Source: Streptomyces sp. TSRI0281 (GTDB taxonomy: Bacteria; Actinomycetota; Actinomycetes; Streptomycetales; Streptomycetaceae). From it: a DNA stretch of 64,000 nt. Below are positions 1 through 64,000 of this stretch, piece by piece. A program made the translations under genes and the position numbers. The stretch covers positions 527,398 to 591,397 of the forward strand of contig NZ_LWLE01000023.1 of the NCBI RefSeq assembly GCF_001905125.1, in the 5' to 3' direction. Below the pieces are notes generated by a model. The model was not told where the DNA came from. It saw only the letters and a program-made list of their open reading frames with translations, and ran no database searches. Within the stretch, counting starts at the first letter, position 1. Every line of letters begins with the position of its first letter.

Positions 1-285
1 GTCCGCGCCACCCGCCGTATTCCCCGCGTTCCCGGCCCGGACAGTGCCCCCGCCACCCGCCGTACTCCCCGCGTGCCCGGCATGCCCCGCGTGCCCGGCG
101 CCCGGCCCGCGCCCCGCGCCCGGCGCCAGGGGCAGGCCGAACGCGGCCCCGAGCGTGGCGCGCAGCCAGCGTTCCGTGTTCTCGGTGCCCGGAGCCGCGG
201 TGATGGTGGTGGACCGGTCCGGAACGAATCCGCACCGCCCCGCGTCACCGAGGCGTCCGGGCGCCGGGATCAGGTCGATGGGCAT
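1..285 (-). CDS. Beta-N-acetylhexosaminidase, GH20 family (N-terminal part, cut by window edge)
   Basis: Only the first 95 codons are present; the gene continues beyond base 1. The start ATG at 285 lies 5 bases after the stop of the upstream permease gene, so it is the last visible gene of a sugar-uptake operon. The protein opens MPIDLIPAPGR, then a GFV segment and an ERWLR helix, as I remember for the N-terminal non-catalytic domain of secreted or cytoplasmic Streptomyces GH20 enzymes. A low-complexity Gly/Ala/His stretch follows (GHAGHAGHAG), encoded by 12-bp imperfect repeats. No signal peptide is visible, which fits an intracellular enzyme cleaving imported chitooligosaccharides. The catalytic domain is outside the window, so the family call is an inference from the N-terminus and the operon context. 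Confidence 0.6.
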   Translation of the reverse strand, partial: MPIDLIPAPGRLGDAGRCGFVPDRSTTITAAPGTENTERWLRATLGAAFGLPLAPGAGRGPGAGHAGHAGHAGSTAGGGGTVRAGNAGNTAGGAD

Positions 286-289
286 GACG

Positions 290-1177
290 TCAGTCCTTAA
301 CCGCTCCGCCCAGTCCCGAGACCAGGCGTCGCTGTACGAGTACGAAGAAGACCAGCACGGGAATGGTCATCACCGTCGAGGCTGCCATGATCCCTCCCCA
401 GTCGTTCTCGTCGGGCTTGAAGAACACCAGCAGTGCCATCGGGAGCGTCGACTGGGAGGTGTCGCTGATGATGAACGACTTGGCGAAGAGGAAGTCGTTC
501 CAGGTCGTGATGAAGGAGAAGACGCTCGTCGCCACGAGGCCGGGGAAGACCAGCGGGAAGAGGATCTGCCACAGGAAGCGGGTGCGGCTCGCCCCGTCGA
601 TGTAGGCGGCCTCCTCCAGCGCCTCCGGGACCGCCTTGACGAAGCCGCGCAGCATCCAGATCGCGAACGGCAGCGAGAAGGCGAGGTGCGGCAGGATCAG
701 CGAGCCCAGGGTGTTCAGCTGCCCGAAGTCCCGCATCAGGAAGAACAGCGGGATGGTCAGCGCCTCGACCGGCACCATCTGCGCGACCAGGAACATGATC
801 AGCAGGGTGGTGCGGAACCGGAAGCGGAATCTGGTCACGGCCGTGGCGGCCAGGAAGGCGATCAGCGCGGACGCGATGACGACCGTGCCCGCCACGAGCA
901 GGCTGTTGAGGAAGTAGCGGCCGAAATCCTGCTGTTCGAAGACCCGGCGGAACGAGTCGAGCGACGGGGACAGGGTCCAGGGGCGGGCCTCGGCCGACTG
1001 GATCTCGCCCGCCGGTTTCACGGCGGAGAGCACCATCCAGTACAGCGGGAAGGCGACGGCCGCGGCGATGAGCAGTGCGGCGGCCTCGGCGGCCAGCCTG
1101 CCGGGCCGCCGGATGCGCAGGGCGGAGCGCAGCCGGCCGCCCGCGGTGGCAGCGGTACCGGCACCGGTCGGGCTCAC
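290..1177 (-). CDS. Sugar ABC transporter permease (MalG/CUT1 type)
   Basis: A 295-residue inner-membrane permease of the carbohydrate uptake-1 family. It has a short basic N-terminus, a first membrane helix (AAALLIAAAVAFPLYWMVLSAVKPAG) and five further hydrophobic segments. The cytoplasmic EAA loop that docks the ATPase is seen as EALEEAAYIDGASRTRFLWQILFPLVFPG, broken across residues of about 185-215. The chosen start is the GTG at 1177, which overlaps the TGA of the preceding permease in a GTGA tetranucleotide, the usual translational coupling here. No ATPase gene is in the operon. Streptomyces CUT1 importers commonly share the multi-operon ATPase MsiK, so that is likely here too (inference). 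Confidence 0.93.
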   Translation of the reverse strand: MSPTGAGTAATAGGRLRSALRIRRPGRLAAEAAALLIAAAVAFPLYWMVLSAVKPAGEIQSAEARPWTLSPSLDSFRRVFEQQDFGRYFLNSLLVAGTVVIASALIAFLAATAVTRFRFRFRTTLLIMFLVAQMVPVEALTIPLFFLMRDFGQLNTLGSLILPHLAFSLPFAIWMLRGFVKAVPEALEEAAYIDGASRTRFLWQILFPLVFPGLVATSVFSFITTWNDFLFAKSFIISDTSQSTLPMALLVFFKPDENDWGGIMAASTVMTIPVLVFFVLVQRRLVSGLGGAVKD

Positions 1178-2160
1178 AGTTCCTCCCCCTGGCGCCGTAC
1201 CAGGCGCAGATAGACCAGCGTGACGGCCAGCAGGAGCACCAGCATCACGACGCCGATCGCCGATCCGAGGCTGTACTGCGAGGACGCGAACGCCTTCTGG
1301 TACGCGTACACGTTGAGCACCAGGTTCTGGCCCGCGATGCCGCCGCCGTTGGTCATGACATAGATCTGGGTGAAGACCTTGAAGTCCCAGATGATCGACT
1401 GGATGGTGACGACGACGAGGATCGGGCGCAGCATCGGAGCCGTGACGGACCGCCAGATCCGCCACTGGGAGGCACCGTCCAGCGACGCGGCCTCCAGCAC
1501 CTCGGTGGGGATGGCCCGGATGCCCGCGTACACGGTCACCATGACGAACGGGAACGAGCACCAGAGGACTTCCAGGAGCACCAGGGCGAAGGCGCTGTAG
1601 CGCCCGTACGTCCAGGAGAAGTCGCCGAGCCCCAGCACCTTGTTGACCGGTCCGAAGTCGGGGTCGAAGAGGAACACCCAGACGGTGGAGCCGGTGATCG
1701 CGGGTGTCGCCCAGGCGCCCAGCGCGGCCACCATCAGCGCGAGCCGGGGCAGGGCGCGGATCCGGGTCAGCAGGACCGCGAGGGCGCAGCCGACCAGCAG
1801 GGTGGCCAGCACGCAGACCGAGGCGAAGACGACGGTGGCGAGGAGGACCTGCCAGAACTGGCTGTCGTCGAAGAGGGTCGCGTAGTTGCCCAGGCCCTTG
1901 AAGGTGGTCGGCTCGCCACCGCTGACCTGGGCCTGGGTGTACTCCAGGAAGGAGATCAGGCCGAGTTGGTAGATCGGGTAGACCAGCAGCCCGGCCAGCA
2001 GGACCAGCGCGGGCAGCAGGTAGAGCCAGGGGGTCCAGCCGGGGCGCCGCGCGGGTGAGCCGGAGCGGCGCCGCCGGGGCGGGCGGCCGGTGACCGGGCC
2101 GTCGCGGCCGGGCGGGCCGGCCGGACCGGGAGACTTGTACGCCGTCGTGTCCGCGGTCAT
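1174..2160 (-). CDS. Sugar ABC transporter permease (MalF/CUT1 type)
   Basis: A 328-residue membrane permease, the partner of the next gene. A proline/arginine-rich cytoplasmic N-terminus of about 40 residues is followed by the first helix (LYLLPALVLLAGLLVYPIYQLGL) and an extracytoplasmic loop with the family-typical GLGNYATLFDDSQFW segment. The EAA loop reads TEVLEAASLDGASQWRIWRSV and is about 60 residues from the C-terminus. The ATG at 2160 lies two bases from the stop of the binding-protein gene, and the stop overlaps the start of the second permease. The gene order binding protein, F-type permease, G-type permease, hexosaminidase argues for import and intracellular cleavage of an amino-sugar oligosaccharide. 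Confidence 0.93.
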   Translation of the reverse strand: MTADTTAYKSPGPAGPPGRDGPVTGRPPRRRRSGSPARRPGWTPWLYLLPALVLLAGLLVYPIYQLGLISFLEYTQAQVSGGEPTTFKGLGNYATLFDDSQFWQVLLATVVFASVCVLATLLVGCALAVLLTRIRALPRLALMVAALGAWATPAITGSTVWVFLFDPDFGPVNKVLGLGDFSWTYGRYSAFALVLLEVLWCSFPFVMVTVYAGIRAIPTEVLEAASLDGASQWRIWRSVTAPMLRPILVVVTIQSIIWDFKVFTQIYVMTNGGGIAGQNLVLNVYAYQKAFASSQYSLGSAIGVVMLVLLLAVTLVYLRLVRRQGEEL

Positions 2161-2162
2161 CG

Positions 2163-3467
2163 TCAGCCCGCGGCAGCGAACGCCGCGTCCATCTTCTTCG
2201 CCGCGTCGTCCGAGGCCCGCGCCACGTCCTTGCGGCCGCTGACGACCTCCTGGAACATCGTCGGCAGGACCAGCGAGGCGTCGATCTGGGCCCAGCCCGC
2301 CGAGGCCGGTACGAACTTGGCGCCCGCGCCCAGCGTCTGGACGAACGGCGCGACGAACGGCTGCTTCTTCGCGGCGTTGGCCAGCACGTCGGTGTACGTG
2401 GGAAGGAAGCCCATCGCGTCGAACAGCTTCGCCTGGGTCTGCTTGCCGGTCAGCGACTTCAGCAGGTCGACGGCGAGCGTGCGGTGCGCACTGCTCTTGA
2501 GTACGCCGATGTTGTTGCCGCCCGCGAAGGCGGGAGCGATGGATCCCTCGGCCACGCCGGGCAGCGGGACCACGGCGTACTTGCCCTTGACGGCGCCGGC
2601 CTCGACCGCCGCGTGGCTGAAGTCGCCGCCGATCGCCATGGCCGCCTTGCCGGAGGCGAAGGCGGTGACGGTGGCGTTGCCGCCCATGGAGGCGCACTTG
2701 GCGGCCGGGCAGTTGGCGTCGCCGAAGAGCGAGGTGTAGGCCTCGATGCCCTTGCGCGCCTTGTCGCTGTTGATGGCCGCCTTGTACGTACCGCCGCTCT
2801 CCCCGGCCAGTTCGCCGCCGTTCGCCCAGATGAACGGCATCGCCCCGTAGGTGTACGCGCCGCCGACCGCGAGACCGTAGAGGTCCGGCTTCGCCTTGTG
2901 GATCTTCTTGGCGGTGGAGATCAGCTCCGCCTGGGACTTGGGGGCGTCGATGCCGAGGTCCTTGAAGACGTCGGTGCGGTAGTAGAGCGCGCGTACGCCG
3001 ACGAAGAGCGGGGCCCCGTACACCTTGCCGCCGACGGTGACGGACTGCCTGGCCGTCGGGTCGGTGTCCTTGGCCTCGTCCCAGGCGGCGAACTCCTCGC
3101 TGACATCGGCCAGTCCGCCGTCCTTCACGTATCCGGCGGTGTCGGTGTTGCCGTACTCGATGAGGTCCGGGGCGCTCTTGGGGTCGTTGAAGGCGGCCTT
3201 GATCCGCTGGGCGCGGGTGTCGACGGGTATGTACTCGATCTCGATCTTCGCGTCCTTGTGGCTCTTCCTGAAGTCGGCCACGGCCGCGTCGACGACCTGT
3301 TCCTTGGGCTTGTTGCCGACCTCCTGGAAGAGCCAGACGCGCAGCGTGCCGGACTTCTCGTCCCCCTTGGCGCTGGTGTCGGAGGTCTGCGGCGCACACG
3401 CGGTGGCGGTGAGGCCCGCCAGCACAAGCGCCGCGGCCGGGGCGGCAATTCGGGCAGATAACTTCAT
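2163..3467 (-). CDS. Sugar-binding lipoprotein of ABC transporter (family 1 extracellular SBP)
   Basis: A 434-residue extracellular solute-binding protein. The signal peptide (MKLSARIAAPAAALVLAGLTATAC) ends in a lipobox TATAC, so the mature protein should be lipid-anchored at Cys24. The mature part starts with a short polar linker, then LRVWLFQEVGNKP and the alternating domains of CUT1 binding proteins (DLIEYGNTDTAGY; GAPLFVGVRALYYRTDVF; AMAIGGDFSHAAV). It is the first gene of the operon and has an AGGGG ribosome site before ATG 3467. A DasR-like operator about 100 bp upstream suggests control by N-acetylglucosamine metabolism. The substrate (chitobiose or N,N-diacetylchitobiose-like sugar) is inferred from the operator and the downstream hexosaminidase, not from binding-site residues. 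Confidence 0.9.
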   Translation of the reverse strand: MKLSARIAAPAAALVLAGLTATACAPQTSDTSAKGDEKSGTLRVWLFQEVGNKPKEQVVDAAVADFRKSHKDAKIEIEYIPVDTRAQRIKAAFNDPKSAPDLIEYGNTDTAGYVKDGGLADVSEEFAAWDEAKDTDPTARQSVTVGGKVYGAPLFVGVRALYYRTDVFKDLGIDAPKSQAELISTAKKIHKAKPDLYGLAVGGAYTYGAMPFIWANGGELAGESGGTYKAAINSDKARKGIEAYTSLFGDANCPAAKCASMGGNATVTAFASGKAAMAIGGDFSHAAVEAGAVKGKYAVVPLPGVAEGSIAPAFAGGNNIGVLKSSAHRTLAVDLLKSLTGKQTQAKLFDAMGFLPTYTDVLANAAKKQPFVAPFVQTLGAGAKFVPASAGWAQIDASLVLPTMFQEVVSGRKDVARASDDAAKKMDAAFAAAG

Positions 3468-3562
3468 CCGGAACCCCTACAGATCGGTCGTTGCATCATG
3501 CGCAACGCGCGTTTCGTTCTGCACAACTGGCAGGAGGGTAGGTCCGGACCTGAGCGCCGACA

Positions 3563-3578
3563 AGTGGTCTCTACCACT
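3563..3578. promoter_or_regulatory. Candidate DasR operator (dre site)
   Basis: The 16-mer AGTGGTCTCTACCACT matches the dre consensus A(C/G)TGGTCTAGACCA(C/G)T at 14 of 16 positions; only the two bases right of centre differ. It is centred about 104 bp upstream of the sugar-binding-protein start. DasR is the GntR-family repressor of chitin and N-acetylglucosamine genes in Streptomyces (established). Its action here is inferred from site and neighbouring genes. Confidence 0.7.
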
Positions 3579-3656
3579 CTGTGACCCGCGGGTGCAGCCC
3601 GTGCAACGCGAAGCACCTCACAGAACTCTTTCCGGACACCCGCCGGGCATGCGAAA

Positions 3657-3692
3657 GCCCCCGGGGCGCGCATCTCTGCACACCCCGGGGGC
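3657..3692 (-). terminator. Stem-loop terminator after the DUF3039 gene
   Basis: Perfect 10-bp arms GCCCCCGGGG and CCCCGGGGGC enclose a 16-base loop, 32 bases past the stop of the DUF3039 gene. No T-run follows, as is usual for actinobacterial terminators. Confidence 0.65.
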
Positions 3693-3723
3693 CAGGTACC
3701 GGAGGGTCACATCCGGCTGCGGA

Positions 3724-4017
3724 CTACTTCTTGTCCTTGCCGCCCTTGCCCTTGTCCTTGTCGCCGCCGGCGCCCATGGACTCGTAGATCTCCTTGCACA
3801 TGGGGCAGACCGGATACTTCTTGGGGTCGCGCCCCGGCACCCAGACCTTGCCGCACAGTGCCACCACGGGAGTGCCCTCCAGGGCACTCGCCATGATCTT
3901 GTCCTTCTGGACGTAATGGGCGTAGCGCTCGTGGTCGCCGTCGCCGTTCGACACCTGTGGGGTCGGCTCTACGAGGGTCCCCGTACCTGCCCCACGATCG
4001 GGCTCAAGAGTGCTCAT
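3724..4017 (-). CDS. DUF3039 family small protein
   Basis: A 97-residue cytoplasmic protein conserved in Actinobacteria with no established function. The centre is a compact zinc-ribbon-like block: VALCGKVWVPGRDPKKYPVCPMCKEIY, i.e. one Cys followed 18 residues later by a CPMC pair, which could bind a metal. The C-terminus is a Lys/Gly/Asp tail (GGDKDKGKGGKDKK). I took ATG 4017 (MSTLEPD) rather than the ATG three codons upstream because relatives of this family that I remember begin with MSTLEP. It is transcribed in the same direction as yqgE, 31 bp downstream of it, so the two are probably one transcript. Confidence 0.85.
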   Translation of the reverse strand: MSTLEPDRGAGTGTLVEPTPQVSNGDGDHERYAHYVQKDKIMASALEGTPVVALCGKVWVPGRDPKKYPVCPMCKEIYESMGAGGDKDKGKGGKDKK

Positions 4018-4047
4018 AACCGCCAAGGGTACTGAAAGCCGCGGGTG

Positions 4048-4608
4048 TCAGTTCAGCGAAGGGTCGTCCGGATACGTCGCGATCATCGCCAGCTCGCTGC
4101 GCTGGCGGCGCAGGACGGCCCGCCAGAGCTTCTCCGGGCGCGGCGAGGAGACGTCCCCGGGCTCCGACTCGACCACGTACCAGGCGCCGCCCGTCAGCTC
4201 GCTCTCCAGTTGACCGGGGCCCCATCCGGCGTACCCGGCGAAGATCCGCAGCGAGCCCAGCGCCGCGGCCAGCAGCTCCGGCGGGGCCTCCAGGTCCACC
4301 AGACCGATCGCCCCGTGCACCCGGCGCCAGCCGAGGGGGCCCTCGTCGCCGGGGATCACCGCCACGCCGAGCGCGGAGTCCAGCGATACGGGGCCGCCCT
4401 GGAAGACCACGTCCGGCTCACCGGTCAGACCGGCCCAGGACGCGAGGATGTCACCGACGCCGACGGGCGTCGGCCGGTTCAGGACCACGCCGAGTGAGCC
4501 CTCCTCGTCGTGGTCGAGAAGAAGCACCACCGCCCGGTCGAAATTCGGGTCCGCCAGGGCGGGTGTGGCCACGAGCAATCGCCCTGTGAGGGAGGACACC
4601 TCGGTCAT
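4048..4608 (-). CDS. YqgE/AlgH family protein
   Basis: A 186-residue member of the YqgE/AlgH (UPF0301) family. Diagnostic elements are LTGRLLVATPALADPNFDRAVVLLLDHD at residues 7-34, then GSLGVVLNRPTP, VFQGGPV and FAGYAGWGPGQLESEL near residue 140. These are the family's hallmark segments. The molecular function is not established in Streptomyces; alginate regulation reported in Pseudomonas does not transfer. The gene is divergent from murA across a 276-bp region and is followed closely by the DUF3039 gene. Length and domain are standard and nothing is truncated. Confidence 0.93.
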   Translation of the reverse strand: MTEVSSLTGRLLVATPALADPNFDRAVVLLLDHDEEGSLGVVLNRPTPVGVGDILASWAGLTGEPDVVFQGGPVSLDSALGVAVIPGDEGPLGWRRVHGAIGLVDLEAPPELLAAALGSLRIFAGYAGWGPGQLESELTGGAWYVVESEPGDVSSPRPEKLWRAVLRRQRSELAMIATYPDDPSLN

Positions 4609-4799
4609 GACAGAAATGATCCCGCATGTTCGGCCCCCGCGGGCACCGGATGGCGCGGCCGCCCACCCGCGGCGGGCGAGCGCAGCTCAGGGCGCACTGA
4701 TGCACAAGGAGCGCACTGCGCGGCGGCCGTTGCGGACGGTGACCCTCCGCAACATTCGGGGAGCGGAACGTGTTGTGGCGGATTCATGACGTTCGTACA

Positions 4800-4825
4800 C
4801 CCCCCTTCGCCTTACGGAAGGGGGG
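4800..4825 (+). promoter_or_regulatory. Perfect hairpin in the murA upstream region
   Basis: CCCCCCTTC and GAAGGGGGG (9-bp arms) enclose an 8-base loop, ending 59 bp before the murA ATG. A possible sigma-70-type -10 (TACCCT, bases 4837-4842) follows, so the hairpin may lie at the promoter rather than in a leader. It is not an obvious terminator for either neighbour. Role unknown. Confidence 0.4.
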
Positions 4826-4884
4826 TAGGAGGCCATTACCCTTTTCGTTGGCCCCCCGCCCGACCACTCCGGAACGCGAGATAC

Positions 4885-6225
4885 ATGACCGGCACAGACG
4901 ATGTCCTGCTTGTCCACGGCGGCACCCCGCTGGAGGGCGAGATCCGCGTCCGAGGCGCCAAGAACCTGGTGCCGAAGGCAATGGTCGCCGCGCTGCTCGG
5001 CAGCGGGCCCAGCCGACTCCGCAATGTGCCCGACATCCGTGATGTACGGGTGGTCCGGGGACTGCTGCAACTCCATGGCGTGACCGTGCGCCCCGGTGAT
5101 GAACCGGGCGAACTGATTCTCGATCCGTCGCACGTCGAGAGCGCGAACGTCGCCGACATCGACGCCCACGCCGGCTCGTCGCGCATCCCGATCCTCTTCT
5201 GCGGCCCGCTGCTGCACCGGCTGGGCCATGCCTTCATCCCCGGTCTCGGCGGCTGCGACATCGGCGGCCGGCCGATCGACTTCCACTTCGAGGTGCTGCG
5301 CCAGTTCGGCGCGACCATCGAGAAGCGGGCGGACGGCCAGTATCTGGAGGCCCCGCAGCGACTGCGCGGCACGAAGATCCGGCTGCCGTACCCGTCGGTG
5401 GGCTCCACCGAGCAGGTGCTGCTGACGGCGGTGCTCGCCGAGGGCGTCACCGAGCTGTCCAACGCGGCCGTGGAGCCGGAGATCGAGGACCTCATCTGCG
5501 TACTGCAGAAGATGGGCGCGATCATCTCCATGGACACCGACCGGACGATCCGGATCACGGGTGTCGACAAGCTCGACGGCTACACGCACCGGGCGATCCC
5601 GGACCGCCTGGAGGCGGCCTCCTGGGCGTCCGCGGCGCTGGCGACCGAGGGCAACATCTATGTGCGCGGCGCCCAGCAGCGCTCGATGATGACCTTCCTC
5701 AACACCTTCCGCCGGGTCGGCGGTGCCTTCCAGATCGACGACGAGGGCATCCGCTTCTGGCACCCCGGCGGCGCGCTGAACGCCATCGCGCTGGAGACCG
5801 ACGTGCACCCCGGTTTCCAGACCGACTGGCAGCAGCCCCTGGTGGTGGCGCTGACGCAGGCCGCGGGCCTGTCCATCGTCCACGAGACGGTGTACGAGTC
5901 CCGGCTCGGCTTCACCTCGGCACTCAACCAGATGGGTGCGCACATCCAGCTCTACCGCGAATGCCTGGGCGGCTCCGACTGCCGCTTCGGCCAGCGCAAC
6001 TTCCTCCACTCCGCGGTCGTCTCCGGGCCGACGAAGCTCCAGGGCGCGGATCTGGTCATCCCTGACCTGCGTGGCGGTTTCTCGTACCTGATCGCCGCGC
6101 TGGCGGCCCAGGGCACATCCCGGGTGCACGGTATCGACCTGATCAACCGCGGCTACGAGAACTTCATGGACAAGCTCGAAAAGCTCGGCGCGAAGGTCGA
6201 ACTGCCCGGCGGCTCGCTCGTCTGA
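4885..6225 (+). CDS. murA: UDP-N-acetylglucosamine 1-carboxyvinyltransferase MurA
   Basis: A 446-residue enzyme that transfers enolpyruvate from PEP to UDP-GlcNAc, the first committed step of peptidoglycan synthesis, in the cytoplasm. The GAKN motif with the conserved Lys is near residue 30 (VRGAKNLVPKAM). The active-site loop Cys is present at about residue 124 in GLGGCDIGGRPIDFHF, so fosfomycin sensitivity through this residue is expected. The second EPSP-synthase-like repeat includes EVHP-type and RGGFSYLIAALAAQG segments near the C-terminus. I chose ATG 4885 (MTGTDDVLLVHGG), the conserved start; an in-frame ATG 33 codons upstream would add an unconserved Pro/Arg-rich leader. It is monocistronic, followed by a strong terminator. 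Confidence 0.96.
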   Translation: MTGTDDVLLVHGGTPLEGEIRVRGAKNLVPKAMVAALLGSGPSRLRNVPDIRDVRVVRGLLQLHGVTVRPGDEPGELILDPSHVESANVADIDAHAGSSRIPILFCGPLLHRLGHAFIPGLGGCDIGGRPIDFHFEVLRQFGATIEKRADGQYLEAPQRLRGTKIRLPYPSVGSTEQVLLTAVLAEGVTELSNAAVEPEIEDLICVLQKMGAIISMDTDRTIRITGVDKLDGYTHRAIPDRLEAASWASAALATEGNIYVRGAQQRSMMTFLNTFRRVGGAFQIDDEGIRFWHPGGALNAIALETDVHPGFQTDWQQPLVVALTQAAGLSIVHETVYESRLGFTSALNQMGAHIQLYRECLGGSDCRFGQRNFLHSAVVSGPTKLQGADLVIPDLRGGFSYLIAALAAQGTSRVHGIDLINRGYENFMDKLEKLGAKVELPGGSLV

Positions 6226-6295
6226 CGGTCGGCCACGGCCGCCCGTACCGTGCTGCCGCACACCGCACGGCAAGGTCCGCCCGTACGTTCGCAGG

Positions 6296-6350
6296 CGAAC
6301 AGCCCGCCGCCCCGGCCCCGTCACTCGGGACCGGGGCGGCGGGCTGTTCG
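6296..6350 (+). terminator. murA terminator
   Basis: Perfect 20-bp arms (CGAACAGCCCGCCGCCCCGG and its complement) enclose a 15-base loop, 70 bases past the murA stop. It would work in both directions. Confidence 0.85.
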
Positions 6351-6401
6351 CCGTGCACCGCGGCTCGTGCGGCGCTTCGGGCCGCGGGACCGTACGGCGT
6401 C

Positions 6402-6445
6402 GTGGCCCTGTAGGCCCCACGGGCCCGTGGGGCCTACAGGGCCAC
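6402..6445. repeat. Perfect 44-bp palindrome
   Basis: Two 22-bp arms with no loop, centred at GGGCCC (6421-6426). The left arm runs GTGGCCCTGTAGGCCCCACG and on, and the right arm is its exact complement. It lies between two ordinary terminators, so a third terminator role is possible but not needed. Confidence 0.9.
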
Positions 6446-6585
6446 TGGGCGCCCGTACAGGCCCGTACAGGCCATTGCCGCGCCCCGAGCCCGTCCGGCC
6501 GCCGCACGGGGTGGAGGGGCCCCTATGGGCGCCGCGCGCCCCGCGGACACTCCGCGGACGCCCCGCGGACACTTCACGGCACGGC

Positions 6586-6623
6586 GAAGGGCGGCCACCC
6601 CTGGTCGGGGGTGGCCGCCCTTC
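6586..6623 (-). terminator. hup terminator
   Basis: Perfect 15-bp arms GAAGGGCGGCCACCC and GGGTGGCCGCCCTTC with an 8-base loop, 42 bases past the hup stop on the minus strand. Confidence 0.88.
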
Positions 6624-6664
6624 TCGTGTCCAGGGCCCGCCGTCCGAGACGGGCCGTAGGAGAC

Positions 6665-6946
6665 TTACTTGCCCTTGGCGGCTTCCTTGAGCTTGGAGCC
6701 CGCGGAGACCTTCACGCTGTAGCCGGCCGGGATGTTGATCGGGTCGCCGGTCTGCGGGTTACGAGCGGTGCGAGCGGCACGGTGGGTGCGCTCGAAGGTC
6801 AGGAAGCCGGGGATGGTGACCTTCTCGTCGCCCTTGGCGACGATCTCACCGACGGTCTCGGCGAGCGCGGCCAGCACGGCGTCGGCGTCCTTGCGAGTCA
6901 CCTCGGCGCGGTCGGCCAGGGCGGCCACCAGCTCACTGCGGTTCAT
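6665..6946 (-). CDS. hup: HU-family nucleoid protein
   Basis: A 93-residue histone-like protein that bends and compacts DNA. It starts MNRSELVAALADRAEVTRKDADAV, has the GFLTFERTHRAARTARNPQTGDPI beta-arm region at residues 46-69 (the RxxxARNPxTG signature of HU/IHF), and ends AKGK. The length matches the short HU (hupA type), not the second Streptomyces HU with a long Lys/Ala-rich histone-H1-like tail. It is monocistronic, between its own terminator and a long 5' region. Genes around it are also core housekeeping genes. Confidence 0.96.
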   Translation of the reverse strand: MNRSELVAALADRAEVTRKDADAVLAALAETVGEIVAKGDEKVTIPGFLTFERTHRAARTARNPQTGDPINIPAGYSVKVSAGSKLKEAAKGK

Positions 6947-7322
6947 GTTGTTACTCCCGTGTTCTTCTTGCCTGTGAGGCGTGAGATCGAAGCCGATGCT
7001 GCCAGGGCCCTCTGACAGTCCCCGGACCCGGGTCTGATGTCAGACCCTCGCGCCCGATTACGCATCCTGCCCCCACCTGCGGCGGGAAAGCCAATCCGGA
7101 ACCCTCCGGGGTCACACGAAAGCCGCCACGGTTTGCTCGTGGTGACGTTCCGTCGACTGGCCTGAGCGGTCCGCAGCGGATGCCGGGCCGTGCGGGGCCC
7201 GCTGCCCGCCCACCCTAAAGGGACGTTTGGGGCGCCGCGACCCACGACGCGCCGTACAACGGCCCGCGTGAGGTACGGCACGTTCCGCGGGGACCGTGGC
7301 CGGCACCCGCGGAACGCGTCTG
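6947..7322. other. 376-bp region: hup upstream region and malic enzyme 3' end
   Basis: No gene is seen. An inverted repeat GGGTCTGA-TG-TCAGACCC lies at 7030-7047, about 84-101 bp upstream of the hup start, and could be an operator. The malic enzyme terminator is at the right end. The rest shows no convincing feature. Confidence 0.5.
7281..7316 (-). terminator. Malic enzyme terminator
   Basis: Perfect 11-bp arms CGTTCCGCGGG and CCCGCGGAACG with a 14-base loop, 7 bases beyond the stop codon of the malic enzyme gene. Confidence 0.75.
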
Positions 7323-8759
7323 TCATGCCAGGGTGGACGGGGTCGCCCCGTCGGCCCCCGCGGCCTTCGCGGCGGCCCGGACGGCTCCCGCGACGGCTCC
7401 CGCGACCTTGTCGTTGAAGACCGACGGGATGATGTAGTTCGCGTTCACCTCGTCCTCCGCGACGACGTCGGCGAGGGCACCGGCCGCCGCGAGCATCATC
7501 TCCGTGTTGACGGTGCGGGACTGAGCGTCCAGCAGACCGCGGAAGACACCCGGGAAGACCAGCACGTTGTTGATCTGGTTGGGGAAGTCGGAACGGCCGG
7601 TGGCCACGACCGCCGCCGTCTGACGGGCGATCGCGGGGTCCACCTCGGGGTCCGGGTTCGCGAGCGCGAACACGATCGCGCCGTCCGCCATCGCCGCGAC
7701 ATCGTCGCCGTTCAGGACGTTGGGGGCGGAGACGCCGATGAAGACGTCGGCGTCGACGACGGCCTCCTTGAGGGTGCCGGTGACGCCCTCGGGGTTGGTG
7801 TTGTCGGCGATCCAGCGCAGCGGCGAGTCGGGGTCGGCGGAGACCAGGTCCTCGCGGCCCGCGTGCACCACACCGTGGATGTCGGCGACGACCGCGTGCT
7901 TGACGCCCGCGGCGATGAGCAGCTTCAGGATGGCCGTACCGGCGGCTCCGGCACCGGACATGACGACCCGTACGTCCCCGATTCCCTTGCCCACCACACG
8001 CAGCGCGTTGGTCAGCGCGGCCAGGACGACGATCGCGGTGCCGTGCTGGTCGTCGTGGAAGACCGGGATGTCCAGGGCCTCGCGCAGCCGCGCCTCGATC
8101 TCGAAACAGCGGGGTGCGGAGATGTCCTCCAGATTGATGCCCGCGAAGCCCGGGGCGATCGCCTTGACGATCTCGACGATGGCATCGGTGTCCTGGGTGT
8201 CCAGGCAGAGCGGCCAGGCGTCGATACCGGCGAAGCGCTTGAAGAGGGCCGCCTTGCCCTCCATGACCGGCAGCGCGGCCATCGGGCCGATGTTGCCGAG
8301 GCCCAGCACCGCGGAGCCGTCCGTCACAACTGCGACGGAGTTGCGCTTGATGGTGAGGCGGCGGGCGTCCTCGGGGTTCTCGGCGATCGCCATGCACACC
8401 CGGGCGACACCCGGGGTGTAGATCATCGAGAGGTCGTCACGGTTGCGGATGGGGTGCTTCGACTGCATCTCGATCTTGCCGCCGAGGTGCATCAGGAACG
8501 TACGGTCGGAGACCTTGCCCAGCACGACACCCTCGATGTCGCGCAGACCCTCGACGATCTCGTCCGCGTGCGAGGTGGAGGAAGCTGCGATGGTGACGTC
8601 GATCCGCAGCTTCTCGTGGCCGGAAGCGGTCACGTCGAGGCCGGTGACAGACCCCCCGGAGGACTCCACGGCCGTGGTGAGCTGGGAGACTGCTGTGCCG
8701 CTCGCGGGCACCTCCAGCCTGACCGTCATCGAGTACGAGACGCTGGGCGCCGTTGCCAT
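7323..8759 (-). CDS. NAD-dependent malic enzyme with N-terminal ACT domain
   Basis: A 478-residue cytoplasmic malate oxidoreductase (oxaloacetate-decarboxylating) that turns malate into pyruvate and CO2. An ACT-like regulatory domain covers about residues 1-80 (VRLEVPASGTAVSQLTTAVESSGG). The catalytic part has IYTPGVARVC with the conserved Tyr, EGKAALFKRFAGIDAWPLCLDTQ, the metal-binding FHDDQHGTAIV and the nucleotide loop SGAGAAGTAI. FPNQINNVLVFPGVFRG closes the active site. I chose ATG 8759 (MATAPSVSYS), preceded by an AAGGA ribosome site; the reading frame is open 75 codons further upstream, but that stretch looks like leader RNA. The cofactor call (NAD rather than NADP) rests on remembered relatives. 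Confidence 0.93.
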   Translation of the reverse strand: MATAPSVSYSMTVRLEVPASGTAVSQLTTAVESSGGSVTGLDVTASGHEKLRIDVTIAASSTSHADEIVEGLRDIEGVVLGKVSDRTFLMHLGGKIEMQSKHPIRNRDDLSMIYTPGVARVCMAIAENPEDARRLTIKRNSVAVVTDGSAVLGLGNIGPMAALPVMEGKAALFKRFAGIDAWPLCLDTQDTDAIVEIVKAIAPGFAGINLEDISAPRCFEIEARLREALDIPVFHDDQHGTAIVVLAALTNALRVVGKGIGDVRVVMSGAGAAGTAILKLLIAAGVKHAVVADIHGVVHAGREDLVSADPDSPLRWIADNTNPEGVTGTLKEAVVDADVFIGVSAPNVLNGDDVAAMADGAIVFALANPDPEVDPAIARQTAAVVATGRSDFPNQINNVLVFPGVFRGLLDAQSRTVNTEMMLAAAGALADVVAEDEVNANYIIPSVFNDKVAGAVAGAVRAAAKAAGADGATPSTLA

Positions 8760-8959
8760 GGCCGAGTCCTTCGCTTTCCTTAGCTTCATTGCTACGCGGC
8801 CGGGGCAGTCGCCCCGTACACGCTTCCCGATCGTCGCACCTACTGACTGGTAGCCGGTAATGACTGCCACGTTTCGGAAAGTTTTTTCCACCATACGAGA
8901 AGTCACCCTCCCGGCGGAACCCCCAGCCGCCTCCCGCGCAGGGTCTTGCCGCTTCCCCC

Positions 8960-9110
8960 AACAAGAACAGGCCCGCGCCACCATCAGGTGACGCGGGCCT
9001 GTCTTCTTCAGTTAGGTGGCACCGACCCGCCATGCTCGCCTCGCGGCAAGTGGTCGCTCGAAGCGACGAAGGTTGGGCCCGGGGGCTTGGATCGAGCCGG
9101 TGCCAACACC
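8960..9110 (-). ncRNA. Probable structured small RNA upstream of the malic enzyme gene
   Basis: On the minus strand a compact RNA of about 150 nt can be drawn. Near its 5' end GGTG-TT-GGCACCG can pair with CGGTGCC-ACC some 85 nt downstream, closing an inner region with further hairpins (GTCGCTTCGAGCGAC at about 9050-9064 is a perfect one). It is followed by a strong terminator stem with a T-rich tail. A sigma-R-like promoter sits just before it. There is no good reading frame. I recall a Streptomyces coelicolor small RNA named scr2952 at this locus, but cannot verify identity. It could also be a leader with premature termination for the malic enzyme gene. Confidence 0.6.
8967..9002 (-). terminator. 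Terminator of the small RNA
   Basis: Perfect 11-bp arms ACAGGCCCGCG and CGCGGGCCTGT; on the minus strand the stem is followed by TTCTTGTT, an unusually T-rich tail for this genome. Confidence 0.85.
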
Positions 9111-9115
9111 AGGCT

Positions 9116-9141
9116 AACAAACACCCCCGAGAAGTGATTCC
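9116..9141 (-). promoter_or_regulatory. Candidate sigma-R (SigR) promoter for the small RNA
   Basis: On the minus strand GGAAT (9141-9137) is followed by exactly 18 bases and GTT (9118-9116), the published form GGAAT-N18/19-GTT of promoters used by the thiol-oxidative-stress sigma factor. TAGCCT overlapping the -10 could also serve a housekeeping factor. Binding is inferred. Confidence 0.55.
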
Positions 9142-9197
9142 TTCACGACGGGTTGACCCGAAATCGAATCGTCCCCCCGGCCCGCCCGTCGTCGGCC

Positions 9198-11573
9198 TCA
9201 GTCCCTCAGCAGGTCCGGAACACCGTCCTCGTCCGGCATGTCCCGCTCCCCCGACACCACCGTGAGCTGCTGCGTCGCCCGGGTCAGCGCCACGTACAGC
9301 ACCCGCAGCCCGGCCGGGGACTCGTCGGCGATCTCCGCCGGAGAGACGACGACCGTGGCGTCGTACTCCAGGCCCTTCGCCTCCAGGCTCCCCAGCGCCA
9401 CCACCCGCTCCCCCAACTCCGCGAGCCAGGTACGGGCCTGGGCGCGGCGGTTCATCGCCACCACCACGCCGACCGTCCCGTCCACCTCGGCGAGCAGCCG
9501 CCGCGCCTCCTCGCGGACGGTGCCGGCCAGGTCGCCGTCCCGCACGGTCTCGAAGCGCGGCTTCACACCGGTCGAACGCACCGCCGAAGGAGACTCCGTC
9601 CCCGGCATCGCCAGCGCCAGCACCTTCGACGCGAGTTCGGCGATCTCGGCCGGGTTGCGGTAGTTGACGGTGAGGGTGAAGCGACGGCGCGGACGGCTGC
9701 CGAGCGCCTCGTCGCGGGCCGCCGCCGCCTCGTCCGGGTCGGACCAGGAGGACTGGGCCGGGTCGCCGACGATCGTCCAGGTGGCGTGCCGGCCCCGGCG
9801 GCCGACCATCCGCCACTGCATGGGGGTCAGGTCCTGCGCCTCGTCGACGATGACGTGCGCGTACTCGGTGCGCTCCGCCGCCAGCCGTTCGGCCCGCTCG
9901 CGCTGGGTCTCCTCACGCTGCGGCATCAGCTCCTCCAGCCCGGAGAGCTGGTCCAGCGGGTCGAACTCGCGCTTCTTCTTCGGCCGGTACAGGGTGCCGA
10001 GCAGCGCCTGGAGCTCGTCCAGGATCGCCACGTCGTGCACGGACAGAGGGCCCTTCCCCTCGGCGTCGAGCCGCTTCAGCGAACGGGCCACCCGCCGCAC
10101 CTCCCCCTGGTTGAGCACCCGCCGCGCCCAGCGGCCGAGCCGCTTCTCGTCGGCCATCGCGGCGAGCACCCCGCGCGGGGTGAGCTCGGGCCACCAGGCG
10201 TTCAGGAACACCAGGAACGGGGTCTCCGTGGAGACGTCCTCGTCGAAGGAGGAACGCAGCTCCGCCGCGAGCTCCGGGTCGGTGTAGCGGCCCCGGCCCG
10301 AGGACTTGCTCCACAGGGCGTCCAGCAGCAGCTTGCGGGCGCGCGGGCGCAACAGGTTGACCGGTGCGGTGCCGCCCAGCACGTTGTGCCGGATGCGCTG
10401 GAGCTCGTCGGCGTTCAGCTCGACCCGGGCACCGAAGGCGACCACCCGCAGCCGGGTCGGGGTGCCCTCGGGCCCCTCCGGCGCCTCCTCGCCGAAAGCG
10501 AGCTGACCCTCCTGGGGCGCCGAACGGGTGCCCGGTGTCTCCAGGGCTCCGCGCGCGGCCTTGCGCAGCACGTGGAGCATCCGGGAGGAGCCCTTGACGC
10601 GGGACACGGCCGGTTCGTCGTACGTGGTGGCCCCGGCGACGCCCGCCGCCTCGTCGGACAGCGAGCCGACCGCACGGATCGCGACCTGGCCCTCCTCGCC
10701 GAGCGAGGGCAGCACCCCTTCGGTGTACGCGACCAGGAGCGGGGTCGGCGAGACGATCAGGATGCCGCCCGCGTACCGCCGCCGGTCCTGGTAGAGCAGG
10801 TACGCCGCCCGGTGCAGGGCGACCGCGGTCTTCCCGGTGCCCGGTCCGCCGGTGACCTCCGTGACGGAGGCGGCGGGGGCCCGGATCACCATGTCCTGCT
10901 CGGCCTGGATGGAGGAGACGATGTCCCGCATGGTGTGGCTGCGGGCCTGGCCGAGCGCGGCCATCAGGGCGCCGTCGCCGATCACCGGCAGCTTGTCGCC
11001 GTCCAGGAACGCGGTCAGCTCGGGCCGCATCAGGTCGTCCTCGACCCCGAGGACCCTGCGGCCCTTGGAGCGGATGACCCGGCGGCGTACCACCCGGCCG
11101 GGTTCCTTCGGGGTCGAGCGGTAGAACGGCGCGGCGGCCGGGGCCCGCCAGTCGATCACCAGGGGCGCGTAGTCGGAGTCCAGGACTCCGATACGGCCGA
11201 TGTGCAGCGTCTCCGCGATATCGGCGGTGGCGTCCTCGCGGACGGCGTCGTCGGCCGGCTCGACGGAGGTGAACGCACCGTCCGGGCCGCGCTCACCGTC
11301 CTTGCCGAGCAGCAGATCGACCCGTCCGAAGAGGAAGTCCTCGAACTCGCTGTTCAGCCGGTTGAGGTGGACGCCGGCCCGGAAGACCTGGGCGTCCCGC
11401 TCGGCGAGCGCGCCGGGCGTGCCGACCTGCCCGCGTTTGACGGCGTCGTGCATGAGAAATTCCGCCTCGTGGATCTTCTCTTCGAGGCGGTGGTAAACCC
11501 GGTCCAGATGTTCCTGCTCGACTCCGATTTCCCGGTCCCGCAACGAATCGACAGCGGCATCCTGCGCGGCCAC
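9198..11573 (-). CDS. HelD-like UvrD-family ATPase (RNA polymerase recycling factor type)
   Basis: A 791-residue superfamily 1 helicase-like protein. The first 100 residues form an acidic/basic coiled segment (REIGVEQEHLDRVYHRLEEKIHEAEFLMHDAV), as in HelD proteins where it enters the RNA polymerase secondary channel. The P-loop GGPGTGKTAVALHRA is near residue 240, motif II VIVDEAQDLTPMQW near 576, VGDPAQSSW near 605 and the late motif VLYVALTRATQQL near 765. HelD proteins remove stalled RNA polymerase from DNA, and some Streptomyces members give rifamycin tolerance (established for HelR). I do not see the rifamycin-associated element upstream, so this is probably the constitutive paralogue. 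The start is GTG 11573 (MAAQDAAV). It is monocistronic. Confidence 0.88.
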   Translation of the reverse strand: MAAQDAAVDSLRDREIGVEQEHLDRVYHRLEEKIHEAEFLMHDAVKRGQVGTPGALAERDAQVFRAGVHLNRLNSEFEDFLFGRVDLLLGKDGERGPDGAFTSVEPADDAVREDATADIAETLHIGRIGVLDSDYAPLVIDWRAPAAAPFYRSTPKEPGRVVRRRVIRSKGRRVLGVEDDLMRPELTAFLDGDKLPVIGDGALMAALGQARSHTMRDIVSSIQAEQDMVIRAPAASVTEVTGGPGTGKTAVALHRAAYLLYQDRRRYAGGILIVSPTPLLVAYTEGVLPSLGEEGQVAIRAVGSLSDEAAGVAGATTYDEPAVSRVKGSSRMLHVLRKAARGALETPGTRSAPQEGQLAFGEEAPEGPEGTPTRLRVVAFGARVELNADELQRIRHNVLGGTAPVNLLRPRARKLLLDALWSKSSGRGRYTDPELAAELRSSFDEDVSTETPFLVFLNAWWPELTPRGVLAAMADEKRLGRWARRVLNQGEVRRVARSLKRLDAEGKGPLSVHDVAILDELQALLGTLYRPKKKREFDPLDQLSGLEELMPQREETQRERAERLAAERTEYAHVIVDEAQDLTPMQWRMVGRRGRHATWTIVGDPAQSSWSDPDEAAAARDEALGSRPRRRFTLTVNYRNPAEIAELASKVLALAMPGTESPSAVRSTGVKPRFETVRDGDLAGTVREEARRLLAEVDGTVGVVVAMNRRAQARTWLAELGERVVALGSLEAKGLEYDATVVVSPAEIADESPAGLRVLYVALTRATQQLTVVSGERDMPDEDGVPDLLRD

Positions 11574-11663
11574 TGAGACCCCCTTCTGACGTGCACTGGG
11601 CAGCCGTCAACCTTATGCGACCCGGGGGCCCCTGCGCACCTGCCGTTCCGGTGCGTGTGATGC

Positions 11664-12548
11664 TCAGGTGTCGATCTCCACCAGCCGCCGGCCGTCGAAG
11701 GTGCGTACCTCGAAGTGATCGATGTCCGCGCGGGCCATCGCCGCGCCCCCCTGCACATAGAGCGGGGCCGTCGCGGCACCGTACGGGGAGCCCCCGGTTC
11801 CGTACCCCTGTTCCGGTACGGACCATGAGGTGACGACCTCCTCCTCGCCCCTCCTGGAGACCGCGATCAGGGTGCACTTCCGCGGCCCCTTGACGTTCTT
11901 GAGCTCCAGGACCGTGCGGGTGCCCCACGCCGTGGCCTCCATGCCGACCGTGGCGTCGACCTCGGTGGTGGGGTCGGTGGCCCGCACCTTCTCCATACGG
12001 GCGGGGAAGGCGTCCTCGGCGGGGCCGGTGGGGTACGGGGCTCCCCGGGCGACGGACCCGCCGTCCTCACCGGCGCCCGCGGTGACCGCGACGGCGATCA
12101 CCGGGCCGCCGACGATCAGGGCCGCTGCCGCCGCCACGAGATACCGGGCGCGGCGCCGCCGCGCCTTCCGGCCGCGGGCGACCTCGCCCAGCAGCCCGTC
12201 GAGCAGCCGGGGCCGGGGCTCCGGGGAGAGATGCGGGAGGGGGCGGGCACCGGAGACCTCGGTGGAGGCAGGGGCGGGCGCGTCGGCCAGCATCGCGAGC
12301 ACGGGTTCCATTCCGGCGAACTCGTCGAGACGGGCGGCGCACCGCGCGCACCCGGCCAGATGGGCTTCGAAGGCGCTCGCCCCGGCATCGTCCAGGACAC
12401 CCAGGGCGTAGGCCGCCGCCGCGTCGTGTTCCGGCCCTTCGCCGGGCCGCGCGAAGAGGCCGGAGAGGCCGGAGAGGCCGGAGAGGTCCGGGAGGGCTGA
12501 GAGGTCCGGGGAGTTCGGCCCGAACGGCTCCCACTCGTGGTCGCTCAT
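11664..12548 (-). CDS. rsuA: Zinc anti-sigma factor of the SigU system (membrane-anchored)
   Basis: A 294-residue protein encoded directly after the ECF sigma factor, with an ATGA overlap. The cytoplasmic N-terminal half carries a ZAS-type zinc motif, H-x3-C-x2-C, in AHLAGCARCAARL at about residues 60-72. A basic stretch (RGRKARRRRARY) precedes a single membrane helix (LVAAAAALIVGGPVIAVAV, about 135-155). The C-terminal 130 residues should be extracytoplasmic and may sense envelope stress. The linker near residue 20 repeats SGLSGLSGL. The gene name follows remembered S. coelicolor naming for the gene adjacent to sigU. The role is to hold the sigma factor inactive at the membrane. Confidence 0.85.
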   Translation of the reverse strand: MSDHEWEPFGPNSPDLSALPDLSGLSGLSGLFARPGEGPEHDAAAAYALGVLDDAGASAFEAHLAGCARCAARLDEFAGMEPVLAMLADAPAPASTEVSGARPLPHLSPEPRPRLLDGLLGEVARGRKARRRRARYLVAAAAALIVGGPVIAVAVTAGAGEDGGSVARGAPYPTGPAEDAFPARMEKVRATDPTTEVDATVGMEATAWGTRTVLELKNVKGPRKCTLIAVSRRGEEEVVTSWSVPEQGYGTGGSPYGAATAPLYVQGGAAMARADIDHFEVRTFDGRRLVEIDT

Positions 12549-13171
12549 GCGGAGATCCCCCTTTCTTCGAGCGCGAGCTTCATCGAACGCAGTGCGTAGA
12601 ACACCCGGGACCGCACGGTCCCGCCGGGGACACCGAGCACCTCGGCGGCCTCGTTGACCGTGCGGCCCCTGAAGTACGTCTCGACCAGCGCCTCCCGGTG
12701 GGCCGGTGTGAGGTCGTCGAGCGCGTCCACGAGGGTCATCAGCCATAACGCCCGGTCGATCTCGTCCTTCGCGGGCATCTCCTCCAGCGGCGACGGCTCG
12801 ACCTCGCGGGGCCGGGCCCGCCGGCTGCGGTGGCCGTCGATGACGATGCGCCGGGCGACCGTCACCAGCCACGGCCGGACGGAGCCGGTGGCCCGGTCGA
12901 GCCGGCCGGCGTTCTTCCAGGCGCGGATGAGCGTCTCCTGCACCACGTCCTCGGCCCGCTGCCGGTCACCGGCGACGAGGCGGAGCACGTACGCGAGCAG
13001 CGGCCCGGCGTGTTCGCGGTAGAGCGCCCGCATCAGCTCCTCGGCGGGGTCCCCGGAGCCCGCGGACGGTTCACCGCGTTGCCGGGACCTGTGCGGACGG
13101 TCACCGGCCACGGCGGCATCTTCGCGCACCCGTACCTCCCGGTCGAGACCCTGGACCAGCTCTTCGACCAT
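12545..13171 (-). CDS. sigU: ECF RNA polymerase sigma factor SigU
   Basis: A 208-residue sigma-70 family extracytoplasmic-function factor. Region 2 runs ALYREHAGPLLAYVLRLVAGDRQRAEDVVQETLIRAWKNA with the conserved EDVVQET, then SVRPWLVTVARRIVIDGHRSRRAR. Region 4 is LTPAHREALVETYFRGRTVNEAAEVLGVPGGTVRSRVFYALRSMK, a clear helix-turn-helix. The stop overlaps the anti-sigma start, so the pair is translationally coupled. The start is uncertain: I took ATG 13171 (MVEELVQGL); a TTG ten codons upstream is also in frame. In S. coelicolor SigU activity is reported to affect development and secretion; the same role here is inferred from gene order. Confidence 0.88.
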   Translation of the reverse strand: MVEELVQGLDREVRVREDAAVAGDRPHRSRQRGEPSAGSGDPAEELMRALYREHAGPLLAYVLRLVAGDRQRAEDVVQETLIRAWKNAGRLDRATGSVRPWLVTVARRIVIDGHRSRRARPREVEPSPLEEMPAKDEIDRALWLMTLVDALDDLTPAHREALVETYFRGRTVNEAAEVLGVPGGTVRSRVFYALRSMKLALEERGISA

Positions 13172-13292
13172 CGGTACGAGGGCGGGCGCCGAAGTGTTCA
13201 ATCCGCGGCCGGGATTCCTCACGGGGCGTGCGGCCGACCGGGATCGCTGCCCCGGCGGGGCGCCCCCGGCGCTCCACGGGCGGGGGTGTCCG

Positions 13293-13892
13293 TCACGCGT
13301 CGGTGCCGACCGCGGCCACCCGGCGCCGGTGCCTGGCGACCCGTTCCCGGTTGCCGCACACCTCGCTGGAGCACCAGCGCCGACGCCCGCCGCGCGAGGT
13401 GTCCAGATAGAGGCGGCGGCAGGCGTCCCCCTCGCACCGCCGCAGCGTCGCACGGGCCGTCGGGTCCGTCAGCAGTTCCACGGCGTCCCTGGCCACGGCC
13501 GCGAGCAGCGCCCCGCAGCCGGGCTCGGCGCTCAGCTTCCGTACGAGGGTGCCGCCGCTGCTCCGCACGGCCCGCACTCCGGGCGGCGCACCGGCTGCCA
13601 GGGCGTTGACCCGCTCCAGGGCCGCGTCGGCGCCGCGACCCGCGAGTTCGGCGGTCAGCAGCCGGTCGATGCCCGCCCTCAGCTGCTGGAAGCGCGTCAC
13701 CCAGGTGCCGTCCAGGGCGGTCAGCACGGTCCCCTCCGGCACCAGCCGGGCGGCCACCAGCCACTCGGCGAGCCGCTCGGGGCCGGCGAGTTGTTCGCCC
13801 ACACCGGACGTGGTGTACCCGGTCGCCACCAGATCGAGGCAGAGCCGGCCGGAGTCGAACCGCCAGCGGTTCGCGCCCATGCCCGTCGCCAT
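13293..13892 (-). CDS. CGNR zinc-finger protein with ABATE domain
   Basis: A 199-residue probable regulator. The N-terminal part (RFDSGRLCLDLVATG at residues 10-24) is typical of the ABATE stress-response-like domain. The C-terminus is the CGNR zinc finger: CEGDACRRLYLDTS, a basic RGGRRRWC run, then SEVCGNRERVARHRRR, giving four cysteines in the order C-x4-C and C-x4-C before the NRE helix. Such proteins are common in Actinobacteria and are thought to bind DNA; targets are unknown. The start may be ATG 13892 or ATG 13880 (MGANRWRF). It is in the same direction as sigU but 122 bp away, so co-transcription is uncertain. Confidence 0.85.
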   Translation of the reverse strand: MATGMGANRWRFDSGRLCLDLVATGYTTSGVGEQLAGPERLAEWLVAARLVPEGTVLTALDGTWVTRFQQLRAGIDRLLTAELAGRGADAALERVNALAAGAPPGVRAVRSSGGTLVRKLSAEPGCGALLAAVARDAVELLTDPTARATLRRCEGDACRRLYLDTSRGGRRRWCSSEVCGNRERVARHRRRVAAVGTDA

Positions 13893-14000
13893 GAGCCTGC
13901 CACCGCCTTCAGGTCACCGGTCTCCGTCGGGATGCCACCCCCAGAGTGCCCGTACTCGGGCCGGGCCGGAACCCCTGCCACCACGCGGGTACGGCGGGGA

Positions 14001-14561
14001 TCAGAGCCGCGGTGGACCGTCGTGCAGAATCCGCTGGAACAGCCGGTGGTCGCGCCACTGGCCGTTGATGTGGAGATAGCGCGGGGCGGTGCCGAACTGC
14101 TCGAAGCCGCACTTGGCGAGGACCCGCTGCGAGGCCATGTTGTCGAGCATCGTTCCGGCCTCGATCCGGTGCAGCCCGAGCTCGTCCCGGGCGGCGTCGC
14201 AGACGGCGCGGACGGCGGAGGTGGCCAGGCCCTGGCCCGCCCGGTCGACGTCGACCCAGTAGCCGAGGGCCGCGCTGCGGAAGGGCCCGAGGACGATGCC
14301 GGTGAGCGTGAGGGCGCCGATCACCCGGTCCTCACCATCGGCCAGGACCCAGGGCATGGCGTGCCGGGCGTCCCGCTCCGCCAGCAGTCCGGCGAGACGT
14401 TCGGCCTGACCCCGGGTCGTGTAGAAGGACTCGTGGCGAATCGGCTCCCAAGGGCTCATGTAGGCACGGCTGCGGGTGAGCGCGGCGGCGCAGGATTCGG
14501 CGTCGGTGAGCGCGGCGGGCCGCAGGATCACGTCCTGAGCGAGGGAGTGGGTGGCGTTCAT
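14001..14561 (-). CDS. GNAT-family N-acetyltransferase (RimJ/RimL-like)
   Basis: A 186-residue acetyltransferase. It opens with an ILRPAALTDAESCAAAL strand-helix typical of the RimJ/RimL subgroup, has a central beta-strand pair (GALTLTGIVLGPFRSAALGYWVDVDRAGQGLATSAVRAVCDAA) with the acetyl-CoA loop AGQGLAT, and ends with NMASQRVLAKCGFEQFGTAPRYLHINGQWRDHRLFQRI, the usual subgroup signature. It should acetylate an amino group, perhaps of a protein N-terminus or small amine; the substrate cannot be read from sequence. Two adjacent ATG codons (14564, 14561) are possible starts. It lies just downstream of nnaR in the same direction, 34 bp away from the nnaR stop. Confidence 0.88.
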   Translation of the reverse strand: MNATHSLAQDVILRPAALTDAESCAAALTRSRAYMSPWEPIRHESFYTTRGQAERLAGLLAERDARHAMPWVLADGEDRVIGALTLTGIVLGPFRSAALGYWVDVDRAGQGLATSAVRAVCDAARDELGLHRIEAGTMLDNMASQRVLAKCGFEQFGTAPRYLHINGQWRDHRLFQRILHDGPPRL

Positions 14562-14598
14562 CATCCGATCACGCTATCTCCCCTTGTGTACCCCCGGC

Positions 14599-15741
14599 CT
14601 ACCCCGCTTGCGTGGTGCCCTCCGACGGGTCCAACGCCAGCCGGTAGCCGCGCTTGACGACGGTCTGGATCAGCCGGGGTACGCCGAGCGCACCGCGCAA
14701 CCGGGCCATCGCCGTCTCCACCGCGTGTTCGTCGGAGCCGCTGCCGGGCAGCGCCCGCAGCAGGTCGGCACGGGCCACCACCCAGCCCGGCCGGCGGGCC
14801 AGCGCATGCAGCAGGGCCATGCCCGCAGGCGGCACCGGGCACAGTTCGTCGTCGACGAGCACGGCGTGCCCGCGGATCTCGACGCGGTGCCCGGCGACCG
14901 GCAACGTACGCACTGTGGAAGGGAGTTGAGCGCAGAGCAGCTGGACGAGCGGGCCGAGCCGGAAGCGTTCCGGCTGAAGGGTGCCGATGCCCCGGGCCTG
15001 TAGCGGGAGCGCGGTGACCGGGCCGACGCAGGCCACCAGGACGTCGTCGTGCAGGGCGCCCAGGATCTCCGGGAACAGGCCGCGGGCCTCGGCGCGGTTC
15101 AGGAACGAGGCGGCGGCGGGGGCACTGGTGAAGGTGATCGCGTCCAGGCCCCGGGCGGCGGTGACATCGAGCATCCGGTCGAGCGGGGCGATGTCCTCGG
15201 GCGGCATCCAGCGGTATACGGGTACGCCGACGACTTCGGCACCCGCCGCCCGGAGCGACTCGATGAATCCGGGCAGCGGTTCGCCGTGCAGCTGGAGGGC
15301 GATGCGGCGGCCCTCGACGCCCTCGCCGAGGAGCCGGTCGAGCACTTCGGCCAACGATTCCGAGCCGGGCGACCATGACTCGGTCAGCCCGGCCGCCCGG
15401 ATGGCGCCCTTGACCTTCGGGCCACGGGCCAGCAGTTCGGCCCCCCGCAGCATGTCCAGGAGCCGGTCCCCCAGGCCCCAGCCGTCGGCGGCCTCCACCC
15501 AGCCCCGGAAGCCGATCGCGGTGGTGGCGATCACGACATCGGGGGCGTGCTCGACGAGTTCCCCGGTGGCGGCCAGGAGTTCGCTGTCGTCCGCGAGCGG
15601 CAGGATCCGCAGCGCGGGGGCGTGCATGACAGCGGCGCCCCTGCGCCGGAGGAGGGTGCCCAGCTCCTCCGCACGACGGGCGGCGGTCACCCCGACCGTG
15701 AAGCCCGCGAGGGGCCCGTGCGTTGCGTCGTCGTCCTGCAT
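14599..15741 (-). CDS. nnaR: NnaR: uroporphyrinogen-III synthase-like transcriptional regulator of nitrate/nitrite assimilation
   Basis: A 380-residue fusion. Residues about 10-265 form a HemD-like two-lobed domain (GFTVGVTAARRAEELGTLLRRRGAAVMHAPALRI; DAITFTSAPAAASFLNRAEARG; DDVLVACVGPVTA). Residues about 285-375 form an OmpR-type winged helix (GHAVLVDDELCPVPPAGMALLHALARRPGWVVARADLLRAL and VETAMARLRGALGVPRLIQTVVKRGYRLAL). This architecture is that of NnaR of S. coelicolor, an activator working with GlnR on nitrate/nitrite genes. The start is ATG 15741 (MQDDDATHG). A GlnR-type box lies 82-108 bp upstream, consistent with GlnR control. Whether the HemD domain still has enzyme activity is unknown. 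Confidence 0.88.
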   Translation of the reverse strand: MQDDDATHGPLAGFTVGVTAARRAEELGTLLRRRGAAVMHAPALRILPLADDSELLAATGELVEHAPDVVIATTAIGFRGWVEAADGWGLGDRLLDMLRGAELLARGPKVKGAIRAAGLTESWSPGSESLAEVLDRLLGEGVEGRRIALQLHGEPLPGFIESLRAAGAEVVGVPVYRWMPPEDIAPLDRMLDVTAARGLDAITFTSAPAAASFLNRAEARGLFPEILGALHDDVLVACVGPVTALPLQARGIGTLQPERFRLGPLVQLLCAQLPSTVRTLPVAGHRVEIRGHAVLVDDELCPVPPAGMALLHALARRPGWVVARADLLRALPGSGSDEHAVETAMARLRGALGVPRLIQTVVKRGYRLALDPSEGTTQAG

Positions 15742-15822
15742 GGCGTGATACCCGGCTCTCGTGGTCCCGCTGGTGCTCGGTGGTGCGGAGGGCCGAGACT
15801 GCCAACCCCGCGTGTCGGCTTC

Positions 15823-15849
15823 GGTTCGCCCGTATTTCCCGGCCGTTAC
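15823..15849 (-). promoter_or_regulatory. Candidate GlnR box upstream of nnaR
   Basis: On the minus strand the sequence reads GTAAC-n6-GAAAT-n6-GAACC. The first pair fits the GlnR form GTnAC-n6-GAAAC with one mismatch at correct 6-bp spacing. It lies 82-108 bp before the nnaR start. GlnR control of nnaR is reported in S. coelicolor; the site here is my reading. Confidence 0.6.
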
Positions 15850-15958
15850 GTCGCTCGACGCCCAGGAGTCATCCTCACACCTCCGCGGCGCCGTGCCGGG
15901 GCTTCGCGGGCACGGTGACGGCGCGCCGAAGGTATACCGCCCGGTGGGGGTGTGCCGC

Positions 15959-16066
15959 TTCAGCACCCGGTGGCCCGACGGGGGTTCGCGCCTCAGCGCC
16001 CGGTGGCCGGCGGGGGTTCGCGCCTCAGCGCCCGGTGGCCGGCGGGGGTTCGCGCATCAGCGCCGC
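15959..16066. repeat. Tandem 32-bp repeat at the 3' end of the LysR gene
   Basis: Three copies of a 32-bp unit (core CAGCGCCCGGTGGCCGGCGG): one degenerate (15959-15990), two identical (15991-16022, 16023-16054), then a partial. The LysR stop codon at 16025-16027 lies inside the array, so the last nine codons of the gene (REPPPATGR) are made of repeat unit. Confidence 0.9.
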
Positions 16067-17011
16067 ATCGCCCTCGGGCAGCCAGGAGCCGGGGGGCCGC
16101 ACCATCCACCCTTCCGACGCGGCGAGTTGACCGGCCGCCGCCCGCAGGGCGTCCAGTCCCGGATGACGCAGACCCTCGCGCCAGACCATCATCAGCGGGG
16201 AGAGCGGCACGGGAGCGACGAGCGGGCGCAGCACGGTGCCCGGCAGGGGCGGGAAGCCGACGACCGCGAGTACGGGGTTCCCCGTCTTGGCCATCACCCG
16301 CTGGAATTCGGCCACCCCGACGGCGAGCGGGGCGGGCGGCGCCAGCTCGATGCCGTACGCGCCGAACAGCAGGGCGGCCAGGGCGGTCCACTCCCGGGTG
16401 CGTTCATTGCCGGCCCCCGCGTAGACGGTCTCCCCGGCCAGGTCGTCCAGTGCGACGGACTCCCGCGTGGCCAGGGGGTGGGCGACCGGGAGCAGGACGG
16501 CCATCGGCTCGTACCGCACGGGCTGTACGCGGAGCCGGGCCCGCACCGAGGGATCGAGCCCGGCTGCCCGCCCGAACGAGACGTCGAGCCGTCCGGCGAG
16601 GATCTCGTCGGCCGCGCGGGTCAGCCCGGACTCGAAGCGCGCCATCAGCTCGCACGCCGGAGCGAGATCCCGCGCACGGGCCAGGACCCTGGCCGCGGTC
16701 ATCCCGTCGGTGTTCAGATCGACGAGCAGCGGCCGGGCGGCCGGATCGGCGAAGGCCGCGGCGAGTTCGGCGTGCGCGTCGAGGACCCGCCGGGCGTACG
16801 GGAGCAGCCGTTCGCCGTCCGGGGTGAGCGAGACCTGGCGGGTGGTCCGGACGAACAGCTGCGCGCCGAGCTCGCGCTCCAGGCGTCGGATGTCCCGGCT
16901 CAGCGCCTGCTGGGCGAGGAAGAGCCGGGCGGCGGCGCGGGTGAAGTGCAGCTCCTCCGCGACGGCGAGGAACGCGCGCAGGAGCCGGGGGTCGGTGTCG
17001 GGGACGCTCAC
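16025..17011 (-). CDS. LysR-family transcriptional regulator
   Basis: A 328-residue LysR regulator. The N-terminal winged HTH is complete: DPRLLRAFLAVAEELHFTRAAARLFLAQQALSRDIRRLERELGAQLFVRTTRQVSLTPDGERLLPYAR. An effector-binding domain follows (LLVDLNTDGMTAARVLARARDLAPACELMARF and onward). GTG 17011 (MSVPDTDPRLL) is chosen because the HTH begins a few residues later. The C-terminus runs into the 32-bp tandem repeat, which has probably replaced the original end. It is divergent from the MFS transporter gene, with a T-N11-A-like element between them, so it probably controls that transporter; the inducer is unknown. Confidence 0.9.
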   Translation of the reverse strand: MSVPDTDPRLLRAFLAVAEELHFTRAAARLFLAQQALSRDIRRLERELGAQLFVRTTRQVSLTPDGERLLPYARRVLDAHAELAAAFADPAARPLLVDLNTDGMTAARVLARARDLAPACELMARFESGLTRAADEILAGRLDVSFGRAAGLDPSVRARLRVQPVRYEPMAVLLPVAHPLATRESVALDDLAGETVYAGAGNERTREWTALAALLFGAYGIELAPPAPLAVGVAEFQRVMAKTGNPVLAVVGFPPLPGTVLRPLVAPVPLSPLMMVWREGLRHPGLDALRAAAGQLAASEGWMVRPPGSWLPEGDAALMREPPPATGR

Positions 17012-17019
17012 CCCGCAGA

Positions 17020-17042
17020 ATTTACAACACGGGTGCGTGAAT
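17020..17042. promoter_or_regulatory. Candidate LysR-regulator binding site
   Basis: ATTTAC and GTGAAT, nearly inverted (5 of 6), are separated by 11 bases, the T-N11-A layout recognised by LysR proteins. It lies 9-31 bp upstream of the LysR start and 54-76 bp upstream of the divergent MFS start. Confidence 0.5.
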
Positions 17043-17095
17043 GGGTACGGAGAAGGTGTTGGACCGTACGGACCGGGCGCCATGAGGCTTGAGCC

Positions 17096-18517
17096 ATGCC
17101 GATGCCCTCCGCCGCCCCCGATCGACCCGCCACCGGCCCGCTGCACACCGTCTGCGGCGACCTGCTGATCATCGCCCCCCGGAATCCGGTGGCGCCGGCC
17201 GGGCCCGGGGCGAAGGCCGTAGCCGTCCCTCCCGAGGCGGAGGCCGTCCAGGTCCGCCCCGAGACGGTTTCCGCCCCGCTCCGCCCCGAGGCGGAAACCG
17301 TCGGGGAACGGCCGCCCGGGGCAGAACCCCCCGCGAAGCTCCCTCCCACGGCCAACCCCTATCGCCGTCTGCTCGCCACCCCCGGCGCTCGGGCCTTCAC
17401 CGCGGGCAACCTCATCGCCCGGCTGCCCCAGGGCATGTTCAGCGTCAGCGCGGTCATCATGATCGCCGGGTCACGCGATTCGTACGCCCTGGCCGGGGCC
17501 GTCACCGCGACCGGCCTGGCCGCGACGGCGGTGGTCGCCCCCTGGACCGCACGGCTCGTGGACCGCCACGGGCAGGCCCGGATCGCCGTGCCCGCCACCG
17601 CGATCGCCGTGCTCGGGTCCGTGGCCCTCCTGCTCTGCGTGCACTACGACGCCCCCGCCTGGACGCTCTTCGCCGCGTACGCCGCGACCGCGACCACCCC
17701 GAACACCGGCGGCATGTCCCGGGCCCGCTGGGCGTATCTGCACCGGGGCGATCCGGCGGCCCTGCACACCGCGAACTCCTTCGAGCAGTCCGTCGACGAA
17801 CTCTGCTACATGCTCGGCCCGGTCATCGCCGCGTTCCTGTGCGCGGGGCTGTTCCCCGAGGCCGGCACGCTCGTCGGCGCGGTCCTGCTGATGACCGGCA
17901 TGCTGATCTTCGCCGCCCAGCGCGCGACCGAACCGCCGGTCGCCCCCCGGACCCACGCGGCTTCTCCCCTCCGTACCCCCGGCATGCCCGCCCTGCTCAG
18001 CGTCTTCCTCGCCACGGGGGCGGTGTTCGGGACCATGGAGGTCGTCTCGATCGCGCACGCCGGGGGCGCGATCCTCGCCCTTCAGGCGGGCGGTTCGTGC
18101 GTGGCGGGGCTGCTGTACGGGTCGCTGCGGCCCGCCGCGAACGTCGGGCACCGGCTGCTGTTCTGCCTCGCGGGCATGACGGCGCTGATGTCGCTGCCGC
18201 TGCTGGCCGCCGCCACCACCGATTCCCTGACCGTGCTCGCCCTCTGTCTGCTGCTGGCGGGCGCGGCGACGGCGCCCACCATGGTCACCGGCATGACGGT
18301 GGTCCAGCGCCTGACACCCGCGGGACAGCTGAACGAGGGCATGACGCTCGCGGTCACCGCGCTGCTGGGCGGGATCGGGGCGGGGGCGGCGGCCGGCGGC
18401 TGGCTGGTGGAGCACGCCGGGACGGTGACCGGCTACGCGGCACCGATGTGCGCGGCGGGGCTGGCCCTGGTCATCGCGGCGGCGACCGCCGCACGGCGCA
18501 CCCGCCGAGCGGTATGA
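17096..18517 (+). CDS. Major facilitator superfamily transporter
   Basis: A 473-residue 12-helix membrane transporter, probably an exporter of the drug/metabolite type. The first 90 residues are an unusual cytoplasmic Pro/Glu/Ala-rich extension with repeated VRPE/RPEAE motifs. The first membrane helix follows GARAFTAGNLIARLPQGM. The loop WTARLVDRHGQAR after helix 3 is the MFS motif-A region (D-R-x-G-x-R). SRARW at the helix 4/5 turn and the long loop RATEPPVAPRTHAASPLRTPG mark the middle of the protein. The substrate is unknown. It is divergent from a LysR gene and is likely its target. ATG 17096 has a GAGG ribosome site. Confidence 0.9.
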   Translation: MPMPSAAPDRPATGPLHTVCGDLLIIAPRNPVAPAGPGAKAVAVPPEAEAVQVRPETVSAPLRPEAETVGERPPGAEPPAKLPPTANPYRRLLATPGARAFTAGNLIARLPQGMFSVSAVIMIAGSRDSYALAGAVTATGLAATAVVAPWTARLVDRHGQARIAVPATAIAVLGSVALLLCVHYDAPAWTLFAAYAATATTPNTGGMSRARWAYLHRGDPAALHTANSFEQSVDELCYMLGPVIAAFLCAGLFPEAGTLVGAVLLMTGMLIFAAQRATEPPVAPRTHAASPLRTPGMPALLSVFLATGAVFGTMEVVSIAHAGGAILALQAGGSCVAGLLYGSLRPAANVGHRLLFCLAGMTALMSLPLLAAATTDSLTVLALCLLLAGAATAPTMVTGMTVVQRLTPAGQLNEGMTLAVTALLGGIGAGAAAGGWLVEHAGTVTGYAAPMCAAGLALVIAAATAARRTRRAV

Positions 18518-18605
18518 CCGGCGGGCGGCGCGAGACCGGGGCCTCGATCGGGCCGCGCGGGACCGGGGCCTCGATGATCCGCCCGCGCCGCAGGGCAGGA
18601 AAAAA

Positions 18606-18639
18606 CCTCCGCCCCGCGAGTGAACTCGCGGGGCGGAGG
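18606..18639 (-). terminator. tmRNA terminator
   Basis: Perfect 15-bp arms CCTCCGCCCCGCGAG and CTCGCGGGGCGGAGG with a 4-base loop, followed on the minus strand by TTTTTT. It lies 14 bases past the mature tmRNA 3' end. Confidence 0.95.
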
Positions 18640-18653
18640 CTTACATGGGGTGG

Positions 18654-19040
18654 TGGTGGAGATGGCGGGAATCGAACCCGCGTCCAACGGTGCAGAACCA
18701 GGGCTTCTCCGAGTGCAGTTCGCTGCGCTTTTCTCGGCCCCGGAGGTCACACGAACAAGCCTCCGACAGGCCCAGTCACTGTTTGATTTCCTTCTCAGCC
18801 CCGTGACCGGGCTGAGAAGTTTAGATCCCTAGTTGATGCCAGGATCCGGGTCGGGATCACCCCCGGGCTGACACTCCGCAGAGTCTTCGCTAGCTGCTAA
18901 TTAGGCAGCGAGGGCGAAGGCGGAGGAATCGCGCTTGGAATTGGCGATTATTGTTTGCGACATATGGTTTACGAGATCATTGCCGCTTCCTCGACTCGCT
19001 TCCCCTGCTTCGACATCCGCTGTCGAAACCGATCATCCCC
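18654..19040 (-). ncRNA. ssrA: Transfer-messenger RNA (tmRNA)
   Basis: A 387-nt one-piece tmRNA that rescues stalled ribosomes with SmpB and tags the product for degradation. The 5' end GGGGATGATCGGTTTCGACA pairs with the 3' end CATCTCC-ACCA, giving a 7-bp acceptor stem with encoded CCA. The T-arm GCGGGTTCGATTCCCGC is intact. The tag frame is at 18945-18901: ANSKRDSSAFALAA, then UAA and UAG stops. The tag ends in ALAA as required for ClpXP recognition and is close to the S. coelicolor tag as I remember it. Pseudoknot-forming GC-rich segments lie at about 18790-18900. The smpB gene lies 86 bp upstream in the same direction. Confidence 0.97.
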
Positions 19041-19126
19041 ATGTTGATTTTTCAAACGCGCACCCGCTGTGAGGTGCACGGCCCATCGTACGTGACCAAC
19101 GCCGGACGATGCCAGCGTATTCCTGC

Positions 19127-19615
19127 TCAGGCGCTCCGCTGACGCCTGCGGACCGCCGCGATCGCCCGGTTCGTCTCCCTCGTGTCCTGCTTCTCGCGCA
19201 GCGTCTGACGCTTGTCGAACTCCTTCTTGCCCTTCGCGAGCGCGATCTCGACCTTCACCCGGCCGTCCTTGAAGTACAGGGCGAGGGGCACGATGGTGTG
19301 GCCCGTCTCCTGGGACTTCGACTCCAGCTTGTCGATCTCGGCCCGGTGCAGCAGCAGCTTGCGCTTGCGCTTGGCCGCGTGGTTGGTCCAGGTGCCCTGG
19401 ACGTACTCGGGGACGTGGATGTTGTGCAGCCACGCCTCGTGGCCGTCGATCTGGACGAACCCGTCGACCAGCGAGGCCCTGCCCATCCGCAGGGACTTGA
19501 CCTCGGTACCCATGAGGACGAGCCCGCACTCGTAGGTGTCGAGGATGTGGTAGTCGTGCCGCGCCTTCTTGTTCTGCGCGATCATCTTGCGCCCGGTGTC
19601 TTTTTCCTTGGCCAT
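19127..19615 (-). CDS. smpB: SsrA-binding protein SmpB
   Basis: A 162-residue small RNA-binding protein that delivers tmRNA to stalled ribosomes. Family marks include [42 protein letters not shown] at residues 12-53, the [12 protein letters not shown] strand, [36 protein letters not shown] near residue 110-145, and a basic C-terminal tail ([12 protein letters not shown]) that enters the mRNA channel. It starts at ATG 19615, 18 bp after the protease gene stop, and is followed by its partner RNA gene ssrA. The start and length match the family. Confidence 0.97.
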
Positions 19616-19633
19616 AGTGCGGTCATTTTCGCA

Positions 19634-20821
19634 CTACGACCCACCCCCGAGGCCACTCAATACTGTCTCGGCCCGTTCCTGGGCCCGCGCGTCGACCACG
19701 ACGTCCGGTGTGATGCCCCGGCCGTCGACGTTGCGGCCCTCCGGTGTGCGGTAGTGCCCGACGGTCAGCTCGGCCACCGAACCCCCCGGAAGCTTGCTCG
19801 GCATCTGTACGGAGCCCTTGCCGAAGGTGGGCGAGCCGACGGTGACGACGCGCCCCCGGTCCTGGAGGGCGCCGGTCAGCAGCTCGGCCGCGCTCATCGT
19901 GCCCCCGTCGACGAGAACGACGACGGGCCGGGCCGTATCGCCGCCGGTCTCGGCGTACAGGGCGCGCTGGTCGCCGTGCACGTCGTACGTGGCGACCAGC
20001 CCGCCGTCCAGGAAGGCGGAGGCGGCGTCGGCCGCCTCGGTGACCAGGCCGCCGGAATTGGCGCGCAGGTCCAGCAGGATCCCGGCGTCGCCCGGTGCGG
20101 CGCGTACCGCGTCGCGGACCTCGCCGCCGGCCCCCTTGGTGAACGCGGCGACCTTGATCAGGACCGCCGACGAGGGCTCGTCGCCCAGGCGCCGGACGGT
20201 GACCGCCTCGGTGGTGAGCCGGGCCCGGCTCAGGGTCGTGGTCCAGGCGCGCCCGCCCCGTTCGAGGCCGAGGACCACGGTGCTGCCCTCGGCCGCTCCC
20301 GTACCGTCCCCGCGCAGCAGGGCGACGACCTCGGCGACGGGACGCTCGGCGACCCGGCCGCCGTCGACCGTACGCAGCAGGTCACCCTTGCGGATACCGG
20401 CCCGGTCCGCGGGGCTGCCGCCCTGCACCCGGGCCACGGCGACCCTGCCGCCGGAGGTGCGCCGGGCGGAGAGCCCGACACCCGTGTACGAGCCGTCGAG
20501 GGCCTGCTCGAACTCCTCGTACTCCCGCTCGTCGTACACCGCGCCCCAGCGGTCCCCGCTGCGGCTGACGGCTTCCTCGGCCGCGGCGGTGCCGGACTTC
20601 CCGTCGGCCTCGGCGTCGGCCGCGGCGTCCTCGATCTCGGCGCGGTCGACGGGGGCGAAGGTGGAGGCGATGGAGCGGGCCTGGATGTCCGGGCCCTGTT
20701 CCCCGTCGTACGGCAAGGACCCGGTGGCCGCGGCCGTGGCGAGGACGCATCCGAAGACCAATGTCAGAGCCGCCCCGCGGCAGAGACCGCGGGGCCCGAA
20801 ACGGTGCGTGGGGCCTGACAT
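19634..20821 (-). CDS. S41-family C-terminal processing peptidase
   Basis: A 395-residue serine protease of the CtpA/tail-specific protease family, exported or membrane-anchored by an N-terminal hydrophobic segment (CRGAALTLVFGCVLATAAATGSL, about 15-38). A PDZ domain covers about residues 105-195 (YTGVGLSARRTSGGRVAVARVQGGSPADRAGIRKGDLLRTVDG). The protease core shows DLRANSGGLV, the catalytic Ser in DGGTMSAAELL (about residue 285) and Lys in GSPTFGKGSVQ (about 308), the Ser-Lys dyad. It sits between ftsX and smpB in the same direction. ATG 20821 was chosen over upstream in-frame options; TAGACT lies 7 bases before it, so a leaderless transcript is possible. Confidence 0.9.
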   Translation of the reverse strand: MSGPTHRFGPRGLCRGAALTLVFGCVLATAAATGSLPYDGEQGPDIQARSIASTFAPVDRAEIEDAAADAEADGKSGTAAAEEAVSRSGDRWGAVYDEREYEEFEQALDGSYTGVGLSARRTSGGRVAVARVQGGSPADRAGIRKGDLLRTVDGGRVAERPVAEVVALLRGDGTGAAEGSTVVLGLERGGRAWTTTLSRARLTTEAVTVRRLGDEPSSAVLIKVAAFTKGAGGEVRDAVRAAPGDAGILLDLRANSGGLVTEAADAASAFLDGGLVATYDVHGDQRALYAETGGDTARPVVVLVDGGTMSAAELLTGALQDRGRVVTVGSPTFGKGSVQMPSKLPGGSVAELTVGHYRTPEGRNVDGRGITPDVVVDARAQERAETVLSGLGGGS

Positions 20822-20840
20822 GGCGTCGAGTCTAGGACAA

Positions 20841-20884
20841 GCCCCCTGGGGCGCACGGCTACTCGGCCGCACGCCCCAGGGGGC
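20841..20884 (-). terminator. Stem-loop between ftsX and the S41 protease gene
   Basis: Perfect 13-bp arms GCCCCCTGGGGCG and CGCCCCAGGGGGC with an 18-base loop, beginning 6 bases after the ftsX stop and ending 20 bases before the protease start. It probably ends most ftsEX transcripts. Confidence 0.75.
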
Positions 20885-20889
20885 GCATG

Positions 20890-21807
20890 TCACACCTTGA
20901 GGTACTTGCGGAGCGCGAACAGCGCGGCAACGGCGGGCATCAGCAGCCCGATCGCGAGGACGAGCGGCAGCTTGGTCAGGACCGCGTCCCAGCCGATGAA
21001 GTCGATCAGGTTCAGCTTGTCCTTGAGCGCCAGTCCGCCGTCGATCAGGAAGTAACGGCCGCCGAGCAGCATGGCGCAGGCGAGCAGACCGCCGATCAGG
21101 CCGGCGACGGCCGCCTCCATGATGAACGGCATCTGGATGTAGAAGCCGGAGGCACCGACGAGCCGCATGATGCCCGTCTCACGTCTGCGGCTGAACGCCG
21201 AGACCCGGACGGTGTTGACGATCAGGATCAGCGCGATGACCAGCATCAGCACCATCACGTATATCGCGACGACGTTCATGCCGTTCATCAGCCCGAAGAG
21301 GTTGTCCAGGATGCTGCGTTGGTCCTGGACGGACTGCACCCCGTCCCGCCCCGCGAAGGCCGTGGCGACGACCTTGTACTTCTTCGGGTCGTCGAGCTTG
21401 ACCCGGAACGACTCCTGCATCTGGTCGGGCGTGATGTTGCCCGCCATCGGCGAATCGCCGAACTGCTCCTGGTAGTGCTTGTACGCCTCGTCGACCGTCT
21501 CGAAGCTGACCTTCTGGACAGCGTCCATCTCTTCGAGATCGGACTTGATCTCCTTCCTCTGCTGCGGAGTGACGGCACCCTTGGCGCACTTGGGTACGTC
21601 CTTGGCGTCGCTCTTGTTGCAGAGGAAGATCGAGACGTTGACCTTGTCGTACCAGTAGTCCTTCATCGTGCTGACCTGCTCGCGCATGAGCAGCGCGCCG
21701 CCGAACAGGGCGAGCGAGAGGGCGACGGAGACCACGACCGCGAAGGTCATCGTGAGGTTGCGACGAAGACCGACGCCGATCTCCGACAGGACGAACTGGG
21801 CGCGCAT
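20890..21807 (-). CDS. ftsX: Cell division ABC transporter permease FtsX
   Basis: A 305-residue membrane protein that, with FtsE, couples the division machinery to peptidoglycan hydrolases. The N-terminal amphipathic segment is followed by helix 1 (LTMTFAVVVSVALSLALFGGALL). A large extracytoplasmic domain of about 110 residues (KDYWYDKVNVSIFLCNKSDAKDVPKC onward, with a Cys pair) follows. Helices 2-4 cluster in the C-terminal half, with the conserved cytoplasmic turn ASAFSRRRETGIMRLVGAS-like (VSAFSRRRETGIMRLVGAS). ATG 21807 (MRAQFVLSEIG) is the usual start. It is 41 bp downstream of ftsE, clearly one operon. Confidence 0.96.
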   Translation of the reverse strand: MRAQFVLSEIGVGLRRNLTMTFAVVVSVALSLALFGGALLMREQVSTMKDYWYDKVNVSIFLCNKSDAKDVPKCAKGAVTPQQRKEIKSDLEEMDAVQKVSFETVDEAYKHYQEQFGDSPMAGNITPDQMQESFRVKLDDPKKYKVVATAFAGRDGVQSVQDQRSILDNLFGLMNGMNVVAIYVMVLMLVIALILIVNTVRVSAFSRRRETGIMRLVGASGFYIQMPFIMEAAVAGLIGGLLACAMLLGGRYFLIDGGLALKDKLNLIDFIGWDAVLTKLPLVLAIGLLMPAVAALFALRKYLKV

Positions 21808-21848
21808 GGCGTCCTTTCAGTACTCGATGCTCGGAGGGCGGACCCTCT

Positions 21849-22538
21849 TCAGTGCTGGTATCCGTACACGCCGCGTGCCTGGTCGCGTACGAGACGGCCC
21901 TGTTCGAGCTCGATGACGCGCTTGCGCATCTGGTCGACGATGTTCTGGTCGTGCGTCGCCATGATCACAGTGGTGCCGGTCCGGTTGATCCGGTCCAGCA
22001 GCTTCATGATGCCGACGGAGGTCTGCGGGTCGAGGTTGCCGGTCGGCTCGTCCGCGATCAGCAGCATGGGGCGGTTGACGAAGGCCCTCGCGATCGCCAC
22101 GCGCTGCTGCTCACCACCGGAGAGCTCACCGGGCATCCGGTCCTCCTTGCCGCCGAGACCGACGAGGTCGAGGACCTGGGGCACCGCCTTGCGGATCTCG
22201 CCGCGCGGCTTGCCGATGACCTCCTGCGCGAAGGCCACGTTCTCGGCGACGGTCTTGTTGGGCAGGAGCCGGAAGTCCTGGAAGACCGTGCCCAGCTGGC
22301 GGCGCATCTGCGGCACCTTCCAGTTGGACAGCCGCGCGAGATCCTTGCCGAGCACATGGACCATGCCCGTGCTGGCGCGCTCCTCGCGCAGGATCAGTCG
22401 CATGAAGGTCGACTTGCCGGAGCCGGAGGAGCCCACCAGGAAGACGAACTCGCCCTTCTCGATGTCGAGCGAGACATCGCGCAGAGCCGGGCGGGTCTGC
22501 TTCGGGTAGGTCTTGGAGACGTTGTCGAATCGGATCAC
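21849..22538 (-). CDS. ftsE: Cell division ATP-binding protein FtsE
   Basis: A 229-residue ABC ATPase partner of FtsX. The Walker A is [11 protein letters not shown] near residue 37, the Q-loop is in [12 protein letters not shown], the signature is [16 protein letters not shown] near residue 139 and Walker B is [12 protein letters not shown]. The H-loop is in [12 protein letters not shown]. The start codon is GTG 22538 ([12 protein letters not shown]). It is divergent from the small zinc-ribbon gene across a 259-bp region that must contain both promoters. Confidence 0.97.
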
Positions 22539-22797
22539 GGATGCACCACGGTCGGCCGGGAGTAGGTGTGCGTGACCATACGCGAACCGGGCTCACGCGT
22601 GCAGGCGGCGTCCGGCAATGGGTGATTTATGGCAGAACCTGGGTCGGAACGAAACGGGTCGTGCCGGACCTTGTCCGGCGGGCCGCGCCGAAATCGGCGC
22701 GAGCTGGCACAGTGGTGGGGGGAACGGTTGCGTTTCCCGGAGCGTTGTGCGGAGAGGAAGCAGAAAGCGGCTCCGCCGCGCGGGAGGAGGAAAGCGC

Positions 22798-22998
22798 ATG
22801 ACCTATGACCGACTGGTGTGCGCGAACTGCGCGGCGCCGGTGAACGAGGGACGCTGCCGCGTCTGCCGGGCCGTGCGGCAGCAGCTGGAGGACGAGCAGG
22901 ACCAGGGCCCGCTCGCCGGACTGAATCCGGCGATGCTGATCGCTCTGATGGTGATCCTGGTGGCGGCGCTCGCGCTGCTGGCGCACCAGGCCGCCTGA
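22798..22998 (+). CDS. Small zinc-ribbon membrane protein
   Basis: A 66-residue protein. The N-terminal half has two Cys pairs, LVCANCAAPVNEGRCRVCRAV (C-x2-C and C-x2-C separated by 11 residues), a probable zinc ribbon. The C-terminal half is one membrane helix (NPAMLIALMVILVAALALLAHQAA). A strong ribosome site GGAGGAGG lies 7 bases before ATG 22798. The reading frame is open further upstream but without conserved content. Function is unknown; such small zinc-ribbon/single-helix proteins are common next to ftsE in Streptomyces as far as I recall. Confidence 0.8.
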   Translation: MTYDRLVCANCAAPVNEGRCRVCRAVRQQLEDEQDQGPLAGLNPAMLIALMVILVAALALLAHQAA

Positions 22999-23093
22999 CC
23001 GGTCCGGCGCCCCCTGTCCGGCCGGGTACGCCCGCCGCGGGAGCCGGAGGGCTGATACGTCCACGTACGGGCCGCAGGACCGCCGCGTACGCC

Positions 23094-23136
23094 GAGAGGG
23101 CCCGGGAAGGCTGTACGCGGCCTCCCGGGCCCTCTC
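23094..23136. terminator. Bidirectional terminator between convergent genes
   Basis: Perfect 14-bp arms GAGAGGGCCCGGGA and TCCCGGGCCCTCTC with a 15-base loop. It lies between the convergent zinc-ribbon and LAXTG-protein genes. Confidence 0.88.
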
Positions 23137-23153
23137 CGTGCGTGTACGGGCCT

Positions 23154-24110
23154 TTAGGCGACCGTACGACCGCCGCCGACCAGGCGCGGCAGCATACGGA
23201 AGCCGATGCCACCGGCGATCATCGTCGCGGCGCCGACCAGCAGGAACGTGGTCTCGGCCGCACCGGTCTCGGCGAGCTCGTCCTTGCCCTTGCCCTGCTC
23301 GACCGGCTGGTTGCCGACGCTGTCCGTGTCGGTGTTGTCGGCGCACTCGGCACCGTCGAGGTCCACCGTGCAGGTACCGGCGTCGCCGCCACCGGTGGTC
23401 GAACCGGAGGTGGCGGAGCCGGAGGTGCCATTGCTGGAACCACCGTTGTCGCCGCCGCCGTCGGTGGTGCCGCCGTTGTTACCGGAACCGCCGTTGTTGC
23501 CCGAGCCACCGTTGTTGCCCGAGCCACCGTTGTTGCCCGAGCCACCGTTGTTGCCCGAACCACCGTTGTTGCCCGAACCGCCGTTGTTGCCCGAGCCACC
23601 ATCGGCACCGCCGTCAGCACCACCATCGGCGCCACCATCAGCACCGCCATCGGCACCACCGTCAGCACCGCCGTCGACGCCACCATCAGCACCACCGTCA
23701 GCGCCACCGTCAGCGCCACCATCGGCACCACCGTCAGCACCGCCGTCAGCACCGCCGTCGACGCCACCATCAGCACCACCGTCAGCACCGCCATCGGCGC
23801 CACCATCGGCACCGCCGTCAGCGCCACCATCGGCACCGCCGTCAGCGCCACCGTCCGAGCCACCGTCGGCACCGGCGTCAGCGCCGCCGATGGGGTTCTC
23901 ACCGGACGTTCCGCCCTGGTCAGCACCGCCCGCCGGGTTGTCGCCGCCGTTCACTTCGGCCTTGGCGGTGACGCCGTCCTCGCCGTCAACACCGATCCCG
24001 ATGCCGATGCCGACGGCCTGCGCCGCACCGGCCGCGGTCAGCGAGGCACCCGCGGCAATAACCGCACCAGCGGCTATCCGCGCGACGCGGATGCGCGTCT
24101 TCTTGGTCAT
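23154..24110 (-). CDS. Repetitive LAXTG-anchored cell-surface protein
   Basis: A 318-residue secreted wall protein. A signal peptide (MTKKTRIRVARIAAGAVIAA and on, cleavage expected near AAGAAQA, residue 32) precedes a very low-complexity middle: about 24 tetrapeptides of form (A/S/V)DGG, then seven hexapeptides SGNNGG. A short Thr/Ser-rich part with a Cys pair (GTCTVDLDGAECADN) follows. The C-terminus is a sorting signal: LAETG near residue 283, a hydrophobic helix (TTFLLVGAATMIAGGIGF), then a few basic residues. LAXTG is the motif used by class E sortases in Streptomyces (established for chaplins). The acidic Gly-rich arm probably spans the wall or binds cations; that is inference. Confidence 0.85.
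   Translation of the reverse strand: MTKKTRIRVARIAAGAVIAAGASLTAAGAAQAVGIGIGIGVDGEDGVTAKAEVNGGDNPAGGADQGGTSGENPIGGADAGADGGSDGGADGGADGGADGGADGGADGGADGGADGGVDGGADGGADGGADGGADGGADGGADGGVDGGADGGADGGADGGADGGADGGADGGSGNNGGSGNNGGSGNNGGSGNNGGSGNNGGSGNNGGSGNNGGTTDGGGDNGGSSNGTSGSATSGSTTGGGDAGTCTVDLDGAECADNTDTDSVGNQPVEQGKGKDELAETGAAETTFLLVGAATMIAGGIGFRMLPRLVGGGRTVA
23470..23878 (-). repeat. Coding minisatellites in the surface-protein gene
   Basis: A 12-bp unit (about 24 copies, encoding xDGG) abuts an 18-bp unit (seven copies, encoding SGNNGG). Neighbouring 18-bp copies are almost identical at the DNA level, so copy number probably changes fast. All units keep the reading frame. Confidence 0.9.
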
Positions 24111-24463
24111 CTGTTGCTACCCCCAGTAGCCGATCTCGTCAGTGGAGCAGCCATATGTGCGGGGCCACGGCCCTGCGGGGTTCGCTCTCGGGGCAGGGCC
24201 ACATCGTGCCGTGGTCTCCCGCCCGCCCCCCGGTTCACACCCGTCCCAGACATACGCATGCTGCTCTAGCACCCTGGCCAGAGTTAAGGATTACGTCAAG
24301 GCCGTTCCGTGTAATACGCACCGTTATGGGGCTTCTTGACGGCTATTCGGAATCACGACTGTGACGCATTGAGCACGACTTCCCCGCAACTGCGTGCGGT
24401 CCCGCACCACACGACTGAGCCCGGACAGCTGCCTGTCCGGGCTCAACCGACGTACGACCGGGG
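24111..24463. other. 353-bp region upstream of the surface-protein gene and downstream of prfB
   Basis: No gene is seen. It holds the prfB terminator at its right end and a comparatively AT-rich stretch (about 24275-24365) that may carry the surface-protein promoter; no specific operator was recognised. Confidence 0.5.
24416..24445 (-). terminator. prfB terminator
   Basis: Perfect 13-bp arms TGAGCCCGGACAG and CTGTCCGGGCTCA with a 4-base loop, 19 bases after the prfB stop. Confidence 0.9.
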
Positions 24464-25570
24464 TTACTTCTCCCGCTGCTTGCGCCAGCGGATGCCGGCT
24501 TCCAGGAAGCCGTCGATCTCGCCGTTGAAGACCGCTTCCGGATTGCCGATCTCGAAGTCCGTACGGAGGTCCTTCACCATCTGGTAGGGGTGCAGGACGT
24601 ACGAACGCATCTGGTTGCCCCAGGAGTTGCCGCCGTCGCCCTTGAGTGCGTTCATCTTGGCCTGCTCCTCCTGGCGGCGGCGCTCAAGGAGCTTCGCCTG
24701 GAGGACGTTCATCGCGGAGGCCTTGTTCTGGATCTGCGAGCGCTCGTTCTGGCAGGAGACGACGATGCCGGTCGGCAGGTGCGTCAGGCGCACCGCGGAG
24801 TCCGTGGTGTTGACGCCCTGACCACCGGGGCCGGAGGAGCGGTACACGTCGACGCGCAGCTCCGACTCGTCGATCTCGATGTGGTCGGTCTGCTCGACGA
24901 CGGGGAGCACCTCGACGCCCGCGAAGGACGTCTGGCGACGGCCCTGGTTGTCGAAGGGCGAGATCCGGACCAGGCGGTGGGTGCCCTGCTCGACGGAGAG
25001 GGTGCCGTAGGCGTACGGCACCTGGACGGCGAAGGTGGTCGACTTGATGCCGGCCTCTTCGGCGTACGACGTCTCGTAGACCTCGGTCTTGTAGCCGTGC
25101 CGCTCGGCCCAGCGGATGTACATGCGCTGGAGCTTCTCGGCGAAGTCGGCCGCGTCCACGCCGCCCGCCTCGGCCCGGATGTTGACGAGGGCCTCACGGG
25201 CGTCGTACTCGCCGGACAGAAGCGTGCGGACTTCCATCTCGTCCAGCGCCTTCTTGACGGACTCCAGCTCGGACTCGGCCTCGGCGAGGGCATCGGCGTC
25301 GCCCTCGTCCTCGGCGAGCTCGAAGAGGACTTCGAGGTCGTCGATGCGGCCGCGCAGGGTCTCGGCCTTGCGGACCTCGGCCTGGAGGTGCGAAAGCTTG
25401 CTGGTGATCTTCTGTGCCGCGTCCGGGTCGTCCCAGAGGGACGGCGCCGCCGCCTGCTCCTCGAGCGCGACGATGTCCGCCCTCAGCGCATCCAGGTCCA
25501 GGACGGCCTCGATCGACCCCATGGTCGAGGAGAGGGACTTCAGCTCTTCGGAAATATCGACGACTGCCAC
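24464..25570 (-). CDS. prfB: Peptide chain release factor 2
   Basis: A 368-residue class I release factor that reads UGA and UAA stop codons and hydrolyses peptidyl-tRNA. The peptidyl-transferase motif is [18 protein letters not shown] (GGQ near residue 245). The RF2-type stop-recognition tripeptide SPF is in [18 protein letters not shown] near residue 200. The N-terminal domain is an acidic coiled helix bundle. The start is GTG 25570 ([12 protein letters not shown]). The frame runs uninterrupted through the position where many bacteria have a programmed +1 frameshift at an in-frame UGA, so there is no autoregulatory frameshift here. Confidence 0.97.
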
Positions 25571-25800
25571 GGGTCCAGCGTAACGGCTGGGCGGATGAAG
25601 CTTGCCCTCACCCGGAACCCGGTCCCGGTGCGGTCCGGATCCGAACCCGGACCTGACCCGGTCCCGACCCGTCGCGAAGCCGGTCCGGACCCGTGCCGGG
25701 CGGGGTGGCCGGACCGTGAGCGGGCTCCCGCGAACGGTCCCCGAAGGCTCCGGGGGCGGGTCCCGCACGGCCCCCGTCCCGGCTTACCCGCGAACCGGCC

Positions 25801-27045
25801 CTACGGGGACGAGGGGGCCGAGTTCTTGGTGTCCTGGGGAGTCGCGTCGGCGTCGTCGCCGCCCGCCGCCAGCCAGCCACCCACGGCGACGGCCGCGCAC
25901 AGGGCGACCGCGGCGGCGCCCAGCGTGATGCGGCGCTTGCGGACGGCGGCGGATTTGTTGCGGGCCGATCCGGGGCGGGGGCGGCCCGGCGCCCGGGGGG
26001 CCCGGGCCGTGCCCAGCGGGCCGCCGGCCAGCTCGTCGGGGGCCGGGACGCGCATGCTCGTGTGGGTGTCGCGGTTGGAGTCCGGGGCGGAGCCGGGGAC
26101 CAGCGGGACGGCGCCGCGGCGGCGGGGCTCCTCGGACGGTGTGTACTGCTGCTCGTCGTAGGCCGGTGCCTGGGGTTCCGTCTCCTCGGCGCCCGGCTCG
26201 TCCACGTCGAGCGGGGGTATCCCCGCCAGCAGCGGAAGCAGCTCGCGCAACCGGTGCGCGAGCTCCGAGGCGCGCAGCCGGGAGGCCGGTGCCTTGGCCA
26301 GGCACTGGACCAGGAGCTGCCAGAGCTCCTCGGGGATGCCGGGGAGCGGGACCACGGTCTCGGTCACATGGCGGCGCAGGACCGCGCCGGGGTGGCCGCC
26401 CCCGAAGGGCGTGAACCCGGCGAGGAGCTCGTACAGCACCGTCGCGAGGGCGTAGATGTCCACGGCGGCGCGCGGCGGGAGTCCCTCGACGATCTCGGGG
26501 GCCAGATAGTCCGGCGTACCGATGATCTTGGTGGACTTGGTGCGGCTCGGGGTGTCGATCAGCTTCGCGACGCCGAAGTCGGTGAGCAGGGCGGGGTGCG
26601 AACCGCCGGGGCCGAGCGGCCCCTCCATGTCGAGCAGGATGTTCTCCGGCTTGACGTCGCGGTGGACCACCCCGGCGGCGTGCGCGGCGGCGAGGCCGTC
26701 GGCGACGTCCGCGATGATCGCGACGGCGGCCTCGGGGGCGAGGCGGCGCTCGCGGTCGAGGCGGGTGCGCAGATCCGTGCCGCGTACGAGCGTCATGACC
26801 AGGGCCAGGTCGTTGCCGTCGACGACGAGGTCGCGGACGGTGACCACCTGGGGATGGTCGAGCCCGAGCAGGGCGGTGCGCTCCCGCACGAAGCGGCCCA
26901 CAAGCTCCTGGTCGGACGCGAGGTCCTCGCGGAGCAACTTGATGGCGACGGGGCCCTCGGGCCCCTCGCCGAGCCACACCGTGCCGGCGCTGCCGCGCCC
27001 CAGGATCTGGTGGGCGGTGTACCGGCTGCCGATATTCCGTGCCAA
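25801..27045 (-). CDS. pkaB: Serine/threonine protein kinase PkaB
   Basis: A 414-residue Hanks-type kinase. The kinase domain covers residues about 5-265: glycine loop LGRGSAGTVWLG, catalytic Lys in VAIKLLRED, HRDVKPENILLD, DFGVAKL and the APE-type GTPDYLAPEIVEG. A Pro/Glu-rich linker follows, then one membrane helix (RITLGAAAVALCAAVAVGGWLAAGG) and a short extracytoplasmic tail. The start is TTG 27045 (MARNIGSRY) because GAGGGAG lies 5 bases before it; a longer frame to 27138 lacks a ribosome site and conserved residues. It is the second gene after pkaA in the same direction. Naming follows the adjacent pkaA/pkaB genes of S. coelicolor. Confidence 0.92.
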   Translation of the reverse strand: MARNIGSRYTAHQILGRGSAGTVWLGEGPEGPVAIKLLREDLASDQELVGRFVRERTALLGLDHPQVVTVRDLVVDGNDLALVMTLVRGTDLRTRLDRERRLAPEAAVAIIADVADGLAAAHAAGVVHRDVKPENILLDMEGPLGPGGSHPALLTDFGVAKLIDTPSRTKSTKIIGTPDYLAPEIVEGLPPRAAVDIYALATVLYELLAGFTPFGGGHPGAVLRRHVTETVVPLPGIPEELWQLLVQCLAKAPASRLRASELAHRLRELLPLLAGIPPLDVDEPGAEETEPQAPAYDEQQYTPSEEPRRRGAVPLVPGSAPDSNRDTHTSMRVPAPDELAGGPLGTARAPRAPGRPRPGSARNKSAAVRKRRITLGAAAVALCAAVAVGGWLAAGGDDADATPQDTKNSAPSSP

Positions 27046-27191
27046 GACTGCTCCCTCAGCGGCTGGCGGTGGACCCCCGGTCGACAAAGTTACGCGGCGT
27101 TCGGGGTGTTGCGTGCCCTGGATGGCGCCAACCTTCACTTCTCCGGACCAAATGGGCCCGGAGAAGTCGACAAAGGTACAGAGTTGACTGT

Positions 27192-28889
27192 TCAGGCGCC
27201 GCCGCTGCTGCCGCTACTGCTGCTGCCACTGTCACCGATCTTCGAGACCCAGTCGGTCACGGCGCTGATCGCGTCACCGATCGCTTCCCAGAAGCTCTTG
27301 CCCTGGGCGACCCAGTCCTGAAGCGGTGTCAGCTCCCAGATCAGCCAGCCCGCGATGATCAGCAACACCACAGTGAACAGGCAGCCCTTGAGGCAGCCGA
27401 GACCCGGGATGCGCATGGGGTTGGCGCTGCGCTGCCTCGGCTGGCGCGGCGCGGCCGGCTGCTGGGGCGGCGGCTGCTGCGGGGGCGCGTACTGCTGTTG
27501 CTGCGGGGGCGCGTACTGCTGCCGCTGGGGCTGCTGAGGCGGTTGCGGTTGCTGGTAGCGCTGGGGTTGCTGCTGCGGCGGGTACTGCTGGTGCTGAGGC
27601 CGCTGCTGGTGCTGAGGCGGTTGCTGCCGCTGCGGAGGCTGCTGGGGCGGCTGCTGGCGCTGGGGCCGACGGCGCAGCGGGTCCTGGCCCGGGTCGAGGT
27701 ACTGGACCTGTGTCTGGTCGTTGCGGTCACGCGCGGCCTGGAGCTGCCCCTGCCAGGGGTGCGGGCCGTCGGGCTGCGGAGGGCCGTCGGGGTGCTGCGG
27801 TACGGGCGGCATGACCGAGGTCGGGTCGGCGTCACCCGCACCCCCCTGGCCGAAACCGCCCTGTCCCGGGGTCTGCTGCAGGACGCTGGTCGGGGCGGCG
27901 GGGTCGTACGAACCCGCGTTGCTCGGCAGCATCTGCGTGGGGTCGGCCGCCCCGGGGGTCTCCGGGACCGCGGCGGGCGCCGGGTCGGGTGCCAGCAGGG
28001 CGCCCACACCGTCGGCGGCCGCGATCTGGGCCGAGTTGGCGTGTACGCCGATGCCCGCGGCGACGGTACGCAGTCCGCGGGCGAGGTTCTCGGCGCTGGG
28101 CCGCCGGTCGGGGTCCTTGCTCAGGCAGCGCTCTATGACCGTCCACAGCGGCGCGGGGACGGTGCTGGGGCGGCGGGGCTCCTCGCTGAGGTGCCGGTGC
28201 AGGACTTCGAGGGCGGTGCCCCCGGCGAACGGCGGTCGTCCGGTGACCAGTTCGTACAGCAGGATGCCCGCGCCGTAGATGTCCACGGCGGAGGTCTGCG
28301 GGCGGCCCTCGGCGGACTCGGGCGCCACATAGGCGGGGGTGCCGACGAACTCGTGGGTCCGGGTCAGCCCCGGGGAGTCCGCGAGGCGCGCGATGCCGAA
28401 GTCGGTGAGCATCGGGTGCATCTGGCCGTCGCGCTCGTCGACCAGCACATTGGCGGGCTTGAGGTCGCGGTGGACGACGCCGTCGGCGTGGCTGGCGGCG
28501 AGCGCGTCCGCGATCTGAGCGGTGAGCAGGGCGGCGGCGACCGGGGTGAGCGGGCCGTTCTCGCGCAGATACCGGTGCAGGTCGGGACCGTCGATGAGGT
28601 CCATCACCAGGGCGAGGAGATCGCCCTCGACGACGAGGTCCCGGGTGCGCACGATGTTCGGGTGGGTGAGCCGCAGCAGCACGGAGCGCTCCCGCAGGAA
28701 CCGCATCACCACATCGGCGTCGTTGGCGAGCTCCTCCTTGAGGACCTTGATCGCCACGGTCTCGCCGGGCTGACCCGCGACGGCCGCCTCGGCGCCCGCG
28801 GTCTCCCGCTGGCGGGCTCGCCAGACGGTGCCCGTGGCGCCGCGTCCGAGCGGCTCCTCGAGCAGGTACTTGCTGCCTACCGGCCGCAC
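27192..28889 (-). CDS. pkaA: Serine/threonine protein kinase PkaA
   Basis: A 565-residue Hanks-type kinase. The N-terminal kinase domain has LGRGATGTVWRARQ, catalytic Lys in VAIKVLKEE, HRDLKPANVLVD, DFGIARLAD and GTPAYVAPESAEG. An insertion of about 15 Ala/Glu/Gly residues lies between the glycine loop and the Lys. A linker of about 170 residues follows, ending in a Gln/Pro-rich stretch (QQPPQQPPQRQQPP type). A membrane helix (CLFTVVLLIIAGWLIWELTP) lies near residue 510 and the extracytoplasmic tail ends in Gly/Ser. GTG 28889 (MRPVGSKYLLEE) is the chosen start, with AGGGAG 10 bases upstream. It precedes pkaB by 146 bp. Confidence 0.92.
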   Translation of the reverse strand: MRPVGSKYLLEEPLGRGATGTVWRARQRETAGAEAAVAGQPGETVAIKVLKEELANDADVVMRFLRERSVLLRLTHPNIVRTRDLVVEGDLLALVMDLIDGPDLHRYLRENGPLTPVAAALLTAQIADALAASHADGVVHRDLKPANVLVDERDGQMHPMLTDFGIARLADSPGLTRTHEFVGTPAYVAPESAEGRPQTSAVDIYGAGILLYELVTGRPPFAGGTALEVLHRHLSEEPRRPSTVPAPLWTVIERCLSKDPDRRPSAENLARGLRTVAAGIGVHANSAQIAAADGVGALLAPDPAPAAVPETPGAADPTQMLPSNAGSYDPAAPTSVLQQTPGQGGFGQGGAGDADPTSVMPPVPQHPDGPPQPDGPHPWQGQLQAARDRNDQTQVQYLDPGQDPLRRRPQRQQPPQQPPQRQQPPQHQQRPQHQQYPPQQQPQRYQQPQPPQQPQRQQYAPPQQQQYAPPQQPPPQQPAAPRQPRQRSANPMRIPGLGCLKGCLFTVVLLIIAGWLIWELTPLQDWVAQGKSFWEAIGDAISAVTDWVSKIGDSGSSSSGSSGGA

Positions 28890-29378
28890 GTCATGCGCTC
28901 CCTGCTGATCGTGGTGCTTGCGGTCCCCCCGGGCCCGCCCGGATGTTCCGGTCCACTCTAGTGCCGCCGGAGGTGGCACCGGCCGGTCGTCTTCCGGTCT
29001 CGGTCCGCCGCGTCGTGAAGTCGTCCCGGCGGGTGTCCTGCCGTGTCCGGAGGAAGACGCACACAGGGGACAGATGGTTGCCGAACAAACGTTCTATGAA
29101 GCTGCCCCGCGTACGGCCGGGATCTCCCCGGACGGCTCGAACCGGACCCAAGCAGGCATTTTTACGTCCACACTCAGCCATTCAAGATCATTTGAAGGTG
29201 GCCCCCGGGCGTGTTGTCAGTGGCAGGTGCGAGGATGCCTTCCAGCACGGAACCATGGGGTCGGGAACCTCGCGGTCCGTGTCGACCTGTACCGGACGAC
29301 GCGTCCGTGCCGGCCGGGGGGACATCACAGGGCGTTTCCCCTGCCGGGCACCCCGCGCAGAAGGGACCGCTGACGGCG
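28890..29378. other. 489-bp divergent region between pkaA and the FHA/FtsK-like gene
   Basis: No gene is supported, though the frame of the FHA gene stays open leftward to about 29211. It should contain both promoters. No operator was recognised. The segment 29090-29210 is noticeably less GC-rich than the flanks. Confidence 0.5.
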
Positions 29379-32300
29379 ATGCAGATCCGGCTGACCGTCC
29401 TCGCGCCGCGCAGCGGCCAGACCCCGGCACGCGCCTGCGACGTGCTCGTCACCGCCCCGGCCGGGACGGCGCTCGCCGCCGTCGCCTCCGGCCTGGCCGC
29501 GGCCGTCTCGGGGCCCGACAGTTCTCTCGGCGGCGGAGCGGTGGTGCTGTTCGCCGGACGGGAACGGCTCGACGCGCACCGCATCGCCCTGGGCGATCCG
29601 CCCCTGGTGGACGGCGCGGTGCTCTCGCTCCAGATGCCCGGTGACGACGAAGCGGCGGACGACACCGTCCCGGCGCAGCTGCATGTGGTCGCGGGCCCCG
29701 ACGCGGGCGGCGTCCACCTGCTGCACGGCGGGCAGATCCGGATCGGCCGCTCGGCCGACGCGGACGTCCCGCTCGACGACCCGGACGTGTCCCGGCTGCA
29801 CTGCGCGGTGACGGTCTCCGAGGACGGCCGGGTCTCGGTCGCCGACCTGGGTTCCACCAACGGCACCTCGCTGGACGGTACGGAGGTCCGCGACCGCCCG
29901 GTCCCGCTCCTCCCGGGCGCACTGCTGCGGCTCGGCGAATCGACGCTCCGGCTCACCGCGGGCTCCCGTACGGCGACGCTGGCGACCGCGCCGGACGGTG
30001 AGGGGCACCTGCGGGTGGCTCGGGCGGAAGCCGACGCCCCGGAGGGCGGCCCCATGGCCGGAGGCGGCTTCGCGGGCACCGCGGGCGGTTTCGGCGACGA
30101 GGACCCGGACGGCTCCGGGCACACCTACAGCCAGGCCCCCTCCCACGGTGATCCCGGACCGCAGGGGCACGACGCGCACCGGCAGGACGACGAAGGCCGC
30201 GGGGAGCACGGGCACGGGCCGGACACCGTCCGGCGCCACTCCACGCACGCACGCGGCGCCCGGTACGGCGAGAGCGAGGCGCCCCGGCGCGGCGGCATAG
30301 GCGCCTGGGCCCGGCGGCTCACCGGCGGCAAGGGCGATCCGGCACAGGACCCGGACGCGGGCGCACCGGGGAGAGCGGCACCCGACTCCCCGGACCGGGC
30401 GCAGTCCTCCCACGCGGAGCACGCCTCGTTCGACGCCCCCTCCTCCTTCTCCCCGTCCTCCTCCTCTCCCTCTCCCTTCTCCTCCGCGCCCGCGGGGACC
30501 TGGCCGGATCCGGCGGCCGTGCTGCTGACCGCGCTCGGCCCAGGACCCCGGCTGTGGGAGCGCGACGCCGCGCACCCGGAGGCGCTCGTCGTGCGGCTGG
30601 GGACGACCGACCGGGCCGAGCTGCCCGCCGTGCCGGTGACCGTGGGGCTGCGGGAGGCCGGTTCGCTCGGCCTCGCCGGACCGCGCGAACGGCTGGCGGG
30701 TCTGGCCCGCTCGACCGTGGCGCAGCTCGCCGCGCTGCACTCCCCGTTCGACCTGGAGATCGTGCTGATCAGCACGGACCGGGCCCGTTCCGCGGACGAG
30801 CGGCGGCGGGAGTGGGCCTGGCTGGGGTGGCTGCCGCATCTGCGCCCGATGCACGGCCAGGACTGCCGGCTCCTCCTCGCGTACGACCGTGAGCAGGCCA
30901 TGGCCCGTACGGCGGAGCTGGTCCGCCGCCTGGACGAGGGCCCGCTCGGCCCCGGCTGGCCGAGCGTGGACCGGTCCGCGGTGGCCGAGGCCGCCCGCGC
31001 CCATACGGGTCCGCACACCGTGGTGATCGTCGACGGCGACCCCGGTTCCTCGGTGCTGCGCGAGACCACGGCCAGGCTGGCCGGTGCGGGGGCTGCCGCC
31101 GGAATCCATCTGATCTGCCTCGCCGAGACTCCCGCCGCGTCTCCCACGTCGCCGGTCACCGCGACCTACGAGACCGCGTGCCAGACCTCGATCGCCTTCC
31201 GCGAGTGCGGGGCGGTCGCCATGCTGAGCGGCGATGTGGCGACGGCGCTGCGGTTGCTGCGCACGGCGGGCGGCCAGGTCGCGGGGCACGGCACGGTTGC
31301 CGCGGTGGACGCGGTGTCGGCCGCCTGGGCCGAGCGGTTCGGGCGGGCCCTGGCGCCGTTGCGCGACGAGGGCTCGGCCGCGCTGCCGGGCCGCCCGACG
31401 GCAGCGGCCCTGCCGCCGTCCGCCCGGTTGCTCGACGAGCTGGGGCTGGCCCGCGCCACCCCGGCGTCGCTGATGGCGCGTTGGGCGTCCACGGCGGAGA
31501 GCCAGCCGGGCGCCACGGTCCGGCCCACGGCCGCCGCGCCCCGGTCGGACCTCGACACCCCGGGCTCGGGCCGCACCCTCAGCACGGGCCCCCGCGTGGG
31601 CGCCCAGCGCACGGGCCACGACCCGTACCACCGCGCCCCGGAACCGACGGGCTCAGGACGCATGCCGTATCCGGGCACGGACGGCCGGGGCTCGGGCGGT
31701 ACGCCGTATCCCGGCACGGACTCCCGGGGCTCGGGGCGCACCCCTTACCCCGGCACCGCCTCCGACCACACGCCGTACTTCGGCACCGACACCCGTGGCT
31801 CCGGGCGCACGCCCTACCCGGGTACGGACTCCCGTGGCTCCGGGCGCACGCTGTATCCCGGCAGCGCCGCCCCGCAGCCCTCGTCCCGGACCGCCCCCCA
31901 CGCCGCCCCACAGCCCTCATCCCGGACCGCCCCGCACGCCGCCCCGCAGACCGCAGCGCAGCCCGCGTCGGGCGCCACCGTCTACGCCGGGCGGCCGGTG
32001 CTCGTGCTCGGGGCGGGGCCGCGCGGCGCCCTCAGCGTCGATCTGGCCGACGAAGGGCCGCACCTCCTCATCGAGGGACCGGCGGGCAGCGGGCGCACCG
32101 AGCTGCTGCGGGCCGTGGCCGCCTCGCTCGCCTCCGCCGCCCGCCCCGACCGGCTCGGCATCCTGTTGGTCGACGGGGCCGCGGGCGAACACGGAGAGCG
32201 TGGCGAAGGGCTGCGCCCCTGCACGGAACTCCCGCATGTGTTCACGCATTTGATGGCGTCCGACCCCGTACGGATGCGCGAGTTCGCACAGGCGTTGGGC

Positions 32301-33029
32301 GGTGAGCTGAAGCGGCGGGCCGAGCTGCTCGGCCCGCTGGACTTCGCCGCGTGGCACGCCCAGCACGAGGTCTCGCAGCGGCTCGTGGGCCAGCGTCCGC
32401 CCAGCGCCGCCGAACAGCGCGGCGACCTGGACTCCCCCGCCGGCGGCACCCTGCGACTGCGGCCCGCCGCCGTACGGGCCATGGACCCTGGCCCCTCCCC
32501 GCTGCCCCGGCTCGTCGTCCTCGCCGACGACTTCGACGCCCTGGTCGCCCCGGCGCTCGGCAGCCCCGGCCGCCCTGCCGCGGGTTCGGTCGTACGGGCG
32601 CTGGAGGCCGTCGCCAGGGACGGCGGACGGCTCGGCGTCCATCTGGTCGCCACCTCCGCCCGCCCGGACCGCACCGAGGACACGGAGCTGGCCCGCGGCG
32701 CCCGGCTGCGCATCGTGCTCGACGCGCCGGTCCTGCCGCCCTCCCCGGACGAACCGGCGCCGGGACGTGGGCGGTTGGGACACCCGGACGGCCGGGTGAC
32801 GCCGTTCCAGGGCGGCCGGGTCACGGGCCGCATCCCCCGCACGGCGACCCTGCGCCCCACCGTCGTACCGCTGGAGTGGGAGCGGATGGGCGATCCGCCC
32901 ACCCGTCGGCCGCTGCGGGAGCTCGGCAACGGGCCGACGGACCTGGCGCTGCTCGCCAGTGCGCTGGAGCGCGCGGCCCGTTCGGTGAACGCTGAACGAC
33001 TCCCTCCGCTTATCCCGTTCTCTTCCTGA
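29379..33029 (+). CDS. FHA-domain FtsK/EccC-like ATPase
   Basis: A 1,216-residue protein. After a ubiquitin-like/linker start (MQIRLTVLAPRSGQ) a forkhead-associated domain lies at about residues 97-195 (IRIGRSADADVPLDDPDVSRLHCAV and DLGSTNGTSLDG), which binds phosphothreonine peptides. A disordered region follows. An FtsK/EccC-type segment without P-loop (LPAVPVTVGLREAGSLGLAGPRERLAGLAR; WEWAWLGWLPHLRP-like) covers about 400-690. A repeat-rich linker (757-829) leads to a second ATPase domain with Walker A GPAGSGRTELLRA near 900 and Walker B RLVVLADDFDAL near 1044. Divergent kinases pkaA/pkaB suggest it is a phospho-dependent partner. No Esx genes are nearby, so a type VII secretion role is not supported locally. 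Confidence 0.85.
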   Translation: MQIRLTVLAPRSGQTPARACDVLVTAPAGTALAAVASGLAAAVSGPDSSLGGGAVVLFAGRERLDAHRIALGDPPLVDGAVLSLQMPGDDEAADDTVPAQLHVVAGPDAGGVHLLHGGQIRIGRSADADVPLDDPDVSRLHCAVTVSEDGRVSVADLGSTNGTSLDGTEVRDRPVPLLPGALLRLGESTLRLTAGSRTATLATAPDGEGHLRVARAEADAPEGGPMAGGGFAGTAGGFGDEDPDGSGHTYSQAPSHGDPGPQGHDAHRQDDEGRGEHGHGPDTVRRHSTHARGARYGESEAPRRGGIGAWARRLTGGKGDPAQDPDAGAPGRAAPDSPDRAQSSHAEHASFDAPSSFSPSSSSPSPFSSAPAGTWPDPAAVLLTALGPGPRLWERDAAHPEALVVRLGTTDRAELPAVPVTVGLREAGSLGLAGPRERLAGLARSTVAQLAALHSPFDLEIVLISTDRARSADERRREWAWLGWLPHLRPMHGQDCRLLLAYDREQAMARTAELVRRLDEGPLGPGWPSVDRSAVAEAARAHTGPHTVVIVDGDPGSSVLRETTARLAGAGAAAGIHLICLAETPAASPTSPVTATYETACQTSIAFRECGAVAMLSGDVATALRLLRTAGGQVAGHGTVAAVDAVSAAWAERFGRALAPLRDEGSAALPGRPTAAALPPSARLLDELGLARATPASLMARWASTAESQPGATVRPTAAAPRSDLDTPGSGRTLSTGPRVGAQRTGHDPYHRAPEPTGSGRMPYPGTDGRGSGGTPYPGTDSRGSGRTPYPGTASDHTPYFGTDTRGSGRTPYPGTDSRGSGRTLYPGSAAPQPSSRTAPHAAPQPSSRTAPHAAPQTAAQPASGATVYAGRPVLVLGAGPRGALSVDLADEGPHLLIEGPAGSGRTELLRAVAASLASAARPDRLGILLVDGAAGEHGERGEGLRPCTELPHVFTHLMASDPVRMREFAQALGGELKRRAELLGPLDFAAWHAQHEVSQRLVGQRPPSAAEQRGDLDSPAGGTLRLRPAAVRAMDPGPSPLPRLVVLADDFDALVAPALGSPGRPAAGSVVRALEAVARDGGRLGVHLVATSARPDRTEDTELARGARLRIVLDAPVLPPSPDEPAPGRGRLGHPDGRVTPFQGGRVTGRIPRTATLRPTVVPLEWERMGDPPTRRPLRELGNGPTDLALLASALERAARSVNAERLPPLIPFSS
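31651..31865 (+). repeat. Tandem repeat encoding a GRTPYPGT linker
   Basis: About seven imperfect copies of a roughly 30-36-bp unit encode GSGRTPYPGTDSR-like peptides inside the FHA/FtsK-like protein. Two shorter copies of SSRTAPHAAPQP follow at about 31880-31950. Confidence 0.85.
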
Positions 33030-33113
33030 AAAAGTGGCGGAAACACCCCCTCCCCTGCAGTGATGCGACGTCACGAGCCCACAACGATAGGGCGGTTGGA
33101 ACCCCGGACGGTA

Positions 33114-33142
33114 TTGCGGCACCCGTGCGCCCGGCGTAGGAC
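33114..33142 (+). promoter_or_regulatory. Possible sigma-70-type promoter of the second sugar operon
   Basis: TTGCGG and TAGGAC with 17-bp spacing, about 70 bp upstream of the binding-protein start. The -10 lacks the final T. No sugar-regulator operator was recognised. Confidence 0.35.
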
Positions 33143-33211
33143 TGTCGACACGGACGACGTAGCCCGCGCACAGAGACGTGGTCGGGCGCGTACAGAAGAG
33201 ACGGGGCAGTA

Positions 33212-34576
33212 ATGAGCACAACCCTTCGGATACGTAGGGCCGCGCTGGTGTTCACCGCGGTAGGCGCACTGGCGCTGACCGGCTGCGGTGACGACAACGG
33301 CGGGAAGGACAAAGCGGGCGACGGCTCCGCGAAGGGCAGCAAGAGCCCGTCGAGCGTCACGTTGCCGAAACTGAACGGTGAGAAGATCTCGGTCGCCGCG
33401 GTCTGGACCGGACCGGAGCAGGCCAACTTCACCAAGGTGCTGGACGAGTTCGAGAAGCGCACGGGCGCGACGGTGACCTTCGTCCCGGCGCAGGACCCGA
33501 TCGTCAACTTCCTCGGTACGAAGATCGCGGGAGGTCAGCCGCCGGACGTCGCGATGATCCCGCAGGTCGGCGCGGTCCAGCAGGCGGTGCAGAAGAAGTG
33601 GGCCAAGCCGGTCGGCGCCGAGGCGAAGGCGCAGCTCGCCAAGAACTACGCGAAGGTCTGGCAGGACCTCGGCGCGGTGGACGGCACCCAGTACGGCGTC
33701 TACTTCAAGGCCGCCAACAAGTCCCTGATCTGGTACAACACCAAGGCGTTCGAGAACGCGGGCGCGAGTGAGCCGAAGACCTGGAAGGACTTCCTGGCCA
33801 CCGCCGAGACCGTTTCCGCCTCCGGCGTCACCCCGGTCTCGGTCGGCGGCGCGGACGGCTGGACCCTCACCGACTGGTTCGAAAATGTCTATCTCTCCCA
33901 GGCGGGCCCGGAGAAGTACGACCAACTCGCCAAGCACGAGATCAAGTGGACCGACCCGTCCGTGAAGGACGCGCTCACCACGCTGGCCCAGCTCTTCGGC
34001 AAGCCGAACCTGATCACGGGTGGCGCCGACGGTGCGCTGCAGACCGAGTTCCCGGCGTCCGTCACCCAGACGTTCACCGGCGGCGACCAGCCCAAGGGCG
34101 CCATGGTCTTCGAGGGCGACTTCGTCTCCATCAACATCGCGCAGACCAAGGCCAAGGTCGGTACGGACGCCAAGGTGTTCCCGTTCCCGGCGGTCGGCAC
34201 GGACTCCCCCGTGGTCACCGGCGGCGACGCGGCCGTGGCCCTGAAGGACAGCAAGGGCGCTCAGGCACTGCTCACCTGGCTGGCCTCGACGGACGCGGCG
34301 CGGATATGGGCCGAGGCGGGCGGGTTCATCTCCCCGAACAAGGGCCTGGACGCCGGCGCGTACCCCAACGAGGTGCAGCGCAAGATGGCCGAGGCGCTGA
34401 TCGCGGCCGGTGACGACGTCCGGTTCGACATGTCCGACCAGGCCCCGCAGTCGTTCGGCGGGACGCCCGGGAAGGGCGAGTGGAAGATCCTCCAGGACTT
34501 CCTGAAGAACCCGAAGGACATCGCGGGGACCCAGGCGAAACTGGAGTCCGACGCGGCCAAGGCGTACAAGAGCTGA
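33212..34576 (+). CDS. Sugar-binding lipoprotein of a second ABC importer
   Basis: A 454-residue extracellular solute-binding protein. The signal peptide (MSTTLRIRRAALVFTAVGALALTGC) ends in the lipobox LTGC, with lipidation expected at Cys25. A Lys/Ser/Gly linker is followed by ISVAAVWTGPEQANFTKVLDEFEKRTGATVTF, the usual first strand-helix of CUT1 binding proteins, then GQPPDVAMIPQVG and AANKSLIWYNTKAFENAG. WTLTDWFENVYL and GAMVFEGDFVS are typical of alpha-glucoside-type members, but the substrate is uncertain. A GGGGCAG ribosome site precedes ATG 33212. It is the first gene of a three-gene importer without its own ATPase. Confidence 0.9.
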   Translation: MSTTLRIRRAALVFTAVGALALTGCGDDNGGKDKAGDGSAKGSKSPSSVTLPKLNGEKISVAAVWTGPEQANFTKVLDEFEKRTGATVTFVPAQDPIVNFLGTKIAGGQPPDVAMIPQVGAVQQAVQKKWAKPVGAEAKAQLAKNYAKVWQDLGAVDGTQYGVYFKAANKSLIWYNTKAFENAGASEPKTWKDFLATAETVSASGVTPVSVGGADGWTLTDWFENVYLSQAGPEKYDQLAKHEIKWTDPSVKDALTTLAQLFGKPNLITGGADGALQTEFPASVTQTFTGGDQPKGAMVFEGDFVSINIAQTKAKVGTDAKVFPFPAVGTDSPVVTGGDAAVALKDSKGAQALLTWLASTDAARIWAEAGGFISPNKGLDAGAYPNEVQRKMAEALIAAGDDVRFDMSDQAPQSFGGTPGKGEWKILQDFLKNPKDIAGTQAKLESDAAKAYKS

Positions 34577-34580
34577 CGCG

Positions 34581-35954
34581 GTGACGACAGCTACCGCGGG
34601 GGACGCCGCAGCGGCGTCCCCCGCCGACAAGAGCCCACACACCCCCCCACCGGACAAACCCCGCCGGAGCGTGACCGGTACCCGCAAGCTCCTCGCGGCG
34701 GCGTTCCTGCTGCCCGCCCTGGTGCTGCTCGGCGCGCTCGTGGTCTATCCGATCGTGTACTCCGTCTACCGGTCGTTCTTCGACCAAGCGGGCACGGCGT
34801 TCGCCGGTTTCGACAACTACAAGGCGCTGTTCACGGACGGCACCATCCGCACGGCGGTGAAGAACAACGCGATCTGGGTCGTGCTCGCCCCGACGGTCTC
34901 CACCGCGCTGGGCCTGATCTTCGCGGTGCTGACCGAGCGCATCCGCTGGGGCACGGCGTTCAAGCTGATCGTCTTCATGCCGATGGCGATCTCGATGCTC
35001 GCCGCGGGCATCATCTTCCGTCTGGTGTACGACCAGGCCCCGGAGCGCGGTGTCGCCAACGCCGTCTGGGTCGGAGTGCACGACACGTTCAACGAGTCGG
35101 CGGGCTTCCCGAAGGCGCATCCGCTGCCCGTGCATCCGCTGAAGCCGGGCGGCGCCGGATCGTTCATCACGAAGGACCCGGTGCGGGCGGGGCAGCCGGC
35201 GATGCTGCCGCTGGTCGGCGTGGCCCCGGCGAAGATGCCGGGCGACGCACAGCCCGCGAAGGCGCCCACGGCGTCGGGCGGGGAGATCACCGGAACCGCG
35301 TGGCTGGACTTCACCCGGGGCGGCGGCGGCAAACCCAATGTCGTCGACCCGAAGGAGCTCGGTCTCAAGGGCATCAAGGTCGAAGCGGTCAAGGACGGCA
35401 AGGTCGTCGCCACCGCGACGGCCGGGGCGAACGGCGTGTTCACGCTGCCCGCCTCGGCCGACGGAGCCCAACTCCGGCTCCCGGCAGACAACTTCAGGGA
35501 ACCGTACAACGGTGTCGACTGGCTCGGCCCGTCCCTGGTGACGCCCGGGATCATCGGCAGTTACGTATGGATGTGGGCCGGGTTCGCGATGGTGCTCATC
35601 GCCGCGGGCCTGGCGGGACTGCCGCGTGAACTCCTCGAAGCGGCGCGGGTGGACGGTGCCAACGAGTGGCAGGTGTTCCGCCGGATCACCGTGCCGATGC
35701 TCGCCCCGGTCCTCGCGGTGGTGCTGGTCACGCTGATGATCAACGTCCTGAAGGTCTTCGACCTGGTCTTCATCATCGCGCCGGGCTCCTCCCAGGACGA
35801 CGCGAATGTGCTGGCGCTCCAGCTGTACCGGTCCTCGTTCGGCACGGACGCGGACCTGGGCATCGGCAGCGCCATCGCCGTACTGCTGTTGCTGCTGGTC
35901 ATCCCGGTGATGCTGTTCAACATCCGCCGGATACGGAAGGAGGGGCGCCGATGA
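34581..35954 (+). CDS. Sugar ABC transporter permease with an inserted beta-sandwich domain
   Basis: A 457-residue CUT1 permease, about 150 residues longer than usual. Helices 1-3 lie in residues 35-155. Then residues about 165-310 form an extracytoplasmic insertion whose second half (GTAWLDFTRGG, ELGLKGIKVEAVKDGKVVA, GANGVFTLP) fits an SdrD-B/Cna-B-like immunoglobulin fold. The remaining helices follow, with the EAA loop LPRELLEAARVDGANEWQVFRRITVP. The GTG start is 4 bases after the binding-protein stop. The end of the gene (NIRRIRKEGRR) is the left copy of a 37-bp direct repeat. ATG-type coupling to the next gene is interrupted by a 104-bp insertion. Confidence 0.9.
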   Translation: MTTATAGDAAAASPADKSPHTPPPDKPRRSVTGTRKLLAAAFLLPALVLLGALVVYPIVYSVYRSFFDQAGTAFAGFDNYKALFTDGTIRTAVKNNAIWVVLAPTVSTALGLIFAVLTERIRWGTAFKLIVFMPMAISMLAAGIIFRLVYDQAPERGVANAVWVGVHDTFNESAGFPKAHPLPVHPLKPGGAGSFITKDPVRAGQPAMLPLVGVAPAKMPGDAQPAKAPTASGGEITGTAWLDFTRGGGGKPNVVDPKELGLKGIKVEAVKDGKVVATATAGANGVFTLPASADGAQLRLPADNFREPYNGVDWLGPSLVTPGIIGSYVWMWAGFAMVLIAAGLAGLPRELLEAARVDGANEWQVFRRITVPMLAPVLAVVLVTLMINVLKVFDLVFIIAPGSSQDDANVLALQLYRSSFGTDADLGIGSAIAVLLLLLVIPVMLFNIRRIRKEGRR

Positions 35955-36058
35955 AGGGTCCGGTCGACCTGACACCGCCCCCCGGCCGGGGGTACGGGGG
36001 CTGTCCCCCGGGAGAACACAGCAACATCCGCCGGATACGAAAGGAGGGGCGCCGATGA
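35918..36058 (+). repeat. 37-bp direct repeat flanking a 67-bp palindromic insert
   Basis: The 37 bp at 35918-35954 recur at 36022-36058 with one mismatch (offset 104). Between them lie a 14-bp palindrome CCCCCGGCCGGGGG (35979-35992) and a hairpin CGGGGG-CTGT-CCCCCG (35995-36010). Confidence 0.95.
35951..36058 (+). CDS. Possible 35-codon bridging ORF between permease genes
   Basis: The ATG at 35951 overlaps the upstream permease stop (ATGA), has AAGGAGGGG before it, and the frame runs 35 codons to a TGA that overlaps the ATG of the next permease (again ATGA). The peptide begins MKGPVDLTPPPGRGYGG and ends with the same NIRRIRKEGRR as the upstream permease. It is likely translated by re-initiation and may only keep coupling; no function is implied. 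Confidence 0.35.
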   Translation: MKGPVDLTPPPGRGYGGCPPGEHSNIRRIRKEGRR

Positions 36059-36936
36059 GCGCGACAACCACGGCCGCGACGAAGAAGCGGTCCCTCGGCG
36101 CACGGCTGGCGACGCGTGCGGGCGGCGGCGTCATGCGGGTCGTCCTCCTGCTGGTGGCCCTGTTCTGGCTGATGCCGACGATCGGCCTGCTGCTCTCCTC
36201 GCTGCGCGGGGCGGACGACATCGCGGCGACCGGCTGGTGGAAGGTCTTCACCGCCCCGTCCGAGATGACCTTCGACAACTACCAGCGCCTGCTGGACAAT
36301 TCGACGATCACCGATTCCCTGTTCAGCACGGTGATGATCACGGTCCCGTCCACCGTCCTGGTGGTGGTGATCGGCTCGCTGGCCGGATACGCCTTCGCCT
36401 GGATGGACTTCCCCGGCCGCGACTGGTGGTTCCTGCTGGTCGTCGGGCTGCTGGTGGTGCCCGTACAGGTCGCCCTGATCCCGGTGTCCGAGCTCTTCGG
36501 CACCATCGGGATCTTCGAGACGACGCTGGGCGTGGTGCTGTTCCACACGGCCTTCGGCCTGCCGTTCGCGATCTTCCTCCTGCGGAACTTCTTCGCGGAG
36601 ATCCCGCGCGAACTGCTGGAGGCCGCACGGCTCGACGGAGCGGGTGAGATCCGGCTCTTCACCCGGGTCGTGATGCCGCTGGGCGGTCCGGCGATCGCCT
36701 CGCTCGGGATCTTCCAGTTCCTGTGGGTGTGGAACGACATGCTGGTCGCGCTGATCTTCGCGGACTCCGATTCGCCACCGATCACCGTCGCCCTGCAACA
36801 GCAGGTACGCCAGTTCGGCAACAACATCGACGTGCTGGCGCCCGGCGCCTTCGTGTCGATGGTGATCCCGCTGGTCGTGTTCTTCGCCTTCCAGCGGCAG
36901 TTCGTCTCCGGCGTCATGGCGGGCGGGGTCAAGTAA
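36055..36936 (+). CDS. Sugar ABC transporter permease (MalG type) of the second importer
   Basis: A 293-residue CUT1 permease with six predicted helices; helix 1 is VVLLLVALFWLMPTIGLLLSSL. The EAA loop reads IPRELLEAARLDGAGEIRLFTRVVMPLGGPA near residue 185. VWNDMLVALIFADSDSPPITVAL is the typical extracytoplasmic turn. The start ATG 36055 lies in the right copy of the duplicated junction and has its own AAGGAGGGG ribosome site. It ends in VSGVMAGGVK, the normal family end, and is followed by a terminator. Confidence 0.94.
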   Translation: MSATTTAATKKRSLGARLATRAGGGVMRVVLLLVALFWLMPTIGLLLSSLRGADDIAATGWWKVFTAPSEMTFDNYQRLLDNSTITDSLFSTVMITVPSTVLVVVIGSLAGYAFAWMDFPGRDWWFLLVVGLLVVPVQVALIPVSELFGTIGIFETTLGVVLFHTAFGLPFAIFLLRNFFAEIPRELLEAARLDGAGEIRLFTRVVMPLGGPAIASLGIFQFLWVWNDMLVALIFADSDSPPITVALQQQVRQFGNNIDVLAPGAFVSMVIPLVVFFAFQRQFVSGVMAGGVK

Positions 36937-36966
36937 CCGCCCCCGCACGGCTGTACGTCAACACCG

Positions 36967-36996
36967 AGCGGCCCGGCTCCCCGGAACCGGGCCGCT
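36967..36996 (+). terminator. Terminator of the second sugar operon
   Basis: Perfect 10-bp arms AGCGGCCCGG and CCGGGCCGCT with a 10-base loop, 31 bases after the permease stop. Confidence 0.75.
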
Positions 36997-37098
36997 TCGC
37001 CGTGCGCGTCCCCCGAATGCCGCGTATGGCGTAACCAGGTCACTCCTTCGGCCGTTTGCGGGCCACCTGCAACCCCGCGAACGACCCCTGGATGTGTA

Positions 37099-39336
37099 GT
37101 GCCCCGGTTCAGTGTCATCGTGCCCGCGTACCGGGTCCAGGCGTATCTGCACGAGTGCCTGGACTCCGTGCTGAACCAGTCCTTCAAGGACTACGAGATC
37201 ATCGTGGTGGACGACTGCTCGCCGGACGCCTGCGGTCCGATCGCCGACGAGTACAGCGGCCGGGACCACCGGGTCACCGCGCTCCATCTGCCCCGCAACG
37301 CCGGTCTGGGCCCGGCCCGCAACGCCGGTGTCTCCCGGGCCGCCGGGGACTACCTGCTCTTCCTCGACGGCGACGACACGCTCGAACCGGAGTCCCTGCA
37401 GGCCATCGCCGACCGGCTCGACGCGACCGGCGGGCCCGATGTGCTGGTCTACGACTACGCACGCACGTACTGGTCCGGCGAGCGCGTCCGCAGCGCGTAC
37501 CCCGCCCCCCTCGCCGAGTGCGGCCCCGCCACCTTCCGGCTCGCCGACCGCCCCGAGCTGCTCAAGGTCCTGATGGTGGTCTGGAACAAGGCGTACCGCC
37601 GCGAGTTCGTCCAGGCGGAGGGCTTCACCTTCCCGCCCGGCTACTACGAGGACACCCCCTGGACCTATCCGGTGCTGATGGCCGCCGGATCGATCGCGGT
37701 CCTGGACCGGATCTGCGTCTCCTACCGGCAGCGCCGCCGCGGCAACATCCTCTCCACCACCAGCGAGCGGCACTTCGACGTCTTCGACCAGTACGACCGG
37801 GTCTTCGCGTTCATCGACGCGCGCCCCGAACTCGCCGTGTGGCGGCCGGCGATGTTCCGCCGGATGCTCGACCACTTCTCCACACTGTTCACCTCGCACG
37901 GCAGGCTGCCGCGCGGCAGCCGCGCCGCGTTCTTCCGCCGCGCCCGTGAGCACTGTCACCGCTACCGCACCCCCGGCGCCCCCGTCCCGCTCCGCGCCCG
38001 GCTGCGGCACGGCCTGTTCCGGCTCGGCGCCCACCGCACGTACCGGACGCTGTGGGCGGCACAGCGGCTGCGCGGCAGGCTGCGGCGGGGCTCGGCGGCC
38101 GTGCGCCGGGTGGTGCGCGGGGCCGTGCTCCAGGCGCACTACCGCGTACAGCTCCGGCTGCCGGTCCGCTCCCGGGACGCGGTGTTCGCCGCGTACTGGA
38201 ACCGTGGGTACGCGTGCAGCCCGGCGGCCATCGAGGCGAAGGCCCGCGAGCTGGTCCCGGGGCTGCGGACCGCCTGGATCTGCCGTCCCGCCGACGCCCA
38301 CACCGTGCCGACCGCCACGCGCCGGCTCACCCCGGGCACCTTCGGCTACTGGACGGCGCTCGCCCGCTCCAAGTACCTGGTGAACAACGTCAACTTCGAC
38401 CGGCGGCTGGTGAAGCGGCGCGGCCAGATCCTGCTCCAGACCCACCACGGGACCCCGCTGAAGACCATGGGCACCGATCTCCTGGACCGTCCGGCGGCGG
38501 CCCGTGACACGGACTTCGAGCAGCTGCTGCGCAACACCGACAAGTGGGACTTCTCCCTGTCGGCCAACCGGCACTCCACGCTCGTGTGGGAGCGGTGCTA
38601 CCCGTCCGCGTACACAACGCTGGAGTACGGCTCCCCGCGCAACGACGTCTACCACCGTACGAGCGCGGCCCAGGTGGCCCGGCTGCGCGAGTCGCTGTCG
38701 GTCCCGGCCGGCAGCACGGCCCTCCTGTACGCCCCGACGCACCGCGACTACCGGCGCGCCCAGCACCCCGCCCTCGACCTGGAACGGCTCCTGCGGGTCC
38801 TGGGACCGCAGTTCGTGATCCTGACCCGCTCGCACTATCTGTACGGCCCCGCCCCGGCGGGCAGCCGTACCGCGCATCCTCGGATCATCGACGTCACCGG
38901 CCATCCGTCGGTCGAGACGCTCGCCCTCGCCTCGGACGCGCTCATCACGGACTACTCGTCGCTGATGTTCGACTACGTCAATCTCGACCGGCCGGTCGTC
39001 ATCCACCTCGACGACAGCCAGGCGTACGAGGCGGCCCGCGGCACCTACTTCGACCTGCCCTCCTTCCCGCCCGGCACCGTGGCGCACAGCCAGGACGAGC
39101 TGTTCGACGTCTTCTCCACGGACCACTGGCGCGGTGCCCGCTCCGCGGAGCTGCGGGCGGCCTTCCGGGCGAGGTTCTGTCCGTACGACGACGGGTACGC
39201 CGCCGAGCGGGTGGTGCGGCGGCTCTTCCTGGGCGAGACGGCCGGGCTGCCGCTGCCGGTACCGGTCAAGCAGCGGCGGCCCGCGAGCCGGGGCGTGCCC
39301 GCGCAGGGGACGGCCCGGGAGTTCCTCAGCAACTGA
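37099..39336 (+). CDS. Bifunctional GT2 glycosyltransferase / TagF-like glycerophosphotransferase
   Basis: A 745-residue cytoplasmic or membrane-associated enzyme for wall-polymer synthesis. The N-terminal GT2 domain has FSVIVPAYRVQAYLHECLDSVLNQSFKDYEIIVVDDCSPD and the DxD-type FLDGDDTLEPE near residue 95, then WNKAYRREF and YYEDTPW. A basic linker (290-370) leads to the C-terminal CDP-glycerol glycerophosphotransferase-family domain: QTHHGTPLKTMG near 449, GSPRNDVY, LLYAPTHRDYRR and the TDYSSLMFDYVNLDRPV motif near 617. The likely product is a sugar linked to a polyol-phosphate chain. The start is GTG 37099. It is a single gene on the plus strand, convergent with the four-gene minus operon. 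Confidence 0.88.
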   Translation: MPRFSVIVPAYRVQAYLHECLDSVLNQSFKDYEIIVVDDCSPDACGPIADEYSGRDHRVTALHLPRNAGLGPARNAGVSRAAGDYLLFLDGDDTLEPESLQAIADRLDATGGPDVLVYDYARTYWSGERVRSAYPAPLAECGPATFRLADRPELLKVLMVVWNKAYRREFVQAEGFTFPPGYYEDTPWTYPVLMAAGSIAVLDRICVSYRQRRRGNILSTTSERHFDVFDQYDRVFAFIDARPELAVWRPAMFRRMLDHFSTLFTSHGRLPRGSRAAFFRRAREHCHRYRTPGAPVPLRARLRHGLFRLGAHRTYRTLWAAQRLRGRLRRGSAAVRRVVRGAVLQAHYRVQLRLPVRSRDAVFAAYWNRGYACSPAAIEAKARELVPGLRTAWICRPADAHTVPTATRRLTPGTFGYWTALARSKYLVNNVNFDRRLVKRRGQILLQTHHGTPLKTMGTDLLDRPAAARDTDFEQLLRNTDKWDFSLSANRHSTLVWERCYPSAYTTLEYGSPRNDVYHRTSAAQVARLRESLSVPAGSTALLYAPTHRDYRRAQHPALDLERLLRVLGPQFVILTRSHYLYGPAPAGSRTAHPRIIDVTGHPSVETLALASDALITDYSSLMFDYVNLDRPVVIHLDDSQAYEAARGTYFDLPSFPPGTVAHSQDELFDVFSTDHWRGARSAELRAAFRARFCPYDDGYAAERVVRRLFLGETAGLPLPVPVKQRRPASRGVPAQGTAREFLSN

Positions 39337-39387
39337 GAACGGGCCCGCGCCCCCGCCGGGTTCCCTCCGGCGGTTCCTCCCGGTGTC

Positions 39388-40530
39388 TCAGCGCTCCAGG
39401 AACGCGAACAGCTCCTCCCAGCGCCGCAGGATCTCCGTCTCGGAGAACCGCTGCACATTGACCCGCGCCCGGTTGCCCATCGCGTCCCGCAGCCGCGGGT
39501 TCCCGGTCAGCCGCAGCAGCCGGTCGGCGAGTCCGGCGCTGTCCCCGGCGGGCGCCAGCAGCCCGTCCTCGCCGTCCCGGACGATCTCGCGCACCCCGGG
39601 CGCGCAGTCGAACGCGGCACACGGCACCCCGCTGGCCATCGCCTCCAGCAGCGCCAGCGGAAAGCCCTCGCCGCGCGAGGACTGGACGAAGACGGAGGCG
39701 TCCGCGAGGGCGCCCGCCACATCGTCCGTGCGGCCCATCCAGTGCACGGAGCCGTCCAGCTCCAACGCCGTGCACCGCGCCCTCAGTTCGGCCTCGTCCT
39801 CGCCCGCGCCGTACACGCGCAGCTGCCAGTCGGGGCGTTCGGGGGCGACCAGGGCCCAGGTGTCGAGGAGCATGTCGATGCCCTTCTGGTCGCAGAGCCT
39901 GCCGATGCTCGCCACGGTCCGCGCACTGCGCGGGGACGGCACCTCGGGCAGTGCGGACAGGGCGTTGGGCAGGAAACCGACGTTGTTCATGCCCTCGCCC
40001 GCCCAGATGTCGGCGTCCTCCTCGGTGAGGACGAGCCAGTGGTCGAGGTCGCTGTAGTGCTTCTTGATCCAGCGGTAGCGGTGGCTCGCGCGGGAGTAGT
40101 CGTAGGATTCATGGCTCATCCCGATCACCCGCAGCCCGGTGGTGTCGGCCTCGCCGACCCATTCCATCGCCCATACCTGGGTGACGATCACCACGGCGCC
40201 GGGCCGTGCGGTGCGGAACAGCTCCGAGAGCCGCCGCACCGCGCGCCGCTTCTCGGCCGCCCGTACCGCTTCCCTCCGCCGGGACGGGAGCCGGAAGCGG
40301 TCCCCGACGCCCCGGGGCGTCCAGGGGGTCGGCGGGTGGGCCGGGTACAGGGCGGTGACCGGGTAGTCGGGCGGCGTGGGCAGGGCCATCCTCAGCTCGG
40401 CGGCGTGGATGCCGACGGTGTGCACCCGGTGGCCCTGGCGTGCGAGGAGCCGGGCGGTCTGGTGCATCCAGCCGGTGACCCCGCCGAGTTCGTCGGTGCT
40501 GTTGGAGACGATGAAGACGTCGCGGCTCAT
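39388..40530 (-). CDS. GT4-family glycosyltransferase
   Basis: A 380-residue GT-B-fold retaining glycosyltransferase. The N-terminal lobe starts DVFIVSNSTDELGGVTGWMHQTARLLARQGHRV, the acceptor-side glycine loop. The C-terminal lobe has TVASIGRLCDQKGIDMLLDTW near residue 205, SVHWMGRTDDVAGALADASVFVQSS and the catalytic EGFPLALLEAMASGVPCAAFD near 285, i.e. the E-x7-E region of GT4. It is the last gene of the minus-strand operon 46981-39388; its start overlaps the stop of the TagF-like gene by 4 bases. It probably decorates the wall polymer with a hexose; donor and acceptor are unknown. Confidence 0.9.
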   Translation of the reverse strand: MSRDVFIVSNSTDELGGVTGWMHQTARLLARQGHRVHTVGIHAAELRMALPTPPDYPVTALYPAHPPTPWTPRGVGDRFRLPSRRREAVRAAEKRRAVRRLSELFRTARPGAVVIVTQVWAMEWVGEADTTGLRVIGMSHESYDYSRASHRYRWIKKHYSDLDHWLVLTEEDADIWAGEGMNNVGFLPNALSALPEVPSPRSARTVASIGRLCDQKGIDMLLDTWALVAPERPDWQLRVYGAGEDEAELRARCTALELDGSVHWMGRTDDVAGALADASVFVQSSRGEGFPLALLEAMASGVPCAAFDCAPGVREIVRDGEDGLLAPAGDSAGLADRLLRLTGNPRLRDAMGNRARVNVQRFSETEILRRWEELFAFLER

Positions 40531-43514
40531 CGACCGGCCTCCTGGTGGCTCGTGGCGTACCGGGCGAACACCCGGCCGACGACCTGCCGGGCGGCGTCGC
40601 CCAGGTCGTAGCCGCCGAACTCGGCGGCGAAGGCGCTCCGCGCCCCGGCGTACTCCGTGTCGGTCTCCTTCAGGTTCGCCAGTACGGCGAACAGTTCGTC
40701 CTCCGTCTCCGTCACCGGGCCCGGCGCCTTCCTCCGGAGGTCGAAGTAGCTGCCCCGGGTGGCCGCGTAGGTGTCGAGATCGGGGGCGAACAGGACGACC
40801 GGCCGGTCGAGCAGCACGAAGTCGAACATGATCGACGAGTAGTCGGTGATCAGCACATCGGCGAGCGCGAGGAGTTCCCCGGTGTCGTGATGGCGCGAGA
40901 CATCCACCACGGTGCCGGGCGGGCAGCCGGGAAGCTTCGCGGCCTCCAGGTAGTGCGCCCGCACGAGCAGGGTGTACTCGTCGCCGAAGCGCTCGGTGAA
41001 CCGTGCGATGTCCAACGGCAGGCGACGCTTACGGTACGTTCCGGGGCCGCCCCGGAAGGTCGGCGCGTACAGGATGACCTTCTTGTGGTCGGGCAGCCCG
41101 AGTGCCTCGGCGAGCGGCGGGCGCGGCAGCCTTCCCCCGGCCTCGTCTCGGGCCCGTGCCGCGAACAGGGCGTCGTTGCGCGGGTAGCCGGTCCGCAGCA
41201 GCCGCTCCTCGGGGAGCCGGTAGGCGCGGGCCAGGGTGCGCACATCGTGCTCGGAGCGGACGAGGAAGTGGTCGAAGCGGTGCACGGCCTGCTGGAGCCG
41301 GTGGCGCAGGGGTGCGTTCTGCATCCGTACGCGGGTCTCGTCGAAGCCCATGCGCTTGTACGCGGAGCCGTGCCAGGTCTGGAGGTACGTGGTGCGGGCG
41401 GGCTTGCGCAGGTGCTGCGGGAAGCCCTGGTTGTCGACCCAGTACTCGGCACGGGCGAGCGCCCACAGATACTGCCACGACCAGCGCCGCACGAGCCGCG
41501 CGTCGCCCGGGAAGCCGGTCGGGGAGTCCTCGTAGGACCAGGTGGAGTGCAGCCTCAGTCCCTGTCTGCGGATCTCCTCGTGGAGGGCGCGCGGACTGTC
41601 GCCGTAGCACTTGCCCATATGGCTCTCGAAGACGACGGACCCCCTGCGCATCGGCAGGCGGCGGAGCCAGGTGTTGTAGACGGGCGCCTTGAATCCCCGG
41701 GAGCGGTAGCGGTCGAGCCGCTTGCGCAGGGCGCGCCGGAGGAGCTTCGCGTTGCGGGCGGGGCGGAAGTGCGTGGCGTAGTGGACCAGGCGGCGCAGCA
41801 GGCGGGCGGGGCGGCGGCGGGCGAGGAGCCGGAGTGCCAGGTGGTCCTTGAGCGTGATGTAGGGCTGCCAGGTGTCCCCGGCGAGGCGGCCGAGCCGGGG
41901 ACGGGCGGGGAGACGGCCGGTGCCGTCCGCCCCGCCCACGAGGTCCTGCGGGGCGAAGAGGTCGCTGACGGACCGCGCGCCACCCGCCTCCACGGTCATC
42001 CGGGCGTCCCACACCGTGTCGCGCGCGCCGAACGGCCGCAGGACCCCGGTCAGGTCCGCGCGGGTCCGCCAGACGATCCCGGTGGCCTCGCGCCGCAGCT
42101 CGTCGACGGGGAGGACGAAGGCGCGGAAGCCGTCCCGTACCCGGAACTCCAGCCGGGCCGTGAGGGGCAGTTCGGGATCGGGGCCGGCATGCGCGGGCAG
42201 GACGAGGCGCCCTTCGAGCAACAGGTGACCCGCGTCGGCGGTGCACCGCGTGAGCCGGTTCATGAGGCGGAGTTCGCCGAACACGCGGTGCTGGTGGCCG
42301 AGTTCGCTGACGTCGACGCTCACGGCCTCCGCGCCGGAACGGGGCTCTTCGGGACCGCCCCGGGAAGGGACGCCCGCGCCGGGGGTCTCGTCCGGGCCGC
42401 TTCCGGGAGCGGCGCCAGGGGTCTCGTCCCGGCCGCTTCCGGGAGCCGCGCCGGGGGTCTCGTCCGGTCCGGTGTCGGCCGCGTCCGCGGCGGGGACCTT
42501 CCAGTGCACCCGCCCGTCCTCGCCCGCGGTGAGCGGGGCGGCCACCGTGCCGGGCCGGCTCAGCGCGTACGCCGCCGTGAGCAGCCCCTCCGCGTCTCCC
42601 CGTGCCAGCAGATGTACGGCGACCAGTTCGAGCGGTGGCAGGTCCGCCGGGACCGGGCCGGTCAGGGCACGGGCGGCGGCTGCGGCGACCCGCTCCCGCT
42701 CGTCGGCGCGCAGTCGCGGGAACGTCCGGACCAGCGGCACCAGATGGTCGCGTGCGAAGGCCCGCTCCCGCTCCTCCCGCAGCCCGTGCAGCCCCCACCC
42801 CGCCAGCAGGTCGCCGACGCGGCGGTGCGCCCGCACCGCCGCGGCGAGGTCCCGGCCCCGGTCGGGCGCGGCCCGCCCGGTCACGATCATCCGGCGGACG
42901 AGGGCGATCCGGCCCACCGAGGCGGCGGCCACCGGGCCGAAGAGCACCTCGCTGTGGCCGAGGTCCTCCTCGTACCGCAGACCGTGCCGCTCCACGGCCT
43001 CCCGGCGCAGGCAGAAGCCGGTCACCAGGGCGTCCCTGACGGTCAGTTCGGGTGCCTCGGTGAAGCGGCCGACGGTGCGGGAGCGCTCGTACAGTGCCTC
43101 CTGCCAGGGCGGCTCCTGCTCCTTGCCGCCCTCCGCGGTGATCCGGCTCCAGCGCCCGGCGACCAGATCGGCGCGGGTGCGCTCACCGGCCTCCCACAGA
43201 TTGCGGCAGGCGTGCCGCTGGAGCTGTTCGCCCGTACCGAGCACCAGGACGTACCGGCCGGAGGCCACGTCCAGACCGGCGTTGCGCAGCGCCCCGGGGG
43301 AGCGCTCCCCCGGTTCGGCGACGATCGTCCGGACCCGGCCTCCCGCGCTTGCGGCCAGCGCCTCGGCGGCGGCACGGGAGGCGGCGTCGCCGTCCGCCGC
43401 GAGGACCACGACGGCCTCGCAGGCGCGCAGGGACTGGCCGAGTACGGACTCCACGGAGGACCGCAGCGCCGCTGTCCCACCGCCCTCGGTGACCACACAG
43501 CTGAAGTCGCTCAC
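40527..43514 (-). CDS. TagF-like polymerase with a degenerate GT2 N-terminal domain
   Basis: A 995-residue protein. Residues 1-210 align by pattern with GT2 domains (SSVESVLGQSLRACEAVVVL; GALRNAGLDVASGRYVLVLGTG) but lack the DDGS and DxD catalytic motifs, so this part is probably non-catalytic. A linker with three 12-residue repeats (GSGPDETPGAAP type, about residues 348-380) and a beta-rich middle domain (400-530) follow. The C-terminal CDP-glycerol glycerophosphotransferase-like domain is complete: QTWHGSAYKRMG near 714, GYPRNDALF, ILYAPTFRGG and TDYSSIMFDFVLLDRPV near 893. It overlaps both neighbours by ATGA, in the same operon. It probably polymerises or primes a polyol-phosphate chain. 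Confidence 0.88.
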   Translation of the reverse strand: MSDFSCVVTEGGGTAALRSSVESVLGQSLRACEAVVVLAADGDAASRAAAEALAASAGGRVRTIVAEPGERSPGALRNAGLDVASGRYVLVLGTGEQLQRHACRNLWEAGERTRADLVAGRWSRITAEGGKEQEPPWQEALYERSRTVGRFTEAPELTVRDALVTGFCLRREAVERHGLRYEEDLGHSEVLFGPVAAASVGRIALVRRMIVTGRAAPDRGRDLAAAVRAHRRVGDLLAGWGLHGLREERERAFARDHLVPLVRTFPRLRADERERVAAAAARALTGPVPADLPPLELVAVHLLARGDAEGLLTAAYALSRPGTVAAPLTAGEDGRVHWKVPAADAADTGPDETPGAAPGSGRDETPGAAPGSGPDETPGAGVPSRGGPEEPRSGAEAVSVDVSELGHQHRVFGELRLMNRLTRCTADAGHLLLEGRLVLPAHAGPDPELPLTARLEFRVRDGFRAFVLPVDELRREATGIVWRTRADLTGVLRPFGARDTVWDARMTVEAGGARSVSDLFAPQDLVGGADGTGRLPARPRLGRLAGDTWQPYITLKDHLALRLLARRRPARLLRRLVHYATHFRPARNAKLLRRALRKRLDRYRSRGFKAPVYNTWLRRLPMRRGSVVFESHMGKCYGDSPRALHEEIRRQGLRLHSTWSYEDSPTGFPGDARLVRRWSWQYLWALARAEYWVDNQGFPQHLRKPARTTYLQTWHGSAYKRMGFDETRVRMQNAPLRHRLQQAVHRFDHFLVRSEHDVRTLARAYRLPEERLLRTGYPRNDALFAARARDEAGGRLPRPPLAEALGLPDHKKVILYAPTFRGGPGTYRKRRLPLDIARFTERFGDEYTLLVRAHYLEAAKLPGCPPGTVVDVSRHHDTGELLALADVLITDYSSIMFDFVLLDRPVVLFAPDLDTYAATRGSYFDLRRKAPGPVTETEDELFAVLANLKETDTEYAGARSAFAAEFGGYDLGDAARQVVGRVFARYATSHQEAGR
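42377..42470 (-). repeat. 36-bp coding repeat in the linker of the TagF-like gene
   Basis: Three copies at 42377, 42413 and 42449 (the third partial) encode GSGxDETPGAAP. The frame is kept. Confidence 0.9.
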
Positions 43515-46500
43515 GCCTGCTCCCCCTTGAGCATCAGGTCGGCGACGCGGGCGGCCGCGGTGCCGTCGTCGAGGTCGCAGAACGCCTCGCGGAACCGGTC
43601 GTAGGCCCCCCGGTGGGCCGCGGTGGCGGACTCGGGATCGCGCAGGGCCTCCACCACGCCGTCCGACGTGGGGATCAGCGGTCCGGGGGCCCGGCTCTCG
43701 AAGTCGAAGCAGAAGCCGCGCAGGGTGTCGCGGTAGTGCTCCAGGTCATGGGTGTGGAAGAGCATCGGCCGGCCGGTCTGCGCGAAGTCGAACATCAGGG
43801 AGGAGTAGTCGGTGACCAGGCAGTCGCTGATCAGCATCAGCTCGGTGACGTCCGGGTAGCGCGAGACGTCGCGGACGAAGTCGTCCTGCGGAACGCTGCC
43901 GCCGACGAGGTAGTGGCGCCGTACGAGGAGTACGTGATCGTCGCCGAGGGCCTGCCGTACCAGGTCCGGGTCGAGGGGGAGATCGGGCTCGTACCGGCCG
44001 CCCCGCTTGGGCCGGTCCTCCCGCCAGGTGGGCGCGTACAGGACGACCCGCTTGTCGTCGGGGATCGCGAGCCGTTCCCGTACGGCGGCGGCGACCTTCC
44101 CCCGGTCGGGCGCGTACAGGAGGTCGTTGCGCGGGTAGCCGCACTCCAGGACCTCGCCGGTGTGCCCGAAGGCGCGGCGCATGACGGGGGTGGAGAAGCT
44201 GTTCGGGGAGACGAGCACACTCCACTGGGCAGCGCGTGCGGGCATCGACGCCATATAGGCGGCGTCGGCGTTCGGGGTGCCCGCGAGGTCGCGGCCGATG
44301 CGCTTGAGCGGGGTGCCGTGCCAGGTCTGGACGACGAACTGGCCCTCGGCCCGCTCGAACCATTCGGGCAGCTGGGTATTGGTGACGATCCAGCGGCTGC
44401 GGGCCAGGGCCTCGTACCACTCGGCGCTGTGCAGGGTGACGGCGCGGACCCCGGCGGGGACCGCGGCCTGCTGGTCGCGTACGACCCAGAGGTGTTCGAT
44501 GCCGGAGTCGCGGCCGGCCAGCTCCTGGTGGATCGCGCGGGGCGAGTCGGAGTACTGGCGCCCGTCGAAGCTGGAGTACAGGACGGCCGGGAGCAGTCCG
44601 GCGCCGCCCGCGCGCAGTGCGGCGTACCGCTCGCGCTGCCGCCGCTGCCCGTACGCCCCCCGTTCCCGGACGGGCAGGGCGCTGCCGGACTCCAGGGCGA
44701 GCCGGTCGTGGAGGCGCCGCCGGAGGGTGAAGCGCCGGCCGCCCGCCTCGCGGTGGAGCGGGAGGGCGGTGTGCAGCGTCGGCCGCACGCGGACCGGCCG
44801 GTACCGCTCCGGGTCGCTCTCGCCCGGCTCGCGGAGGAAGAGGTCCCAGCGGCCCTCGGCGAGCGGGAGCGTACCTCCCGGCCCCTCGACGGCGTCGGGA
44901 GCGAGCACGGCACGGAACCCGGAAGCGTCCGCGGCGCCGTCCGCCCCCGCGCCCGGTGTGCCGTGCACCGCGAGGACGGCCTCCTCCTGGTGTCCGCCGT
45001 GCCGCAGGACCAGCTCGTGGGCGCGGCCGGGCCGTTCCGGGTACGCGCCCTCGATGACGAGCTGCCCGGCATCCGACCAGGTGAGCGAGGTGACCACGGG
45101 CTGCACGGCCCGGTCGGTGAGGACCAGGTCGCCGGACGGGTTGGCGGCCGCGTACAGCTCACGGCCGCCGGGCAGCGGATACCGCCCCTCCGCACCGTCC
45201 GGCCGGGCCGCGACGGTCAACCGGCCCTTTCCGCCGACCAGTTGCACGCCCCAGACGTCGTCGCATCCCCGGAAGGCGCTGAGCGGGATGTCGGCGACGC
45301 GCGAGGCGGGCGTTCCCCGCAGGGCGAATTCCCGCGTCTCCTTGGTGCGCCACTCCTGGATGCGCAGGGCTACCGGTCCGCCGTCGCCGAGGACCTTCAC
45401 CTCCAGGCGTACCGCCCCGGCGACCGCGCTCTGGGCGATGAGGAGGGCGTCGACGCGCTCGGTACGCAGCTCCAGCTTGTTGCCGGACAGGACGGGGACG
45501 ATACGGGTGCGCTCGTCGGTGTGGACGATGGCGGGCGGGGCCGGGTTCCCGAGCAGCCGCATCGGTCCGCGCCGGGGCCGCCCGGCGCCGAGAACGACCG
45601 ACTCCAGCTTCCACGTGGTGCGACCGCCGCGCCCCGCCCCCTTGGCGGCGAGGCGGCGCGGGTCGATGACGGCTTCGAACCCGGAGCGCTCGTAGCGGTG
45701 CAGCGAACGGCCGGAGCGGGCGGCGGCCTCGTCCGTGGGCGCGGACCGCACCCGCAGCGGGATCAGCCGCCGCCCGGACCGCAGCCAGCCGGTTCCGGCC
45801 GACCGTCCCGGCGCGTTGCGGACGTAGGCGTACCCGGTGAGGCGCAACAGCCCGTCCTTCCACACCGCCTCGGTGAGATGGGCGTGCACGGGGAGGTCCG
45901 GTGCGGTCAGGGCGGTGACGGAGGACGGCAACGGGCCCTGTACGGAGGGGTACTGGGCATGGGGCCGCAGACGTCCGCGTACATGGAAGGCGTCGCGGTC
46001 GGCCTTCTCGTCGGCGAGCAGGGCGAGGAGTTCCGGCATCCGGCGTTCGCGGATGAGCTGCCACTTGACCCGCAGCTGCAGCGGCAGCCCGGCGAGTACG
46101 CCCGGTTCGACGGTGGCGGCGAAGGCGTTGGCGTGTTCGAGGAAGGCTTCGTGGAACGCGGCGTCCCCGTCCGGCAGCGCCTCGATGAACAGCCACAGGT
46201 CGCCCGAGAGCGCGTGGGCGTCGTACTTCCGCTTGGCGTCGCGCAGTTCCCGGTCCGCGAGGAACCGGCTGACCGTGCTCACGGCGGTGACCCGGTCGCG
46301 GATGCCCCTGGGCACGGCGCGGCGGCTGGTGATCGACCCGTCGCGGTCCCGCCAGTGATAGACGGGCTCCTCGACGACATCGACCGCGCGGGCCAGGAAG
46401 TGGGCGGGCAGCACGACGGCGATGTCCTCGTACAGCACGCCGGACGGGAAGGCGAAGGCGTGCTCGTCCCAGAAGGATCTGCGGAACACCTTGTTGCAGG

Positions 46501-46981
46501 CGATACGGTCGCCGAGCAGGATCCAGTCGCGGGTGACATGGGTGCCGGGACGGGCCTTCTCCATCGGCCTGCGGAACATCGGGGACTGTTCGAGCGCCCC
46601 GTTCGCCCGCATCCGGAGCACATTGCCGGTGGCGAAGTCGGAGCCGGAGCGGTCGAGTTCGGCGATCATCCGCTCGTACGCGCCGGGCGGCACGAGGTCG
46701 TCGCTGTCGACGAACGCCAGGAACTCCCCGCCGCTCCCGGCCTCACGGACCCCGGCGTTGCGTGCGGCGCCGAGTCCCCCGTTCTCCTGCCGGATCAGCC
46801 GGAAGCGCGGGTCCCGCGCCGCGAACTCCTCCGCGACGCGCCCGCTGCCGTCGGTGGAGCCGTCGTCGACCATGACGACCTCCAGGTCCGGCAGGGTCTG
46901 TTCGGCGAGCGAGGTCAGGCAGGCACCGAGATACTCCTCGACGTTGTAGAGGGGGACGACGACGGTGAGACGGGGTGCCAT
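43511..46981 (-). CDS. Large GT2 / beta-domain / TagF-like trifunctional wall-polymer enzyme
   Basis: A 1,156-residue protein. The GT2 domain (1-220) is intact: LTVVVPLYNVEEYLGACLTSLAEQTLPDLEVVMVDDGSTDGSG and FVDSDDLVPPGAY near residue 92. Residues 230-760 contain a helical part and several beta-sandwich-like segments (TEAVWKDGLLRLTGYAYVRN; LKLELRTERVDALL-like) of unknown function. The C-terminal TagF-like domain shows QTWHGTPLKRIGRDL near 884, GYPRNDLLYAPD, VLYAPTWREDRPK and TDYSSLMFDFAQTGRPM near 1055. ATG 46981 is the first gene of the minus operon; a longer open frame upstream is not conserved-looking. It probably adds sugar and polyol-phosphate alternately. Confidence 0.87.
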   Translation of the reverse strand: MAPRLTVVVPLYNVEEYLGACLTSLAEQTLPDLEVVMVDDGSTDGSGRVAEEFAARDPRFRLIRQENGGLGAARNAGVREAGSGGEFLAFVDSDDLVPPGAYERMIAELDRSGSDFATGNVLRMRANGALEQSPMFRRPMEKARPGTHVTRDWILLGDRIACNKVFRRSFWDEHAFAFPSGVLYEDIAVVLPAHFLARAVDVVEEPVYHWRDRDGSITSRRAVPRGIRDRVTAVSTVSRFLADRELRDAKRKYDAHALSGDLWLFIEALPDGDAAFHEAFLEHANAFAATVEPGVLAGLPLQLRVKWQLIRERRMPELLALLADEKADRDAFHVRGRLRPHAQYPSVQGPLPSSVTALTAPDLPVHAHLTEAVWKDGLLRLTGYAYVRNAPGRSAGTGWLRSGRRLIPLRVRSAPTDEAAARSGRSLHRYERSGFEAVIDPRRLAAKGAGRGGRTTWKLESVVLGAGRPRRGPMRLLGNPAPPAIVHTDERTRIVPVLSGNKLELRTERVDALLIAQSAVAGAVRLEVKVLGDGGPVALRIQEWRTKETREFALRGTPASRVADIPLSAFRGCDDVWGVQLVGGKGRLTVAARPDGAEGRYPLPGGRELYAAANPSGDLVLTDRAVQPVVTSLTWSDAGQLVIEGAYPERPGRAHELVLRHGGHQEEAVLAVHGTPGAGADGAADASGFRAVLAPDAVEGPGGTLPLAEGRWDLFLREPGESDPERYRPVRVRPTLHTALPLHREAGGRRFTLRRRLHDRLALESGSALPVRERGAYGQRRQRERYAALRAGGAGLLPAVLYSSFDGRQYSDSPRAIHQELAGRDSGIEHLWVVRDQQAAVPAGVRAVTLHSAEWYEALARSRWIVTNTQLPEWFERAEGQFVVQTWHGTPLKRIGRDLAGTPNADAAYMASMPARAAQWSVLVSPNSFSTPVMRRAFGHTGEVLECGYPRNDLLYAPDRGKVAAAVRERLAIPDDKRVVLYAPTWREDRPKRGGRYEPDLPLDPDLVRQALGDDHVLLVRRHYLVGGSVPQDDFVRDVSRYPDVTELMLISDCLVTDYSSLMFDFAQTGRPMLFHTHDLEHYRDTLRGFCFDFESRAPGPLIPTSDGVVEALRDPESATAAHRGAYDRFREAFCDLDDGTAAARVADLMLKGEQA

Positions 46982-47051
46982 CGCTGCGCACGATCCTTCC
47001 GGACGGACGACATCAAGTGGTCTACGGGGTAACAACCTTCGCCGCGTGGCC

Positions 47052-47079
47052 TGGTCACCCGATCGGAGCCATACGGGTG
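47052..47079 (-). promoter_or_regulatory. Inverted repeat upstream of the wall-polymer operon
   Basis: Perfect 8-bp arms GTCACCCG and CGGGTGAC with a 12-base spacer, 71-98 bp upstream of the first operon gene. It may be an operator or an RNA hairpin; no regulator is known to me for this sequence. Confidence 0.45.
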
Positions 47080-47130
47080 ACACGCCGAGGAGGGCGCGCC
47101 GGACCGGGCGGCGGCCACGGTGACGCGGCC

Positions 47131-47160
47131 GAGCCCCGCACCGGGAAGGGGACGGGGCTC
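47131..47160 (-). terminator. Terminator of the methyltransferase pair
   Basis: Arms GAGCCCCG and CGGGGCTC with a 14-base loop, 36 bases after the TylF-like gene stop. Confidence 0.65.
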
Positions 47161-47195
47161 GTTTCGACTGCGGAGATCGCTCAGGGGTCCGGACG

Positions 47196-48080
47196 TCAGG
47201 GCTTGACGGCGATCCGGCCCTCGTCCATGCGCAGCAGCAACAGCTGCTCGCCGGTCTTCTCCAGGAACTCGTCGACGGCCTGCCGCGATCCCTGCCAGTA
47301 GCCGTAGTCGTCGATGAGCAGCACACCCCCGCTCACCAGCCGCGAGTAGAGGTGCTCCAGCTCGTGCCTGGTCGACGCGTACCAGTCGGTGTCCAGGCGC
47401 AGGATCGAGATCTGCTCCGGGGCGTTCGCCGGAAGGGTGTCCTCGACCATGCCCTGCACGTAGTGGATGCGGTTCTTCGGGTACGGAACGGTCTCGAAGC
47501 CCGCCCGGACGTCCTCCAGCGAGGCCACCGCCCAGATCGGCCGGTCCTTGCCCTGGGCGTCGAGCAGTTCCTGCGCCGACCTGCCGTCGCGCCGCAGGTC
47601 CTCCGCCGTGGGCGGGGTCATGCCCTCGTACGTGTCGAAGAGGTAGAGCTCGCGCTCGGTCTCGCCGAGCGACAGCAGGGTCTTCGCGCAGGCCTGCATG
47701 GACCCGCCGCGCCACACACCGCACTCGACGATGTCGCCGGGGATGTCGTGCCGGACGATGTGGCGGGTCGCCAGGATGAGGGCGTTGAGCCGTTCGGGGG
47801 AGGTCATCGAGTACGGCTTGACCGCACTGATGATGTCCTTCGCCTCGTCGTCGTAATCCGCCGGGAACTGCGGTCCGGCCTTCGGCTTCGGCTTCGGCTT
47901 CGGTTCGGGGGCCGCTTCCGTCCGGGCCGCGGCGGGTGCGGGGGCCGGTTCCGCCGGGGCGGTGCGGGCGGCGGGCACCGTCGCGCGCCTGAGCTGATAT
48001 CCGGTGAGCTGCTGAAGGACGCCGTTGACGGCGTTGCGCCAAGCCATGCCCCCGGACAGTACGCGCGGTTTGCGGCTCAT
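47196..48080 (-). CDS. TylF/MycF-family O-methyltransferase
   Basis: A 294-residue SAM-dependent methyltransferase. After a basic start and a Pro/Ala/Lys linker (APEPKPKPKPKAGP) the catalytic part has RLNALILATRHIVRHDIPGDIVECGVWRGGSMQACAKTLL (SAM motif I near residue 115), YLFDTYEGMTPPT, ILRLDTDWYASTRHELEHLYSRLVSGGVLLIDDYG with the metal-binding D/DD residues, and QAVDEFL. TylF/MycF enzymes methylate sugar hydroxyls of macrolides, but beside wall-polymer genes it more likely O-methylates a glycopolymer sugar (inference). ATG 48080 (MSRKPRVL) is preferred over a TTG five codons upstream. It follows a class I methyltransferase gene by 19 bp. Confidence 0.88.
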   Translation of the reverse strand: MSRKPRVLSGGMAWRNAVNGVLQQLTGYQLRRATVPAARTAPAEPAPAPAAARTEAAPEPKPKPKPKAGPQFPADYDDEAKDIISAVKPYSMTSPERLNALILATRHIVRHDIPGDIVECGVWRGGSMQACAKTLLSLGETERELYLFDTYEGMTPPTAEDLRRDGRSAQELLDAQGKDRPIWAVASLEDVRAGFETVPYPKNRIHYVQGMVEDTLPANAPEQISILRLDTDWYASTRHELEHLYSRLVSGGVLLIDDYGYWQGSRQAVDEFLEKTGEQLLLLRMDEGRIAVKP

Positions 48081-48099
48081 GTCACTTTTCGTCAACCTG

Positions 48100-48906
48100 C
48101 TATTGATTTGCGCCGGTTGCCCCGGAGGGCGAGGAGCCGGCCCCGTCCCGCGCGGGAGCGTCCTCGGGTGCTGCCTGGGCCGGTACGCCGTCGGGGAGAG
48201 CCGCGGGCAGGCTCTCCGGAGCCGCCTTGGGGCGTCCGCACTGCTCGCGGCCCGCCAGCGGGCTGGGCAGCGGGATGCCGTCGACGCCGCCGACCCGGTT
48301 GGCCCACCAGACGGCCAACTCCCGTACGGCGAACATGGTCAGCCGGGGGTAGCGCCGCGGCTTGCGGAAGACGCCCACCGAGTCGCCCCAGTAGGCGGCC
48401 TTCTTGTCGATGGCCCGGTAGTCGTGCCAGATGCCCTTGCGCGGCGGGAAGTCCGTGTACGCCTCGCAGAGTTCGAGCCGGGAGTGCGCGGCCAGGGCGC
48501 GGAAGCCGTCGGGGTAGTAGCGCCAGCAGTCCTGGGCGTCATGGGCGTGCCCGCGCGAGGGCGCGGTGATGAAGGCGTAGCCGCCGGGCTTCAGGACCCG
48601 GGCGATCTCCAGCATCGTCGCCCAGAAGAACGGGATGTGCTCGAACGCCTGGCCGGAGAGGACGGCGTCGGCGCTGTTGGACTTGGCGGGGATGCGGTAC
48701 GGGCGGGCCATCACGGCGTCGACATTGGGTCCGTCGAGCACGTCGACACCGAAGTAGTCGATGTCGTGGGCGGCGAGCAGCCCCTTGTGGGTACGGGTCT
48801 GCCGGTCGGAGACGCGCGAGCCGAGATCGACGACGCGGTGCCTGCGCGACGTGGGCAGATACTCCTCGACGCAGAGTTCCATCTGTTCATAGGCGGACCG
48901 GTGCAT
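48100..48906 (-). CDS. Class I SAM-dependent methyltransferase (Methyltransf_11 type)
   Basis: A 268-residue methyltransferase. SAM motif I appears as HRVVDLGSRVSDRQ near residue 27, the acidic motif II as DYFGVDVLDGPNVD, and motif III/IV as ADAVLSGQAFEHIPFFWATMLEIARVLKPGGYAFITAPS. WRYYPDGFRALA is the common Methyltransf_11 tail of wall- and capsule-associated members. The last 50 residues are a disordered Pro/Ala/Gly tail. The start ATG 48906 has GGGAGA six bases upstream. It forms an operon with the TylF-like gene inside the wall-polymer locus, so a glycopolymer target is likely; substrate unproven. Confidence 0.87.
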   Translation of the reverse strand: MHRSAYEQMELCVEEYLPTSRRHRVVDLGSRVSDRQTRTHKGLLAAHDIDYFGVDVLDGPNVDAVMARPYRIPAKSNSADAVLSGQAFEHIPFFWATMLEIARVLKPGGYAFITAPSRGHAHDAQDCWRYYPDGFRALAAHSRLELCEAYTDFPPRKGIWHDYRAIDKKAAYWGDSVGVFRKPRRYPRLTMFAVRELAVWWANRVGGVDGIPLPSPLAGREQCGRPKAAPESLPAALPDGVPAQAAPEDAPARDGAGSSPSGATGANQ

Positions 48907-49095
48907 GGACGTTCTCCCAACGTTGCCGTGTGCGCGAGCTGTTGAGGACAACGACGGCGTCGGGCAGAGGGGTCGCGCCGGACGCGCCCGCTGAGCCGTT
49001 CGGGTGGCACGGCACCCACCCGGTACGGCGCCCGCCCACCCGGTACGGTCCCGCGCCCCGCCCGACGCACCCCCGCACGACGCACCCCCGCCCTC

Positions 49096-51318
49096 TCACT
49101 CCGTCCCGAAGAACCGCCGCACCACGCGCTCCGCCGCGTGCCCGTCGTCGTACGGGCAGAACCGCTCGCGGAACGCCGAGCGCAGGGCGGCCGACCGCTT
49201 CGCGCGCCACTCCCCCGTCCGCAGCACCTCCAGCAGTTCGTCCTGGGTGGTGGCGACGGGCCCCGGGGTGTCACCGGGGCGGCCGGAGAGCAGATCGATG
49301 TACGTCCCTCGCGAGGCCCGGTACGCGTCCCAGTCGGGGGCGTAACAGATGACCGGGCGGTCCAGACAGGCGTAGTCGAACATCAGGGAGGAGTAGTCGG
49401 TGATCAACGCGTCCGCGGCCAGGCAGAGTTCCTCGACCACGGGATGCCCCGTGACGTCGATGACCCGGCCCGCCGCCGCCCCGATCCCGGCCGAACGCCC
49501 GTAGAAGTAGTGGGCCCGCACCAACACCACGTAATCCGGGCCGAGTTCACGGGCGATCCGGTCCGGGTCGAGCTGCGGGACGAAGCCCTTGCGGTAGTCG
49601 CGGTGGGTCGGGGCGTAGAGCAGGGCGGTCTGTCCGGGGGCGATGCCGAGATCCACGCGCAGCTTCGCGATGCGTTCCCGCGTCGCGGTGAAGAAGATGT
49701 CGTTGCGCGGATAGCCGAGGTTCAGATGCTCGTACGAGGACGGATAGACCCGGTCCCAGATCTCGGTGGTGTGCGGGTTGGCGGAAAGGCTGAAGTCCCA
49801 CTGGTCGGCGTGGGCGAGGATCTTCCCGAAACTGATGCCATGGGTGAGGGCGGGGTACGCCCGCTGGTCCAGGCCCATGGTCTTCAGCGGGGTCCCGTGG
49901 TGGGTCTGGAGGTAGCGCTGGCCGGGGCGTTTGGTGAAACCGCCGGGGAAGCTGGAGTTGTTGATCAGGTACGTGGCGGTGGCCATGGCCCGCCAGTAGG
50001 CGCGCGAGCCCTCGATGATGTACGGGATGCCCGGCGGGACGCGGTCGCGGTGACGGGAGGAGACCACCCACAGGCCACGGACGTGCGGGACGAGTTCGCG
50101 GGCCTTGGCGTGGATGGCGGCGGGATTGCAGGCGACGCCCCGGTTCCAGTACGCCCCGTACACGGCGAGGTCCGGGTCCAGCGGCCGGTGCAGGTCGGCG
50201 CGGTAGGCGGCCCGCATCACCCGCGTCCGCAGCGCCTTCCTGCTCCGCCCGTACGCCGCCGCGGCACCGGCGCGCCCGGCACCGGCCGCCTGCCGGGCGC
50301 GGTGGGCGGCGTACGGGCCGGGGAGCCCGGCGGCCCGGAAGAACGCCGCCCGGTCTCCGGGGCGGATCCGTCCGGGGTCCGCCAGGACGTCCAGCAGGTG
50401 TGCGGTGCGGGCCGGGTGGAGGCGGGGGTCGTCGCCGGTCTCGGCGAGGAGGCGGGCGTACGCGTCGATGACCGCGAAGTGCCCGCGCCCCGGAGTGGTG
50501 GCGAACGTGCCGGTGCGGCGCAGGCGGTGGCGGACGCAGACCCGGTCCAGGCGGGCGAGGGTGCCGGCGTCGGTCGCGAGGAGGATCGCCCGGTGGACGG
50601 GGACGACCTCCTCGTACGGGCCGTCGGTGAAGCGGAGCCGGTGGGCAGTCCAGAACGCGCGGCGGAAGAGCTGGTTGCCGGGGGCGGGCGCGTCGTCCGG
50701 CGGCCGGGCGTCCCCCCACCAGTCGACGCGGTCGTGGCCGAGGCGCAGGACATCCGGAGCCACCCCGTGAACGCCACCCGTACCGGGGCCACCCGTACCG
50801 GGGCCGCCCACGCCGGGACCGTCCGTACTGGGGCCGCCCGCGCCGGGACCGCCCGCGCCGGGACCGTCCGTACTCGGCCCGTCCGTACTCAGCCCGTCCG
50901 TACTCGGCCCGTCCTCGCGTGGCCGGTCCTCGGTCAGCCGGTCCGCCATCGCCTCCAGGGCTCCCGGCAGCAGCAGGTCGTCGGCGTCCAGGAAGAGGAG
51001 GTAGCCGCCCCGCGCCTCATCGGCCCCGGCGTTGCGGGCCGCACCGGCGCCGAACAGCGTCCCGGCCGCCGCTCCGGCCGCCGCTTCGGCATCCGCGCCC
51101 CGGTGTCCGGCCGTCGCCGCCATGGTCAGCACCCGCACCCGGGGGTCGCGCCGGGCGTACTCCGCCGCGATGGCGGCGCTGCCGTCCACCGACCCGTCGT
51201 CGACGACGATCAGCTCCCACGCGCACTCCCGCGTCACCGCCTGGCCGAGCACGGAGTCCAGAGCCGCCCTCAGATATCCCTGGGAGCGGCGGACGGGCAC
51301 GACGACAGTGAGGAGCAT
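49096..51318 (-). CDS. Bifunctional GT2 glycosyltransferase / TagF-like glycerophosphotransferase
   Basis: A 740-residue relative of the 37099 gene product. The GT2 domain shows LTVVVPVRRSQGYLRAALDSVLGQ, ELIVVDDGSVDGSAAIAAEYARR, ARNAGADEARGGYLLFLDADDLLLPGA. A repeat-built Gly/Pro/Ser insertion (about residues 130-185) lies within the GT2 region, before VLRLGHDRVDWW. The C-terminal TagF-like domain has QTHHGTPLKTMG near 473, GYPRNDIFF, LLYAPTHRDYRK and TDYSSLMFDYACLDRPV near 641. It ends in FFGTE. It is divergent from the 51421 gene across only 102 bp. Likely a polyol-phosphate/sugar transferase of the same polymer family. Confidence 0.88.
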   Translation of the reverse strand: MLLTVVVPVRRSQGYLRAALDSVLGQAVTRECAWELIVVDDGSVDGSAAIAAEYARRDPRVRVLTMAATAGHRGADAEAAAGAAAGTLFGAGAARNAGADEARGGYLLFLDADDLLLPGALEAMADRLTEDRPREDGPSTDGLSTDGPSTDGPGAGGPGAGGPSTDGPGVGGPGTGGPGTGGVHGVAPDVLRLGHDRVDWWGDARPPDDAPAPGNQLFRRAFWTAHRLRFTDGPYEEVVPVHRAILLATDAGTLARLDRVCVRHRLRRTGTFATTPGRGHFAVIDAYARLLAETGDDPRLHPARTAHLLDVLADPGRIRPGDRAAFFRAAGLPGPYAAHRARQAAGAGRAGAAAAYGRSRKALRTRVMRAAYRADLHRPLDPDLAVYGAYWNRGVACNPAAIHAKARELVPHVRGLWVVSSRHRDRVPPGIPYIIEGSRAYWRAMATATYLINNSSFPGGFTKRPGQRYLQTHHGTPLKTMGLDQRAYPALTHGISFGKILAHADQWDFSLSANPHTTEIWDRVYPSSYEHLNLGYPRNDIFFTATRERIAKLRVDLGIAPGQTALLYAPTHRDYRKGFVPQLDPDRIARELGPDYVVLVRAHYFYGRSAGIGAAAGRVIDVTGHPVVEELCLAADALITDYSSLMFDYACLDRPVICYAPDWDAYRASRGTYIDLLSGRPGDTPGPVATTQDELLEVLRTGEWRAKRSAALRSAFRERFCPYDDGHAAERVVRRFFGTE
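50773..50925 (-). repeat. 15-bp coding minisatellite in the GT2/TagF-like gene
   Basis: About ten imperfect 15-bp units encode STDGP, GAGGP and GTGGP pentapeptides, in frame. Confidence 0.85.
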
Positions 51319-51420
51319 GGCAGCCGAGCGTAATGGCGGCCGTGCGCGTCCCGGCCCACGCGTTCACCCGTTTGGGGCAGCGCCGGTGACCCGGGGGGCC
51401 CACCCCGGTTGAGGCAGGAC

Positions 51421-54400
51421 ATGAAGCCTCTCCTCAGCGTCGTCGTCCCGGTCCACAACGTCGAGGACTACCTCGGGGCGTGCCTGCGGTCGCTGGCAGG
51501 GCAGACGTCGGACGCGATCGAGGTGGTGCTCGTCGACGACGGTTCGACGGACGGGAGCGGCCGGATCGCGGAGGAGTTCGCCGCACGGGACAGCCGCTTC
51601 CGCTGCGTCCACCAGCCCAACGCGGGCCTGAGCGCGGCCCGTAACACCGGGGTCCGCCACACCACCCCGGGCGTCCCGTACCTGGCGTTCGCCGACAGCG
51701 ACGACATCGTCGTGCACGACGCGTACGAACGGATGCTGGCCTCACTGGAGTCGACGGGTTCCGATCTGGTGACCGGCAACGTGTGGCGGCTGGACGAGCG
51801 GGGGCGGCAGCAGGCGTGGCAGTACCGCTGGCTGACCGGCAGCCGGCCCCGCACCCACATCACCCGCGATCCGCGTCTGCTCGCGGACCGGGTCGCCTGG
51901 AACAAGGTGTTCCGGCGCTCCTTCTGGGACCGGCACGCCTTCGCCTTCCCCGAGGGCAGGCTCTACGAGGACACCCCGGTGATGATCCCGGCGCACCACC
52001 TCGCCGGGTCCGTCGATGTGCTGCACGAGCATGTCTACTACTGGCGGGTGCGGGAGGGCTCGATCACCCGGCGGCGTACGGACGTGAAGGGCGTACGGGA
52101 CCGGATCGCGGCGTGCGAGCAGGTCAGCGCGTTCCTGGCGGGCCGGGACGCGGCGCAGCGACGGGCCTACGACACCTCGTGCCTGCGCGACGACTTCGTG
52201 TACTTCATGGAGGGGCTGCCGAGGGGCGGCGCGGCGTACCGCGCGGCGTTCCTGGCCGACGCGGGCGCCTTCCTGGACCGCACGGGGGACGGCGTTCTGG
52301 CGGGGCTGCCGGTGGAGCTGCGCGTCAAGTGGCGGCTGGTGCGGGAGCGCAGGATGGACGAGCTGCTGGCCGTGCTCGCCTTCGAACGGACCAACGGCGC
52401 GGGAACGTTCGCGGTCGCAGGACTGCCGGGGCGGCGGCGGGCGGCGTACCCGGGCGTCGATGGCGCGGGCGGGCGTCTGTCCCGGACCGATCTGCCCGCG
52501 GTGGCACGGCTGTTGGACGCGTCCTGGGGCGCGGACGGAAAGCTCCGGCTGCGCGGTTACGCGTACATCCGCAACCTCGCGGCGGGGGCGGCCCGGCACT
52601 CGCTCAAGGCCGGGATGGTGCGCGCGGCCGGGGGGCGGCGGCTGCGGACCGTTCCCGTGCGGACCGTCCGGATGCCCGGGGCGACCGCCGACTCGGCGCA
52701 GGAACTGCACTGTTACGACCACTCCGGCTTCGAGATGGTTCTCGACCCGCACAGGCTGGGCTCGGGCAGCTGGCTGGTCGGGATCGTGGTCGCCGGTCAC
52801 GGTACGGCCCGGCGGGTGGCCGTGCGCGCGGTGGACGCGGCCGCCGCCCACCCCCTCGTCCACGACCTGGGCGAGGGGCGGCGGGCGGTGCTCGGCTACC
52901 GGGACGGACGTCTCCGGCTGACCGTGTCGCAACTCCCCGCGCTGGCCGAGGCGCACGACGGTGGCAGCGGCAGCGGCAGCAATGAGGACAGCGGCGGGGT
53001 GGTGGAGGTGACCGGCCGGCTGTACGGGGATGCCCGCCCGACCGCCCTGCTCCTGACCCGCGACGGAGCCGGGGCGCGGGGTGCGCAAGGTGCGGCCGGG
53101 GCGCAGGATACGGCTGGAGTGCAGAGGACGGCCGAGGCGGAGTGGTCCTGTCCGGTGGTGTGCGGGGACGACGGGCGGGTGGCGGTCTTCTCGGCCCGGA
53201 TTCCCCTCGCGGAACTCGCCGCCGTGCCGCCCGCGCCGCGTCCGGCCCCCCGCGAGGTCGAACCGGAATCCGGTGCGCGCTGGCGGGCCCGGCTGCTCAT
53301 GGCCGACGGATCGCGGGTCCCGCTGGCCGCGGCCCCGGACCTGCCGCCTCCGGTCCTCGCCGACGCGGCGGGCGAACTGGTGCTGGACGTGAGCGGGCAG
53401 CCGTTCGTGGACGGGGCGGAATGGACGCCGGACGGCGCACTGCGGATCACGGGCACAGGAGCGGGCACAGGAGCGGGCACAGGAGCGGGCACAGGAGCAG
53501 GGATGGGAGCGGGCACAGGAGCAGGGATGGGAGCAGGGGCAGCGGAGGCGGGTACGCGGACCGGGGCCGGCACGGAAGCGGAACCCGGAACCGGCGACGC
53601 CACCACCACCCACGACGCCCTCACCCTCCGGCACGAGACCCTGCGCGAGACCGTGGCCGTGCCCCTGGAACGGCAGGCGGGCCGCTTCACCGCACGGCTC
53701 CCCGGGTCCCTCCCGGAGGGCCGGTGGGACCTGTACCTCGGCGCCGCCCCGGTACGCCTCCTGGCCTCCCTCGCCACCCGACTCCCCACCCGGAGGAGCG
53801 AGGCGGAACCGGCCCTCGAACGGCGGCACGGCGACCGGCTGACGGTGCACGCGGGTCCCGCCCTCGCCCCCGCCGAGCGGGGCGCGTACCGCCAACGCCT
53901 CCTGCGCACCACGCACTACGAGGACCGGCGCACTCTCCCGCTCCGCGACGCCGTCCTCTACGCGGGCGGCGACTCCCCGCGCGCCGTCCACACCGAACTG
54001 GTGCGCCGCGGCACCGACACCGAACACCTCTACGTCACCGGCACCGCCCCGGGACGCACCGCCCACATCCCGCCCGCCGCGCTCCCGGTCCTGGACCGCA
54101 GCGCCGACTGGTACGAGGCGCTGGCGCGGGCCCGCCGGATCGTCACGGACGGCCACCTGCCCGCCTGGTTCGAGCGGCGTCCGGGGCAGACGGTCGTCCA
54201 GACCTGGCACGGCACCCCGCTCGGCCGCTTCGGCACCGGCCTGACGGGCACCCTGTACGCCGACCACCACCACCTCGCCACCCTGCCGCAGCGCTCGTCC
54301 CAGTGGTCGGTGCTGGTCTCCCCCAGCCGCTTCGCCACCCCGCTGCTGCGCGGCTCACTGGCGTACGGGGGTGAGGTCCTGGAGGCCGGCTCGCCCGCCA

Positions 54401-55038
54401 ACGACCTGCTGTTCTCGCCCGACCGCGACAAGACCGCCGAACGGGTCCGGCGGGGCCTCGGCATCCCGGAGGGCCACCGCGTGGTGCTGTACGCACCGAC
54501 GTACCGCGATCACCTGGCCCATCCGCCGAGCGCACTCCCGGCGCATTCCCCGTGCCTGTACCGCTGGGACCCGGCGCTGGACCCGCACGCCCTGGCGCGC
54601 TCGCTCGGCGACGGGCACACGGTGCTGGTCCGCAGGCATCCGCGGGTGACGGGCAGTGTGCCGGAGGCGCCCGGCGTACGCGATGTCTCCGGGCATCCGG
54701 ACACCGCCGAGCTGCTCCTGATCGCCGATGTCCTGGTCACGGACTACGCGGGCCTGATGTTCGACTTCGCGCACACCGGCCGCCCGATGCTGTTCCACAC
54801 GTACGACCTGGAGCACTACCGCGACACCGTGCGCGGCTTCTGCCTGGACTTCGAGACCAGGGCCCCGGGCCCGCTGCTCGTCACGACGGACGAGGTGGCC
54901 CAGGCGCTGCGGGACACCGGGGCGCTGACGGCCCGGCACTCGGACGCGTACGAGAGCTTCCGGCGCGACTACTGCGACCTGGACGACGGCGGGGCGGCGG
55001 GCCGGGTCGCGGACCGGCTGCTCGCGGACAGGGGCTGA
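51421..55038 (+). CDS. Large GT2 / beta-domain / TagF-like enzyme with altered TagF motifs
   Basis: A 1,205-residue paralogue of the 43511 gene product. The GT2 domain is intact (LSVVVPVHNVEDYLGACLRSLAGQTSDAIEVVLVDDGSTDGSG; FADSDDIVVHDAYERM). The middle has similar beta segments (DASWGADGKLRLRGYAYIRN) and a Gly/Thr/Ala repeat linker (about 678-706). The C-terminal TagF-like domain keeps QTWHGTPLGRFG near 928 and VLYAPTYRDHL, but GYPRND is changed to GSPAND and TDYSSLMFDF to TDYAGLMFDF near 1107. ATG 51421 with AGGCAGGAC upstream is the start. Altered donor or lost polymerase activity is possible. Confidence 0.86.
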   Translation: MKPLLSVVVPVHNVEDYLGACLRSLAGQTSDAIEVVLVDDGSTDGSGRIAEEFAARDSRFRCVHQPNAGLSAARNTGVRHTTPGVPYLAFADSDDIVVHDAYERMLASLESTGSDLVTGNVWRLDERGRQQAWQYRWLTGSRPRTHITRDPRLLADRVAWNKVFRRSFWDRHAFAFPEGRLYEDTPVMIPAHHLAGSVDVLHEHVYYWRVREGSITRRRTDVKGVRDRIAACEQVSAFLAGRDAAQRRAYDTSCLRDDFVYFMEGLPRGGAAYRAAFLADAGAFLDRTGDGVLAGLPVELRVKWRLVRERRMDELLAVLAFERTNGAGTFAVAGLPGRRRAAYPGVDGAGGRLSRTDLPAVARLLDASWGADGKLRLRGYAYIRNLAAGAARHSLKAGMVRAAGGRRLRTVPVRTVRMPGATADSAQELHCYDHSGFEMVLDPHRLGSGSWLVGIVVAGHGTARRVAVRAVDAAAAHPLVHDLGEGRRAVLGYRDGRLRLTVSQLPALAEAHDGGSGSGSNEDSGGVVEVTGRLYGDARPTALLLTRDGAGARGAQGAAGAQDTAGVQRTAEAEWSCPVVCGDDGRVAVFSARIPLAELAAVPPAPRPAPREVEPESGARWRARLLMADGSRVPLAAAPDLPPPVLADAAGELVLDVSGQPFVDGAEWTPDGALRITGTGAGTGAGTGAGTGAGMGAGTGAGMGAGAAEAGTRTGAGTEAEPGTGDATTTHDALTLRHETLRETVAVPLERQAGRFTARLPGSLPEGRWDLYLGAAPVRLLASLATRLPTRRSEAEPALERRHGDRLTVHAGPALAPAERGAYRQRLLRTTHYEDRRTLPLRDAVLYAGGDSPRAVHTELVRRGTDTEHLYVTGTAPGRTAHIPPAALPVLDRSADWYEALARARRIVTDGHLPAWFERRPGQTVVQTWHGTPLGRFGTGLTGTLYADHHHLATLPQRSSQWSVLVSPSRFATPLLRGSLAYGGEVLEAGSPANDLLFSPDRDKTAERVRRGLGIPEGHRVVLYAPTYRDHLAHPPSALPAHSPCLYRWDPALDPHALARSLGDGHTVLVRRHPRVTGSVPEAPGVRDVSGHPDTAELLLIADVLVTDYAGLMFDFAHTGRPMLFHTYDLEHYRDTVRGFCLDFETRAPGPLLVTTDEVAQALRDTGALTARHSDAYESFRRDYCDLDDGGAAGRVADRLLADRG
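53453..53540 (+). repeat. 12-bp coding minisatellite in the large TagF-like gene
   Basis: About seven units of ACAGGAGCGGGC type encode GTGA and GMGA tetrapeptides, in frame. Confidence 0.9.
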
Positions 55039-55112
55039 CGCCGACGCGCACCGGCGCACCCCCGGCGGGCGGCGGCGCTGCGACAGCTTCGGGCCGCCCG
55101 CCGGACCTCACC

Positions 55113-55721
55113 TCATGCGCGGGTGAGCGCCGCGACCGCCGATGCGGCCAGATCGTCCAGGTACCCCTTGGGCAGGTCGCCGCGGACCACGACGAGCCGC
55201 CAGTACAGCGGTCCGACGATCAGGTCCAGGGCCCGGTCCGGATCGCTGCCCTCGGGCAGTTCGCCGCGGGCCACCGCTGCCCGGACGACGACCACGGCGA
55301 CGCCCTGCTGCTGGTCGAGCAGGGCGGCCTTGATCGCACCGGAGATCTCCGGATTGCGGGCCGCCTCGACGAGCAGATCGGGAATCACCTGCGAGGCCAC
55401 GGGGTGGCGCAGGGCGTACGCGCCCAGTTCGAGGACGGCGCGCACATCTCCGTACAGCGAACCGGTGTCCGGGGCGGGCAGCCCCTGGGCGGCGACGGCC
55501 GCGACCAGGTCGAGGACGAGGTGGAGCTTGGACTTCCAGCGGCGGTAGACGGCGGTCTTGCCGACACCCGCGCGCCGCGCGATGCCCTCGATGGACATCC
55601 GGGCGAATCCCACGGCGGCGAGTTCCTCGAAGACCGCGCTGCGGATGGCGTCGGTCACGTCCTCGCGCAGCACGGCGGCGCCTGCCGGGGTGCGGCGGCG
55701 GGTTCCCCGTTCGGTGGTCAT
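55113..55721 (-). CDS. TetR-family transcriptional regulator
   Basis: A 202-residue repressor-type regulator. The HTH lies at residues about 20-65: LREDVTDAIRSAVFEELAAVGFARMSIEGIARRAGVGKTAVYRRWKSKLHLV. The rest is the helical ligand-binding domain, with the tetracyclin-repressor-like C-terminal segment (LIVGPLYWRLVVVRGDLPKGYLDDL) seen in many Streptomyces members. ATG 55721 (MTTERGTRRR) was chosen; a longer upstream frame looks non-coding. It is divergent from the TagG/TagH-type exporter genes, whose candidate promoter contains an inverted repeat, so it may repress the exporter. Confidence 0.9.
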   Translation of the reverse strand: MTTERGTRRRTPAGAAVLREDVTDAIRSAVFEELAAVGFARMSIEGIARRAGVGKTAVYRRWKSKLHLVLDLVAAVAAQGLPAPDTGSLYGDVRAVLELGAYALRHPVASQVIPDLLVEAARNPEISGAIKAALLDQQQGVAVVVVRAAVARGELPEGSDPDRALDLIVGPLYWRLVVVRGDLPKGYLDDLAASAVAALTRA

Positions 55722-55737
55722 GGCCCGAATGATAGTC

Positions 55738-55783
55738 CGTAACGACGAAACGGTTGCGTTGCGACGTGAGAGCGTCCTACTCT
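55738..55783 (+). promoter_or_regulatory. Candidate promoter of the exporter operon with overlapping operator
   Basis: TTGCGT (55754-55759) and TACTCT (55778-55783) are spaced by 18 bp, a good housekeeping-type promoter reading toward the exporter. An imperfect inverted repeat CGTAAC-N9-GTTGCG (55738-55758) overlaps the -35 and could bind the TetR protein encoded 17 bp away. The exporter leader would be about 225 nt. Confidence 0.45.
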
Positions 55784-56014
55784 CAGCGTGACGACGATAC
55801 GGTCCCGTCCCATCGGCCGTGCCGTCCGTCCGCACACGCTTCCTCCGTACGCCCCCTCCGAACGTTTCCTCCGCACGCCCCGTCCGCACACCCCTCGCAT
55901 GTCCTTTCCGGGCCTCTCGTCCGACGCCCACCCCACGACATTCCCCGGATATTCCCGGACGTTCCCGGCCGTTCCCTCCGGCCGTTTCACCCCCCTCCGT
56001 CGAAAGCGATCGTG

Positions 56015-56989
56015 GTGAGCCAGACAGCAGCTCCGCCGCCCCCGGTGGACACCGCACCCACACCCGCACCCCCCGCCACTCCGCAACCGCCCGCACCGCC
56101 CGGCGCTCCCGTCTACGCACCCGGCGAACTGGCCGCGCTCGCCGCCCGGCACGGGCTCACCGTCAGCGGGGCCCGGCCGCCGCTGGGCGCGTACATCCGG
56201 CAGCTCTGGGGGCGCCGGCACTTCATCACGGCGTTCGCCACCGCCAAGCTGACCGCGCAGTACAGCCAGGCGAAACTCGGCCAGATCTGGCAGATCATGA
56301 CCCCGCTGCTGAACGCGACGGTCTACTACTTCATCTTCGGCGTCCTGATGAACACGAAGCGCGGCGTCGACGACTTCGTCCCGTTCCTGGTCACCGGCGT
56401 CTTCATCTGGACCTTCACCAGCAGCTCGATCACCGCGGGCACACGGGCCATCAGCGGCAACATCGGCCTCGTCCGCGCCCTGCACTTCCCGCGCGCCTCG
56501 CTGCCCGTGGCGCTGGCCCTGCAACAGCTCCAGCAGCTCCTGTTCTCGATGGGGGCGCTGTTCCTGATCCTGCTCGTGTTCGGTCAGTACCCGCGGCCGT
56601 CCTGGCTGCTGGCGATCCCGGCGCTGGCCCTGCAGGCCGTGTTCAACACCGGGGTGTCGATGATCGTGGCGCGGCTCGCCGCCAAGACGCCGGACATCGC
56701 GCAGCTGACACCGTTCATCCTCCGTACGTGGATGTACTCCTCGGGTGTGATGTGGAGCCTGGATACCCTGCTCAAGGGCGACCGGGTCCCGCACTTCGTG
56801 CTGGTGGCGCTGGAGTACAACCCGGCGGCCGTCTACATCGACCTGATGCGGTTCGCCCTCATCGACAGCTTCGCCGGGGCGCAGCTGCCCACGCACGTCT
56901 GGGCCGTCGCGGCGGGCTGGGCGCTCGTGTGCGGAGTGGCCGGATTCGTGTACTTCTGGCAGGCGGAGGAGCAGTACGGACGTGGCTGA
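56015..56989 (+). CDS. ABC-2 type polysaccharide/teichoic-acid export permease (TagG/Wzm type)
   Basis: A 324-residue membrane permease. A cytoplasmic Pro/Ala-rich N-terminus of about 40 residues precedes ARPPLGAYIRQLWGRRHFITAFATAKLTAQYSQAKLGQIWQIMTPLLNATVYYFIFGVLM, the conserved start of Wzm/TagG permeases. Five or six helices follow; RALHFPRASLPVALALQQL is the typical cytoplasmic loop. LIDSFAGAQLPTHVWAVAAGWALVCGVAGFVYFWQAEEQYGRG closes the protein. GTG 56015 or the adjacent GTG 56012 is the start. It overlaps the ATPase gene by 8 bp. It should flip the completed wall polymer or its lipid-linked precursor across the membrane. Confidence 0.92.
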   Translation: MSQTAAPPPPVDTAPTPAPPATPQPPAPPGAPVYAPGELAALAARHGLTVSGARPPLGAYIRQLWGRRHFITAFATAKLTAQYSQAKLGQIWQIMTPLLNATVYYFIFGVLMNTKRGVDDFVPFLVTGVFIWTFTSSSITAGTRAISGNIGLVRALHFPRASLPVALALQQLQQLLFSMGALFLILLVFGQYPRPSWLLAIPALALQAVFNTGVSMIVARLAAKTPDIAQLTPFILRTWMYSSGVMWSLDTLLKGDRVPHFVLVALEYNPAAVYIDLMRFALIDSFAGAQLPTHVWAVAAGWALVCGVAGFVYFWQAEEQYGRG

Positions 56990-57833
56990 GACACCCGGCG
57001 CGACGAGCGCCCCCGAAGCCCCCGGCGCTTCCGGCGCTTCCGGCACAACCGCCGGCCCCGAGGCCCCTGACACCCGGGTCCCCACCGTCGTCGTCGACGG
57101 GGTCCACATCACGTACAAGGTCCACGGGGCCCGTACCGGACGGGGCAGCGCGACCTCGGCCCTGAGCCGCCTCACCTCACGCCGGCAGAGTCCCGGCGTC
57201 CGGGAGGTCCACGCCGTGAAGGGGGTCAGCTTCGCCGCGTACAAGGGCGAGGCCATCGGCCTGATCGGCTCCAACGGCTCCGGGAAGTCGACGCTCCTGA
57301 AGGCCATCGCGGGCCTGTTGCCGCCGACCGAGGGCCGGGTCCACACCCAGGGACAGCCCTCGCTGCTCGGCGTGAACGCGGCGCTGATGGGCGATCTGAC
57401 CGGCGAGCGCAATGTCGTGCTCGGCGGGCTCGCGATGGGCATGACGCGCCGGCAGATCCGCGAGCGCTACGACGAGATCGTGGACTTCTCCGGCATCAAC
57501 GAGAAGGGCGACTTCATCACCCTGCCGATGCGGACGTACTCCTCCGGCATGGGGGCCCGCCTGCGGTTCTCCATCGCGGCGGCCAAGAGCCACGACGTCC
57601 TGCTGATCGACGAGGCGCTGTCCACGGGCGACGCCAGGTTCCAGCGCCGCAGCAAGGACCGGATCATGGAGCTCCGCGAGTCGGCGGGCACGGTCTTCCT
57701 GGTCAGCCACAGCAACAAGTCGATCATCGAGACGTGTGACCGGGCGATCTGGCTGGAGGCGGGAACCCTCCGTATGGACGGCCCGGCGAAGCAGGTCGTC
57801 GCTGCCTACGAGAAGTTCACCAAGAAGAAGTAA
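56982..57833 (+). CDS. Polysaccharide/teichoic-acid export ATPase (TagH/Wzt type)
   Basis: A 283-residue ABC ATPase. A Pro/Ala/Gly-rich N-terminus of about 35 residues precedes the domain. Walker A is GSNGSGKSTLLKAIAG near residue 94, signature is RTYSSGMGARLRFSIA near 185 (a variant S-S-G-M typical of TagH/Wzt) and Walker B is VLLIDEALSTGD near 209, with VFLVSHSNKSIIETC as H-loop. It lacks the long C-terminal carbohydrate-binding domain of O-antigen Wzt, so it is the short TagH-like form. The GTG start overlaps the permease stop. Together they form the exporter for the wall-polymer locus. Confidence 0.93.
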   Translation: MAETPGATSAPEAPGASGASGTTAGPEAPDTRVPTVVVDGVHITYKVHGARTGRGSATSALSRLTSRRQSPGVREVHAVKGVSFAAYKGEAIGLIGSNGSGKSTLLKAIAGLLPPTEGRVHTQGQPSLLGVNAALMGDLTGERNVVLGGLAMGMTRRQIRERYDEIVDFSGINEKGDFITLPMRTYSSGMGARLRFSIAAAKSHDVLLIDEALSTGDARFQRRSKDRIMELRESAGTVFLVSHSNKSIIETCDRAIWLEAGTLRMDGPAKQVVAAYEKFTKKK

Positions 57834-57838
57834 CCGGG

Positions 57839-57986
57839 CCCGTACGGCGGTCGGGGACAGGCCCGTAAGGCGGTCGGGGACGAGCCCGTAAGGCGGTCGG
57901 GGACGAGCCCGTAAGGCGGTCGGGGACGAGCCCGTAAGGCGGTCGGGGACGAGCCGGTACCCGCACTCGTCCCCGACCGCCTACGG
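57839..57986. terminator. Terminator built from five tandem 23-bp left arms and one right arm
   Basis: Five 23-bp units (CCCGTAAGGCGGTCGGGGAC core) at 57839, 57862, 57885, 57908 and 57931 are followed by one inverted copy at 57966-57986. The last unit and the inverted copy form a long hairpin with a 12-base loop. It lies between the convergent TagH-type and NAD-GDH genes. Confidence 0.9.
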
Positions 57987-57994
57987 CGTCAGCC

Positions 57995-60900
57995 CTACGC
58001 GTGCGTACGCAACAGCGTCCGCATGGTCCGCATGGCCACCGAGAGATTCGCCAGGTCGAACGCGTCCGAGCTCTGGATCTCGTCCAGCGTGGACCGCGAC
58101 CGTGTCAGGATCGCCGCGTTCTTCTCCTCCCACGCCGTGAACCGCTCCTGGGGCGTCGAGCTCCCGTTGCCCACGCTCAGCACGTCCGCGGTCAGCGCGG
58201 CGTGCGCGGCGTACAGGTCCTCGCGGATGGAGGCACGGGCCATGGACTGCCAGCGGTCGGCCCGCGGCAGTTCGATGATCCGGTCCATCAGCTGGGTGAT
58301 CCGCAGCCGGTCGGCGAGGTCGTAGTACACCTCGGCGACAGCCAGCGGCTCCTTGCCCGTGCGGTCCGCGATCGCCACGATGTCCAGCGCCGGGAAGGCC
58401 GAGGAGAACCCGGCGACCCGCAGCGCCAGCACCTCCGGGACACCCACCGAGGTGAGCTCGTCCAGGATCGACCGGTACCAGTCCAGATCGGCGCCCTTGA
58501 GCATCTTGGGCAGCTCGCTCCAGACCTGCTCGACCCCGTCCCTGAAGAACTCGATGGTCTCCGCGATCTCGACCGGCTGCGGCCGGTTGCCGAGCAGCCA
58601 GCGCGAACCGCGCTCGACGAGGCGGCGCGAGTGCAGCCGGACCTGGGTCTGGACATCCGCCGCGACCTCGTTGTCGAGCGCCTCGACGGCGTCCCACACC
58701 TGGGCCAGACCGAAGATCTCCCGGGCCGCGGCCTGCGCCCGCACGATCTCCTCGATCGATGCCCCGGTCTCTTCCCGCAACCGGTGCAGGAAGGTCGAAC
58801 CACCGGTGTTCACGGTGTCGTTGACCAGGACGGTCGTGATGATCTCGCGGCGCAGGGCGTGCGCGTCCACCGCCTCGGGGAAGCGCTCGCGCAGCTGCCG
58901 CGGGAAGTAGGCGTGCACCAGCTTCTGCAGGTGCGGGTCGTCCGGCAGGCTGGTGGAGATCAGCTCGTCGGCCGCCGTGATCTTGGTGTAGGCGAGCAGC
59001 ACGGCCAGCTCGGGCTGGCTCAGTCCCTTGCCGCCGTTGAGGAGTTCGCGGATCTGCCGGTCGTTCGGCAGGAACTCCAGTGCCCGGTCCAGATGTCCGT
59101 CGCGGCCCAGCCGGCGCATGAAGCGCTGGTGGGCGTGGAGCAGGGACGGGGACTGGGCGGTGGCGTTGGACAGTGCGGTGTTCTGCGCGTAGTTGTTGCG
59201 CAGCACCAGCTTGCCCACCTCGTCGGCCATCTCGGCGAGCAGCTTGTTGCGCTGCTTGACGGTCATGTCGCCGTCCCGGACCAGACCGTTGAGCAGGATC
59301 TTGATGTTCACCTCGTGGTCGGAGGTGTCCACACCGGCGCTGTTGTCGATCGCGTCGGTGTTGATCCGGCCGCCGGTGCGGGCGAACTCGATCCGGCCGA
59401 GCTGGGTGGCACCGAGGTTGCCGCCCTCGCCGACGACCTTGGCGCGCAGGTCCTCGCCATTGACCCGGATCGCGTCGTTGGCCTTGTCGCCGACGTCCGT
59501 GTTCGACTCGGACGACGCCTTGATGTACGTCCCGATGCCACCGTTCCACAGCAGGTCGACGGGGGCCTTGAGGATGGTCTGCATCAGCTCGGCGGGCGTC
59601 ATCTTGGCGACGGACGAGTCGATGCCGAGCGCCTCACGGATGTGCGCGTTGAGCGGGATCGACTTCGCCGTGCGGGGGTGGACCCCGCCGCCCGCGGACA
59701 GCAGGTCCGCGCTGTAGTCGCCCCAGGAGCTGCGCGGCAGGTCGAACAGCCGGCGCCGCTCCGCGTACGAGGTGGCGGCGTCCGGCTTCGGGTCGATGAA
59801 GATGTGCCGGTGGTCGAAGGCCGCGACCAGCCGGATGTGTTCGGAGAGCAACATGCCGTTGCCGAAGACGTCACCGGACATGTCACCGACGCCGACGACC
59901 GTGAAGTCCTCGGTCTGGGTGTCGTGTCCCAGCTCGCGGAAGTGCCGCTTGACGGACTCCCAGGCACCGCGGGCGGTGATGCCCATGCCCTTGTGGTCGT
60001 AGCCGACGGAACCGCCGGAGGCGAAGGCGTCGCCGAGCCAGAAGCCGTAGGCGACGGCGATCTCGTTGGCGATGTCGGAGAAGCTCGCGGTGCCCTTGTC
60101 GGCGGCGACGACGAGGTAGGTGTCGGCCTCGTCGTGGCGGACGACATCGGCGGGCGGCACGACCTCCCCGGCCACCATGTTGTCGGTGATGTCGAGCAGC
60201 GCCGAGATGAACGTCCGGTACGAGGCGATGCCCTCGGCCAGCCAGGCGTCACGGTCGACCGCCGGGTCGGGGAGCTGCTTGGCGACGAAGCCGCCCTTGG
60301 CGCCGACCGGCACGATGACGGTGTTCTTCACCATCTGTGCCTTGACCAGGCCGAGGATCTCGGTACGGAAGTCCTCCCGCCGGTCCGACCAGCGCAGCCC
60401 GCCGCGGGCGACCTTGCCGAAGCGCAGGTGGACGCCTTCGACGCGCGGCGAGTACACCCAGATCTCGAACGCGGGGCGGGGCGCGGGCAGGTCCGGGATG
60501 ACCTGCGGGTCGAACTTCATCGAGACGTACGCGTGCGGCTTGCCGCCCTCCGCCTTCTGGAAGAAGTTGGTGCGCAGCGTGGCCTTGATGACGGTGAGGA
60601 AGGACCGCAGGATCCGGTCCTCGTCGAGCGAGGCGACCTGGTCCAGGGCCCCTTCGAGCTCTTCGAGGAGCCCGTCGGTCAGCTCCGTACCGGCCCGCTG
60701 GCGCTCGGGGGACATCCGGGCCTCGAACAGCGAGACCAGCAGCCGGGTGGTGTGGACGTTGTTGCGGAGAGTGCTCTCCATGTAGTCCTGGCTGAAGGTC
60801 GATCCGGCCTGGCGCAGGTACTTCGCGTAGGCGCGCAGCACCATCGCCTGCCGCCAGGTCAGACCGGCTCCGAGCACCAGCGCGTTGAAGCCGTCGTTCT

Positions 60901-63016
60901 CCGCCCGGCCCTGCCACACGGCGGCGAAGGCTTCCTGGAACCGGTCGCGGGCGTCATCGGCCAGATAGCTGCCGTTGCCCGTGGCCTGCGGCATCCGCAG
61001 CCCGAAGTCGTAGATCCAGGCGTGGGTGCGGTCCGCGCAGCGCAGCTCGTACGGACGCTCGTCGACGACCTCGACACCGAGCTGCTGGAGGGCCGGGAGG
61101 ACGGCGGACAGGGAGACCTGCTCGCCGGTCCGGTAGATCTTGAAGCGGCGCTCGCCGGGGCCGGCACCGACGGGCTCGTACAGGCTGAGGGCGAAGTCCT
61201 TCTCGTTCCGCTTGAGCGCTTCGAGGTGGACCAGGTCGGCCACGGCGGCGCGCGGCGAGTGGTCGGCCTTGTAACCCTCGGGGAACGAGTGACCGTAGTG
61301 GCGCATCAGCTCGGCGGCGCGCTCCTCACCGCACTCGGCGTTCAGCGCCTCCTGGAAGCCGTCGGCCCATGAACGGGCGGCCTCGACGAGGCGGCCCTCG
61401 ATGCGGTCGGCGTCGGCGTCGGTGAGGTGCGAGAGCTCGGTGCCCGGCGGGACCCGGATGACGAAGTGGAGCCGGGAGAGGATCGACTCGGTGTTCCAGG
61501 CGGTGAAGTCGACGCTGGTGCCACCCAGCTCCTCCTTGAGGATGTCGATCAGCCGGAGCCGTACACCGGTGGTGTAGCGGTCGCGCGGCAGGTAGACGAT
61601 CGCGGAGTAGTAGCGGCCGTACTCGTCCTGGCGCAGGTACAGCCGCAGCCTGCGGCGCTCCTGGAGGTAGAGCACGGAGGTGACGATGGAGCGGAGCTGG
61701 TCGACGGGCGTCTGGAAGAGCTCGTCGCGCGGGTAGGTCTCCAGGATCTGGAGCAGGTCGCGGCCGTCGTGGCTGTTGTACGTGAAGCCCGCGCCCTCCA
61801 GCACCTCGGCGACCTTGCGGCGGATGACGGGCACCCGGCGCACGGACTCGGTGTAGGCGGCGGACGAGAACAGCCCGAGGAAGCGGCGCTCCCCGACGAC
61901 GTTGCCGTCGGCGTCGAACTTCTTCACCCCGACGTAGTCGAGGTAGCTGGGGCGGTGCACGGTCGCGCGGCTGTTGGCCTTCGTCAGGACGAGGAGCTTG
62001 TGCTCGCGGGCCTTGGCGCGGGCGTCGGCGGGCAGCCGGTCGAAGGACGGGCTGACGGGGTGCGCCTCGTCCTCGGTGTGGTGCGGGTCGGAGCGCAGGA
62101 TGCCGAGGCCGGTTCCGGGCACGGCGGCCAGGGCGTCGCTGTCCCGCAGCTCGTACTCGCGGTAGCCGAGGAAGGTGAAGTGGTCGGCCGCCAGCCAGCG
62201 CAGCAGCTCGCGGGCCTCGTCGACCTCGTCGTCGGCGAGGTCGTCCAGCGGCTCACCGGGCAGGTCGTCGGCGATCCGCAGCGCGGCGTCGCGCATCTTG
62301 TCCCAGTCCTCGACGGTCTCCCGCACGTCGGACAGGACACGCAGCAGATCTGCGGTGATCTGCTTCAGGTCGGCGCGGTCGGTCTCGCGGTCGATCTCGA
62401 CGTGGATCCAGGACTCGACGAGCGCGTCGTGCGGCAGCTCGGCCTTGGCGTCCTTGGCCCCCTTGGCGTTCTTGCGGCCCTGCGCGTTCGTCGCGACACC
62501 GTTGCCCTCGGTGAGGACCTCGATGAGCTTGCCGGTGAGGTCGCGGCGGACGATGACCTGCGGGTGGATCACGACATGGATGCCGCGGCCCTGCCGGGAC
62601 AGCTCATTGGTCACGGAGTCGACCAGGAACGGCATGTCGTCGGTGACGACCTCGACGACGGAGTGGCTGGAGGTCCAGCCGTTCTCCTCGACGGTCGGGG
62701 TGTGCACCCGGACGTTCGCCGTGCCCTGGGGACGGTTCTCGGCCAGCCGGTAGTGGGAAGACGCGGCGCCGAAGACATCGACCGGATCCCGGCCGCCGAT
62801 GTCCTCCGGTGCGGTGTGCAGGTAGTAGCGCTGGAGGTAGGAGAGCAACATGTCCTGGCCGGGACGCTCCCCCTGGTCGGCCCCGGTGCCGGCCGAGCCG
62901 GCCCGCACCCTGGGGGTACCCCCAGGGCCACCGACACCACCGCCCGGGCTGTTGTCAGCTACCTTGGCGGCCCGTGTGAGCAGCTCGGCCTTGGCTTCGT
63001 CCAGCTTGGTCTGCAT
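57995..63016 (-). CDS. NAD-specific glutamate dehydrogenase, 180-kDa class
   Basis: A 1,673-residue enzyme that oxidatively deaminates glutamate to 2-oxoglutarate, known first from S. clavuligerus. N-terminal ACT-like domains cover about residues 50-600 ([31 protein letters not shown]). The catalytic core shows [45 protein letters not shown] near residue 870-910 with the conserved Lys, then a nucleotide-binding segment with [15 protein letters not shown]. The C-terminal helical domain (about 1100-1673) is complete. The start is ATG 63016 (MQTKLDEAK). An exact 20-bp palindrome in codons 30-37 suggests a small insertion in the variable N-terminus. It is monocistronic. Confidence 0.95.
   Translation of the reverse strand: [1673 protein letters not shown]
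62908..62927. repeat. Perfect 20-bp palindrome inside the NAD-GDH gene
   Basis: CCCTGGGGGTACCCCCAGGG is its own complement and lies in the coding frame near codons 30-37, in a Gly/Pro-rich stretch between VADNSPGGG and the conserved start of the first domain. It shares GGGGGTAC with the insert at 35979-36010. Confidence 0.9.
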
Positions 63017-63502
63017 GTCCTCTGGCTCCTGTCGCGCGCCGTTGCGTGACGTAGGTGAAAAAGACGACGTAACGCCACGACGCGGGGTATCCGGTCTGGG
63101 TCGACGCTATGCCGCTGGGAGAGATGCCCGGGACCTTATTGGCCATTTTCGGCAGCGGGTCCGGGCCAGGGGCTGTTCCGCGGGCCGTGGCCGTGGCCAC
63201 GACCGCCGGACATCCCCTGGGGAGATCGCGGATCGCCCGGGTGCTGTGGCACTCCGGGCGCAGGCCGGGGGCTTCGCTGCCCCCGAGGCGTATCGCGCTG
63301 ATCACGGCACCAGGCTATCTCCCTCTCACCCACAACCGTCATGGGCTGTATGTGTACAAAAGATGGCCGCGAACTTTGACACTCTGGACAGTGCGCTGCG
63401 CCCTCTTGGCGAACTCCGTGCGGCGGGGCAGGCTTGCCGGTCGTACGACGCCGGCCCTTCCGGTCCTGCGATTTTGGTCCTCCGACGCCTGGGAGCCCCG
63501 CC
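63017..63502. other. 486-bp divergent region between NAD-GDH and DJ-1/PfpI genes
   Basis: No gene is supported. It should hold both promoters; TTTGACACTCTGGACAG (about 63376-63392) resembles a -35 region without a clear -10. No known operator was recognised. Confidence 0.5.
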
Positions 63503-64000
63503 ATGGCACAGAAGATCCTGCTCGTCACCGGCGACGCCGCCGAGTCCCTGGAGGTCCTGTACCCGTACCAACGGCTGCGCGAGGAGGGGTACGAGGTCGA
63601 CATCGCGGCCCCCGAGCGCAAGACGCTGCGTTTCGTGGTGCACGACTTCGAGCCCGGTTTCGACACGTACACGGAGAAGCCCGGCTACACCTGGCCGGCC
63701 GACCTGGCCTTCTCGGAGGTCGACCCCGGCGCCTATGTGGCCCTGGTGATCCCGGGCGGCCGTGCCCCGGAATACCTCCGCAACAACACCGAGCTGCGCA
63801 AGATCGTCAGCGCCTTCTTCGACGGTGGGAGGCCGGTCGCCCAGATCTGCCACGGCCCCCTGATCACGGCCGCGGCCGGCGGACTCAGCGGCCGCAGGGT
63901 CACCGCGTACCCCGCGCTGGAACCCGACATGCAGTCCGCGGGAGCGACCTTCCAGGACGCGGAGGCGGTCGTCGACGGCACGCTCGTCTCCTCCAGGGCC
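63503..64000 (+). CDS. DJ-1/PfpI family protein (3' end outside the window)
   Basis: The first 166 codons of a class I glutamine-amidotransferase-like protein are present; the end is cut by the window edge. It starts MAQKILLVTGDAAESLEVLYPYQRLREEGYEVDIAAPERKTL, has YVALVIPGGRAPEYLRN with the conserved Glu, and the nucleophile-elbow Cys in GGRPVAQICHGPLITAAAGGL near residue 115. Such proteins act as general stress chaperones, glyoxalases or proteases; which applies here cannot be said. ATG 63503 is preceded by GGGAG. It is divergent from the NAD-GDH gene. Confidence 0.9.
   Translation, partial: MAQKILLVTGDAAESLEVLYPYQRLREEGYEVDIAAPERKTLRFVVHDFEPGFDTYTEKPGYTWPADLAFSEVDPGAYVALVIPGGRAPEYLRNNTELRKIVSAFFDGGRPVAQICHGPLITAAAGGLSGRRVTAYPALEPDMQSAGATFQDAEAVVDGTLVSSRA

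Follow-up and report, generated by a model that had tools for sequence, protein, structure and literature searches.

A conserved structured RNA of actinobacteria with a SigR/SigH-type promoter

The region between a HelD-like gene and a malic enzyme gene of Streptomyces sp. TSRI0281 contains the gene of a small RNA that is best explained, with a probability of about 0.8, as a stand-alone RNA under SigR/SigH-type control; this figure does not extend to its mode of action. All coordinates below refer to the window, i.e. the whole stretch of DNA analyzed (64,000 nucleotides; contig NZ_LWLE01000023.1, positions 527,398 to 591,397). Comparison among genomes shows the locus to be a conserved RNA gene with a predicted promoter of its own and, in most Streptomyces, a predicted terminator of its own. 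The promoter motifs strongly imply that the RNA is transcribed by the sigma factor of the thiol-stress response (SigR in Streptomyces, SigH in Mycobacteriaceae), and the RNA probably represents a deeply conserved noncoding family that is tied to SigR/SigH and acts in trans, a reading drawn from sequence comparison. The features of the locus are the following (alignments A5 and A6 are described further on).

9198 to 11573, minus strand: upstream neighbour, HelD-like RNA polymerase recycling ATPase (HelR/HelD models, below curated cut-offs)
9137 to 9141, minus strand: -35 element GGAAT of SigR/SigH type (from sequence; GGAAT kept in Streptomyces loci)
9116 to 9118, minus strand: SigR-type -10 core GTT, 18 nt from GGAAT (spacer 18 or 19 in Streptomyces loci having both boxes)
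9111 to 9116, minus strand: TAGCCT overlapping GTT and fitting the housekeeping -10 TANNNT (TANNNT in 121 of 121 Streptomyces loci)
8960 to 9104, minus strand: predicted small RNA of about 145 nt (from folding and conservation; predicted start between about 9110 and about 9104)
9018 to 9104, minus strand: conserved structured core with outer helix P1 (9104–9093 with 9029–9018, continued by 9090–9088 with 9032–9030; from covariation)
9068 to 9087, minus strand: C-rich junction strand AGCCCCCGGGCCCAACCUUC (C-rich core CCCC.GG..CCA largely kept)
9053 to 9067, minus strand: hairpin P2, GUCGCU-UCG-AGCGAC (pairs 66/78 and 68/76 of alignment A5 covary)
9035 to 9050, minus strand: hairpin P3, CUUGCC-GCGA-GGCGAG, with a GNGA tetraloop (GCCG.GAGGC near-invariant in alignment A6)
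8960 to 9002, minus strand: intrinsic terminator with a 16-bp stem (9002–8987 with 8982–8967) and the tail UCUUGUU (from sequence and fold)
7323 to 8759, minus strand: downstream neighbour, malic enzyme, not part of the RNA (malic enzyme models, below curated cut-offs)

The original prediction, a GGAAT-N18-GTT promoter directly followed by a foldable stretch and a strong T-tailed terminator, is borne out in all its elements on the minus strand of the window. GGAAT (9141–9137) is separated from GTT (9118–9116) by exactly 18 nt (9136–9119), and the stretch of 159 nt from 9113 to 8955 folds at -91.7 kcal/mol against a mean of -67.1 for shuffled sequences (z -5.6; 0 of 200 shuffles as low), its 16-bp terminator stem being that listed above. 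The motif GGAAT-N18/19-GTT occurs 159 times on the two strands of the 9.63-Mb source genome, so that a match alone proves nothing, whereas conservation at one fixed place does. Mechanical open reading frames overlap the place of the RNA (e.g. a 459-aa minus-strand frame at 8437–9816, and plus-strand frames of 63 and 77 aa), and together with the very high DNA identity within the genus they are what could be said for a conserved DNA element or a small coding gene in place of an RNA. However, species in the Streptomyces alignment differ by single-base insertions and deletions in the conserved core, and the crossing frames are therefore judged spurious, with no conserved frame; these frame-breaking changes, the compensatory changes of base pairs described below, and the RNA's own promoter and terminator make a DNA element or coding gene scarcely credible.

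The RNA is found far beyond the source genome. A 196-bp query matched all 121 sampled Streptomyces genomes; the weaker matches mostly shrink to a core at about 9122–9017 with 86–100% identity over the aligned part, and at least 84 of the 106 core bases are aligned in all 121 loci. The terminator behind the core varies greatly among these loci, and a terminator-like hairpin with a T tail follows the core in 102 of them, compared to 3 of 371 control windows. A first covariance model, built from 54 of the 121 Streptomyces loci (alignment A1), recovered the RNA from 149 of 150 genomes of Streptomycetaceae, representing 16 of 17 genera, and matched 24 of 346 genomes of a phylum sample, 14 of them outside Streptomyces. 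A second model, built from 43 loci with distant relatives included (alignment A5), gave matches in 190 of 325 class genomes (31 of these from Streptomyces), spread over 65 of 121 genera, while 135 of the 325 gave no match at the cut-off; the RNA is thus either widespread in the class but not universal, or too diverged in some families. No genome of family f87 is among the class matches, and several genomes of family f3 give no match although relatives have one. A pattern scan returned at least 119 matching stretches from Nocardia, Mycolicibacterium/Mycobacterium and Rhodococcus, and the second model matched all 80 of those that were used. Tandem copies of the RNA are seen in three Nocardia loci (L271, L302 and L303; 88 bases from start to start) and in locus L252 of genome G770 (185 bases).

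Covariation supports the predicted fold. Within Streptomyces (A1), 99.9% of cells are paired and 4 of 27 pairs are changed on both sides; the count of covarying pairs was reached by 6 of 500 shuffles, that of further pair types by 111 of 500, and the other measures by none. With distant relatives (A5), 97.7% of cells are paired, compared to 31–48% in slid controls, and 18 of 27 pairs are changed on both sides, with 0 of 500 shuffles reaching any measure; in A6, which comprises 85 hits from 84 sources, 94.7% of cells are paired and 20 of 27 pairs are changed on both sides, while 4 of 500 shuffles came up to the pair count and none to any other measure. Both A5 and A6 were fitted to the model's own structure, which favours that structure. 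Covariation in the proposed stem, whose absence was to count against the original prediction, is thus present in both alignments. All 15 pairs of P1 are changed on both sides in A5, so that P1 keeps its pairing and not its letters, whereas letters are largely kept in P2 (CGCU-N-CGAGCG), in P3 (GCCG.GAGGC, with the GNGA tetraloop) and in the junction strand (CCCC.GG..CCA). In the wide alignment A6, pairing is weak at the innermost position of P1 and at the two outer positions of P3. Two further elements were considered and set aside: the models omit a GCC-CCCG-GGC mini-hairpin that is predicted for Streptomyces, GCC-N4/5-GGC being present by a rough count in only 15 of the 85 A6 sequences; and a kissing-dimer role is not claimed for CCCGGG, which is present in 73 of the 85 and is thus not invariant.

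As a positive control for the promoter analysis, the region upstream of the RsrA gene, where we take sigR and its own promoter to be located, was found to contain GGGAAT-N18/19-GTTG in 29 of 30 loci. GGAAT-N18-19-GTT is the SigR consensus according to the available text of PMC9205884, and TAnnnT is given as the Streptomyces housekeeping -10 in that of PMC8079986. At the RNA, 94 of the 121 Streptomyces loci have exact GGAAT separated from GTT by 18 or 19 bases; another 19 carry the box with a single mismatch, and in 8 it was not found. When the pair is relaxed to GGAAN-N17–20-GTT, it is present in 96 of the 121 loci and in 42 of 14,581 control windows of the same loci. Two sets of hits extend this comparison to other lineages: 75 hits in other families (74 loci in 73 genomes, i.e. 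14 non-Streptomyces loci of the phylum sample and 60 places of the class sample chosen for spread), and 79 of 83 model hits in Nocardia, Mycolicibacterium, Mycobacterium and Rhodococcus, from which the second tandem copies at L271, L302 and L303 and a partial hit (L290) were left out. The relaxed pair occurs at 42 of the 75 hits (49 of 13,908 control windows) and at 74 of the 79 (116 of 15,249), where several of the 79 loci share their species or strain (with 78 different promoter regions in all) and the two sets are not fully independent, 10 of the 75 belonging to family f3 and the regions of L165, L166 and L167 being identical to regions in the set of 79. Exact GGAAT with the same spacers is found at 26 of the 75 hits and 3 of 14,207 controls, and at 60 of the 79 hits and 16 of 15,367 controls; overall, the SigR-type pair has a frequency of 0.3–0.8% in control windows. 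Among the 75, family f3, which comparison with named loci identifies as Mycobacteriaceae (Nocardia and relatives of mycobacteria), has the pair in 10 of 10 hits and the rest in 32 of 65. Another 20 loci, outside the 42-of-75 count, include 12 with a SigR-type pair, a few of these at looser positions.

The pair is nevertheless absent from 25 of the 121 Streptomyces loci and 33 of the 75 other-family hits, and a second promoter type is superimposed on it. In all 96 Streptomyces loci with the SigR-type pair, the -10 sequence is GTTANNNT, which differs from the GTTG upstream of sigR/rsrA; a fit to TANNNT at the -10 is seen in 121 of 121 Streptomyces loci, compared to 544 of 14,581 control windows. 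TANNNT also occurs in 49 of the 75 other-family hits but in only 1 of the 79 Nocardia/Mycobacteriaceae hits; among the 75, 22 have both promoter types, 20 the SigR-type pair only, 27 TANNNT only and 6 neither. The GTTANNNT/TANNNT sequence at the Streptomyces -10 probably also serves the housekeeping sigma factor HrdB, which makes dual control likely, and the Streptomyces promoter is probably not purely stress-induced, to judge from its motifs. The notion of a thiol-stress small RNA thus stands as regards a small RNA gene with a SigR-type promoter, and probably gives way as regards purely stress-induced transcription in Streptomyces, where TANNNT is never missing. Three Streptomyces loci (L113, L118 and L120) lack GGAAT, have a TTG-type -35 element 16 bases before the -10 (TTGACC-N16-TAGCCT in L120) and look purely housekeeping, so that SigR control is not universal; a natural promoter swap is possible in these loci. 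Genome G762 has two copies of the RNA, one with a TANNNT-type promoter (L217) and the other with GGAAT-N18-GTTG (L218).

These observations bear on the possibility that the RNA is a genuine trans-acting RNA but a housekeeping one, the GGAAT boxes being secondary or serving another ECF sigma factor. The TANNNT counts in Streptomyces and in other families, the TTG-type -35 elements that replace GGAAT at some loci, and the GTTG upstream of sigR/rsrA in place of GTTANNNT all speak for it, but GGAAT is kept at its exact spacing in 94 of the 121 Streptomyces loci, and the Nocardia/Mycobacteriaceae hits have the SigH-type pair almost throughout with TANNNT at a single hit; a purely housekeeping RNA is accordingly considered unlikely. 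Preferred instead is a SigR/SigH promoter that is read as present in many lineages, overlaid by a housekeeping -10 in Streptomyces and some others, and replaced by a housekeeping promoter in some. In the available text of PMC10727445, sigR is called a homologue of sigH, and SigH and SigE sites are described as overlapping in M. abscessus, so that the sigma factor there may not be SigH alone. RsrA-type anti-sigma genes were found in genome G000 and in 318 of the 325 class genomes (263 above the curated cut-off); being nearly universal, they make co-occurrence with the RNA uninformative. tmRNA is a SigR target in Streptomyces. A tmRNA gene (Rfam RF00023) lies on the minus strand of the same window, at 18654–19040.

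The upstream HelD-like gene is presumably the equivalent of SCO2952, and the downstream malic enzyme gene that of SCO2951. SCO2952 is a class II HelD (PMC8655204). The original prediction had allowed for a stress-controlled attenuating leader of malic enzyme; in such a leader, or in a riboswitch, the promoter would serve the downstream gene and the hairpin would decide read-through. The order helD–RNA–malic enzyme on one strand, as in the window, is indeed shared by 113 of the 141 Streptomycetaceae loci compared, which comprise the 121 Streptomyces loci plus 20 selected from further genera of the family. However, 22 of the 141 have the RNA inverted, pointing in the direction that leads away from malic enzyme; helD alone was found at 5 and neither neighbour at one, flanks being short in many loci. 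Outside Streptomycetaceae, a Pfam scan of 20 flanking frames at 17 loci (no more than two at any locus, selected by a codon-position rule) gave no malic enzyme or helicase; 14 of the 20 matched Pfam families, namely short-chain dehydrogenase, HTH regulator, carboxyl transferase, PNPOx, DNA polymerase III alpha, PucR-type regulator, aldo/keto reductase, class IV aminotransferase (twice), MpaB/Lcp, 2-oxoglutarate dehydrogenase, hydantoinase, UPF0014 and AMP-binding, and 6 had no match. The class IV aminotransferase is common to L222 and L223, so that neighbours can be kept inside a family.

Because of the inverted loci and the differing neighbours elsewhere, the RNA cannot in general be a malic enzyme leader, and as a general function this role is largely refuted. 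A further point against it comes from the space between the RNA terminator and malic enzyme, where TCTCGTATGGTGGAA (8886–8900, minus strand), followed a few bases on by TTTCCG, is conserved in Streptomyces; at 61 of the 121 Streptomyces loci GTATGGTGGAA follows the RNA within 400 bases, and the TCTCGTATGGTGGAA/GTATGGTGGAA element may be malic enzyme's own promoter or operator. All told, the leader is a very improbable explanation, and a stand-alone RNA with its own promoter accounts better for the loci.

With respect to known RNAs, no Rfam 15 family reaches its gathering score on the source RNA, nor on the RNAs of 14 distant loci (L154–L167), where only tRNAs were matched, and permissive scans of the RNA place gave weak and unrelated matches only (MIR1846, STnc320 and Thr_leader); the Rfam and covariance searches proposed along with the original prediction thus yielded no Rfam family and a covariance model of wide reach. 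6C RNA has C-rich loops, and actinobacterial 6C loops are reported to pair with mRNAs. Both 6C RNA and Ms1 (scr3559) resemble the present RNA in being widespread structured RNAs of actinobacteria, and differ from it in that no Rfam 15 family reaches the cut-off here. MicA and RybB are SigmaE-dependent and Hfq-dependent RNAs limited to enterobacteria; they share with the present RNA the principle of a stress sigma factor driving a trans-acting small RNA, whereas the RNA described here has a fixed fold of large size that is widely conserved in a class. Distant relatives L160, L161 and L163 adjoin tRNAs, which raised a link to the CoRP RNA of C. glutamicum; this was set aside by size alone, CoRP being described in the available text as about 500 nt long.

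The nearest known transcript is scr2952 of S. coelicolor (Vockenhuber and co-workers), whose name suggests the same intergenic place. According to the available text of PMC8388888, scr2952 is confirmed as an sRNA, shows conservation in over half of the Streptomyces examined and is stated to be in Rfam, whereas no Rfam 15 model matches the RNA place here; that text mentions no SigR link for scr2952, and the two may be the same locus. As for the SigR/SigH regulon, the RNA has GGAAT-N18-19-GTT at the expected distance, kept in many lineages, but its Streptomyces -10 is not the GTTG upstream of sigR/rsrA and it is not named as a member in the accessible part of PMC9205884. The accessible parts of two other sources mention a predicted SigH link for the M. 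tuberculosis sRNA ncRv13596A (a review, PMC4109619) and 44 start sites with SigH-type promoters in C. glutamicum (an sRNA paper, PMC4046766). Among the matches listed from the open-licence literature, no paper was recognised that describes the RNA beyond the genus or ties it to SigR/SigH, which is weak evidence of novelty. It may be that the transcript has already been described from one species; what appears new is the class-wide family, together with its fold and the promoter link.

A mechanism consistent with these findings begins with thiol oxidation, which would release SigR from RsrA and thereby raise the level of the RNA, the overlapping housekeeping -10 supplying a basal level in Streptomyces; the RNA would then act in trans on other molecules. 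As to how it might do so, we tentatively favour an interaction in which the exposed C-rich strand (CCCC.GG..CCA) would pair with G-rich ribosome-binding regions and would lower translation of selected mRNAs, because no other largely fixed segment lacking a conserved helix is as long and because the 6C loops are reported to pair with mRNAs. Nearly as likely, because the hairpins also keep their letters, is a protein-binding RNA, in which the fixed fold of P2, P3 and junction would capture a protein, e.g. of the transcription or translation machinery, in the manner of 6S, Ms1 or CsrB-type RNAs. Protein capture would be an alternative mode of action inside the stand-alone RNA reading and does not compete with the existence of the RNA; the near-fixed letters of hairpins and junction, next to a P1 that keeps pairing only, are in its favour, as are the tandem copies in some Nocardia and in G770. 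On the other hand, an S. coelicolor RNA polymerase RIP-seq paper names, in its available text, only scr3559 and scr0792 as bound, and not the RNA described here, with none strongly bound to HrdB, and protein capture is held to be a sizeable but minority prospect.

Returning to the stand-alone RNA under SigR/SigH-type control, it appears rather probable that it is a core and ancient member of the regulon, mostly single-copy, whose fold was fixed before the split of Streptomycetaceae and Mycobacteriaceae, whose promoters came to be stress-only or stress-plus-basal according to lineage, and which acts in trans on translation or on a protein partner. To our knowledge, the SigR/SigH thiol-stress regulon has been described mostly as protein genes. 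The RNA may be an overlooked RNA arm of the thiol-stress response: if this is true, a covarying RNA whose promoter in Streptomyces, Nocardia, Mycolicibacterium and Rhodococcus is that of the regulon would give the regulon such an arm, and would join the small number of regulatory RNAs conserved over so large a part of an actinobacterial class. A covariance model for RNA databases would annotate it in many genomes.
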